Source: Planctomycetia bacterium (lineage in GTDB: Bacteria; Planctomycetota; Planctomycetia; Planctomycetales; Planctomycetaceae). From it: a stretch of 39,912 nucleotides of DNA. The translations under genes were made by a program, and so were the position numbers. Numbering within the stretch: the stretch's first letter is position 1; every line of letters starts with the position of its first letter. The stretch covers positions 1 through 39,912 of the forward strand of contig JACQFH010000183.1 of assembly GCA_016200145.1 (NCBI GenBank), given 5' to 3'. Below are positions 1 to 39,912 of the stretch, piece after piece. The notes beneath the pieces are model-generated. The model searched no databases, was not told the origin of the DNA, and saw nothing but the letters and a program-made list of their open reading frames with translations.

Positions 1-1
1 T

Positions 2-46
2 CCCCCTCACCCCTAACCCCTCTCCCGCCAGGGGAGAGGGGAACAG
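2..46. repeat. Intergenic palindromic repeat
   Basis: A C-rich direct-repeat segment leads into a hairpin with 10-bp arms, CCCCTCTCCC at 17-26 and its complement at 32-41, around a 5-base loop. There is no U-tract after it, so it does not look like an intrinsic terminator. Repeats of this type are dispersed in many GC-rich genomes. It may continue beyond the left edge. Confidence 0.7.
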
Positions 47-208
47 GATTATTGTTGCGGGCCGTCTTTTGGAAAGCGATGCGATCAGCCAAGCGGCCGG
101 GAGGGCACTCTTGCGCTGCCACCGTCAAATGTCGACACCACCCGCGCCACAAACGGCTTGCCCGAACGCCCCGCCGGCGATTACAGTCTGTGACACGCGG
201 AGCAGCGC

Positions 209-742
209 ATGAACTTTTCCGAATTCGAAGACCGGCGCCGATTTCAGCAGGCCTGGGAAGCGGTGCGCATTGCCCGCGCGGTGGAATACTCGCTGTTCAC
301 ATTCGGCACGTCCGATCTACCTTATTTTCTGGTGTGTGACGCACGGCCGCCGCAGCAGACGGTGACGATCACCCGCGGCGACGTGCGGATCACTCGCCCG
401 CTGATCATTACACCCGACAACGTCCACCCTGAATTCCGCAATTTCTTCGAGAACGACGACGAAGGACTGCTGGCCGAGTTTTTCATCCAGCGGACGGCCG
501 CCTTTTCCAACTTGCAGTTCGAGAACCAGCACGGACCGGCCAGGATCGTCACCGACAGCGTCGACGAAGCCGTGGCCAAGCTCAACCGCCAGCTCGACCA
601 GGACGAAGAAGACCGGGTCGCCATCCTCTGCGCCCCGGCCAGCCTGGCGGGATTCGCCGCATTCCGCTACGCCGCCGAGCGGATGATGCGCAGCGTCCCC
701 GACAACATCCAGGAACTCCGCGAGCGCGGGCTGCTGCCGTAG
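209..742 (+). CDS. Conserved hypothetical protein, 177 aa
   Basis: The ATG at 209 is preceded by GGAG about six bases upstream, which supports this start. The product is soluble and acidic with no signal peptide or membrane segment. No catalytic motif was recognised. It ends with the motif MRSVPDNIQELRERGLLP, and a second copy of this ending is found at 10558-10614, so the gene belongs to a family with at least one decayed relative nearby. The strand is opposite to that of the small membrane-protein genes that follow. Function unknown. Confidence 0.7.
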   Translation: MNFSEFEDRRRFQQAWEAVRIARAVEYSLFTFGTSDLPYFLVCDARPPQQTVTITRGDVRITRPLIITPDNVHPEFRNFFENDDEGLLAEFFIQRTAAFSNLQFENQHGPARIVTDSVDEAVAKLNRQLDQDEEDRVAILCAPASLAGFAAFRYAAERMMRSVPDNIQELRERGLLP

Positions 743-843
743 GTCCGGTCTTTGCAGCAGACGATTCAAGCGTCGCGCGGGATTTTTACCAAAGAATGAC
801 GCATTCCGGGAGTGGAATCCCAACATCGGTGGCCTGCCAGCAT

Positions 844-906
844 GTGACTTCCGAACATGCGTTCGCTCTGAAATCGACGGAATGTCTGGGATGGCGACGT
901 AAGTGG
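844..906. repeat. Composite repeat: leader box plus downstream box
   Basis: This site contains two boxes found elsewhere in the 0.8-5.1 kb region. The first is GTGACTTCCGAACATGC (844-860), which recurs at 1754, 4435 and 5075. The second starts with GACGGAATGTCTGGGATGGC (874-906) and recurs at 3186, 3597, 3986 and 4497. Here it lies just beyond the stop of the minus-strand gene ending at 937. Confidence 0.75.
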
Positions 907-936
907 CCGCGAGCGATGAGCTGGCCTGACAGCACT

Positions 937-1293
937 TCAGTTCCACCAGGCGATTCCGTCAGGGCCGACATCGGCCCGAAAGTCGTTCGGTCCTTTGCCG
1001 AGTCCTAGATTCGCGTACCAGTTTATCGCTGATCTCCACGAATCTGGCACAAACGCCGTCGAACGGAAAATCGGCGAATAGAATCTCTGGACTGGCGGGC
1101 CGTTGAGTTCTCCGTATCTGCCGTTGTACCAAACGGCCGGCCCGAAGCTCAGCGGATACACCACAAGCAGCATTGCTGCCAGCCCCACCAGCGTCCACTT
1201 CGCCCACCGCTCCCGCCGGTTCACGATCCGTACCGTCAGCCAGACGCAGAACGCGGCAAACGCGACGGCCAGGGTGGGGAGGAGGATGGTCAT
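937..1293 (-). CDS. Small membrane protein, array member A (118 aa)
   Basis: The first ~45 residues contain a hydrophobic segment (ILLPTLAVAFAAFCVWLTV), a basic motif RIVNRRERWAKWT, and a second hydrophobic stretch ending in YPLSFGP. This part is nearly identical in protein and DNA to genes starting at 3588, 3970 and 4904. The remaining ~65 residues differ from those paralogs, apart from an aromatic 'INWYANL' motif near the C-terminus shared with the 4536-4904 product. Two membrane segments are predicted with a short outside tail. The stop is followed by the ~30-bp repeat at 874-906. No strong ribosome binding site is visible upstream. Function unknown. Confidence 0.65.
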   Translation of the reverse strand: MTILLPTLAVAFAAFCVWLTVRIVNRRERWAKWTLVGLAAMLLVVYPLSFGPAVWYNGRYGELNGPPVQRFYSPIFRSTAFVPDSWRSAINWYANLGLGKGPNDFRADVGPDGIAWWN

Positions 1294-1326
1294 GACGAGA
1301 AGTTCTGTTTTGGAATCGCCAGCCCG

Positions 1327-1686
1327 TCAATTCGGCGGCACTCGGATTTCAACGACCTGGCCATTGGCGAAACTATATTTCACATGTCCCCAGACCTGCG
1401 GTCGCCACTTCCGGTCGAGCCGGTGAATCGGGCGAAACAACCACTTCGCGGCGTCGCCTCCATACGAATACGTGAGCACGGTCACGTCTACGGCGCAAAA
1501 CCCTACGCTGCCGTCCATTCTGCGTTCCAAGCAATGCGCCCAAAGCCCCGGTTCTGGTTTGGCGAGGGCGAAGTACGCCCCCACGTAAGAAATTCCAATT
1601 ACGAGCAGAGCAACTGCAGTTGCCAAAAATACGCGTACTATTCCGTTTGGCTTCTTGTTGGGGGGCTTCGGCTGCATGCCCGGCAT
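1327..1686 (-). CDS. Small membrane-anchored protein (119 aa)
   Basis: The start at 1686 (MPGMQPKPPNKK) is preferred over an upstream ATG at 1731, because the upstream part lies in a repeated leader sequence also found before genes at 4382 and 5032. The product has a basic N-terminus, one membrane segment (about residues 16-36) and an outside domain containing two cysteines and the phrase WLFRPIHRLDRKWRP. That phrase loosely resembles the tail segment of the neighbouring array proteins (for example IYLPVGRVYRAAGGRD). The gene lies 33 bases upstream of the next minus-strand gene (1293). Function unknown. Confidence 0.6.
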   Translation of the reverse strand: MPGMQPKPPNKKPNGIVRVFLATAVALLVIGISYVGAYFALAKPEPGLWAHCLERRMDGSVGFCAVDVTVLTYSYGGDAAKWLFRPIHRLDRKWRPQVWGHVKYSFANGQVVEIRVPPN

Positions 1687-1770
1687 TTTACCCGCGGTGG
1701 AGCGGGGGAGGGAAGGCGAATTGCACGTCAAACAGGTTTCGCCCGCTCAGCGAGTGACTTCCGAACACGC
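1687..1770 (-). repeat. Shared leader repeat, copy 1
   Basis: This is the segment upstream of the 1686 start. It carries GTGACTTCCGAACACGC at 1754-1770 and a GC-rich stretch just before the start codon. Comparable leaders precede the starts at 4382 and 5032. It may carry the promoter or translation leader of these genes, but no clear -10/-35 pair was identified. Confidence 0.55.
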
Positions 1771-1823
1771 TGACAGGTCGCTTTCCGAATAGCAGGACAG
1801 AGCATTCCCACGATACCCGCTTG

Positions 1824-2897
1824 CTATTCCTCCAATGCCAGCTGCTTCTCCAATTCCAACTGCTTCTGCAATGCCAGCTGCTTCCGAAGCACCCGCAACA
1901 TCTGAGTGCGGCCGTTATACTCCGGCTGCGACTCAAGTTCAACGATTTTTTGTTCAAGCTCGTGCCGCCGATTGAACAATTTCGGCAAGGAACGCACGAG
2001 TTCGGTCCAGCCGGTCGCAGTGACTTGAGTTGCATCGGCGAATTCCAGGTTGACGAAGGACTTTAGGTTCGGCAAGGACGAATCCGTGACCTGCGTTCCG
2101 TTGAGGCCGAGGGCCTTGAGTCCTGTCAAGCCAACCAGGTGCGACAACTCTGGGTCCCCGACCCTCGTTAGGCGGAGATCGAGCCGTTCGAGATTCGGCA
2201 GGGTGCGCAAGTGCACGAGTCCCGCGCCGGTTATTTGTGTACCACGAAGGCTTAGCTCCCGCAGACTTTGCAGGGGGCGAAGCGACGCCAACCCGGCATC
2301 GGTCACTTGAGTATTACTTAGATCGAGATTGTGAAGTCGAACAAGTTTCCCAGCGTGCTCAAGGCCCGCATCCGAGATTTGTGAGCCATTTAGATCCAGG
2401 TGTTGTAAGCTTGTCATCCTCGAAAGATTCGCCAATCCGGCATCCGTGATCGGCGGACAGCCCTCAAGGTAGACCGCATGGAGCGGGATAAACGCTTTGT
2501 AGTGCTCAGGGCCCCGACTGACATACCCGATCATCTCTCGACCGAGGTCGAGGCGCTTCGGCCGCAACAATGCGACGAAGGCCAGATCTGCGTCTGTACA
2601 GTCCGTTCCCGCCAGCTCAACTGATTCCACGACATCAAACAGCTTCGTCCATTCGGACCCAATATTGTGGCGCAACCAATCTGGCTTGCATGGCGTTGTC
2701 GCGACTTTTCCACCCAGACCTTCAATATGCCGAATCGCAGACAATTGCTGGTATCCAGTTGCCCCTCGCCATGCGCACACGAATCCAAGAACCGCCAACA
2801 TCGCGACGAACATCCGTAGCGACACCGGTATACAGCGCCGGCGCCGCGGCGGCGTGTCGGTCGTCGTGTCGGTCGTCGGGCCTGTCTGGGTCGTCAT
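1824..2897 (-). CDS. Membrane-anchored leucine-rich repeat protein (357 aa)
   Basis: The N-terminus is Thr-rich and basic (PPRRRRCIPVSLR), followed by one transmembrane segment at about residues 27-46. Leucine-rich repeats follow from about residue 85 to 285, with the ribonuclease-inhibitor-like pattern 'ITDAGLxxLxxLxxLxxLDLxxTQ' common in planctomycetes. The protein is a paralog of the one encoded at 25513-26595, sharing the anchor, a 'GG..A.......WLR' segment and the repeats. The C-terminus is unusual: it ends in three hexapeptides of the type KQLALQ, encoded by an 18-bp tandem repeat at 1830-1883. LRR proteins of this kind are assumed to bind proteins at the cell envelope; the partner is unknown. 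Confidence 0.8.
   Translation of the reverse strand: MTTQTGPTTDTTTDTPPRRRRCIPVSLRMFVAMLAVLGFVCAWRGATGYQQLSAIRHIEGLGGKVATTPCKPDWLRHNIGSEWTKLFDVVESVELAGTDCTDADLAFVALLRPKRLDLGREMIGYVSRGPEHYKAFIPLHAVYLEGCPPITDAGLANLSRMTSLQHLDLNGSQISDAGLEHAGKLVRLHNLDLSNTQVTDAGLASLRPLQSLRELSLRGTQITGAGLVHLRTLPNLERLDLRLTRVGDPELSHLVGLTGLKALGLNGTQVTDSSLPNLKSFVNLEFADATQVTATGWTELVRSLPKLFNRRHELEQKIVELESQPEYNGRTQMLRVLRKQLALQKQLELEKQLALEE
1830..1883. repeat. 18-bp tandem repeat, three units, inside coding sequence
   Basis: On the minus strand three consecutive 18-base units encode the hexapeptides KQLALQ, KQLELE and KQLALE just before the stop codon of the LRR gene. Units differ at a few bases. This can gain or lose units without changing frame. 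Confidence 0.8.
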
Positions 2898-3185
2898 GCT
2901 GTCAGTTTACCGCGGCGGGCTGCCGGAATGAATCCGAATCTAAGGCCCTTCGCCGAACATGGCTCCGTTCCCAGCCCCGGCCCGGCACGCATCCTTCGAC
3001 GGCGACAGGCTGCATTCGCCTGCAACAGCCCCGTCGAACGCAGGCCGCCGGGGCCTTCACGTGGTGAGTGTGGCCTGCACGGCGCCCAGGACCAGGACGG
3101 CGGCGGCGGGATGGGCCAGGGCGCTAGAGGCAGGCACGTTGCCCTGCACCTGAACGTCGTGGCGGGGTTGTGAACGGCTTGAACT
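2898..3185. other. Intergenic region without a recognised gene
   Basis: About 330 bases separate the LRR gene start (2897) from the next coding remnant (3228). Short open frames exist on both strands but none has a recognisable domain, ribosome binding site or conserved motif. A minus-strand frame reads an Ala/Val-rich hydrophobic stretch near 3060-3140, which could be a fragment of a lost gene, but this is not supported by any match that can be named. Confidence 0.4.
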
Positions 3186-3216
3186 CGGCAGAATGGCTGG
3201 GAGGGCGACGTGAGCG
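3186..3216. repeat. Downstream box, degenerate copy
   Basis: A diverged copy of the ~30-bp repeat (here GAATGGCTGGGAGGGCGACG) lies 11 bases beyond the stop of the frameshifted array member at 3228. Confidence 0.5.
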
Positions 3217-3227
3217 AGCCTGCGTTG

Positions 3228-3588
3228 CTATCTCTCCGATTTGACAAATGAGAAATTGGAATAGCGCCCGACCGGCACCACGATGACAACCGCCTTAGGG
3301 AGCCACCATCTCAAATATCGTCCAGTCGCGACGTATCCACCCGGCATGCTCCGGGCTATCCAGCCAAGTGGACCGTAGATGCGCGGCGCTTTCACGGCCG
3401 GCTTATCGTGATCGAGTATCCAGCATACAGGCCCCGATTGACAGTGGATATCCAATCAGGACCGATATTGCGACCACCCCCGCCAGCGTCCACTTCGCCC
3501 ACCGCTCCCACCGGTTCACAATCCGCACCGTCAGCCAGACGCAGAACGCGGCGAAGGCGACGGCCAGGGCGGGGAGGAGGATGTTCAT
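3228..3588 (-). pseudogene. Frameshifted array member B, small membrane protein
   Basis: Starting at 3588 the frame reads the conserved anchor of the array (MNILLPALAVAFAAFCVWL, then RIVNRWERWAKWT) up to LIGYPLSIG, then goes off frame. The other reading frame continues with PVCWILDHDKP and ends at 3228. Intact paralogs read 'SFGPxxW' at this point, so removing one base from the run of four C (plus strand) at 3432-3435 restores a 119-residue protein with the family's usual length. Either a real single-base insertion or a homopolymer sequencing error. The restored tail contains PRIYGPLGWIARSM, like PRIYIPIGW in the 4047-4382 gene. Confidence 0.75.
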
Positions 3589-3596
3589 GGGAAAGT

Positions 3597-3626
3597 TGAC
3601 GGAATGTCTGGGATGGCGACGCAAGT
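3597..3626. repeat. Downstream box, copy 3
   Basis: This copy, with GACGGAATGTCTGGGATGGC, fills the gap between the stop of array member C (3629) and the start of member B (3588). It is therefore both the 3' flank of one unit and the 5' flank of the next. Confidence 0.8.
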
Positions 3627-3628
3627 AG

Positions 3629-3970
3629 CTATTGATGCATTCCGTCGTCCGGCCGGCAAAACGGCCGAAGCGTATCAAGCCATAGATTTCCATACCAGAC
3701 ACACGCGTGCTCAATGGTCGGCGATCTGGCCTGAGCTGCATACAGTGGGTCGTACAGGTCGTGGATGCGACCAGCGGCTCTTGCTGGAACGTACCCGCTT
3801 GAAAACAGGAGCCAATAAACAGGCCCGAAACTCGCGACATACAGCACCGGCAGCCCGACCACCGTCACCGCGGTCCACTTCGCCCACCGCTCCCGCCGGT
3901 TCACGATCCGCACCGTCAGCCAGATGCAGACGGCGGCGAAGGAGACGGCCAGGGTGGGGAGGAGGATCAT
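3629..3970 (-). CDS. Small membrane protein, array member C (113 aa)
   Basis: The start at 3970 (MILLPTLAVSFAAVCIWLTV) aligns with the starts of the paralogs; an upstream in-frame ATG at 4096 would read through a repeat box and is rejected. Two membrane segments flank the basic motif RIVNRRERWAKWT, and the second ends in YVASFGPVYW. The C-terminal ~60 residues (GYVPARAAGRIHDLYDPLY and onward) do not resemble those of members A or B beyond a 'WYGNL' motif. Spacing to the next unit is 40 bases, filled by the repeat at 3597-3626. Function unknown. Confidence 0.65.
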   Translation of the reverse strand: MILLPTLAVSFAAVCIWLTVRIVNRRERWAKWTAVTVVGLPVLYVASFGPVYWLLFSSGYVPARAAGRIHDLYDPLYAAQARSPTIEHACVWYGNLWLDTLRPFCRPDDGMHQ

Positions 3971-3985
3971 TCGGTGACTTTGAAA

Positions 3986-4018
3986 TCGACGGAATGTCTG
4001 GGATCGAGACGCAAGTGG
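3986..4018. repeat. Downstream box, copy 4
   Basis: The repeat reads ATCGACGGAATGTCTGGGAT followed by a slightly diverged end. It lies between the start of member C (3970) and the stop of the next gene (4047). Confidence 0.75.
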
Positions 4019-4046
4019 ACGGTCAAAATGGCGGCAACGCCGGTGC

Positions 4047-4382
4047 TCAGTATGTTCCGAACATCTGGTCGTGACGATCATCTCCGCATGGGACAAAGAC
4101 GATACACCTGTGGGGCATGAACAGATTGCCGAATGTGCGGATCACTTCGCGACACTTCTCCGATCGTTTCATGGTCCATCCGATCGGGATATAAATCCTC
4201 GGAACTGTCGGCATTTCGGTTGCATCGTCAATCAGCTCGCAGCGAACCGCAATCCCACAGGCCACCATGAAACTCAGCGCATAAAGCAGCGGCAGTAGCG
4301 CTACCGTGGTAATCCAGAATCGTCGCGACCGGCACCCCACCCAGTAAAGCGGTCCGACTTGCTTTTTCAGTCGTTCGTCCAT
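4047..4382 (-). CDS. Small membrane protein, divergent array member (111 aa)
   Basis: This product has its own N-terminus (MDERLKKQVGPLYWVGCRSR) instead of the common anchor. From about residue 23 it carries a membrane segment, LLPLLYALSFMVACG, that aligns with 'LPVLYVASFGPACWW' of member D. The tail PRIYIPIGWTMKRSEK resembles PRIYGPLGWIARSM in the frameshifted member. It therefore looks like a recombinant or divergent unit of the same family. The start at 4382 follows a copy of the shared leader repeat. Function unknown. Confidence 0.6.
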   Translation of the reverse strand: MDERLKKQVGPLYWVGCRSRRFWITTVALLPLLYALSFMVACGIAVRCELIDDATEMPTVPRIYIPIGWTMKRSEKCREVIRTFGNLFMPHRCIVFVPCGDDRHDQMFGTY

Positions 4383-4451
4383 GACGCGGGCATAATACCG
4401 CCGTGGATCAGGGGCGAGAAGGCGAACCTGCGCTGTGACTTCCGAACACGC
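4383..4451 (-). repeat. Shared leader repeat, copy 2
   Basis: Upstream of the 4382 start this segment contains GAACCTGCGCTGTGACTTCC and continues into CGAACACGC at 4443-4451. The same block occurs before 5032 and, more diverged, before 1686. It may drive expression of these units. Confidence 0.6.
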
Positions 4452-4496
4452 CTGACGAAGCCCGCTGGTTCCAGAACAACCTGACAGATTGGCGGA

Positions 4497-4528
4497 TCGA
4501 CGGAAAGTCTGGGATGGCGACGTAAGTC
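4497..4528. repeat. Downstream box, copy 5
   Basis: The repeat (GACGGAAAGTCTGGGATGGC and following bases) starts eight bases beyond the stop of member D at 4536, the same relative position as the other copies. Confidence 0.8.
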
Positions 4529-4535
4529 CGTATTC

Positions 4536-4904
4536 TCAGTCCTGTCGTTGGAAGAGGACAAGCTCGAATCGTGGCCCATACAGAACACACACATGCGCGT
4601 GCCGCCGGGTGGCATACCAGTTGATCGCTTGCCCGATCCATGAGTCGCGCCCTCCTGCTGCACGATAGACTCGGCCGACCGGGAGGTAGATTTCTGGACA
4701 ATCCATTAACTTAGATACCGGCAATTCTGTCGCGAACCACCAGCACGCCGGCCCGAAACTCGCGACATACAACACCGGCACCCCGATCACCGCCACCAGC
4801 GTCCACTTCGCCCACCTCTCCCGCCTGTTGATGATCCGCACCGTCAGCCAGATGCAGAACGCGGCGAAGGCGACGGCCAGGGTGGGTAGGAGGAATGTCA
4901 TCAT
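4536..4904 (-). CDS. Small membrane protein, array member D (122 aa)
   Basis: The start at 4904 lies in the overlap ATGATGA with the stop of the upstream 43-residue gene, a classic translational coupling arrangement. A second ATG follows directly at 4901. The common anchor (FLLPTLAVAFAAFCIWLTV), basic motif RIINRRERWAKWT and YVASFGPACWW are present. The tail (about residues 60-122) contains PEIYLPVGRVYRAAGGRDSW and 'INWYATRR', partly like member A. Two membrane segments are predicted. Function unknown. Confidence 0.7.
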   Translation of the reverse strand: MMTFLLPTLAVAFAAFCIWLTVRIINRRERWAKWTLVAVIGVPVLYVASFGPACWWFATELPVSKLMDCPEIYLPVGRVYRAAGGRDSWIGQAINWYATRRHAHVCVLYGPRFELVLFQRQD

Positions 4905-5032
4905 GTTATGCGCAGCATGTCTCGGATATATGCAATCGCATGGCCCAGATACGCCACAGCGAATACCGTCACGCCGATCAGGATTTGGACCCAAGCCGGG
5001 ATGCGTCTATAGCGATCACCCATGCCCGGCAT
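4901..5032 (-). CDS. Small single-pass membrane peptide (43 aa)
   Basis: A short basic N-terminus (MPGMGDRYRRIPAW) is followed by one membrane segment (VQILIGVTVFAVAYLGHAIAY). The start at 5032 is chosen because it mirrors the MPGM start at 1686 and follows the same leader repeat; translation could also begin at 5023. The stop overlaps the start of the next gene by four bases, so the two are probably co-translated. The pairing suggests the peptide works with the 122-residue membrane protein, but no function can be named. Confidence 0.55.
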   Translation of the reverse strand: MPGMGDRYRRIPAWVQILIGVTVFAVAYLGHAIAYIRDMLRIT

Positions 5033-5090
5033 CTTACCCGCCGCGTAGCGGGAGCGGGAAGCCGAACCTGCGCTGTCACTTCCGAACACT
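5033..5090 (-). repeat. Shared leader repeat, copy 3
   Basis: This segment upstream of the 5032 start contains GAACCTGCGCTGTCACTTCC followed by GAACACT, matching the leader before 4382. It is the likely 5' control region of the coupled pair 5032-4536. Confidence 0.6.
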
Positions 5091-5121
5091 CGAACACGAC
5101 TGACGTCGGCCGGATTGACGC

Positions 5122-5795
5122 TCAGACTGGCTTCCTGCCGTACCAGCACGCTTCAGGAGTCGAGGCCCGAACGGAGCGGGAGAACAGGACCCCGCCAGCC
5201 GAAGCCGCGACGATCAGGAAACCCGCGGGAATCTCCATGCCGTAGGCTACCTGTGCCAACGTATCGATCCCCAGAAAAAGTATGATGAAGGTGGCGGTGC
5301 CAATCGGCAGCCAGACTGCCCCCGCCTCATTGCTCTGCCCGGCACATTTCGGGGGCCAGATCTTCTGGCGCCGTGAGCGGTGCAGCCCGGAATCGATCCA
5401 GACTCGGCATCCGTGACGCCGGGCCACAAGGCAGGCGACGAGGGAACAAACGGAATGGACGGCAACTCCTCCCAGCAGCGCGGCCGGGACTTTCCAGTCG
5501 ACCGGCGCGTGCCAGCCGAAGGGGCTGTCGACGAACACCATCCTCGCGAAACACAGAACCAGGCGCAGGGCGCGCCGCGAAGTCGGTCGGGATCGCAGCG
5601 ACGCAACCAGTTCGCTGTCAGAAAATCGTTTACGGCAAATACGCCATACACGATCGCAGCCGTGATGAGGAGAAGCCCCCTGGATTCGGGCACGACCAGA
5701 AAAACAGTAATCAGAAGGGCACAGACGACGGGCGCAGAGGTGGCCGATTGTGGCCTGAAAAGCTCCCGTGCCGTTTTCTCAGTGCCGATTGACAT
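5122..5795 (-). pseudogene. Frameshifted polytopic membrane protein
   Basis: From the ATG at 5795 (MSIGTEKTARELF) the frame encodes two membrane segments (PVVCALLITVFLVV and LLLITAAIVYGVFAV) and then RRCDPDRL. There the good frame changes: the second frame continues as RRALRLVLCFARMVFVDSPF and three more hydrophobic segments to the stop at 5122. Adding one base near 5575-5582 joins them into a protein of about 224 residues with about five membrane segments. It is either a decayed gene or an assembly error in a GC-rich stretch. A GTG at 5813 is an alternative start. Family not recognised. Confidence 0.65.
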
Positions 5796-5920
5796 GATCT
5801 GCCCGAAAATCACGAAGAGTATTGTTCACCGTACCACGCCCATCTGTCGGAATAAATGCCAAAGAGCCGTGCTTGCCGCGACTTCCGAGAAACCGGGTAC
5901 AAGCCGGCCGTCTGCGCTGG

Positions 5921-6337
5921 TTACAACTTTTTGAGCGACACCGTTGGTTCCAAAACGGTGCCGTCCATTAGAACGAACACTCGCAATCTGTGCGGCATTC
6001 CGGCCAGCGGGTTCCCGTCACTCCACTCGTATGTGATCGCCCACATTGCTCGTTTGGGGTCATCCTCGAATTGAATCGACGCAGAAACGCGTCGCCAATT
6101 CCAACCCTTTTCGTCTTTGACAAGTTTGGCTCGCATCTTATCGGCGAGCGTGATCGCCTTCCGGGCCGGCAGAGGAGGGTTGTCGGTATCTTCGCTCCAT
6201 TCTGGGGTCTTGGCAAGGTCCTCACTGGTAAGGTGCGTCACATACGTCTTCCCGAACGCATAGCTGGAGAACCGCATTTCGTTGCAGCACGCAACTGTGG
6301 GCACAAGGGCGATGAGTATTGCAGAAATTGCGCGCAT
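5921..6337 (-). CDS. Small exported hypothetical protein (138 aa)
   Basis: The ATG at 6337 is preceded by GGAG about six bases upstream and begins a signal peptide (MRAISAILIALVPTVACC), so it is preferred over an upstream in-frame ATG at 6445. The adjacent cysteines at residues 17-18 could allow lipid attachment, although the lipobox is not typical. The mature part is charged and contains the phrases WNWRRVSASIQFEDDPKRAMW and ITYEWSDGNPL. No known family was recognised. Confidence 0.65.
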   Translation of the reverse strand: MRAISAILIALVPTVACCNEMRFSSYAFGKTYVTHLTSEDLAKTPEWSEDTDNPPLPARKAITLADKMRAKLVKDEKGWNWRRVSASIQFEDDPKRAMWAITYEWSDGNPLAGMPHRLRVFVLMDGTVLEPTVSLKKL

Positions 6338-6478
6338 CGCGGATCTCCAGGGAGTGAAAATGGGGCGCTTGTTAACTACGAAAATCGCCAGAGTTTCCAT
6401 GCTGTCAGCTAGTTTACCGGGCGGCCGAGTCGGAATGAATGCCAATTAACCAGTCGCAGGACAGCGCATTGGGAAGCA

Positions 6479-6916
6479 TCAGCGCCCGCCCGACGCGAAC
6501 ACGGTCTGCACCTTCCAGGTTCTTGGGAGCAATTGCGGCCTCGCCGTCCATTCGGTAGGAATCAAACCGAATGGACTCGCACCGGTCGCGTCCGCCTGCC
6601 AGAGAACGAGAGAAAAGGGGGATTGGGGTGCTCTTGCCGAAATGCTCTGCAAGGACGCCCCCTGCGTACTGTCGATTGAGCTGCATACGTCCGGCTGTGA
6701 TTGCATGAGGATTCGCTGAAATGCGTCTTTTTCAGGGCGTCGTGCGGTCTTCCAAGAATCAGTCGTCAATTGCGCTGGCGCTCGAACCGCGCATGATTCG
6801 GGTCCAAACTGCGCATGCGAATCTTCGACGCTGACGTTCGAAAAGCCGATATAGCTGCCCGCTGCCGCAAAACTGACCAGCACGATTAATGACCCAGCCA
6901 GCGCGATTCGCGACAT
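6479..6916 (-). CDS. Small exported or anchored hypothetical protein (145 aa)
   Basis: The start at 6916 is supported by the strong ribosome binding site GGAGGA about nine bases upstream. The N-terminus is a hydrophobic signal or anchor (MSRIALAGSLIVLVSFAAAG). The rest is low in recognisable motifs, with two cysteines. It lies in the same orientation as its neighbours on both sides. Function unknown. Confidence 0.6.
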   Translation of the reverse strand: MSRIALAGSLIVLVSFAAAGSYIGFSNVSVEDSHAQFGPESCAVRAPAQLTTDSWKTARRPEKDAFQRILMQSQPDVCSSIDSTQGASLQSISARAPQSPFSLVLWQADATGASPFGLIPTEWTARPQLLPRTWKVQTVFASGGR

Positions 6917-6962
6917 TGGTCATCCTCCGATGGATTCGTGTATCATTCGCTGTGACTGTGGG

Positions 6963-7415
6963 TTACCGTGATGGTTCGCCCCGCCGCCACTCGAAATGTT
7001 GCCCGTCTACGTCAATCCCGCGCGGCATCAGATCGAAAACCGTCTGGCCTAGCCGAATTGTGAATCTTCCCGGCATGAGTGTCGTATCCGCGAACTCGAT
7101 GCGCCCGCCAGGAATCGTAACCGACGGGGAATCGAGTACGACGACTTGCCGCCCCTCGAAATGGCGATCGATGTCGACCGGAAAAGACTCCGAGACGAGG
7201 CCGGTCCGAGTCTGCATGAATTGAACAGTCGCACGATGGTCTTCGGCCTCGACGACCATTTGGAATGGCGGCCCGTTGAGCGATCGCCAAAATCCGGCAG
7301 TGACGATTGAGAGCAAAACGAGCCCGCCGCCAAGCAGCGCGACGACAGCCGTCTTTTTGCCGGGACAGACCGAAATTCGGCGGGGTTCCGGTGCGATCGA
7401 ATCGGAAACGGTCAT
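6963..7415 (-). CDS. Single-pass membrane protein (150 aa)
   Basis: The start at 7415 (MTVSDSIAPEPRR) gives a short basic N-terminus followed by one membrane segment (TAVVALLGGGLVLLSIVTAGFW) at about residues 23-44. The outside part of about 100 residues is beta-rich by pattern and contains VTIPGGRIEFADTTLMPGRF. No known family was recognised. An ATG at 7460 would add 15 residues; no ribosome binding site separates the two choices. Confidence 0.6.
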   Translation of the reverse strand: MTVSDSIAPEPRRISVCPGKKTAVVALLGGGLVLLSIVTAGFWRSLNGPPFQMVVEAEDHRATVQFMQTRTGLVSESFPVDIDRHFEGRQVVVLDSPSVTIPGGRIEFADTTLMPGRFTIRLGQTVFDLMPRGIDVDGQHFEWRRGEPSR

Positions 7416-7553
7416 CGCATCAGGATACTCCCGGCGCGTAGGAGGGTAAATCCCAGTCACATGTGCTGTCGCGTGCAGTTCCCCAGATTGATTTGTCCGT
7501 GGGTGGTTAGCGCTTTATGATGCTTGAAACGATTTCCGGTTTCGAGGGTGGCC

Positions 7554-9755
7554 ATGCCAGCAAATCGTGCCTCGCGCGGAGTTCCCCTCCCCACGTTCGG
7601 GCAGTGGCTGGTGATCGCCGCGGCGCTTGGCGCCGCCTGTTTCGTCTGGTGGGAGCTGCGGGGGCCCCGAACCGACTCTGCCGTGAGCCTGGGCGGGGCT
7701 GAATACGCTCCGAACACTGCGGCCTTTGAGAACCTTCGCGAGTTCGAATCTCTCGCCCGCACCGGCGCCCACGGCGTGCCTGCCCTGGTCGCAGCACTGG
7801 CCGATGCGAATCCCCGGATGCGCCGCAACGCCCTGATGGCTCTGCGACTGATCGGTCCGGAAGCGGGCGAGGCGCTCGCTCATGTTCGCGAACGGCTGAC
7901 CGATGAAGATGAACGTGTACGAGCGGTCGCGGTCGATACCTATTGGCGTATCCGGCGTGATCCCGATGATGTTGCGGCAGCCGTGGCCCCCCTGCTGGGT
8001 GATCGTGACGCCCAAGTCCGGTTTGCGACAGCCAGCGTTTTGGAAACAATCGGGCCGCCGGCAATCGGGCCGCTGGCCGAGGCGCTCACCAGCGACGGTC
8101 GTGAAGCCGCCATCCCCGCTTTGAAGTCTCTGCGACAAATCGGCTGGGACGGATCGCAAATGGCGATCGAAGACGCCGTGCGTGCCCGCCTGGACGATGG
8201 CGAAGCGCGTGTCGAAGCGTTGCTGACGCTAGCAGCCTGGGGCCACCCCACTGCCTTGGACATCAGGGAGATGCTGCATCACAAGGAACCGGCAGGTGGC
8301 CCGGGGACCAATCCACCAGGCGAGACCAATCTTCACGAAATGGCCCTCCGGGCAATCATTCGGCTCGGACCGGACGCTGCCGAGAATCTGAACGACGTTG
8401 TGGACCTGCTCACAGAGCGCCTCGCCAGGGACTCGCGTGCTCCTGTGTGGAATTCGGCACTTGCAGCGCTGCGAGCCATGCAGTTCGCGGCTCGTCCCGC
8501 CGCGCCGCGGCTGCTGCAACTCGCGAATGACAATCAGGATTATCGCCGGCTCGACTTGGGGTGGACACTTCTGGCAATCGGTGCCGACCCGCAGGAGATC
8601 ATCCGCATTGTAGTGCCGCTGCTCCATCACAAAGATTCCGATCTGTCCTTTGGTGCGGGGCGGTTGTGCGCAATTGCCAGCCCGGAAGACGCCAGGCAAC
8701 AAGTGTCGCTGCTGATCCCGCGCTTGGCCCCGGAGAAAATCGTTTTTGATCGGACAGCCCAGAATGCCGTCTGGGGATTGGCGCCGTGTGCACAGGAAGC
8801 GATCCCGGCGCTATGCCGGCTTCTCGAAAGCAACCAGCCCATTGTCGCACAGACCGCGGCTAAGACACTCAGCGACATGGGCCATGAGGCTGAACCGGCG
8901 ATCCCGATACTGTTGGTGCAGCTTGCGCGGGGTCCCGCAGCCGACAAAGATGCGGCGCGCGCAGCGTTTTGCGAGGCGCTCGGAAAGATCGGACCAGCCG
9001 CTCGCAGCGCGGTTCCGCACCTGGTCGCGGAGTTGAACAATGCACGCCTTTCACCTCCTCCGGCCAGCAATCGTGCTACGACAGCTCGTTCAGTTGTTTC
9101 ATCCGGCCAGCGTCAGGTCTCCGCCGCGCTGCGGGCTCTGATTCGGATCGGAGATTTCGCTCCCGATGTGATCGTCGCAGTGCGCAGGCATTTGGCCAAC
9201 GAAAACGACTCGTTGGTGGCGTTGAGAGCCCTCAGGCAAATGACTCCCGATTCCCCCGAGGTTCTCAGTGATCATTTGAATTGCCTGCGCGACAACCGCT
9301 GGTCGAGCAGCCGTATCGAGGTGATGCTCGCGATCGGTCGGCTTCCCGGCGAGCGACTGGAGGCAGTCGCTCCGCTGTCCACCCTGCTGACCGAAAGGGC
9401 GCCGGAAATCCGAAAGGCAGCGGCGTGGTCTCTCGGGAAGATCGGTCCCAATGCCAGGAACGCGCTGCCTGACCTGCGAGAAGCCCTGAATGCATGGGAG
9501 AATTCTTTGTATACGGCACGGTCGCAGAGTTCCCTGCGGCGGCCGGGGCTGAACGACGATCCTCGAAGTCGGTTCGAATCGGGGCGCTGGGGGGACTCGG
9601 AAGAGCTTTCCCCAGGACAAACGGACGACCCCCACTTCCACGAGAAATCGGTTCGACGAGTCGTGCTCGAAGCGATCGCCAAGATTGAAACAGGGTCAAC
9701 TGAATCGAACCCATCCTCGGAAAGGGCATCGCCGGGCGCAAAGTCGTCGCCCTAA
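7554..9755 (+). CDS. Membrane-anchored HEAT-repeat protein (733 aa)
   Basis: The ATG at 7554 has GAGGG upstream; a TTG at 7524 would extend it by ten residues. One membrane segment (about residues 18-35, WLVIAAALGAACFVWWEL) anchors a long array of HEAT/PBS-lyase-like helical repeats. Typical units read 'VPALVAALADANPRMRRNALMALRLIGPEA' and 'APEIRKAAAWSLGKIGPNARNALPDL', spread from about residue 60 to 640. The C-terminal ~90 residues are Ser/Arg-rich and partly disordered. Such proteins usually act as protein-binding scaffolds; no enzyme domain is present. It is transcribed away from the minus-strand block. Confidence 0.85.
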   Translation: MPANRASRGVPLPTFGQWLVIAAALGAACFVWWELRGPRTDSAVSLGGAEYAPNTAAFENLREFESLARTGAHGVPALVAALADANPRMRRNALMALRLIGPEAGEALAHVRERLTDEDERVRAVAVDTYWRIRRDPDDVAAAVAPLLGDRDAQVRFATASVLETIGPPAIGPLAEALTSDGREAAIPALKSLRQIGWDGSQMAIEDAVRARLDDGEARVEALLTLAAWGHPTALDIREMLHHKEPAGGPGTNPPGETNLHEMALRAIIRLGPDAAENLNDVVDLLTERLARDSRAPVWNSALAALRAMQFAARPAAPRLLQLANDNQDYRRLDLGWTLLAIGADPQEIIRIVVPLLHHKDSDLSFGAGRLCAIASPEDARQQVSLLIPRLAPEKIVFDRTAQNAVWGLAPCAQEAIPALCRLLESNQPIVAQTAAKTLSDMGHEAEPAIPILLVQLARGPAADKDAARAAFCEALGKIGPAARSAVPHLVAELNNARLSPPPASNRATTARSVVSSGQRQVSAALRALIRIGDFAPDVIVAVRRHLANENDSLVALRALRQMTPDSPEVLSDHLNCLRDNRWSSSRIEVMLAIGRLPGERLEAVAPLSTLLTERAPEIRKAAAWSLGKIGPNARNALPDLREALNAWENSLYTARSQSSLRRPGLNDDPRSRFESGRWGDSEELSPGQTDDPHFHEKSVRRVVLEAIAKIETGSTESNPSSERASPGAKSSP

Positions 9756-9890
9756 TCATGAACGTGCCGCGAGGTCGTGCCTTTGCTAATGGCAATGGCA
9801 TCATTCGTCGGCGGTCTTATCGGGGAAGGGCACTTCACGGTCTTAGCCTGTGCAGGTAAATTGTGAACCCCACGTAACGCGCCTCCGGCG

Positions 9891-10284
9891 TCACCACCCA
9901 GAACGATCGTTCTTCCGCTCGACCCACAGCTCCGGCAGGGCTTTTTGCAGTTTTCGGACGCCGGCCAGCGTGACCTTCGTGTTGTACAGGTCCAGACGTC
10001 GCAGGCCGGTCAGGCCCGCCATGTGGGGCACGCTGGCGTCGGTGATCGTCGGCCCCCCGAGGTTGAGCGTCTTCAGATTCTTGATCTCCGCCAGGTCCCC
10101 CAGGCCGGCGTCGGTGATCTTTTGTGCCGCTCAGGTCGAGTGTCGTCAGGCGGGTCAGGTTTCCGATGGACGTCAGCCCGGCGTCGGAGATGCCGGTGTA
10201 CCCGACCGACAAAGTCTCCAGGCTCTCGATGACCGCCAGTCGCTGCATCCCCCGATTTGTGATCGGTGTGTACCTCTGTTCGTG
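9891..10284 (-). pseudogene. Truncated, frameshifted leucine-rich repeat gene
   Basis: The minus strand reads LRR units beginning at about 10272 (TPITNRGMQRLAVIESLETL) and continuing to LDLSGTK. An extra base in an A-run (near 10125-10132) then shifts the frame. With it removed the reading continues as ITDAGLGDLAEIKNLKTLNL through further repeats to a typical planctomycete LRR ending (LQKALPELWVERKNDRSGW) and a TGA at 9891. There is no N-terminus: the frame runs into a TGA at 10285-10287, at the edge of an inverted repeat. The gene is therefore both truncated and shifted and is a remnant. Confidence 0.8.
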
Positions 10285-10359
10285 TCAACTCCGGGCGAAC
10301 GATTTTTATGATAACGAGGTCGAGTCCGGCGTGGCAGGCGAGTTGACCCCGGAGTTGAC
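10284..10359. repeat. 12-bp inverted repeat at the truncation point
   Basis: GTCAACTCCGGG at 10284-10295 is matched by its exact complement CCCGGAGTTGAC at 10348-10359. The left arm begins just where the LRR remnant loses its frame. It may mark the scar of an insertion or deletion. Confidence 0.65.
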
Positions 10360-10424
10360 ATGGGGAATCAGCCGGGGTGAGCACTCATTGCGAGCAACTT
10401 GGAAGTTGACGGGTGAACACCGAC

Positions 10425-10450
10425 CGGCTGAAGCCGGTACTACGAACGCG
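10425..10450. repeat. Dispersed repeat with short hairpin, copy 1
   Basis: The sequence CGGCTGAAGCCGGTACTACG and the following bases contain the hairpin CCGGCTGAAGCCGG. A related copy is at 10703-10729 (CGGCTTGAAGGCGGTACTAG). The two copies bracket the gene remnant at 10558-10614. Confidence 0.5.
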
Positions 10451-10557
10451 CGATCGATCGAAACCAATTCCGCGCCGATCTTGTTTGTCGGGCTGACACC
10501 GCGGGGAGGGCATTGCGCGGTAGGGGGGTCACCGCGGCTCGCTGGCGGCCGATCGGG

Positions 10558-10614
10558 ATGCGCCGCGCCCCCGACAACATCCGGGTGTTTCGCGAGCGGG
10601 GCCTGTTGCCGTAG
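10558..10614 (+). pseudogene. Remnant of a paralog of the 209-742 gene (C-terminal end only)
   Basis: The frame reads MRRAPDNIRVFRERGLLP and then TAG. This matches the last 18 residues and stop of the gene at 209-742 (MRSVPDNIQELRERGLLP) at 13 of 18 positions. Upstream sequence does not resemble the rest of that gene in any frame that was read, so only the 3' end survives. It sits in a decayed 450-base region between the LRR remnant and the PQQ-like gene, together with dispersed repeats. Confidence 0.65.
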
Positions 10615-10702
10615 GATTATGCAGACCCCACGTTGCTTGAAAAACACACCGTCGGACCACCGCAGTTCGCACCGTCGCCGCTGGCTCCGGGTTAAACAAG
10701 GG

Positions 10703-10729
10703 CGGCTTGAAGGCGGTACTAGCAGCGCG
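10703..10729. repeat. Dispersed repeat, copy 2
   Basis: A diverged copy of the element at 10425-10450, ending at the stop codon of the PQQ-like gene on the other strand. Confidence 0.45.
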
Positions 10730-10733
10730 GGAT

Positions 10734-12032
10734 TTACTTGGCAGCCGTCGCGTCTTTGGATCCGAAGCAATACAGGTGCTTGGCGCCACGGACGAGCAAG
10801 CGCCCGTCGGCCACTGCGGGACTCGCCTTCACGCCCTCATCAAGTTTGCTGCTATGGAGCAGGTTAAAATTCGGATCGGCGGCGAAGACGAAGATCGTTC
10901 CGTTTTCCGTGAACGCGTAGACGCGGTCCCCGACCATTACAGGCGAGGCGGTGACGTCGCCCCCTTCGAGCCGATTCAGCCACACTTTCCGACCGGTTTT
11001 CGCATGGAAGCAGCCGGCGATCCCCTTGTCGTTGATAAAGTACAGATTCTCACCGCGACTCAGCATGCAGGGAACGTACGGAAAGTCTTTTAACGTCTCC
11101 CAGGCAAATTCAGGCTGGCCCCCGGAGCCTTTTCCGTGCAGGTTGACGGCAACGGCGTGGCGATCCCCGGGGCCATTTCCTCCGCTGAAGAAGACGAAAT
11201 CCTGGCAGACAATCGGCGATCCAACGGTGCGCAGTTCCAGTTTGTTGCTTTTCCAGAGCCAGCTCCAATGTTCGGCGCCGCTCGCCGGATCGTATCCCGA
11301 AATGCCCTGAGTGCTCGCAATCAGCACTTCGGGTTCGTGGCCCTCGCGTTCCACCACGATGGGCGTGGAATACGAAGCCTTGTGCGGCTCGCGCGTCTTC
11401 CTCCAGACCACGGCGCCCGTCGTGGAGTCCAGCGCCACGACCTCGGCAAAGCCGTCCTGATCGTTCGCGATGATCACGTGTTTGCCGACGACGACAGGAG
11501 AGTGCCCGGCCCCATGCTGGCTCTTGAACGGCCCCAGGTCTCTTGTCCAGGCATGACGCCCGTCGGAATCGTAGTATGCTGAGACAAAAAGTTTCTGGCC
11601 GTCCCAGAACGGCATGAAGACGCGTACGCCATCTACCGCGGCGGAGCACGACGCCAGCGTATTCTTGGGATGCGTCGTCGCCGTAGTACCCGGCGCCGAT
11701 TTGCTCCACAGCGTCTTCCCGCCGGCCAGGTCAATGCACAGCAGAAATCGTTCCGTGCCGTCTTCGCTGGCGGTCTGCAGAAAGATGCGACCGTTCGCGA
11801 CGATCGGAGACGAATTGCCCGCCCCCGGGATGGCGACTTTCCACAGCAGGTTCTTCGATTCGCCTACTTCGACGGGAACGCCCTCGTCCTTCGATTCACC
11901 AGTGCCGTTTGGCCCGCGAAAACGCGGCCAGTCAGAGGCTGTCGCGGCCGACGTAACAAGGACACAGAAGCTTCCCAGCACAAGAGTACGAATACAGAGA
12001 GCTGTATTAGCAAGCAGTGCGGCAACGGGCAT
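10734..12032 (-). CDS. Exported PQQ-like beta-propeller repeat protein (432 aa)
   Basis: The start at 12032 has AGGGGA upstream and encodes a signal peptide of about 32 residues ending in SAATASDWPRFRGPNG. 'DWPRFRGPNGTGES' is the hallmark beginning of planctomycete PQQ-binding-like propellers. Blades follow with repeated patterns such as 'GRIFLQTASEDGTERFLLCIDLAGGKTLW', 'VVALDSTTGAVVWRKT', 'CFHAKTGRKVWLNRL' and 'RVYAFTENGTIFVFAAD', about seven in all, filling the protein. The fold is shared by BamB and quinoprotein dehydrogenases, but no dehydrogenase-specific cofactor loop was identified, so the role (scaffold or enzyme) is open. It acts outside the cytoplasmic membrane. Confidence 0.85.
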   Translation of the reverse strand: MPVAALLANTALCIRTLVLGSFCVLVTSAATASDWPRFRGPNGTGESKDEGVPVEVGESKNLLWKVAIPGAGNSSPIVANGRIFLQTASEDGTERFLLCIDLAGGKTLWSKSAPGTTATTHPKNTLASCSAAVDGVRVFMPFWDGQKLFVSAYYDSDGRHAWTRDLGPFKSQHGAGHSPVVVGKHVIIANDQDGFAEVVALDSTTGAVVWRKTREPHKASYSTPIVVEREGHEPEVLIASTQGISGYDPASGAEHWSWLWKSNKLELRTVGSPIVCQDFVFFSGGNGPGDRHAVAVNLHGKGSGGQPEFAWETLKDFPYVPCMLSRGENLYFINDKGIAGCFHAKTGRKVWLNRLEGGDVTASPVMVGDRVYAFTENGTIFVFAADPNFNLLHSSKLDEGVKASPAVADGRLLVRGAKHLYCFGSKDATAAK

Positions 12033-12208
12033 CGCGATGGTCCCCTGAATTCAACGCGTGAGAAATCAAATCGCCATTCGTTTATACGGCCTGCGATACC
12101 AGATGAAAAGCCCAACCGGGATCGGTATGGCGGCCCCATTGCGGCATCCCCGATGCCGTGCAAGAATGAAACAGTAACACCAACAATTCGAAAGGAGTAA
12201 AATTTCCC

Positions 12209-13300
12209 ATGCGGCTGGTGACGTTCGGCGAGGTGATGCTGCGGCTGGCGCCCCAGGAATTCTTGCGCGTCGCGCAGGTCCTGCCGGGGCGGCTGGAAGC
12301 CACGTTCGGCGGTGGCGAAGTCAACGTCGCCGTCTCGGTCGCCCAGCAGGGGGGCGAGTCGGCATTCGCCACGGCGCTCCCCGACAACGCGATCACCGAC
12401 GCGTTCGAGCAGGAACTGCGGCGTCTGAAGGTCGATCCGTCGCTCGTGCAGCGCTCGAAATCGGGGAGGTTCGGGATCTACTTCGTGGAGACTGGCGCCA
12501 ATCAGCGTGCCGGGACGGTCACGTACGACCGCGATCACAGCAGCATCTCGCTGGCGCAGTCCGGCAACTACGATTGGGACCGCATTTTCAACGGCGCGAC
12601 ATGGTTTCATATCACGGGGATCACGCCGGCTCTGTCTCAAGAGTCGGCGGGAGCGGCAAACACCGCGCTTCGCCAGGCACGGGAGCGCGGGATCCCAGTC
12701 TCGTGCGATCTGAATTTCCGCAAAAAGCTGTGGCGCTGGAAAGCCGGCGTCTCGCCGGTCGAGTTGGCCCGTCAGACCATGCGGTCGCTGGCGCCGCTCG
12801 TCGACCTGGTGATCGCCAACGAAGAAGACGCCGAGATGTGCCTGGGCATTCACGCGCCTGAAAGCAACGTCGAGGCCGGTGAGCTCAATCTCGACGGTTA
12901 CGCGCACGTCGCACGGCAGATCGTGCGGGATTTTCCCAACGTGTCGCGAGTCGCCATCACGCTGCGCGAAAGCATTTCGGCCAGCCACAATAACTGGGGC
13001 GCTCTGCTGTTCGAGGCGGCGGGCGATGCAGTACACGTCGCACCGACCGACGCGGGTGGCCGGTACACGCCCTACGAAATCCGCAACATCGTGGATCGAG
13101 TTGGCGCCGGAGATTCATTTGCGGGCGGGTTGATCTTTGCCCTCAATACAAAAGGCCTCGACGACGGGGCCACGGCACTGCGGTATGCCGTCGCCGCGAG
13201 TTGCCTCAAGCATAGCATCAAAGGGGACTTCAACTATGCGACCCGCTCCGAAATCGAAGGCCTGATGAAGGGCGGCGGTTCCGGACGCGTGCAACGTTGA
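12209..13300 (+). CDS. kdgK: 2-keto-3-deoxygluconate kinase, PfkB family
   Basis: A clear ribosome binding site, AAGGAG (12192-12197), precedes the ATG. The 363-residue protein starts with VTFGEVMLRLAP and has the substrate-binding GGGEVNVAVSVAQQGG near residue 36-50. The PfkB signature VDRVGAGDSFAGG lies at residues 295-307, with Asp302 as the expected catalytic base and the GAGD anion hole. Kinases with the N-terminal 'FGEVMLRL' and a 'CDLNFRKKLW' motif phosphorylate 2-keto-3-deoxygluconate in the Entner-Doudoroff or pectin/uronate pathways. Another sugar substrate cannot be excluded. It stands alone, divergent from the PQQ-like gene. Confidence 0.8.
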   Translation: MRLVTFGEVMLRLAPQEFLRVAQVLPGRLEATFGGGEVNVAVSVAQQGGESAFATALPDNAITDAFEQELRRLKVDPSLVQRSKSGRFGIYFVETGANQRAGTVTYDRDHSSISLAQSGNYDWDRIFNGATWFHITGITPALSQESAGAANTALRQARERGIPVSCDLNFRKKLWRWKAGVSPVELARQTMRSLAPLVDLVIANEEDAEMCLGIHAPESNVEAGELNLDGYAHVARQIVRDFPNVSRVAITLRESISASHNNWGALLFEAAGDAVHVAPTDAGGRYTPYEIRNIVDRVGAGDSFAGGLIFALNTKGLDDGATALRYAVAASCLKHSIKGDFNYATRSEIEGLMKGGGSGRVQR

Positions 13301-13308
13301 AATAAAAA

Positions 13309-13330
13309 AGTACTGAGTACTGAGTACTCA
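13309..13330. repeat. Short heptamer repeat
   Basis: Three consecutive GTACTGA-like heptamers follow the kdgK stop, the last changed to GTACTCA so that the block is partly palindromic. There is no T-tract to make it a standard terminator. Confidence 0.5.
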
Positions 13331-13399
13331 GGTGTCACCGCGAGAAGTCGTCGGAATTGAATCACAGTATCCGCGGCACATCCGCCTGAATCAAACAAC

Positions 13400-14875
13400 G
13401 TGGCTACGCGCAAGAAAAAGACGGCGGAACTCGATCACTGGCTGTCGGAAGGTGCGCAGCCTGTGTTTGTCATCGATGCCGAACGCCGGCTGCGGGTCTT
13501 TAACCAGGGTTGCCAGGCCCTGACGGGGTGGGCCGCCGACGAAGTCATCGGCGAGACGTGCCACTACGGAAGCGTTTCTGAGATTGCCGGCGCCGGCGCT
13601 CTGGCGGCCAGCCTGTGCCCGCCCCCCGAAGTTTTCGGCGGCATGTCGGCGACGGCTCCAGCCAGCATTGTGCATCAATCGGGACCGGCTCTGCAGCGGC
13701 TCCTGCATTTCTTCCCGCTCCGCGATGAACGGGGTGGCCTGGTCGCCGTGATGGGAGTCGTTTCGGAAATGCCGGCGACCGCACCGCTGGCACAGTCCCC
13801 GGCCCGGCTGTTGCACGCCGAGCTTGCGGCCCTGCGGTCGACGCTACGGTCGAGGTTCGGTCCCCAGACTCTCTTGGCGCGAAGCGCGCCAATGCAGCGC
13901 GTTCTGGGTCAGATTGCGCTGGCCCAGGCGACAGACGCGGGCGTGCTGCTGCTGGGACCGACGGGAGCCGGCAAAGAGCACGTGGCTCGCGTGATTCACC
14001 TGGGCGGGACGAGAAAAACGACTTCGTTCGTGCCGCTCGACTGCCGGCGCCTCGGGGTCGACGAGCAGCACCGCGTCTGGGGCCGAATCCTCGAAGCGCA
14101 TCAGGCGCCGGCGGGCTCGCGGTCGGCATCCAGTCCCCTGCCAGGCAGCGTGCTGCTGGGCGACGTCGAATTCGTCCCGCGCGATCTCCAGCAGCGGCTG
14201 GTGGGCGTCTTCGCAGAAGGCCGGCCGCTGCGATTATTCGCTTCGACGACGCAAGTCTATGCAGCGCTCGAAGCCGGCGGGAGCCTGCTCCCCGAGTTTC
14301 TGGCTTTGATCAGTCCACTGGCGATTCAGCTTCCCGCGCTGGCCGAGCGCGCCGACGACCTGCCCCTGCTCGCTCAGCACGTTCTCGAGGAGCTCAATCG
14401 CCAGGGTGCCAAGCAACTGGGCGGGTTCGACGAGCGGGTTTGGCCCCTGTTGGCGCGGCACGCCTGGCCGGGGAATCTCGACGAACTGGCCGATGTCATC
14501 CGTGATGCCCACGCCCATGCCACTGGCAATCTGGTCGTGCCGGACGATCTGCCCTTTCGTTTTCACACGGCGCTCGATGCCCGATCGTCTCCTCCGCCCC
14601 GGGAGCCGCCGCCATTGCTGCTCGACCCGCTGCTGACGCGCGTGGAGACCCGCCTGATTGCGCTGGCCCTGGAGCGGAGCCGCGACAACAAATCGAAGGC
14701 GGCGGAACTCCTCGGAATCAACCGCGCCCGGCTGCTCAGGCGCATCGAACAGCTCAACCTCGACGGTGGGGCCGACGAGAAAACCGAGACAAACGGCGAG
14801 CCCGATATTGAAGCGACAGACGATGCAGCAACTCAAGGGCCGGGGCACCCACCGGATGCCCCATCTCCTGCGTAA
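13400..14875 (+). CDS. PAS + degenerate sigma54-activator AAA+ + Fis-type HTH protein (491 aa)
   Basis: Translation begins at GTG 13400. A PAS-like domain covers about residues 12-125 (AQPVFVIDAERRLRVFNQGC). An AAA+ domain like that of NtrC covers about 155-385, with Walker A GPTGAGK at 186-192. A Fis-type helix-turn-helix covers about 417-453 (ERSRDNKSKAAELLGINRAR). Key features of real sigma54 activators are absent: there is no GAFTGA loop, Walker B reads VLLGDVEF instead of hydrophobics-DE, and the sensor II motif reads WPGNLDEL instead of WPGNxREL. It is therefore likely unable to remodel sigma54 holoenzyme and may act as a DNA-binding regulator with a PAS sensor. No gene next to it points to a target. 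Confidence 0.8.
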   Translation: MATRKKKTAELDHWLSEGAQPVFVIDAERRLRVFNQGCQALTGWAADEVIGETCHYGSVSEIAGAGALAASLCPPPEVFGGMSATAPASIVHQSGPALQRLLHFFPLRDERGGLVAVMGVVSEMPATAPLAQSPARLLHAELAALRSTLRSRFGPQTLLARSAPMQRVLGQIALAQATDAGVLLLGPTGAGKEHVARVIHLGGTRKTTSFVPLDCRRLGVDEQHRVWGRILEAHQAPAGSRSASSPLPGSVLLGDVEFVPRDLQQRLVGVFAEGRPLRLFASTTQVYAALEAGGSLLPEFLALISPLAIQLPALAERADDLPLLAQHVLEELNRQGAKQLGGFDERVWPLLARHAWPGNLDELADVIRDAHAHATGNLVVPDDLPFRFHTALDARSSPPPREPPPLLLDPLLTRVETRLIALALERSRDNKSKAAELLGINRARLLRRIEQLNLDGGADEKTETNGEPDIEATDDAATQGPGHPPDAPSPA

Positions 14876-14929
14876 CTTATGCACCTACCGGCATCGACAA
14901 TGGGAGGCGGTGCTACCGTTTGCTCCATT

Positions 14930-14980
14930 GTCGTCTTTCGCTCTGCGAAAGAACGCAACTTTCGCGGAGCGAAAGGCGAC
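14930..14980. repeat. Long hairpin with 22-base arms
   Basis: Bases 14930-14951 pair with 14959-14980 (CTTTCGCGGAGCGAAAGGCG in the right arm) around a 7-base loop, with about two mismatches. It lies between the AAA+ gene and the next plus-strand gene. It lacks a U-tract, so it is listed as a palindromic repeat, though it could still stop or protect transcripts. Confidence 0.75.
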
Positions 14981-15080
14981 AAACGGCAGCACCACCGCCA
15001 GGCGGACATTGACGCACTTTCCTCTGTCGGCAATTATGATCTGTAACGATTTGTCGCCGGTACTCTCATCGGAAAATTGA

Positions 15081-15506
15081 ATGCCCAAGGCCCAGCACGT
15101 ATCGAATGCAAACTCACCTGGCGCAACGCTCGTGCGCGACCTTGTCGATCAGATTTCCGACGTTCTGCAGGCCTCGCATGAACAGCACCAGCCGATCGAG
15201 CTCGATCCGCACCGCGCGAGGCTGTTCGAGCTGTTCGTGATGGCCGAGGCGACCGGCTTCCTGGAAGAAGGGGGCCAGTTCGACCTGTCGTGCGACGGCG
15301 TGGCCCGCGAACTGGCTGCTCGCTGGAATCTGGCAAGCAGTCTGGGAGGTGGAATCTCACAGCCCTCGTCGCTGCCCCCCGAACAACTGGGCCGGCTGCG
15401 CATCCTGTGGTCCTTCATGCGGATGTGGATGGAATGGACCTACGCCTGGCAGCGCTGGCCCGAGTTTCATCAGCCAGCCGCGGCGCCGAGGAAGTCAAAA
15501 GCGTGA
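15081..15506 (+). CDS. Conserved hypothetical protein (141 aa)
   Basis: The start at ATG 15081 gives a soluble protein without signal peptide. It contains an acidic helical segment (LVRDLVDQISDVLQASHEQH) and an aromatic C-terminal part (FMRMWMEWTYAWQRWPEFH). The phrase 'DLSCDGVARELAARWNL' is suggestive of a small helical regulatory or adaptor protein. The HTH-like look is weak. It is co-directional with the AAA+ regulator 200 bases upstream. Function unknown. Confidence 0.65.
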   Translation: MPKAQHVSNANSPGATLVRDLVDQISDVLQASHEQHQPIELDPHRARLFELFVMAEATGFLEEGGQFDLSCDGVARELAARWNLASSLGGGISQPSSLPPEQLGRLRILWSFMRMWMEWTYAWQRWPEFHQPAAAPRKSKA

Positions 15507-15629
15507 CGCGCAAAGGTTGCGGCGTTCGGCATTAGACATTCGGATTCATTCTCCCTCTTTCCTTGTCTCCCCCTCTGCATCCCCGGCAGATCACGCCACC
15601 GCGGATAACCCCGTTCCCGCCGGCGCGCA

Positions 15630-17129
15630 TCACTTCGCCCGATCCTCCGGTACCTGGTACTGCTTCCGCATCCGCTCGAGCTCGGTCTTCAGCTCGCGGA
15701 CGATATCGGCATTTTTGGGATCGTCGTAAACGCTTTGCATCTCGTGCGGGTCCTGTTCGAGATCGAACAGCTCCCATTCGCCAAGCTGATAGAAGTGGAT
15801 CAGCTTGTGCCGCGCCGTTCTCACTCCGTAGTGCCGCGGTACACTGTGCACGGCCGGAAACTCGTAATACTGGTAGTAGTGCGTCTTACGCCAATCGGCG
15901 GGCGTCCGGCCTTCGAGCACGGACACCAGACTGCGTCCCTGCATGTCAGCCGGTACGCTGACTCCGGCGGCTTCCAGCAGCGTCTCCGCAAAGTCCAGGT
16001 TCGAAACGAAATCGCTGCTCACGGATCCCGGTTTGACCTTGCCCGGCCAGCGAATCATCAGCGGCATCCGCAACGATTCCTCGTACATGAACCTTTTGTC
16101 GAACCAGCCGTGCTCGCCCAGGAAGAATCCCTGGTCCGACGAATAGATGACGATCGTGTTCTCTGCCAGGCCCGACTCTTCGAGATAATCGAGCACGCGG
16201 CCGACGTTGTCGTTCACCGCCGCGATGCAGCGCAGGTAATCCTTCATGTACCGCTGATATTTCCAGCGAACGAGTTCGTTACCCTGAAGGTTCGCCCCGG
16301 CGAGAGCGTCGTTCTCCTCCTTGTAGGCGGCCTGCCACGCTGCCAACTGGTCCGGGTTGAGGTTCGCCGGCGCCTTGAGCTTGAGATCGAGCTCGTTCAT
16401 GTGCCGCGCGATCGTCATCTCCTGGTTTCGGGCCGGCGAACCGCGGCCGGCGTAATCGTCAAACAGGTTGGCCGGCTCGGGGATCGTCATTTCCCGGTAC
16501 AGGGTGAAGTGCCGCGGGTCGGGCTGCCACTCGCGGTGCGGCGCCTTGTGCTGGTACATCACGAGAAACGGCTTGTCGGCCTGGCGCCTGTTCTTGAGAA
16601 AATCGAGCGTGATGTCGGTGATAATGTCGGTCGTGTACCCCGTGTGCCGAATTCGTTTGCCGTTTTCGATCATCGGCGGGTTGTAATACGGCCCCTGCCC
16701 GATCAGGACATTCCAGTAATCGAAACCGACAGGGTCCGATTCGAGGTGCCACTTGCCGACGACGGCCGTCTGGTATCCCGCCTGGCGAAGCAATTTCGGC
16801 ATCGTCGGCTGGGAACCGTCGAAGACGTCGCCGTTTTTGAGAAACCCGTTCAGATGGCTGTATTTGCCGGTCATCACGACTGCCCGGCTGGGACCGCACA
16901 AGGCATTTGTGCAGAAGCAGTTCGTGAACCGCATTCCCTGCCGAGCGATGCGATCGAGGTTCGGCGTCTGGTTGATTTTCGATCCGTAGCAGCCCACCGC
17001 CTGCGCGGCGTGATCGTCGGAAAAGATAAACAGAATATTCGGCCGGCGATTTTCCGCGCGGACCTCGATCGGCGAAAACGCAGCGCCTGCCAGACACAGG
17101 CCAATCACGACGTAACTGCGGTATCGCAT
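15630..17129 (-). CDS. Exported sulfatase (formylglycine-dependent, 499 aa)
   Basis: The start at 17129 begins a signal peptide ([20 protein letters not shown]). An in-frame ATG at 17240 lies inside a repeat and is rejected. The metal-binding start [12 protein letters not shown] is at residues 29-40, and the sulfatase signature C-G-P-S-R is at 78-82, where Cys78 would be converted to formylglycine. Later motifs '[13 protein letters not shown]' and '[20 protein letters not shown]' complete the alkaline-phosphatase-fold active site. It hydrolyses sulfate esters of polysaccharides or other compounds outside the cytoplasm; the substrate cannot be told. Such enzymes are numerous in planctomycetes. 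A formylglycine-generating enzyme must be encoded elsewhere, as none is seen here. Confidence 0.92.
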
Positions 17130-17166
17130 GTCATTATCCGCATTGTGAAAACAAACAAAGAATTGA

Positions 17167-17247
17167 ACCGCGGATAACGCGGATGGCCGCGGATGTTCCG
17201 GTGATTCGGATTTCCGTTTATCCGCGCATATCCGCGTCATCCGCGGT
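17167..17247. repeat. Inverted repeat of CGCGGAT units upstream of the sulfatase
   Basis: The left arm (17167-17194, ACCGCGGATAACGCGGATGG and on) pairs with the right arm (17220-17247) with about four mismatches. Both arms are built from GCGGAT units. A coding frame through it reads nonsense resembling small spurious proteins, which is why the sulfatase start was placed downstream. Confidence 0.75.
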
Positions 17248-17298
17248 CAAAATTTCTGTGGTTCCAGTGCGGCCGGCGAACCGAGCCTGGGCACACGA

Positions 17299-18717
17299 TC
17301 ACGGCCGGTCGGAACCGAACGAGGGCCCCGAGGCGGCCGCGGCGAGTTCAGGCTGCGGTTCGGCCTGCTTCGGGGCGCGGCGGAACAAAGTGAACGGCTT
17401 GAACTCAGGAGCGAAGTGGTTCGTCATCTGCGGCCGGAACACGACCAGCAAGAGCAGCGGCAGATACCACAGAAGGTACACGCCTCCCTGACGCGGGAAC
17501 CAGAGCTGCGTCCCGATGACAAGCGCCGCCGAATGCGGAATGACATGCGCCAGGCTCTTACGGCGCGGCCAGACGGTGAGCGCGACCAGCATCACGAGAT
17601 AGGTGACGAAAACAGGAATGATGTAGGCCGGGTCGTGCCGCCGCCAGAAATCGTGGAATGACACTGCAGAGTCGACGGGAGTGCTTCCGCGGGCGCGATT
17701 CCACAGCTCATCCAGAGGCACATATCCCAGGAGTTGCCTGGCCAAGACCTGGGAATCGCTCGACAGCAGCAGCAGACTCGACAGGATGCAGGTCGTGGTC
17801 AACACCACCGCCAGGCCGAACCGAACGCCGCCCCGCTTCCCGTAAAACGACGTCCATAATGGCAGCAGGAAGACCGGAAAGAACATCATCGCACTGGCCA
17901 GCCCCAGCAGCATTCCGGTCACAACGGGTCGCCGGTAGGCCCAGATCGCCCAGACGACGACGGCGGCCGGCAGCACGTTGTTAATCTCAGCGACATCATA
18001 CGCCGTGCAGGGAAGCAGCATGTACAGGGTGGCCATCGCAAACCCGACTTCGGAATCGCCGAAGATATGCCGGCCAATGAGCACCAGCCCGAAAATGATT
18101 GCCAGGTGTGCCAGGATGGCAATCAACCGGGCCGTCATTCTCTCGATCGACGAGGGAGAGTCCGCGGCATTCTGCTTGGTGACCGCCTTGGAAATCTGGG
18201 CCATCCCGGCGGCGACCAGCGGCGTTCCCGGTCCGGGTTTGGCCGTCGGAGCGGGGGCCTGATCGGGGGTGGACGCCGGCGTCCCAACCGATTCGGTCGG
18301 CGCCTTTTGTTCCCCTGCGATCAGTTCCGTTCCCGACCGGATCGACTGGACGCTGGAGAACGGGACGGCGTCCTTGAGCAGTTTCGTCGTGAGGAACAGA
18401 AATGTCGCGGCACAAAGGAAAGCCATGCCGGCGGCGTTCATATTCTGTTCGAGTCGCGGACGGCGCGTAATCAACCCGTCGCTCAGGGCGCGAATCAGGA
18501 GCAGTGGAGTGGCAATAAATAACCACGGATACCCGATGTCTTCATAGCCCATCTTGACCAGCAACAGGCCGGGGGAAATGGACAACAGCAGCGCCAGGTC
18601 GAGGTTACGAATCGACCAGAAGCGGCTGAATTTGAAAAAGACGGCGAGTATCAGCAGAAACGACAGGTAGAACCACGTTGGATCGTCGAGGTGATAACCT
18701 CTCAGAATCTGATCCAT
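17299..18717 (-). CDS. Polytopic membrane protein, possible glycosyltransferase of GT-C type (472 aa)
   Basis: The start at 18717 (MDQILRGYHLDDPTWFYLSF) is preferred because it sits at the beginning of the first membrane segment. About ten hydrophobic segments are visible. A Pro/Ala-rich loop near residues 140-195 (TPASTPDQAPAPTAKPGPGT) interrupts them. The part 'AMATLYMLLPCTAYDVAEINNVLPAAVVVWAIWAYRRP' resembles membrane mannosyltransferase-like proteins, but no catalytic acidic motif was found near the N-terminus. The C-terminal ~30 residues are cytoplasm-like and charged. Assignment to a transferase family is tentative. Confidence 0.65.
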   Translation of the reverse strand: MDQILRGYHLDDPTWFYLSFLLILAVFFKFSRFWSIRNLDLALLLSISPGLLLVKMGYEDIGYPWLFIATPLLLIRALSDGLITRRPRLEQNMNAAGMAFLCAATFLFLTTKLLKDAVPFSSVQSIRSGTELIAGEQKAPTESVGTPASTPDQAPAPTAKPGPGTPLVAAGMAQISKAVTKQNAADSPSSIERMTARLIAILAHLAIIFGLVLIGRHIFGDSEVGFAMATLYMLLPCTAYDVAEINNVLPAAVVVWAIWAYRRPVVTGMLLGLASAMMFFPVFLLPLWTSFYGKRGGVRFGLAVVLTTTCILSSLLLLSSDSQVLARQLLGYVPLDELWNRARGSTPVDSAVSFHDFWRRHDPAYIIPVFVTYLVMLVALTVWPRRKSLAHVIPHSAALVIGTQLWFPRQGGVYLLWYLPLLLLVVFRPQMTNHFAPEFKPFTLFRRAPKQAEPQPELAAAASGPSFGSDRP

Positions 18718-19089
18718 GCGGCCATCATCCGGGCTGCCGGATCGACCCCCGCCGCGACCGGCGGTCGTCAAACCGGGTTAAGCCCGCTCCTTTCCTTAAG
18801 GAGAAGGCTGCGCGTTCTCTCCGTATCCTGGCGCAGTCAAAGAAGGACCCACAACGCACTGGCCATCCCCCTGAAGTTCCCAGCTCTTGGGGAATGTGCC
18901 AAGCCATACCTTAACCTCAAAAAGTCGCTCCGCCAAGCAAAAACCGCCTGCCGGGGGAAAAAGCCATCCCGTTGGGCGGGCCAATCCGCAGACCGCCTAA
19001 GGCTTACCCAGTTTAACAACCTGCTCTTTTGTCGCGGTTTCCCGAGGTCCCGAAAATGGCCGCGACGCACGAGATCGAATTGATTGCAT

Positions 19090-19118
19090 TTGCTTCACTG
19101 AACCACGCACGCCATAAT
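19090..19118 (+). promoter_or_regulatory. Candidate sigma70-type promoter
   Basis: TTGCTT (19090-19095) and CATAAT (19113-19118) are separated by exactly 17 bases and lie 22 bases before the ATG at 19141. The spacing and boxes are close to the sigma70 consensus, in an otherwise GC-rich region with a local AT-rich dip. A transcript would have a leader of only about 15 bases. Confidence 0.45.
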
Positions 19119-19140
19119 TCGGTGCAACGGGCAGCCCGCT

Positions 19141-20337
19141 ATGCCGAATCGGCCCGTGGCTGATGCTGCCCGCATCGGCGTCTTTCTCGCAGCCTCGCCC
19201 GCCAATCTGGGAGTGCTTCTCGAAAGCACCATGACCATTCAGCCGTCGGTTGACGTGTTCGTTTTGGGACCGCCATCGGAATCGTCCGAGGACATGGACG
19301 GCGTGAATTGGCCCGTCGCCCCCAAGGTCATTCGGACGGGCGTCGGAAAACTTGCCGATTTTGCGGGTACGCCGTGGGCTGAACGCCTTGCTGAGGGAGA
19401 GGGCGAGCTAGTGGCGCTCGCGTGTGACGACCGAATTGAGTCAATTCGCGCGGCGGCTGTGCTGGCACTCTTCATGGCCAATGGGCCCGACGTGGCTGCC
19501 CGGTTAATGATCGACCCGGTTGACAGTTGGAAAGAATCGATCGATCTAACAAAGTATCCCTCGGTGGGGATCAACGTCCTGCTGGCCCCGCGAGCCGCGC
19601 ATGGTCCGATTGTCTTTCGCCGTAATAAATTGAAGGAAATTGGGGGGCTCCGGCCGGTCATTGAACCCGTCTGGGATTGGCTGATTCGGGTCGCCAGAAA
19701 GGGCGAAAGGATTGGCTCGACGGAAATCGACCTGGATTTAAGATCGACCACCTGCCGACTGCCGTTGCTCGCGCCGTCCCGGCCGGGGAAGGAGTCCGAT
19801 TGGCTGCTGGGGCACCTCCACGACTTCTCTCCGAAGGAATTCGGGATGGTGCCGGACTCGGCAGTCAGCGAGACGGCCCTCCGCGCCGGCCTGTTCCTGT
19901 GGCATGACTATCTTGACGAAAGCCATCGGCTGTCGCAGAGCATCGAAGGCGAGGGCGAGGATCAGCTTGGCGATTACTGGCACGCCCTGATGCACCGCCG
20001 CGAGCCAGACTATTCCAACGCCAAATACTGGTTTCGCCAGATCGGCCAGCAACAGACATTTCGCAGCCTGCGAAAATTTGCAGACGAAACGTTGGCGAAT
20101 CTGGAAGACCCCGGCGCCGGCCGTTGGCGCGACCGCCTGCAACCGGGCGCGAAATGGGACCCGTTCGCGTTCGTGGACCTGTGCGAAGAATGCGCTGCTG
20201 ACGAAGAGTCGGAACTGGCCCTTGCCGCGAGGCGGATTCAGTACTTCGAAATGTCGCTGCTGATGCGAATGACGGCGAGCCGCATGCGCGGCGGAGACAG
20301 CGCCAGCAGCATCGCGCTCGCCGCGAAGCGCGCGTGA
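19141..20337 (+). CDS. Glycosyltransferase-A-like protein of unknown function (398 aa)
   Basis: The ATG at 19141 follows a good candidate promoter. Residues about 10-215 resemble a family 2 glycosyltransferase fold: an acidic 'VALACDDRIES' where a DxD motif would be, and 'GPIVFRRNKLKEIGGLRPVIEPVWDWLIRVARKG' like the acceptor-side motif of GT2 enzymes. The usual N-terminal 'P.YN' start is missing. The second half is different, with 'YWHALMHRREPDYSNAKYWF' and many aromatic and charged residues. No signal peptide is present. Activity is uncertain. Confidence 0.6.
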   Translation: MPNRPVADAARIGVFLAASPANLGVLLESTMTIQPSVDVFVLGPPSESSEDMDGVNWPVAPKVIRTGVGKLADFAGTPWAERLAEGEGELVALACDDRIESIRAAAVLALFMANGPDVAARLMIDPVDSWKESIDLTKYPSVGINVLLAPRAAHGPIVFRRNKLKEIGGLRPVIEPVWDWLIRVARKGERIGSTEIDLDLRSTTCRLPLLAPSRPGKESDWLLGHLHDFSPKEFGMVPDSAVSETALRAGLFLWHDYLDESHRLSQSIEGEGEDQLGDYWHALMHRREPDYSNAKYWFRQIGQQQTFRSLRKFADETLANLEDPGAGRWRDRLQPGAKWDPFAFVDLCEECAADEESELALAARRIQYFEMSLLMRMTASRMRGGDSASSIALAAKRA

Positions 20338-20394
20338 GAACTCCATTTCCCGCAACGTAGTCGTCTCGCTCCGCCGAGACCGGGTAAGGCGACG

Positions 20395-21562
20395 TTACGC
20401 CCGCTTCTCAATCGGCACGAACTTGCGTTCGGTCGGGCCGGTGTAGATCTGGCGCGGGCGGTTTATGCGGCTCGACGTGTCGTCTCGCAGCTCTTTCCAG
20501 TGGGCGATCCAGCCGGGCAGGCGCCCCAGGGCGAACATCACGGTGAACATGTTCGTCGGAATGCCCATCGCCCGGTAGATGATCCCGCTGTAGAAATCGA
20601 CGTTCGGGTACAGCTTGCGCTCGACGAAATACTCGTCGTGCAAAGCCACCTCTTCGAGGTGCTTGGCAATTTCCAGCAACGGATCGTTGATCCCCATCAG
20701 CCCCAGCACTTCGTCGCATTTTTTCCGCAGGATGATCGCCCGCGGATCGTAGTTCTTGTACACGCGGTGCCCGAACCCCATCAGCTTGAACGTCGATTTT
20801 TTGTCTTTGGCTAGCGCCACGAATTTCTTGTAGTCGCCGCCGTCGTCGCGGATCTTTTCGAGCATCTCCAGCACCTCCTGGTTGGCGCCGCCGTGCAGCG
20901 GGCCGAATGAGCAGCGCGTTGAGCGCGTCTTCCAGAACCTTGGGAACCTCGTACGGCTCGGCCGGCACGGCAAACAGCATGTGCAGGAAGTTCGCGACGT
21001 ACGACAATTCGTTCCGCGGGTAGATCATCGGCTGGCCGATCGACTTCTTGTACGCATAAGCAGCGATCGTCTTCAGCTTGGCCAGCAGGCGCACGATATT
21101 CTGATCGGGGTCCGATTTCGGATCGTCGGCATAGTACGTCGACAAAGACGAAACCATCGACGACAGGATCGCCATGGGGTGCGCCGTCGGCGGAAAGCCC
21201 TCGAAGAACTTCTTCATGTCTTCATGGATCATGCTGTGATACGTGAGCTTCCGCCGCCACTCGTTGACCTGCTGGCGATTGGGAAGCTCGCCGTAGATCA
21301 ACAGGTAACTGACCTCAGAAAATGAAGAATTCTCGGCCAACTGCTCGATCGGATAGCCCCGATAGCGCAGGATTCCCTTTTCGCCGTCGATGAACGTGAT
21401 GGCGCTGCGGCAGGAACCGGTGTTCCCGAATCCCGGATCGAGCGTAATCGCGTTCGACTTGGTCCGCAGCGTCGAGATGTCGACCCCGACTTCCCCTTCG
21501 GAACCCACAAGCGTCGGCAGCTCGTAGTCCTTGCCGTCCAAGTTCAGCCTGGCTGGCTCCAT
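20395..21562 (-). pseudogene. gltA: Citrate synthase with internal out-of-frame deletion
   Basis: The first frame (start 21562) has the type I citrate synthase beginning (LDGKDYELPTLVGSEGEVGVDI) and continues through 'GILRYRGYPIEQLAENSSFSEVSYLLIYGELP' and '[13 protein letters not shown]'. Normally 'LHADHEQN-STSTVR' and about 20 more residues follow. Here the sequence jumps near 20905-20911 to [20 protein letters not shown] in another frame, which runs to the normal end ([20 protein letters not shown], stop 20395). About 35-36 codons are missing, and the loss must be two bases beyond a multiple of three. The catalytic His of HADHEQN (E. coli His264) is gone, while His of GPLHGGAN (His305) remains. 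As read, no active enzyme can be made; assembly error is possible. Confidence 0.88.
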
Positions 21563-21639
21563 GTTCCCGATCTCCGTCTGGATTGCCCGATGATTGCCCC
21601 GAGACGCCTTGGCGGAGATTATCGCAGGCCGCGCTGAAG

Positions 21640-23280
21640 TTACAACGGCTGCATGGTCGCCATATCGCGGCGCCGCAGGTCGTGGCGGGGCTCGAACACG
21701 TGGATCTCGTACGCGTCCGACGTTTCCGGCCCCAGATCAGGGGCCGCGAGCGTCAGCACTTCGCAGCCGGCCCATTCCAGGTTCCGTTCGAAACGCCACA
21801 GGCAATCGTGCAGGCTCTTTTGCTCGAGGACCTTGTTGGGCGGACGGTAAATGATGAGCTGCACCGGACTGTCGAGTCCCGCGAGCGTGCCGGCGTCGAT
21901 CATCAGTCCGTGGTGATGTCGCCGGGAATAGATCCGCTGGTTGCAGCGATAGTACGGATACCAGCCGTCGGCCCAGAATTTCTGTTTCAGGTCGGTCAGG
22001 GCGCAAATGGTGATGGCGTTCGAGTCGTCCGACCAGACTCGGCGGGCGAAGTCCCGCTGCTGGACGTCGTAAGGATGGTGATACGGATGCTGAATGGCGC
22101 GCCCGGCGATCCCTGTGCCGAAGAGTGCCAGCCCCGCCACCAGGCCCGTCGTCAAGCGCTGACGCAGACGGGGGTGGCGCATGCTGGCCAGCAGAGCGGC
22201 GGCGCCCAGACTGCACATCACGGCCTGCGCCGGGGCGAGAAACTGATTCAACCGCGCATGCCCGCCATACGGGTAGTGCCGTCCTGCCGAGGCCAGGAGT
22301 GCCAAGCCGAACGTGGCCAGGAAAATCGCCATCACAGGGCGCTGCCCGTTGCGGTACATCGTGATGCAGCCGCAGACCAGGCAGATCAGCGCGATCAGTC
22401 CGCCGCCGTTTTCCGCACCGTAAGGAACAGCGAAGACTTTGTCACCGAGGTGTACGCTGGCCAGCCAGGCTGCCAGCTTCCCGACAGCTAAAGGCGGAAA
22501 GGCATCGAACTGCGACCAGTATTTCACCATGAAGCTCGCGTGCGCTGCGGACTGCTCGCCGGTCGACAACTGATACAACCCAAGAAATGCCAGGCCCAGG
22601 GTCACGTTGAAAGTTGCGAACGCAATCAGGGTGCGCAAATTCGGCCGACGGATGACTGGCACGGCGAGCCCCACGCTGATGGCGCCTGCCACGAACACCG
22701 CCGGGAACGACAGCGCCAGGGCCACCGGAACGGCCAGCGCCAGGAGCCACAACCAGGTTGTCCGTTCTGGCTGCCGCAGCCATTCCACGGCCAGAGCCAG
22801 CAATGCCACAGCGACAAACAGGTCCGAGGCATACGGCTTCGCATCGGCACTCAGCCCGATCGACGCCTTGGCAACAGCCAGGCTGCCAACTGTCAGCACC
22901 AGGGGCAGGCCCGTCAGCAATCTGGCTGCCACATGCCGGAACAGGATCAGGCCGCCGATCCCGCATACCAGCGGGAACAGCCGGAGCGACCACTCCGAGA
23001 AACCAAGCAACTTCACCAAGGCCAGCTCGATCCACAGGAATCCGATCGGCGCCACCTGATGATGGTCGAGCGGCGCGAGCATTTCGAGAAAGCCGCGGTC
23101 GAGGTAATTCTCGGCCAGCATGCACTCGTCGACCCACAGTGGAAACCGCATCAGGTACACGACCAGGCGGATCACAACTCCCAGCACCACGAATCCCGAA
23201 GCAAGGCGCACGGCCCGCGCAGCGCCGATCGTCGAGCCCGATCGGGGCGCAACGTCAACCTGCCGGAGAGAAGAAGTCAT
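21640..23280 (-). CDS. Membrane glycosyltransferase-like protein, GT-C / ArnT type (546 aa)
   Basis: The ATG at 23280 is chosen because upstream in-frame sequence reads through an inverted repeat. A first membrane segment (residues ~24-42) is followed by 'FPLWVDECMLAENYLDRGF', where the acidic DE pair matches the catalytic loop of GT-C enzymes such as ArnT and PMT. Then come 'APLDHHQVAPIGFLWIELALVKLLG' and about ten further membrane segments, and a soluble C-terminal tail with 'FEPRHDLRRRDMATM'. These enzymes move sugars from lipid carriers to lipid or protein acceptors outside the cytoplasmic membrane. The specific donor and acceptor are unknown. Confidence 0.75.
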   Translation of the reverse strand: MTSSLRQVDVAPRSGSTIGAARAVRLASGFVVLGVVIRLVVYLMRFPLWVDECMLAENYLDRGFLEMLAPLDHHQVAPIGFLWIELALVKLLGFSEWSLRLFPLVCGIGGLILFRHVAARLLTGLPLVLTVGSLAVAKASIGLSADAKPYASDLFVAVALLALAVEWLRQPERTTWLWLLALAVPVALALSFPAVFVAGAISVGLAVPVIRRPNLRTLIAFATFNVTLGLAFLGLYQLSTGEQSAAHASFMVKYWSQFDAFPPLAVGKLAAWLASVHLGDKVFAVPYGAENGGGLIALICLVCGCITMYRNGQRPVMAIFLATFGLALLASAGRHYPYGGHARLNQFLAPAQAVMCSLGAAALLASMRHPRLRQRLTTGLVAGLALFGTGIAGRAIQHPYHHPYDVQQRDFARRVWSDDSNAITICALTDLKQKFWADGWYPYYRCNQRIYSRRHHHGLMIDAGTLAGLDSPVQLIIYRPPNKVLEQKSLHDCLWRFERNLEWAGCEVLTLAAPDLGPETSDAYEIHVFEPRHDLRRRDMATMQPL

Positions 23281-23400
23281 GAAGACCACCGACCGGACCG
23301 CGAATTTCGCTGGGAATTCTTGAGAGAGGAGCGGGATTCTGCATTTCGGCCGAATTCCGGTCAAGATCAAGTTCCCGTCTTTGCCTGCCTGTGGAGTGAA

Positions 23401-23582
23401 CCCACGGATGGCGTGGCAAACCCACGGATGACGAGACGGTATGACAGGAAAATGCTGGACAGGAAAATTGATTTTCGGCCTGCGGTTGCAAATCTGCCAC
23501 GGCAGGCCGGACGACGATTTCCTGTCCCCAATTTTCCTGTCTTCCCCTCCGTCATCCGTGGGATTGCCACGCCATCCGTGGG
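23401..23582. repeat. 182-bp element bounded by 33-base inverted arms
   Basis: The arm at 23401-23433 (CCCACGGATGGCGTGGCAAA and on) pairs with 23550-23582 with a single mismatch. Inside lie further inverted pieces containing GACAGGAAAAT and ATTTTCCTGTC. The element lies between two divergent genes and has no coding capacity for a transposase. It looks like a non-autonomous repeat. Confidence 0.8.
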
Positions 23583-23726
23583 CCCTGATTCTTCGGGGCA
23601 AGTTGGCATCTCGTACTTGTAAAATGATCGAACCTGCGAGAGGAGCGCGTTTACTCGCGCCGGCGGGTGCCGTAAACTGAATAAGGAGCTTGTTGCCGTT
23701 GCCAACTGCGTTGGGAGCACACACGC

Positions 23727-24836
23727 ATGTCTCGTGAGGCGATTTTTGAGGCCAGTCTGGGGTTCTTCCTGACCCCCATCAAGCGGTTTCTTGACGACCG
23801 CACCGTGACCGAGATTATGGTCAACGGATTCAACGACGTGTACATCGAACGCCGCGGCAAGCTCGAACATACCGACGCCCAGTTTGTCAGCGAAGATGCA
23901 CTGCTCACGGCAGTCCACAACGTCGCGCAGTACGTGGGGCGCTAGATCGACGAAACCCGGCCCGTCCTCGACGCGCGCTTGCCCGACGGGTCGCGCGTCC
24001 ACGCCGTGATCCCTCCGAGCGCCCGCCGCGGAACTTATCTCACGATCCGCAAATTCTCGCGCGACGTAATGAATCTCGACGAGCTCGTGCGGCTGGGCAG
24101 CGTCTCGGAGGCGGCCCGCGAGTTTCTGGAAATCTGCGTGCGCCTGCACAAGAACATCATCGTCGCCGGCGGCACGGGCACCGGCAAGACGTCGCTGCTG
24201 AACGCGCTGTCGACCGCCGTTCCTTCGGAAGAACGAATTGTCGTCATCGAAGATAGCTCCGAATTGCGGCTCAAGCAGCCGCACACGCTGTACCTCGAAG
24301 CCCAGCAGGCCGACACCTACGGCAAAGGGGGGCTGTCGATCCGCCAGTTGTTCGTCGCGTCCCTCAGAATGCGCCCCGACCGGATCATCGTCGGCGAAGT
24401 GCGCGGGGGTGAAGCGCTCGACATGATTCAGTCGATGATCAGCGGCCATGCCGGCAGCCTGACCACCGTTCACGCCAGCACGCCGCGCGACGCGATGGTG
24501 CGACTGGAAACCCTGTCGCTGATGTCCGACGTTTCGATCCCGATCTACGTCGCCCGCGCTCAGGTCGCTTCGGCCATCCATCTGATCGTGCAGCTCTCGC
24601 GATTCTCGGAAGACGGATCTCGCCGGATCACGCGGATCACCGAAGCCTGCGGCCTCGAGAACGACAACTACATCTTCCGCGACCTGTTCGTTCTCAAGAT
24701 GCAAGGCAAGTCGCGCGAGGGGCAGGTCATCGCCGAACTCAAGCCCACCGGCATTCAACCGACGTTCGCCGAAGAAGCCTACGACCAAGGCATGGATGAC
24801 CGCATCCGGCTGACCGGGGCGTTGTGGAAGAAGTGA
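23727..24836 (+). pseudogene. cpaF: CpaF/TadA-type secretion ATPase with in-frame TAG
   Basis: The frame begins MSREAIFEASLGFFLTPIKR and reads the usual 'RTVTEIMVNGFNDVYIERRGKLE'. A TAG at 23943-23945 interrupts 'AQYVGR-stop-IDETRPVLDARLPDGSRVHAV', a block highly conserved in CpaF. The same frame then continues to 24836 with Walker A GGTGTGKTS (Lys at codon 154), 'VVIEDSSELRL', 'TYGKGGLSIRQLFVASLRMRPDRIIVGEVRGGEALDM' and the His-containing 'SGHAGSLTTVHAS'. Everything but codon 73 looks intact. CpaF energises tight-adherence (Tad/Flp) pilus assembly or secretion; no other tad genes are in the window. One base change (for example CAG to TAG) would explain it. Confidence 0.88.
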
Positions 24837-25512
24837 GGTCGAAGGGTGCGCGGATTCACGCAGAAATCACGCCGGCCAGAAGCGCGGTAATTGCGTGGCA
24901 AGAATCTGGCCATGAATATCTATAGAGTGAATAATGGACCCCGAATGCGCGCACAGGATTCTCAGATCGGCGCGCTCCGTATCTGCCGAGCGCGCGGCGA
25001 CTTGCGGCGAGTGGGCGACTCAAGACTCGGATCCGCGCGGTAGTGAGCAGTTTCGCAATTCACGCGAAAAATTCGACGCAACCGATTTAGCGATTTGTAG
25101 TTGCGGTATTTCCTGACTGCAACAGCGATTATTCACAAAACGGGTACTTTGGCGCAGGAATGCGCGCGGAGAGCACCTCTTTTGGTCGCTACGAATGAAT
25201 AATTTGCGCCAAGGGGCACTTTTTGCGCAAATTTCGGGGCGGCCACCGTACTCACCCGCATCGTAGGCGAGGAGGGGACGACACACTCCCTCGCTGGCGC
25301 TGCGGGTTAGTATTATCCGGCGACGTCGGTCACACGGCGAACCGCAGGATGGCCTTCTCAGGCCGTCCGTGATCGCGGTCCTTCGAGTTCCCGCCATTGA
25401 ATCATATGCACGCACGCACGGACAGAACAGGCCCCACCGGACCGGTCCAACTGGCACGCCCATTAAAATGAATGGGATTCACTTGTGCAGCGGCCAGCAG
25501 TAAACTCCGGGC
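24837..25512. other. 675-base gap without a recognised gene
   Basis: No open frame here has a recognisable domain. Two structures are seen. A perfect 9-base inverted repeat, AATTTGCGC at 25201-25209 and GCGCAAATT at 25225-25233, encloses a 15-base loop. A dispersed-repeat-like stretch, TCGCTGGCGCTGCGGGTTAG, lies near 25291-25310, of a type often found between planctomycete genes. The left half is relatively AT-rich compared with the coding regions. Confidence 0.5.
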
Positions 25513-26595
25513 ATGGCCAACCCCACCACCCCCAGCCCAGCAGCCGTCGACAAGCCGCCAGGTTCTTGGCGCTGGATACCGCTATCGCTGCGGATTTTCG
25601 CGTCCATGCTCGTGCTGCTTACAGTTGTAAGCGTCTTCTGGATCGGCGTGCCCGCATACCGACAGCATGTCGCACTGGGGGGCATTGAACGCGCAGGTGG
25701 CTCGTTTGCGTACACGAGCCGCGGCCCAGGTTGGCTCCGTCGCCTGGTTGGTGAAGCACGGATGGCGGCATTTGACGAGATCGACTGGGTCTTTCTTAAC
25801 ACGGAGCCGACGGATCGCGATATCGACCACCTGCGGTGGCTGCCCGATATTCGTTCATTAAGTTTGCGTGGTCCTGAGATTACAGACGCAAGCCTCCAGA
25901 TCGTCACGGCATTACCACATCTGGAATCTCTGCTCCTCGAGGGAACATCCGTTACCGGCTCGGGATTCATCCATCTGCGAAAGTGCCCTGAATTGGCGCA
26001 TCTAACGGTTGTCGAGTCGCCAATTGCCGATGTCGGAATAGCGGAGCTCGGCGACCTGCCGAAGCTGGAATTATTATGGCTTTATCACACGAAAATGACC
26101 GATGCAGGATTGGCTCGCGTCGGGCAATTAGCGCATTTGCGAAGTTTGAAAGTCGACGACGACCGGATTACGGATAATGGGGTCGCTCATCTTCGACAAT
26201 TGCCAGAGCTCACCGAATTGTTCCTGGCATCGACTCAGGTCACGGATTCAGGAGTGGAGTCTCTTATGAGTTTGAGCAATCTCACAAGGCTCGATCTGGC
26301 TGGTACTCCGGTTTCCGATAACGGATTGGCAATCATCAGCACTATGCCTCACCTCGAGAGCCTTGTGCTCACAGGAGCGCGAATCACGGATTCGGGAATC
26401 GCTCACCTCAAGAAAATGAAGAATCTGAAAAACCTGTCGCTCACATTCACCGAAATAACAGATAAAGGCGAAGCAGACCTGCAACGAGCATTGCCCGCGA
26501 TGCGCATCGAACGCGTATCCCTCGCTGATACAACACCGATAAGTGCCGACGAGTTTGAACGAGCGACGTTATCACGCATGGGGATCGACAAGTAA
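25513..26595 (+). CDS. Membrane-anchored leucine-rich repeat protein (360 aa)
   Basis: A Pro-rich N-terminus leads to 'WRWIPLSLRIFASMLVLLTVVSVFWIG', one membrane segment at about residues 20-45. A linker (GGIERAGGSFAYTSRGPGWLRR) aligns with the one in the LRR protein at 1824-2897. LRR units follow from about residue 100 to 335 with the pattern 'ITDxGxAHLxxLPxLxxLxLxxTxV', ending in 'GEADLQRALPAMRIERV'. It differs from its paralog by lacking the repetitive KQLALE tail. Its role is probably protein binding at the membrane. Confidence 0.82.
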   Translation: MANPTTPSPAAVDKPPGSWRWIPLSLRIFASMLVLLTVVSVFWIGVPAYRQHVALGGIERAGGSFAYTSRGPGWLRRLVGEARMAAFDEIDWVFLNTEPTDRDIDHLRWLPDIRSLSLRGPEITDASLQIVTALPHLESLLLEGTSVTGSGFIHLRKCPELAHLTVVESPIADVGIAELGDLPKLELLWLYHTKMTDAGLARVGQLAHLRSLKVDDDRITDNGVAHLRQLPELTELFLASTQVTDSGVESLMSLSNLTRLDLAGTPVSDNGLAIISTMPHLESLVLTGARITDSGIAHLKKMKNLKNLSLTFTEITDKGEADLQRALPAMRIERVSLADTTPISADEFERATLSRMGIDK

Positions 26596-26669
26596 CCCAC
26601 ATTCAGCCCGCGACCTCCTCGTCGGTCGTACCTCTTCCACCCCTTTGACCCTTCGACCACTTCGACTCT

Positions 26670-28001
26670 ATGTCCTCCCGCGTTCGACGATCCATGGATC
26701 TTTACCGCCGGGCGCTGGAACTGATTCCCGGCGGGACGCAGCTTGTCAGCCGGCGGCCGACGCGGTATGCGTGCGGCGTTTCGCCGGTGTATGCAGCGCG
26801 CGCCAAGGGGGCCCGCTTCCACGACGTGGACGGCAATGAGTACATCGACTGGGTCAGCGGCATCGGCGCGATCATCCTGGGATATTGCGACGACGTCGTG
26901 GACGACGCGGTCCGCGACCAGATCGGGCGCGGGGTCAATTTCTCGATCAGCCACGAACTCGAAATCGAGCTGGCTGAAGAGCTCGTCAAAACGATTCCCT
27001 GCGCCGAAATGGTTCGCTATGCGAAGTGCGGCGGCGAAGCATGCGCCATCGCCGTCCGCATCGCCCGCGGCGCTACGGGGCGCGACAAGGTCCTCTTCTG
27101 CGGCTATCACGGCTGGCACGACTGGTACCTGGCGGCCAACCTCGATGCCGAGGCGAACCTCAACGCCCATCTCTTCCCCGGCATCGAGCCGATCGGTGTG
27201 CCCCGGGCGCTCGCGGGGACGGCGATTCCTTTTCCGTACGGCGATCTGCCGGCGCTCGGGGAGTCCCTGGAAGCACACCGCGGCGAAATTGCCGCCGTCA
27301 TCATGGAGCCCCTGCGATCGGAACTGCCGCCGGAGGGCTATCTCGCCGGTGTCGAGAAACTGGCCCGCGAGCACGGGGCCGTGTTCATCCTTGACGAAGT
27401 CTCAGCCGGACTGCGATTCGGCATGCAGGGCGCGCAGGGCTTCGTCGGCGTGACCCCCGACATGGCTGTTTTCGCCAAGTCGATCTCGAACGGCTATCCG
27501 ATGGGTGTGGTGATGGGCCGGCGCGAGGTGATGCAGCCGGCCGAGCGGATGTTTATTTCGAGCACCTATTGGAGCGACGCGATCGGCCTGCGGGCCGCGC
27601 TGACGACGATCCGCGAAGTCCGGCGGCGCCAGGTGCCGGCGTATCTGGCCGAGTTCGGCGCTCGTTTGATAACGCGGATCAACGAAGCCGCCGCGTCAGC
27701 CGGGCTGGGAGTCAAATGCAAAGGCTTGCCGATCCATCCGCATCTCGATTTTCCGACCACCGACCCGGCGGTGCGCGCAAAGCTGTCGACGCTGTACGTT
27801 CAGGAAATGGCCAAACGCGGCTGCCATGGCTATCCGTCGTTCTACCTGAACGCCGCCCAGGGCCAGCCCGAACTCGACCAGACGGCTGCCGCGGCCCGGG
27901 AAACATTCGTCATTCTCGCGCAAGGCCTGGAACAGGGAACGCTCGACCAACTGCTCGAGTGCGAACCCACGCAGGAAGCGTTCCGGCGGCTGGTCAGGTA
28001 G
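26670..28001 (+). CDS. Class III PLP-dependent aminotransferase, glutamate-semialdehyde aminomutase-like (443 aa)
   Basis: The protein begins 'MDLYRRALELIPGGTQLVSRRP', as in glutamate-1-semialdehyde aminomutase relatives. Further motifs are 'KGARFHDVDGNEYIDWVSGIGAIILGY', 'CGYHGWHDWYL' (residues 144-154), LDEV (Asp242 binding the PLP ring nitrogen) and FAKSISNGYPMG with Lys270 as the likely Schiff-base residue. HemL itself has a different active-site context (GGGLPVG), so this is more likely an aminotransferase acting on a sugar or amino-acid derivative. The downstream stop codon TAG is the first part of a repeat. Substrate unknown. Confidence 0.82.
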   Translation: MSSRVRRSMDLYRRALELIPGGTQLVSRRPTRYACGVSPVYAARAKGARFHDVDGNEYIDWVSGIGAIILGYCDDVVDDAVRDQIGRGVNFSISHELEIELAEELVKTIPCAEMVRYAKCGGEACAIAVRIARGATGRDKVLFCGYHGWHDWYLAANLDAEANLNAHLFPGIEPIGVPRALAGTAIPFPYGDLPALGESLEAHRGEIAAVIMEPLRSELPPEGYLAGVEKLAREHGAVFILDEVSAGLRFGMQGAQGFVGVTPDMAVFAKSISNGYPMGVVMGRREVMQPAERMFISSTYWSDAIGLRAALTTIREVRRRQVPAYLAEFGARLITRINEAAASAGLGVKCKGLPIHPHLDFPTTDPAVRAKLSTLYVQEMAKRGCHGYPSFYLNAAQGQPELDQTAAAARETFVILAQGLEQGTLDQLLECEPTQEAFRRLVR

Positions 28002-28171
28002 GTCAGGCTTTCCAGCCTGACGGCGCTGCGTAATTGCCGAAAATTACGGATGGCAGGCCAATGGCATTCGCTTCGAGCCAGGTATGGTGTACGTGCCGAG
28101 TCAGTATTGGGGCTGGAGGTCGTAAACTGGAATCCCGCGCACATCGCTGTCAGGCTGGAAAGCCTGACCTA
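27999..28171. repeat. Pair of inverted REP-like hairpins
   Basis: The left copy, TAG plus GTCAGGCTTTCCAGCCTGAC (27999-28021), is itself a perfect 8-bp hairpin. The right copy at 28149-28171 is its reverse complement, so together they bound a 173-bp element. The left copy supplies the stop codon of the aminotransferase gene; the right copy ends seven bases before the tag start. The same 23-bp unit occurs in the same inverted arrangement at 36022 and 36387. Confidence 0.85.
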
Positions 28172-28178
28172 CTGACAC

Positions 28179-28766
28179 ATGCCCAAACGACAACCGCCAA
28201 ACGTGATCCGCTGCCCGTGGGCCGTGGGACCTGAATACATTGCCTATCACGACGCTGAGTGGGGTGTGCCGATCCATGACGACCGGCTGTTGTTCGAGTT
28301 TCTGATTCTCGAAGGGGCCCAGGCGGGATTGAGCTGGATCACGATTCTCAAGAAACGGCAGAACTATCGGGACGCGTTCGACAACTTCGACCCGAGAATT
28401 GTCGCCCGGTACGACAAACGAAAACAGCAGAAGCTGATGGCCAATCCCGGCATCGTCCGCAACCGTCTGAAAATCGAAAGTGCGATTCAGAATGCCAGGA
28501 GCTTTCTGGCCGTGCAGCAGGAATTCGGTTCGTTCGACAGATACATCTGGAGCTTCGTCGACGGGAGTCCGTTGCAAACGAATCGTAAGTCGATCAAGCA
28601 CGTTCCGACCCGCACTCCCGAATCGGACCGCATGAGCAAAGACCTCAAGCAGCGCGGCTTCAAATTCGTCGGCACGACGATCTGCTACGCCTTCATGCAG
28701 GCGGTGGGGATGGTGAATGACCACCTCGTCGAATGTTTTCGGCACGCGGAGCTGAGCCGCAGGTAA
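28179..28766 (+). CDS. tag: DNA-3-methyladenine glycosylase I
   Basis: The 195-residue protein follows the E. coli Tag sequence throughout. It has IRCPWA, 'YIAYHDAEWGVPIHDDRLLFEFLILEGAQAGLSWITILKKRQNYR' and the closing 'RGFKFVGTTICYAFMQAVGMVNDHLVECF'. The zinc ligands match: Cys12, His24, His182 and Cys186 correspond to E. coli Cys4, His17, His175 and Cys179. It removes 3-methyladenine from alkylated DNA as the first step of base excision repair. Length is normal. The start ATG at 28179 lies just after a REP-like hairpin, so the promoter is either within that repeat or upstream with the aminotransferase. Confidence 0.95.
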   Translation: MPKRQPPNVIRCPWAVGPEYIAYHDAEWGVPIHDDRLLFEFLILEGAQAGLSWITILKKRQNYRDAFDNFDPRIVARYDKRKQQKLMANPGIVRNRLKIESAIQNARSFLAVQQEFGSFDRYIWSFVDGSPLQTNRKSIKHVPTRTPESDRMSKDLKQRGFKFVGTTICYAFMQAVGMVNDHLVECFRHAELSRR

Positions 28767-28767
28767 A

Positions 28768-28875
28768 GTGGAGTCGCCGCGCGCAGTGGAGTCGCCGTGT
28801 ACTTGCCTCTTCGCGTCGTCGGATTCATCGAATTCCTCGACTCATCGCGCGACGGGGAAATCGCGAAGAGGCAAG
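28768..28875. repeat. Direct and inverted repeats downstream of tag
   Basis: GTGGAGTCGCCG occurs twice (28768-28779 and 28786-28797). Just after it CTTGCCTCTTCGCG (28802-28815) is matched by its exact complement at 28862-28875. The remaining part of the gap up to 29045 has no gene. Confidence 0.75.
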
Positions 28876-28987
28876 CACGCGACTGCTCGACATTGCACGG
28901 CAAGCCCTGCGACACCTGCGTTCTGCGGGTGATCGGAATTCGGGCGCTGAAAACGTGATCCACTGTCACGGACTGTGCGTTTCGACT

Positions 28988-29014
28988 ATTCTCGATATGC
29001 GGCGATTCGAGAAT
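28988..29014. repeat. Short inverted repeat upstream of moxR, possible operator
   Basis: ATTCTCGA (28988-28995) and TCGAGAAT (29007-29014) form a perfect 8-bp inverted repeat centred about 45 bases upstream of the MoxR start. The position would suit a regulator binding site, but nothing confirms it. Confidence 0.35.
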
Positions 29015-29045
29015 CGATGTCCTGGCGACTTGACGGAAAGCAGCG

Positions 29046-30047
29046 ATGAGCAGCAGCACGATGGAGCTGGCCCGCGAGCGGGTCGATGATTTTACGCGGC
29101 GCGTGACCACGCTCCGCGAGTGTCTGCACCGCGTCGTCGTCGGGCAGGACCAGACGATCGACCTGTTGCTCACCTGCGCGCTGACCGGCTCGCACGCGCT
29201 GCTGATGGGAGTCCCCGGGCTGGCGAAAACCCTGATGGTCAAAGCGCTGGCCTGCGCGTTCGACTGGAAGTTCTCTCGCGTTCAGTTCACCCCCGACCTG
29301 ATGCCCTCGGACATCACAGGCTACGAGCTGCTGGCCAAGGAAGGATCGAACGGCTCGACTTCGATGGTCTTCCGGCGCGGCCCTGTATTCGCCAATCTCG
29401 TGCTGGCCGATGAAATCAACCGGGCGGCTCCCAAGACGCAATCGGCGCTGCTCGAAGCGATGGCCGAACGGCACGTCACGGTCGGCGGGCAGACGTATCC
29501 GCTCGAAAAACCGTTTCTGGTCGTCGCCACGCAGAATCCGATCGAGCAGGAAGGGACCTATCCGCTCCCCGAAGCGCAGCTCGACCGATTCATGATGGAG
29601 ATTCGCGTCGGCTATCCGAAACCGGAACAGGAAGAAGAGATCGTGCTGAAGACGACGGCCGGAGACCTCGAAATGCCGACTCCCGTGTTCGATCGACAGG
29701 CCTTTCTCGACCTGCGCGACCTGGTGTGGTCGGTGCCGGTGGCCAGGGCCGTGGCGGCGTACGCAGTACGGTTGTGCGGAGCGAGCCGGCCCGACGACCC
29801 GAAGGCCCATGCCACGGCCAAGAACTTCGTCGCCTGGGGGGCCGGTCCGCGCGGGTCGCAGAACCTGGTCCTGGCGGCCAAGGCCCACGCGCTGCTGCTG
29901 GGGCGGACGGCACCGACGTTTCAGGATGTGCAGAAAGTGGCCCTGCCGGTTTTGCGGCACAGGATTCTCGTGAACTACCGCGCGATCGGCGAGGGGATTA
30001 CGAGCGAGCAGGTGGTGGAGAGGCTTGTAAAGGAAGTACCAACATAG
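29046..30047 (+). CDS. MoxR-family AAA+ ATPase (333 aa)
   Basis: Walker A GVPGLAKT is at residues 55-62 (family form GxPGxGK[ST], here with Ala in place of the second Gly). Walker B LVLADEIN ends at about 124, with Asp122-Glu123. 'TPDLMPSDITGYELL', 'RRGPVFANLVLADEINRAAPKTQSALLEAMAE' and 'VVATQNPIEQEGTYPLPEAQLDRF' are typical of MoxR. The C-terminal lid contains 'GAGPRGSQNLVLAAKAHALLLGR'. MoxR ATPases act as chaperones that help assemble or activate proteins with von Willebrand (VWA) domains, which fits the DUF58 and VWA genes downstream. First gene of the cluster. Confidence 0.95.
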   Translation: MSSSTMELARERVDDFTRRVTTLRECLHRVVVGQDQTIDLLLTCALTGSHALLMGVPGLAKTLMVKALACAFDWKFSRVQFTPDLMPSDITGYELLAKEGSNGSTSMVFRRGPVFANLVLADEINRAAPKTQSALLEAMAERHVTVGGQTYPLEKPFLVVATQNPIEQEGTYPLPEAQLDRFMMEIRVGYPKPEQEEEIVLKTTAGDLEMPTPVFDRQAFLDLRDLVWSVPVARAVAAYAVRLCGASRPDDPKAHATAKNFVAWGAGPRGSQNLVLAAKAHALLLGRTAPTFQDVQKVALPVLRHRILVNYRAIGEGITSEQVVERLVKEVPT

Positions 30048-30061
30048 ACGTTTATGTGAAT

Positions 30062-30289
30062 AGCCCCAACCGGGGCGAGATTCTACAGCCCAGGGCGCCA
30101 GCCCTGGGAAAAAGTCGTTACGACAACGAAAGCCCCAATGGGGCGAAATTCCCGTGCGATGAGCGATTTGTGACCCTGAGTTTCGCCCTTTCAGGGCTCG
30201 GCCGATTCACGAAACTTTTACCCAGGGCTAGCGCCCTGGGCTATTGAATTTCGCCCCTTCGGGGCTGAATCGCGACGCTGTCGCGAGAC
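30062..30289. repeat. 228-bp cluster of palindromic repeats
   Basis: It contains several hairpins of the types AGCCCC-loop-GGGGC and CCCAGGGC-GCCA-GCCCTGGG (30089-30108), and CCCAGGGC-TAGC-GCCCTGGG (30221-30240). The pieces occur in both orientations, giving a larger mirrored structure. A related element is at 33508-33652. It fills the gap between the MoxR and DUF58 genes. Confidence 0.85.
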
Positions 30290-30335
30290 ATTGGTGGGCA
30301 TCCCAAGCCCAAGAAATCAAAACGACGAATCACCG

Positions 30336-31250
30336 ATGCTCACCCGCTCCAACAGCCGGTTTCTTGACCTTCGGGCGCTCGGGGCGCTGTCGCACCTGCG
30401 ATTCACCACGAAACGGCGGATCGACGGATCGTTCAGCGGCAGGCATCGATCGCGGCAACTTTCCGGCTCGGGTGAATTCGTCGATTTCCGCGAATACACA
30501 CCCGGCGACGACCTGCGCAAGCTCGACTGGAAAGTGCTGGCCCGCACCGGCCGTTCGTACTTGCGGCTGTTCCAGGACGAAACCGACCTCACCTGCACGC
30601 TGACGATCGACGCCAGCAGCTCGATGCGGTTCGGGGCGACCACGCTCGGCAAGCAGGCCGCCGGGTCGAAACTGGAATACGTTCAGTATTTCTCGACAGC
30701 CCTGTCGCACCTGCTCGCGGCCCGGCAGGACCGCGTGGGACTGGCCGTCGCCGCCGACAAGCTCAGGCAATTCGTCCCGCCGGGCTGCACTCCCGAGCAT
30801 CTCGCGCGCGTGCATCGCGTGATCGAGCGCCTGGCGACGTGGCCGGCGACCAACCTGGGGCTGTCGCTGCGGCAGCTTTTCACTCGATATGGCCGGCGCG
30901 GAGTGCTGGTGCTGGTCAGCGATTTTCTGTGCGACGATCTCGAAGACGCGTTCGCCGGACTGCGCCTGTTCCGCAGCCGCTTCTGGGAAATCGTGGCGAT
31001 TCACCTGGTGCACCCGCAGGAAGAACGTCTTCCCGGCGGGTCGGCCTACCGGTTTGTCGGCCTGGAAAACGACGGAGAAGTCGACTGCACACCGGCCGAA
31101 ATCGCCCGCGCCTACGAGCAGCGTTTCGAGGCGCACTGTTCGGTCGTGCGCACGCTCGCCATGGCGACCGGCTTCGACTACCGGCGGGTTTCGACGGCCA
31201 CTCACTACCTCGATACGCTGAGCGGGTTCCTGGCGGAGCGCGCGGGATAG
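30336..31250 (+). CDS. DUF58-domain protein (304 aa)
   Basis: The start at 30336 (MLTRSNSRFLDLRALGALSH) is preferred over an upstream ATG at 30291 that lies next to a repeat. The DUF58 hallmark 'SGSGEFVDFREYTPGDDLRKLDWKVLAR' covers residues 43-70. A VWA-like metal site D-A-S-S-S begins at Asp92 (TIDASSSMRFG), and 'GVLVLVSDFLCDDLEDAF' gives the later acidic residue. It has no membrane segment. DUF58 proteins are usual partners of MoxR. It is followed by the BatA-like gene after only four bases, so the two are one transcription unit. Confidence 0.9.
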   Translation: MLTRSNSRFLDLRALGALSHLRFTTKRRIDGSFSGRHRSRQLSGSGEFVDFREYTPGDDLRKLDWKVLARTGRSYLRLFQDETDLTCTLTIDASSSMRFGATTLGKQAAGSKLEYVQYFSTALSHLLAARQDRVGLAVAADKLRQFVPPGCTPEHLARVHRVIERLATWPATNLGLSLRQLFTRYGRRGVLVLVSDFLCDDLEDAFAGLRLFRSRFWEIVAIHLVHPQEERLPGGSAYRFVGLENDGEVDCTPAEIARAYEQRFEAHCSVVRTLAMATGFDYRRVSTATHYLDTLSGFLAERAG

Positions 31251-31254
31251 GCTT

Positions 31255-33363
31255 ATGTCGTTCCTCCACTTCTGGGCGATCCCTGCGGGACTGGCGACGC
31301 TCAGCGTGCCGTTCATCGTGCATTGGCTGACAAAACCCCGCCCCGTGCGCCTGTCGCTGTCGACCGTGCGATTCGTCCAGGACATCGTCGCGCAAAGGAG
31401 GGCCGTCAACCGCCTGCGCGACTGGCTGATTCTGCTGCTCCGAGCGGCGGCGATCGCGCTGTTCGCGCTGGTGCTGGCCCGGCCGTCGATTGGCGACAAG
31501 CTGCCGGCTGCTGCGGGCGGTTCAGCGGCGCCCACTGTCAAAGTGGTCGTGCTCGACGTCAGCCAGAGCCTGGCGGCGACGTCGAACGGCATCCAGGCGC
31601 TCGAACGGGCGCGGCCGATCGCCTCGCGACATCTCGGCTATCAGGCGGATACTTCTTGGAACCTGATTCTGGCTGCCGCCGTGCCCCAGCCGATCTTCGA
31701 ACGGCCCTCGTCCAATTATTCGACATTGCTGGGCGAAGTGACGCGCGCCCGTCCGCTGCCCCAGCGATTGAATGTTCAGGCGGCGCTGCACGCGGCCGGT
31801 GAAATGCTGGCGGCGGCCGGCGGCGACAAAGCGCGGCGCGAGCTGGTCGTCGTCAGCGATTTTCAGCGCACGAACTGGGCGACGGCCGATTTCTCGGTGC
31901 TGCCGCGAGAGACGGTCATTCAACTCGAATCGGTCGCACCGGCCGAAACGCCGGCGAATTTCGCCATCGTCCGCGTCGCGCCGCAGCAGCGCATCGAGCG
32001 CGCTCGCCCGTTCCGGCTCGAAGTGGATGTAGGAAATTACTCGCCCACGCCGCGACAGGTGACGCTTGAAATCGCCATTGGCAAAGAGTCGCAGCGACTG
32101 ACCGGGGCGGCCACCGCCGGCGGCCGGTCGACGCTCGTTGCCGAGATATCGCTGCCGGCCGAAGGCTGGCAAGTCGGCGAGGCCCGCTTCCTGGATGTCG
32201 ACGATGCACTACCTGCCGACAACGTGCGGTCGTTCGCCCTCGAAGTTCATCCGCAGCCCCAGTTCCTGCTGCTGACGAAACAGTCGATCGAATCGCGTCC
32301 GTCGTCGAGCTATTTTCTTGAGCGAGCCATTTCTCCAGAGCTGCCCGGCGAGGGGCGGGCCGTGGAAAAGGTGACGCGGATCGATCCGTCGCGAGCCGCG
32401 CGCGAGGCGATTTCGTCAGCCGACGTCCTCGTGCTCGATCATCCCGGAAAACTCTCGGACGAAAACCTGCAATTGATCGCCTCGCTTCTGCACCGCGGAC
32501 GCGGCGTGCTGTACGTTGCGGCGGAGCCTGCCGACGCCACCAACCTCAAGCTCCTGTCGCGGGCCGCCGGCAGCGGATTGCAGCTTCCGGTTGAATACTC
32601 GCCCCCGGTCGGGCCCGGACGAAAGGACCTGTTTCTGGCGGAGGTCAAAAGCCGGCAAGCGCCGTTCACCGTCTTCGGCGATGAAGCCCAGGCGATTCTG
32701 ACGCCGGTGCGGTTCAGCGGCGGCCTGGCCACGCGCCGTGTTGCCGATGCTCTGCTCGACGACGTGCTGGCGACGTATAACGACCAGACGGCCTGCCTCG
32801 TCGTGACGGCCTGCGGCGCGGGGACTTTGGCGATTCTCAATGTCGATCTGGGGTCGTCGAACCTGCCGTCATCGCCGGCGTTCGTCCCGCTCGTCGGCGA
32901 GTTGACGGGCCTGTTGCTGGGCCAGACGCGATCGGCAGAAACGGCCGCCAGCGGCGAACCGCTCGCCGTGTACCTGCCCGCCGCGGCCAGTCCCGTGTCG
33001 GGCCTGAAAATCATTCCGCCGGAATCAGCGACGAAGGAATCGGGTACGCTTGGCGACCTGCACGAAGAAGCGGTGGGAGTGATGTGGCAGGCGTCGGCGG
33101 CCGGCCCACCCGGGATTTACCAGGTGAGGCGCGAAACGCAGACAATTTTCGCCCTGGCCTCCGCGATCCCGCCGGAAGAAGCTGACCTCGTGACATTGGC
33201 GTCCGACGTGATGACCGATCGCTTGTCAGGCGGCCGTGACGTGAAATTCCGCTCGCTCCGAAAAGACGAAGACCCGCGCGACAATTTATGGTCGTGGCTG
33301 GCCGTCGCCTGCCTGGGCTGCGTTCTGGCGGAGGTGTTGAGTTTGAAGGTGTTCAAGAGTTGA
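31255..33363 (+). CDS. BatA-like membrane protein with VWA fold (702 aa)
   Basis: The N-terminus (residues 1-80) is the double-membrane-segment motif of BatA-like proteins: 'FLHFWAIPAGLATLSVPFIVHWLTKPRPVRLSLSTVRFVQ', then 'LRDWLILLLRAAAIALFALVLARPSI'. A VWA-type metal site D-V-S-Q-S is at 101-105 and 'ELVVVSDFQRTNW' near 205. A beta-rich domain covers about 245-330. A Rossmann-like part with 'SADVLVLDHPGKLSDENLQLIASLLHRGRGVLYVA' resembles a glutamine amidotransferase fold without catalytic Cys. One C-terminal membrane segment (WLAVACLGCVLAEVLSL) ends it. It likely displays protein-binding domains outside the membrane. Confidence 0.85.
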   Translation: MSFLHFWAIPAGLATLSVPFIVHWLTKPRPVRLSLSTVRFVQDIVAQRRAVNRLRDWLILLLRAAAIALFALVLARPSIGDKLPAAAGGSAAPTVKVVVLDVSQSLAATSNGIQALERARPIASRHLGYQADTSWNLILAAAVPQPIFERPSSNYSTLLGEVTRARPLPQRLNVQAALHAAGEMLAAAGGDKARRELVVVSDFQRTNWATADFSVLPRETVIQLESVAPAETPANFAIVRVAPQQRIERARPFRLEVDVGNYSPTPRQVTLEIAIGKESQRLTGAATAGGRSTLVAEISLPAEGWQVGEARFLDVDDALPADNVRSFALEVHPQPQFLLLTKQSIESRPSSSYFLERAISPELPGEGRAVEKVTRIDPSRAAREAISSADVLVLDHPGKLSDENLQLIASLLHRGRGVLYVAAEPADATNLKLLSRAAGSGLQLPVEYSPPVGPGRKDLFLAEVKSRQAPFTVFGDEAQAILTPVRFSGGLATRRVADALLDDVLATYNDQTACLVVTACGAGTLAILNVDLGSSNLPSSPAFVPLVGELTGLLLGQTRSAETAASGEPLAVYLPAAASPVSGLKIIPPESATKESGTLGDLHEEAVGVMWQASAAGPPGIYQVRRETQTIFALASAIPPEEADLVTLASDVMTDRLSGGRDVKFRSLRKDEDPRDNLWSWLAVACLGCVLAEVLSLKVFKS

Positions 33364-33382
33364 GGAGCGCTTGGTCAAGACC

Positions 33383-33473
33383 CCTGCCGGTTCATCCGGC
33401 AGGTGAACGAGTTTGCGGAGCTAAATGTGGCCCCTCGACAGACGAGCAGACCCCTGCCGGCTTGTCCGGCAGG
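33383..33473. repeat. Two direct copies of a hairpin
   Basis: CCTGCCGG-loop-CCGGCAGG occurs at 33383-33403 and again at 33453-33473, each within a longer direct repeat beginning AGACCCCTGCCGG. It is located just after the stop of the BatA-like gene. No U-tract follows. Confidence 0.8.
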
Positions 33474-33507
33474 CGAATCAGTTTTCTTGGCTATCTCTTC
33501 GTCACGC

Positions 33508-33652
33508 AAAAGCCCCAACGGGGTGAAATTCCCGAAGCCGAGCTCAATTGTGATACCGGAATTTCGCCCTTTCAGGGCTTCGCGACATTCTCATACTGAT
33601 ACCCAGGGCTGGCGCCCTGGGCTTTAGGATTGCGCCCCGTTGGGGCTGACGG
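33508..33652. repeat. Palindromic repeat cluster, second copy
   Basis: The order AAAGCCCCAACGGGGTGAAAT, TTTCGCCCTTTCAGGGCTTC, CCCAGGGCTGGCGCCCTGGG (33602-33621), GCCCCGTTGGGGC matches the element at 30062-30289. It ends just before, or runs into, the beginning of the next gene, and a TTG inside it at 33640 is in frame with that gene. Confidence 0.85.
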
Positions 33653-33681
33653 ACGTAACCGTACTCATTGCAATTTACTCA

Positions 33682-36024
33682 GTGACCCTCACCTTCGAAC
33701 CCCTGATCTCTTCCACTCTGTGGCTCGTCGCGGCCATCGTCGCGGCGTCCTTGCTGGGCTGGTACGCCTGGAACCGGCCAGGGGGAGTGTCGCGATTTCG
33801 CTGGGGCACCATTATCGTCTTCATGTCGCTGGGCTCGGCGATGCTGCTGGCGGTGCTCCTCAATCCGACCTGGCAGGAGCGTATTCCGCCGCCGCCGCAG
33901 AAGCCGCGGCTGTCGATCCTCATCGACGACTCGGCCAGCATGGCGTCGACCGACATGCCCGCCGGCGGAACGCGGTATCAGGCGGCGGCCGAGATTGCCG
34001 AAAAGTGCGCGGCGCGGCTGGCCGAGGGATATGACGTTGAAGTCGCCGCGTTTTCCAAGAACATGGTGGGAATCAGTCCCTCTGAGTTGCGCTCGCGCGT
34101 GCCGGGTGGGCTCGTCACCGATCTCGCCGGCGCGATCTCGTCGGGAATTGACCCCGGCCGTGCCTCAGGGCAGGCCGTCCTGCTTTTGAGCGACGGAAAT
34201 CACAACGCCGGCGGGGGCACGCCGCGCGTGCTGGCGGCGGCCGCCCTGGCTCGGGCGCACGAGGTTCCGATCTTCACGAAAACGTTCGGCAGCGACGCCG
34301 AAGTCCACGACCTGGCGCTGCGGCCGCAGAACCCGCAGCAACTGTCGTTCGTGGGGCAGTCGGTGCCGGTCTCGGCCGTCGTGCGGCGGCGCGGGCGGGC
34401 GCCAGGCCCCGTGACCGTCGTTCTCGAACAAGCCGGAGAAGAGGTCGGACGCCAGTCGGCGTTCGTCGCGGAGGAATCGGAAGTCGAAGTGCGGTTTCAG
34501 GTAAAGCAGGAGGCACGCGGCCTGTACCGCTACGAGGCGCGCGTCGAGCCGTTCCCCGGCGAGGTGACGCAGGTCAACAATCACAGCACGTTCGTGCTGC
34601 GCGTCGTCGACGAGCCGATCCGCGTGCTGCTGGTGGAGGGCAAGCCATACTGGGATTCGAAATTTCTGGCGCGGACGCTGGCCTCCGACCCGTCGATCGA
34701 GCTGGTGAGCATCGTGCGGATGACCGGAAACCGGTATCTGCAGCGGACGATGAAGCGCGTGCGCGCCGGTGAGAAGCCCACCTCCCCAGGCGAAGAAGCC
34801 GATCGTGACGCCGAGGGCGATCAGCCGGACGACAAGGCCATTCCCGTGATGCCGCGTGGTCTGCCGGCCGGCGTACCCGTCACCGAGACCTGGCGCGTAG
34901 TCCCTGATGGGGCGCAGATTCTGGCCGATGCACGGCAACTCGGCACGTTCCAGGTGCTCGTCATGGGTCGCGATTCCGAGACGTTTTTAAGTGACGAGGC
35001 GATCGACAACGTGCGGCAATGGGTAGCCGGCGACAGCGGCGCGCTCGTCTGCTGCCGCGGCCAGCCGATGGCCCGGTCTGACGAGAAGTTCAACAAGCTG
35101 CTGCCGGTGCAGTGGCAAGCGTCGCGCGAATCCCGCTTCCGCATGACGCTCACAGAGCGCGGCCGCGACCTGCACTGGTTCGATTCGCCCGGCGGGGGGA
35201 ACGGCGAATCGTTGCCCAGCCTGCCGGCCCTGGCGACTTCCACTCCGGGAGAACAGCCCAAGCCCCTGGCCAACGTGCTGGCCTCGGCGGCCGGCAACGC
35301 CACCGTGGAAGCGCCCGCCGTGACCTATCAGCCTTACGGTGGCGGCCGCGTCGTCGTTGTCGAAGGCTCGGGGATGTGGCGCTGGGCATTTCTGCCGCCG
35401 GCCTATTCCGATCATGACGCGACGTACGGAACGCTCTGGCAGAGCCTGCTGCGGTGGCTGGTTTCCGGCGCGGGATTGCTCCCCGGCCAGGACATGGCAC
35501 TGCGCACCGATCAGGTCACGTTCGGCAGCAGTGAGCCATCAACGGCCACGCTGCTCGTCCGCCGCGAAGCCGCACAGGGGCCGATCCCCGGCGTCGAGCT
35601 TTCCGGTGACGGACTCGAAACGCCGCGCACCGTGGTTCCGGCCGCGGCGGGTGAACTGCCCGGAGTGTTTCGCATTAATTTCGGCGAACTGCCCGAGGGC
35701 CGCTACCAGGCGCGGATCGCGGGTCAGCCGGCTGACAAGTCGGGAGCCAGCGCGGTGTTCGACGTGCGGCGCCTGCTCGAAGAGCAACTGGACCTGAAGG
35801 CGCGGCCCGACCTCATGGCGCGAATCGCTTCGAACACCGCGGCAGCCGATTTTACCAGCGCTTCGGCCGATGAGATTGTAAAGGCCTTTACCGCCCACCT
35901 GGAGCAGAGCCGGCACGAACGCATCAAGCGCACAACTGCCTGGGACCGCTGGTGGGTCCTCGCCGGCACCTTCTTCGTCTGGACCTGCGCCTGGTCGGTC
36001 CGCCGCCGCGGCGGCCTCGTGTAG
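33682..36024 (+). CDS. Membrane VWA / glutamine-amidotransferase-like protein (780 aa)
   Basis: The start is placed at GTG 33682 (TLTFEPLISSTLWLVAAIVA), because the only longer option, TTG at 33640, lies in a repeat. Two N-terminal membrane segments (about residues 12-28 and 42-60) are followed by a VWA domain with the metal site D-D-S-A-S at 82-86 and 'QAVLLLSDGNHNAGGG'. Next come beta-rich domains and, at about 315-480, a segment starting 'IRVLLVEGKPYWDSKFLARTLASDPSIELVSIVRMT', as in amidotransferase-like proteins of this family. A C-terminal membrane segment (WWVLAGTFFVWTCAWSV) ends it. Its stop codon TAG is the first three bases of a REP-like hairpin. Confidence 0.85.
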   Translation: MTLTFEPLISSTLWLVAAIVAASLLGWYAWNRPGGVSRFRWGTIIVFMSLGSAMLLAVLLNPTWQERIPPPPQKPRLSILIDDSASMASTDMPAGGTRYQAAAEIAEKCAARLAEGYDVEVAAFSKNMVGISPSELRSRVPGGLVTDLAGAISSGIDPGRASGQAVLLLSDGNHNAGGGTPRVLAAAALARAHEVPIFTKTFGSDAEVHDLALRPQNPQQLSFVGQSVPVSAVVRRRGRAPGPVTVVLEQAGEEVGRQSAFVAEESEVEVRFQVKQEARGLYRYEARVEPFPGEVTQVNNHSTFVLRVVDEPIRVLLVEGKPYWDSKFLARTLASDPSIELVSIVRMTGNRYLQRTMKRVRAGEKPTSPGEEADRDAEGDQPDDKAIPVMPRGLPAGVPVTETWRVVPDGAQILADARQLGTFQVLVMGRDSETFLSDEAIDNVRQWVAGDSGALVCCRGQPMARSDEKFNKLLPVQWQASRESRFRMTLTERGRDLHWFDSPGGGNGESLPSLPALATSTPGEQPKPLANVLASAAGNATVEAPAVTYQPYGGGRVVVVEGSGMWRWAFLPPAYSDHDATYGTLWQSLLRWLVSGAGLLPGQDMALRTDQVTFGSSEPSTATLLVRREAAQGPIPGVELSGDGLETPRTVVPAAAGELPGVFRINFGELPEGRYQARIAGQPADKSGASAVFDVRRLLEEQLDLKARPDLMARIASNTAAADFTSASADEIVKAFTAHLEQSRHERIKRTTAWDRWWVLAGTFFVWTCAWSVRRRGGLV

Positions 36025-36409
36025 GTCAGGCTTTCCAGCCTGACAGCCATGTACGACCGAACTGAAGTAGCGATCTCCAGCACCGAATCCGACGCCGCGC
36101 TCGTTTAACCGCGCCCCGCAGGAGACTGTTGAAAAAGGCGGCAAACCGATCATCCATCCCGAGAGCCCGCAACCAGCCGCCTTTTTCAGCAGACTCCGCA
36201 GGGAAGCGCGCGTCGCAGGACGAATGGTTCGCGGCAGGGACGAATGAACCACTTCGTGGGTAGGCACCTGCAGCGAAGATGACGGACGGACACGCGCTCC
36301 CCTGTCGGGTCGCGGTTAAACGAATTGATGGGCGAAGGCCATTGCCAGTGGCCCGCAACCCGATATTCCCGGCATTTGCCCAGCGCCGTCAGGCTGGAAA
36401 GCCTGACCT
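36022..36409. repeat. 388-bp nested inverted-repeat element
   Basis: The outer arms are the 23-bp REP-like hairpin (TAG plus GTCAGGCTTTCCAGCCTGAC at 36022-36044) and its reverse complement at 36387-36409. Inside, TCGTTTAACCGCG near 36100-36112 pairs with CGCGGTTAAACGA near 36310-36322. At the centre GAGACTGTTGAAAAAGGCGG (about 36122-36141) pairs with the stretch ending CCGCCTTTTTCAGCAGACTC (about 36178-36197), with two mismatches. It fills the gap before the DUF4175-like gene and has no coding capacity of its own. Confidence 0.8.
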
Positions 36410-36500
36410 ACAACGATTGGACTTTCCCCCTGTCGGATGCGATAATGACACGACGTCTGTGTGCATCCGCTGTTGGCGGTCACCACTTGAGGGCAATGGG

Positions 36501-39329
36501 ATGCCGGCTTCCCCGTTCGACGCCACGTTCGAAACGCTCAAGCATCGCGTCCTGACGATCGGCGCCGCCTGTGGCGCAGGCTGGGGAACGTGCGCTGCAC
36601 TGGGCGTCCTGCTGGGTGCGATCGGGGTCGACCTCGTCTGGGACCTCTCTGCCGGCGCGCGGATCGTGGCCATCGTCTGTGGGCTGGCGGCCGGCGCCTT
36701 TCTGCTGGCGACTTTTGCACGGGCCGCGCTGCAGAAGACGCGCGACATCCTGCTCGCCCGGCGCCTCGATGAAATCGGCGCAACGGGTGGCGAGATCGTG
36801 ACTGGATACGAGCTGCAATCGGCCCAGAAAGGCGCGGCGCCTTCGGCGGGACTCACGCGCGGCCTGGCCGATCTGGCGGTCAATCGCGCCACACGCATCG
36901 CAACCGAAATCCCCGTTGCGCTGGCGGCCCCGGCGCGCCCCTTTCGCCGGTCGGCTTATTGTCTGACGGCGCTGGCCGTGTGTGTGTTGATCGTGGCGAT
37001 CGTCTCGCCGCGTCTGGCCGCGACCGAATTGCTGAGGTTTTTCGATCCGTTCGGAGATCATCCGCCGTTTTCACACACGCACATTCAGGTCGAGCCGGGG
37101 GACGCTCAGGTTCGATACGGCGACGGCCTCGAGGTGCTGGTGACCACCTCCGGTCCGCCGGTCGAGGAACTGGATCTGATGCTACGGTTCGATGCCGGCG
37201 ACAAAATTTCCTTCAAAGAGGAAATCCTGCCGCTGTTTTCCGAAGGGGTCGGGAAGTGGCGGGCGTCGGTGACGTCGGTGCAGGCATCGGGCACCTATTA
37301 CGTGAAAGCGCGCACGACGCGCAGCCACCGCTTCAAGCTCGAATGCCAGACCGTCCCCGAACTGGAACAGGTTCGCTTCCGCGTCATCCCCCCGGCGTAC
37401 ACGCGCTCCGCCGTCTATGAGGGCCCGCTCCCCGAGAAGGGCCTGGCGGGCCTCGTCGGAACTGTCGTAGAAGTCCGCGCGCGCAGCAACCGGCCCCTCT
37501 CCGCAGGCGCGATCGAACTGGTCGGTGAAGACTCACGCGAAACCGTGCGGCTCGAGCCGGCATCGTCGACTGAACCCACGCGCGAGGTCTTCGGCTCGTG
37601 GACGATCACCTGGCCCGGCACGTTTCACCTGACTGTCACCGACGTCGCAGGCCAGGACTCGCGCGAGTCATTTTCGGGAAGCATCAGCTTGCTGCAGGAC
37701 CAGGTCCCTTTCGTGCGCTTGCTCGAGCCCATCGCCCAGTCGCTGGCGACGCCCACGATCAACCTGCCGGTCGTCATCGCGGCGGAAGACGATTACGGCG
37801 TGACGAGCGTGCAACTCTTCCGCAGTCTCAATGGGTCGCGGGCAATACCGTTGAACCTGCCCGTCTCAAATCCTCCCGAGCGGAAACACGAGTTTTCCAT
37901 TACCCTGCCTCTGCCCGACTACGGAGTGCAGCCGGGAGACGTCATCAAGCTCTTCGCCCGCGTTGAAGACAACGATCCGACGGGCGCCAAAGGCTCGGAA
38001 AGCCCCGTGGCCGTGGTGCAGATCATCGCCGACGAGGAATTGGAACGACTGCTCCGCACGCGCGAAGGCACTGACCTGTTGCTTTCGAAGTACCAGGAAG
38101 CGCAGCGCCGGCTCGAATCCCTCAACGAAGAGCTTGAACAGTTGAAGAAGCAACTCGAAAAGCGCGACCCCGAAGGGGCGCTCAGCGAGGAAGAAAAGGA
38201 GAGTCTCGAAAAACTCGCCGACCGCATGGCCGACGAGGCTGACGCCGTGCGAAAGTCGGCCGAACACGCCCTGTCGTACGACATCGATCAGTCGCTGAAC
38301 GACGAACTCCAGCAGCTTTCCAAGCGGATGCAGGAAGCGGCCGAAGAAACGCGGCAGGCCGCGTCGCCCGATCCCAAAGCCGGCCCGACCGCGAAAAAGC
38401 TGGCCGAAGTTCAGGAGAAGCTGGCGGATGAGCGCAAAGAGCTTCAGGAAGGGGTCAACGATCCGCTCGACAAGCTGGCCGAGATTTATCCGCTGTACGA
38501 AGACCAGGCGCGGTTCGTCGAACTGGCCCGCCAGCAGCGCGACCTGGCCGAACGGTTGCAGTCGCTCAAGGAACAGGACAACCCCGACGACCCGGCCGCG
38601 AAATCCCGCATGCGCGACCTCGAGGCCGAGCAGCGCCGCAACCGTGAAGATCTTGATCGGCTGCTGAACGATATCGGAGCGCACGCCGCAAAGCTCCCCG
38701 ACGACGACCCGAAACTGGCTGAGCTGGCCGAAAGCTCTCGCGAGTTTGTATCGGCCGTGCGCGAGAGCGCCGCCGGGCAGTCGATGTCGGACGCCGAATC
38801 GGGCCTGTCGGAATTCTCGGGGAAACGCGGCCACGCTGGAGCAGACCACGCCGCGGACATTTTGGAATCGTTTCTGTCGAAGTGCAATGGGATGGGCGAA
38901 GGGGCCGGCGCCGCCTGCCAGAGCCTGAAATTCAAACCGGGCGAAGGGTGCCTCGGAAACACGCTCGAACAGATGCTCGCCGACGCGGGACTCAAACCCG
39001 GCTCGGGAAGCAAACCGGGCCAGAGCGGCATGATGGGGGCCGGCGGCGGCTTCAGCGCCCGCCGCAGCACGCTCAACAACATCGGCATGTACGGCCGCAT
39101 TCCCGCAAAAGGCAACCCGAAGTCGACTCGGGCCGGAGGGGGCGAGCGGGCCCAGACGGTCGGCGGCAGTTATCGCGCCAACGAAGGCCCGGCTACCTCC
39201 AGCAAGCTCGACCCGCACGGCCTGTGGCGCGCGTCGGGCGCCAGCGAGGCCTCGGTCCCCGCCAGGTACCGCGGCCGTGTCGAACGGTATTTTCAACGAA
39301 TCGCCGACGAAGCCGGCAGCAGGAAATAA
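36501..39329 (+). CDS. DUF4175-like membrane protein with long coiled coil (942 aa)
   Basis: The ATG at 36501 with GAGGG upstream is preferred; an upstream in-frame start at 36279 reads through the repeat element. Residues about 20-75 contain two membrane segments and about 145-165 a third (AYCLTALAVCVLIVAIVSPRL). Beta-sandwich-like domains follow from about 180 to 520, with repeated 'VEPGDAQVRYGDGLEVLV' and 'AEDDYGVTSVQLF' motifs. A long charged coiled coil (about 530-790, e.g. RRLESLNEELEQLKKQLEKR) and a Gly-rich low-complexity tail close it. Proteins of this build sit in MoxR/BatA/DUF4159 clusters; the molecular role is not established. Confidence 0.8.
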   Translation: MPASPFDATFETLKHRVLTIGAACGAGWGTCAALGVLLGAIGVDLVWDLSAGARIVAIVCGLAAGAFLLATFARAALQKTRDILLARRLDEIGATGGEIVTGYELQSAQKGAAPSAGLTRGLADLAVNRATRIATEIPVALAAPARPFRRSAYCLTALAVCVLIVAIVSPRLAATELLRFFDPFGDHPPFSHTHIQVEPGDAQVRYGDGLEVLVTTSGPPVEELDLMLRFDAGDKISFKEEILPLFSEGVGKWRASVTSVQASGTYYVKARTTRSHRFKLECQTVPELEQVRFRVIPPAYTRSAVYEGPLPEKGLAGLVGTVVEVRARSNRPLSAGAIELVGEDSRETVRLEPASSTEPTREVFGSWTITWPGTFHLTVTDVAGQDSRESFSGSISLLQDQVPFVRLLEPIAQSLATPTINLPVVIAAEDDYGVTSVQLFRSLNGSRAIPLNLPVSNPPERKHEFSITLPLPDYGVQPGDVIKLFARVEDNDPTGAKGSESPVAVVQIIADEELERLLRTREGTDLLLSKYQEAQRRLESLNEELEQLKKQLEKRDPEGALSEEEKESLEKLADRMADEADAVRKSAEHALSYDIDQSLNDELQQLSKRMQEAAEETRQAASPDPKAGPTAKKLAEVQEKLADERKELQEGVNDPLDKLAEIYPLYEDQARFVELARQQRDLAERLQSLKEQDNPDDPAAKSRMRDLEAEQRRNREDLDRLLNDIGAHAAKLPDDDPKLAELAESSREFVSAVRESAAGQSMSDAESGLSEFSGKRGHAGADHAADILESFLSKCNGMGEGAGAACQSLKFKPGEGCLGNTLEQMLADAGLKPGSGSKPGQSGMMGAGGGFSARRSTLNNIGMYGRIPAKGNPKSTRAGGGERAQTVGGSYRANEGPATSSKLDPHGLWRASGASEASVPARYRGRVERYFQRIADEAGSRK

Positions 39330-39339
39330 GGACCATAAA

Positions 39340-39912
39340 ATGAAATTGAGCCATCGCGTTGCTGCCGTGCTGATGACTCTGCTCGTGGCCTGCGCCGCCG
39401 CCCTGAATGGCGGAGAGAAAGACGCCAAGGCGCCGCCTGTGAAGAACAATAGCCCCGTCGCCGGAAAAGTGGCCGCCACGGTCCCTGATCAGCAGCAATC
39501 GGGGGGCGAGCCGCAGAGCATCGTCCAGATTGCCAACATCGTCTACGCCGGCACCAAGACGAGCAAGTGCTTTTCGGACCACTTTCTCGCCAAGGCCGAA
39601 AGCGAGTCGGCAATCTCGACGAGCCGCAAGTTCCATTCGGTGAAACTGGCGTCCGACGAACTGTACGCCTTTCCGCTGATCATCATGACGGGCGAAGGCG
39701 ACTTCACGCTGCTCGACAAAGAGCGCGAAAACCTGCGGCGGTTCGTCGAACGGGGCGGGATGCTGCTGGCCTCGGCGGGTTGCTCATCGGCCGAATGGGA
39801 TCGCTCGTTCCGCCGCGAAATGGCCACTATCTTCCGCGACGAGAAGCTGCAGGCGCTGGGCATGGAGCACCCCGTCTTTCACACGATCTACGACATCGCC
39901 GCGCTCAAAGCC
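39340..39912 (+). CDS. Exported DUF4159-domain protein, partial (runs off the window)
   Basis: The ATG at 39340 is preceded by AAGGA at 39328-39332, which overlaps the stop codon of the previous gene. The 191 codons in the window stay open to the edge. A signal peptide (MKLSHRVAAVLMTLLVACAAAL) is followed by a polar linker. The DUF4159 core follows, with 'ELYAFPLIIMTGEGDFTLLDKERENLRRFVERGGMLLASAGC' and 'FRREMATIFRD...LGMEHPVFHTIYDI'. The domain has an amidotransferase-like fold. It is the last visible member of the MoxR cluster; the C-terminal end is missing. Confidence 0.88.
   Translation, partial: MKLSHRVAAVLMTLLVACAAALNGGEKDAKAPPVKNNSPVAGKVAATVPDQQQSGGEPQSIVQIANIVYAGTKTSKCFSDHFLAKAESESAISTSRKFHSVKLASDELYAFPLIIMTGEGDFTLLDKERENLRRFVERGGMLLASAGCSSAEWDRSFRREMATIFRDEKLQALGMEHPVFHTIYDIAALKA

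Follow-up and report, generated by a model that had tools for sequence, protein, structure and literature searches.

In a 39,912-nucleotide window comprising contig JACQFH010000183.1 of a Planctomycetia bacterium, we find a set of genes that probably belong to a mosaic family of small inner-membrane hairpin proteins, shaped by intragenic recombination between a constant 5′ coding segment (the head) and a constant 3′ element (R). The proposed unit would comprise the start codon and head (a first helix and the cytoplasmic basic loop RIVNRRERWAKW), a second helix, a tail with a predicted periplasmic location, and R just past the stop codon. Heads and R would share a recent common DNA ancestry over many loci, while the tails would represent an older, diverse pool.

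The starting point was a first-pass annotation of four minus-strand genes with common 5′ DNA, here named by their starts (1293, 3588, 3970, and 4904; Table 1). All four were confirmed at these starts, and their heads consist of ∼110 bp of coding DNA for a membrane helix and basic loop, corresponding to a 145-nt DNA repeat (D1) in 4 copies, the others being 73 to 90% identical to the reference copy. That this DNA is shared was thus correctly seen, although "almost identical" was slightly strong: over 108 ungapped bases, the six pairs of heads are 84 to 93% identical. Gene 3588 is frameshifted, its tail continuing in another frame down to position 3228. The array genes encode products of 61 to 122 aa, and family proteins are generally small (mostly 95 to 145 aa), with two hydrophobic segments in 30, one in 6, and three in 3 of the 39 proteins scanned. 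Hydropathy and the basic loop, read by the positive-inside rule, predict that the tail lies outside, as had been proposed. Pfam (all five array genes) and NCBIfam gave no family above curated cut-offs for the genes scanned. A predicted structure for the 4904 protein, based on an alignment of 4 rows, contained only helices, scored poorly (pLDDT 53.6, pTM 0.29), and was set aside.

Table 1. Features of the array locus, in order of position in the window
Feature	Positions	Strand
3′ end of conserved gene 209-742; left direct-repeat copy bounding the stretch absent from the sister genome	671..743	+
R after gene 1293	876..899	-
Gene 1293, second membrane segment and variable tail	937..1185	-
Gene 1293, head module	1186..1293	-
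Headless gene with P1 start and B-type tail, immediately upstream of gene 1293	1327..1674	-
P1 repeat 5′ of the B-type gene	1675..1720	-
R after gene 3588 (4 mismatches)	3187..3210	-
Gene 3588, remainder, frameshifted; A-type tail in another frame	3228..3480	-
Gene 3588, head module	3481..3588	-
R after gene 3970	3598..3621	-
Gene 3970, second membrane segment and variable tail	3629..3865	-
Gene 3970, head module	3866..3970	-
R after gene 4382	3988..4011	-
Gene 4382, A-type tail, no head; form found in other genera	4047..4382	-
P1 repeat 5′ of gene 4382	4389..4449	-
R after gene 4904	4499..4522	-
Gene 4904, second membrane segment and variable tail, A type	4536..4793	-
Gene 4904, head module (start codon, first membrane helix, basic loop)	4794..4901	-
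Small upstream ORF (40 aa), unrelated; its TGA overlaps the ATG of gene 4904	4901..5023	-
P1 promoter-like repeat, ending near an ATG (leaderless type, by eye)	5016..5100	-
Second copy (81%) of the 3′ end of gene 209-742; right edge of the stretch	10545..10615	+

Plotted along the aligned units, identity forms a step with no even fall. Across 21 close head copies from two genomes, pairwise identity jumps at the ATG from 25 to 27% (positions −120 to 0) to 74 to 90% (0 to 108), and beyond about +168 is again 25 to 28% (210 pairs). Among the window genes, DNA identity on aligned codons is 89% over the first 36 codons (6 pairs, four genes), 63% in the second membrane segment, and 43% in the tails (3 pairs, the frameshifted gene 3588 omitted), which differ through both indels and substitutions. 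The claim that the anchor DNA is more alike than the tails also holds at synonymous sites, which the heads share and which are random among the tails. Where residues are identical, the window genes use the same codon at 132 of 159 head positions, 34 of 50 in the second segment, and 14 of 47 in the tails, the last count resting partly on uncertain alignment because tails align at ∼25 to 32% identity. For own-genome copies (16 copies, 120 pairs), the same-codon rates are 0.74 in heads (0.36 expected), 0.64 in the second segment, and 0.33 in tails. The proposed course of events would begin from these two features, a synonymous similarity of heads far above that of tails and the sharp 5′ edge at the ATG.

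Could whole genes have been duplicated, with purifying selection on protein and mRNA preserving the heads while the tails diverged fast, and with no exchange at all? We consider this unlikely. It would fit the copies with A tails (the A and B tail families are described below), which are homologous along their whole length. In addition, the same-codon rate of heads compared between species, 0.64, exceeds that of two orthologous flanking genes (0.53 and 0.46), as some codon-level constraint would lead one to expect, so that such constraint or lateral exchange may be at work. That head codons are constrained in every family member is, however, ruled out by 18 older copies, which keep the same residues at codons 15 to 36 with near-random codons: the same-codon rate over these codons is 0.40, compared to 0.70 for the 21 close copies, a set selected by DNA similarity, and 0.46 between close and older copies (the window-only codon test was not so selected, but is small). 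Selection on the peptide of a co-inherited gene does not explain the contrast between head and tail.

Two tail families, A and B, stand behind heads of the same type. B tails with both head and R occur at C368, whose head is 94% identical to the consensus and whose R is exact, and at G001 C726, with 5 mismatches in R; the former argues against duplication with selection. The two families were not matched by hhalign (probability 2.8%), the B profile consisting of 4 rows that are all members by construction. Their separation is tempered by a weak A score of one B gene (G001 C575, E 0.046), and both carry an F/Y.P..W.. motif. B may be a far-diverged A, as a duplication history would have it. Both second-segment subtypes, LYV.S/T and YPLS, are carried by heads 92% identical to each other (C194 and gene 1293), and headless genes show both as well.

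The diversity of what follows the heads (A tails, B tails, and unclassified parts) would also be accounted for if only 5′ head fragments had been copied before other ORFs by illegitimate recombination, R being an unrelated 3′ signal. The sharp edge at the ATG is in keeping with such terminal reassortment, as are truncated heads that, by eye, pass into other sequence (C572, C401, C387, C138, C516, and C350:3225). The truncated copies may, however, merely be decayed genes, upstream DNA was not taken along, and R goes with close heads, being found behind 12 of the 21 close copies compared to 1 of 36 others. Since this association implies that 3′ ends are shared too, we regard a spread of heads alone as improbable.

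R is an element of about 28 bp that follows all five array genes, 7 to 37 bases past the gene end (measured for gene 3588 from its shifted-frame end). In the genome it has 12 matches with ≤3 mismatches, its reversed control none. It spans two tail families and may just be a conserved 3′ UTR signal; with Rfam gathering scores, window positions 1 to 12000 gave no match. The next step of the proposed scheme would rest on this element, found mainly with close heads, and on the A and B tails lying between the same head and R. The flanking repeats noted at first pass are therefore R, after each of the five genes, and the promoter-like P1, pieces resembling which occur in the sister genome. The start is accompanied by a TA...T box resembling a promoter in 4 of the 21 close copies versus 16 of 36 others. 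Of the 21 close copies, 7 start in an ATGA stop/start overlap with an upstream ORF of at least 60 codons, against counts of 2 and 1 for the remaining frames, used as control; the 35 other copies show no such bias.

The annotation was right about the four-gene pattern; its confinement to an array did not hold. The own genome contains 31 head matches at the DNA level and 26 core matches across 22 contigs; copies sit at dozens of scattered loci. The suggested search for the anchor in other genomes placed the head in 4 of the 170 genomes from the family (own genome counted), whereas the A tail domain is present in 29 of 59, again including the own. The fifth gene, 4382, does have another N-terminus and the same second membrane segment and tail (profile match C490:4116-4307, E 4.7e-18, the gene itself being one row of that profile). 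It had been taken for a recombined form, which the comparison does not support; its form is that of readable relatives in other genera, with a short N-terminus, one membrane segment, and the tail. Judged from this distribution of sequences, the tail domain is old and the head a later, nearly genus-restricted addition, the headless A tail in the own genome and other genera forming the third step of our scheme. Species-specific concerted evolution was not seen: all 8 sister heads in the set are nearest to an own-genome head, although own heads are also the more numerous (22 versus 8).

The array lies within a ∼9.8-kb stretch that is absent from the corresponding place in the sister genome. The comparison thus yielded no counterpart of the locus, nor a close counterpart of any tail among the fetched sister loci (the top hit by E-value reached 31% over 42 aa); no near-identical tail was seen on two different heads among fetched loci, so no swap was caught. 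For loci C64 and C350, a search of the sister genome for empty sites found no syntenic site. Both genomes are fragmented assemblies. A synteny-like 143-bp stretch behind C706 and G001 C135 proved to be a recombinase fragment.

A further reading has cassettes mobilized by a site-specific recombinase acting at R or the head. C-terminal pieces of a tyrosine recombinase adjoin R or the family gene end, tail to tail, at C327, C706, and C295; close copies rarely have the TA...T box and often end in R; and direct repeats of a host gene 3′ end flank the array stretch. However, C327 was examined because R is present there, contig C180, with the only full-length relative of that recombinase encountered, shows no R within 200 bases behind it, R lacks inverted symmetry by eye, no recombinase was recognized among the subset of stretch ORFs scanned with Pfam, and viral contigs yielded neither a head relative nor an exact R. 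We therefore think recombinase-driven cassettes very unlikely. Equally speculative is the idea that head and R mark both ends of a new mobile cassette, a promoterless ORF entering behind genes at an ATGA junction, with tail domains from a pool replacing its middle part, perhaps through the tyrosine recombinase.

Taken together, the step, the codon contrast, the absence from the sister locus, and the unmatched tails favor modular exchange or head homogenization over duplication and drift. The original suggestion of gene conversion or modular exchange stands to that extent; either head conversion or tail replacement may have been at work: the within-head recombination test was weak (p 0.016 to 0.084 in two loose sets, 0.20 to 0.93 in the tight own set, and 0.026 to 0.33 in the tight two-genome set), and no donor of a tail turned up among the fetched loci or in the protein search of the whole own genome, made with gene 4904 alone. 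In the mosaic reading, units would have inserted behind unrelated upstream genes, often at an ATGA overlap, and head or tail segments would then have been exchanged via RecA-type homologous recombination or conversion, head and R being the shared stretches that serve this exchange. The tail might be the working part, under selection for diversity, for example in defense or immunity against envelope-acting agents, and the head an interchangeable membrane anchor.

We found no publication on this head-tail family within the open literature searched. Its constant-variable-constant architecture, to our knowledge known mainly from large toxins and antigens, here characterizes membrane proteins of very small size in environmental planctomycetes, and the step in synonymous identity that marks their start codon can be measured. 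Whether gene conversion, tail replacement, or selection is responsible thereby becomes directly testable in closely related strains, and an unannotated, fast-turning gene family is flagged that may have defense or envelope functions.

Several known systems invite comparison. Rhs proteins have very large cores, with RHS/YD repeats in a large repeat-rich core. In the C-terminal displacement of Rhs genes, the conserved N-terminal part and variable C-termini are evolutionarily decoupled, with homologous recombination as the proposed driver (PMC2935791), and a similar decoupling is found here. Yet our head has 36 codons at dozens of loci, a conserved element follows the stop codon, no known toxin domain was found, and the array genes are small, without a Pfam family above cut-off. 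In terminal reassortment of type III effectors, a shared N-terminal segment is joined to different C-termini, as may also hold here for the A and B tails, and the N-terminus brings its promoter and secretion signal along; in our family the DNA 5′ of the ATG is unrelated and the 3′ flank often shared. Such reassortment is mentioned in PMC5895054. The mycobacterial PE/PPE genes likewise form a large family with conserved N-terminal domains, to whose variation recombination contributes, but the proteins are unrelated and no PE/PPE motif occurs here. We know of no R-like 3′ element in PE/PPE genes. Integron gene cassettes are short, often promoterless ORFs followed by a short conserved element, the attC site of 57 to 141 bp with inverted core motifs, and their system includes an IntI-type integrase and an attI platform. 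Short, often promoterless ORFs with a 3′ element are also what we see; unlike those cassettes, however, our copies are dispersed over many contigs and have a constant 5′ coding part, and R, about 28 bp when aligned, by eye lacks attC core motifs. Diversity-generating retroelements are characterized by a reverse transcriptase and a template repeat; the tails of the present family vary by both substitutions and indels. Finally, whereas in a shufflon one constant gene can acquire alternative C-termini through the inversion of segments, each copy of the present family occupies its own locus, as the spread of core matches over the contigs of its genome illustrates.

The head, ~110 bp of 5′ coding DNA (first membrane helix plus basic loop) common to four minus-strand genes of the window, is by no means confined to this array. 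In the same genome, a 155-bp head query returned at least 31 matches at E values up to 0.001 (40 of 87 first-look candidates scored), and the whole protein of gene 4904 returned 47 at E values up to 1, plus 20 at up to 0.01 in the same-genus sister genome (G001). A 23-bp head core, allowing three mismatches, occurred at 26 sites here and nine in the sister; its reversed control had none. Among 170 family genomes including this one, the first 51 residues were matched in four (E up to 1e-5), namely the two of this genus plus single copies in the other-genus genomes G129 (63% over 46 residues, A-like tail, promoter-like start) and G188 (43% over 42 residues). In a first survey, the whole 4904 protein was matched in 5/59 genomes, this one included, with only weak matches outside the genus (E 1.5e-6 to 0.003); these cover the second segment and tail in G007 and G030, and residues 5 to 81 at 38% identity in G009.

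For profiling along the gene, 57 copies (41 from this genome, 16 from the sister) were taken from 81 tblastn-listed places, leaving out weak, cut-off and out-of-genus copies, among them C110, whose contig begins within the head. Scores against a consensus of ten copies ran from 0.47 to 0.95 without a gap, so the 0.80 cut that defines our 21 close copies (truncated C572 excluded) is arbitrary. In ungapped pairwise comparison per 12-base bin, the close copies are 25 to 27% identical from −120 to 0, 74 to 90% from 0 to 108, and 39 to 63% up to 168, then 25 to 28%. Identity thus drops in a step rather than declining evenly, and the shared anchor DNA described in the first-pass annotation proves to be a feature of the genome rather than of this array alone.

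Codon choice at identical residues provided a second view. Among 16 copies of this genome picked by DNA similarity (120 pairs), the same-codon rate was 0.74 for heads, 0.64 for second segments and 0.33 for tails, with ~0.36 expected by chance from codon usage; the four window genes, not picked in this way, gave 132/159, 34/50 and 14/47, respectively. Over codons 15 to 36, close copies agreed with one another at a rate of 0.70 and with older copies at 0.46; the 18 older copies agreed among themselves at 0.40. These rates, high in heads and near chance in tails, indicate that common DNA ancestry is more recent for the heads than for the tails they carry, and peptide constraint does not account for the shared head codons. 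Since the rate for heads compared between the two species (0.64) exceeds that for two orthologous flanking genes (0.53 and 0.46), an additional codon constraint, or exchange between lineages, could possibly act on them.

The other constant end is R, a short element (about ACTTACGTCGCCATCCCAGACATTCCGTCGA) standing just after the end of all five array genes. Allowing six mismatches without gaps, it follows 12/21 close copies versus 1/36 others, with C706 (an R-like stretch) and C135 of the sister (a weaker one) scored as lacking it; it also follows C110 and gene 4382, both outside the 57-copy set. Shuffled motifs averaged 0.4 matches in 248.5 kb of fetched sequence. Of the 12 matches in this genome, found with up to three mismatches, ten stand downstream of a head gene or of gene 4382; the remaining pair are on C327 and C368.

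Different tails occur between these ends. Family A is marked by Y.P and WY motifs, while B is small, with four members seen. On C368, a B tail and an exact R accompany a head that matches the consensus at 94% identity; C726 of the sister has a B tail, a head score of 0.81 and an R with five mismatches. Family A has two second-segment subtypes, LYV.S/T and YPLS, found in C194 and gene 1293 on heads that are 92% identical; each subtype is also seen in genes lacking the head, in this genome or in relatives. We think that homologous exchange is the likeliest route: copies would swap segments by recombination confined to the head and 3′ element that they have in common. This would explain why identity falls in a step, why codon choice in tails is random, why R is shared and why different tails lie between the same ends. 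A mosaic family arising by such intragenic recombination is the reading we somewhat favor. No identical tails on different heads were seen among the fetched loci compared, and homologous exchange alone leaves the first arrival of units at new loci unexplained.

An A-versus-B profile comparison gave 2.8% probability, with only four rows in the B profile; because, moreover, one B gene scores weakly against A (E 0.046) and both tails contain an F/Y.P..W.. motif, B may be a remote A. That weak score slightly lowers the weight of mosaic exchange, as it does for spread of the head alone, which we consider improbable, and raises that of simple duplication with selection, a doubtful but less remote explanation.

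The A domain occurs in 29/59 genomes, this one included, and 6/10 loci read in other genomes hold a clear A gene without a head, the N-terminus being unusual or not clearly readable in the remaining four. On this basis we regard gene 4382 (second membrane segment and tail alone) as probably the older type, to which the head was later added. The initial proposal of modular exchange or gene conversion pointed in the right direction, yet was incomplete in mechanism and probably wrong in treating gene 4382 as a recombined member. In G030, from another genus, the A tail was matched 18 times, including three consecutive matches on C147 (L146); the two such genes that were read lack the head, and this may be an independent expansion.

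Two hydrophobic segments were predicted in 30/39 proteins scanned. Most family proteins are thus predicted two-helix hairpins with the tail outside and the basic loop in the cytoplasm, a placement for which the positive-inside rule is the established basis. The head's ATGA carries the stop of an ATG-initiated upstream ORF of 60 codons or more in 7/21 close copies (other frames, 2 and 1), compared to unbiased frame counts of 1, 3 and 3 in 35 other copies. A promoter-like TA...T box lies 5 to 9 bases before the start in 4/21 close copies versus 16/36 others. Conserved promoter stretches of leaderless appearance, in which this box lies shortly ahead of the ATG, precede family genes (for example on C593, C610, C706, C113 and C231). 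By eye they sort into at least three types (P1 to P3), which seem common to different genes. Dispersed intergenic repeats were also seen by eye at other loci.

Coordinates of features in the window and at related loci
Feature	Contig	Position	Remark
C-rich repeat	C490	1-67	window start; relatives at several G001 sites
Flanking gene	C490	209-742	conserved; one side of array
Its final 73 bp	C490	671-743	
Direct repeat of these	C490	10545-10615	81% identity
Gene 1293	C490	start 1293, minus	head
Gene 3588	C490	3403-3588, minus	head; frameshifted, genuinely or by assembly error
Gene 3970	C490	start 3970, minus	head
Gene 4382	C490	start 4382, minus	no head
Gene 4904	C490	start 4904, minus	head
Promoter-type stretch	C490	5016-5100	
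PQQ-propeller gene	C490	10734-12032	other side of array
R match	C368	11309	
Full-length tyrosine recombinase	C180	L222:2527-3360	adjoins large serine recombinase (named by eye)

On C327 (L120), C706 (L138) and C295 (L070) of this genome, C-terminal pieces of a tyrosine recombinase adjoin R or the end of a family gene in tail-to-tail orientation. They are a lead, not proof, because a 560-kb background sample also turned up a single contig bearing both a full-length recombinase and a remnant, neither with R in the 200 bases behind it. Remnants of a second type, named by eye, lie near a head gene on C726 of the sister (L079) and a head fragment on C138 here (L075).

The genome is fragmented (8.28 Mb over 742 contigs, the window being C490). 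The array sits between gene 209-742 and the PQQ-propeller gene. In the sister, the aligned parts of the two flanking genes are only ~50 bp apart; here, the 3′ end of the first gene recurs just before the second, suggesting that ~9.8 kb was either inserted here or lost from the sister. This stretch contains one LRR and one HEAT gene named by Pfam, and several further ORFs without a Pfam match among the subset scanned. While loss in the sister would also be possible, the stretch looks like an island inserted at the 3′ end of a gene.
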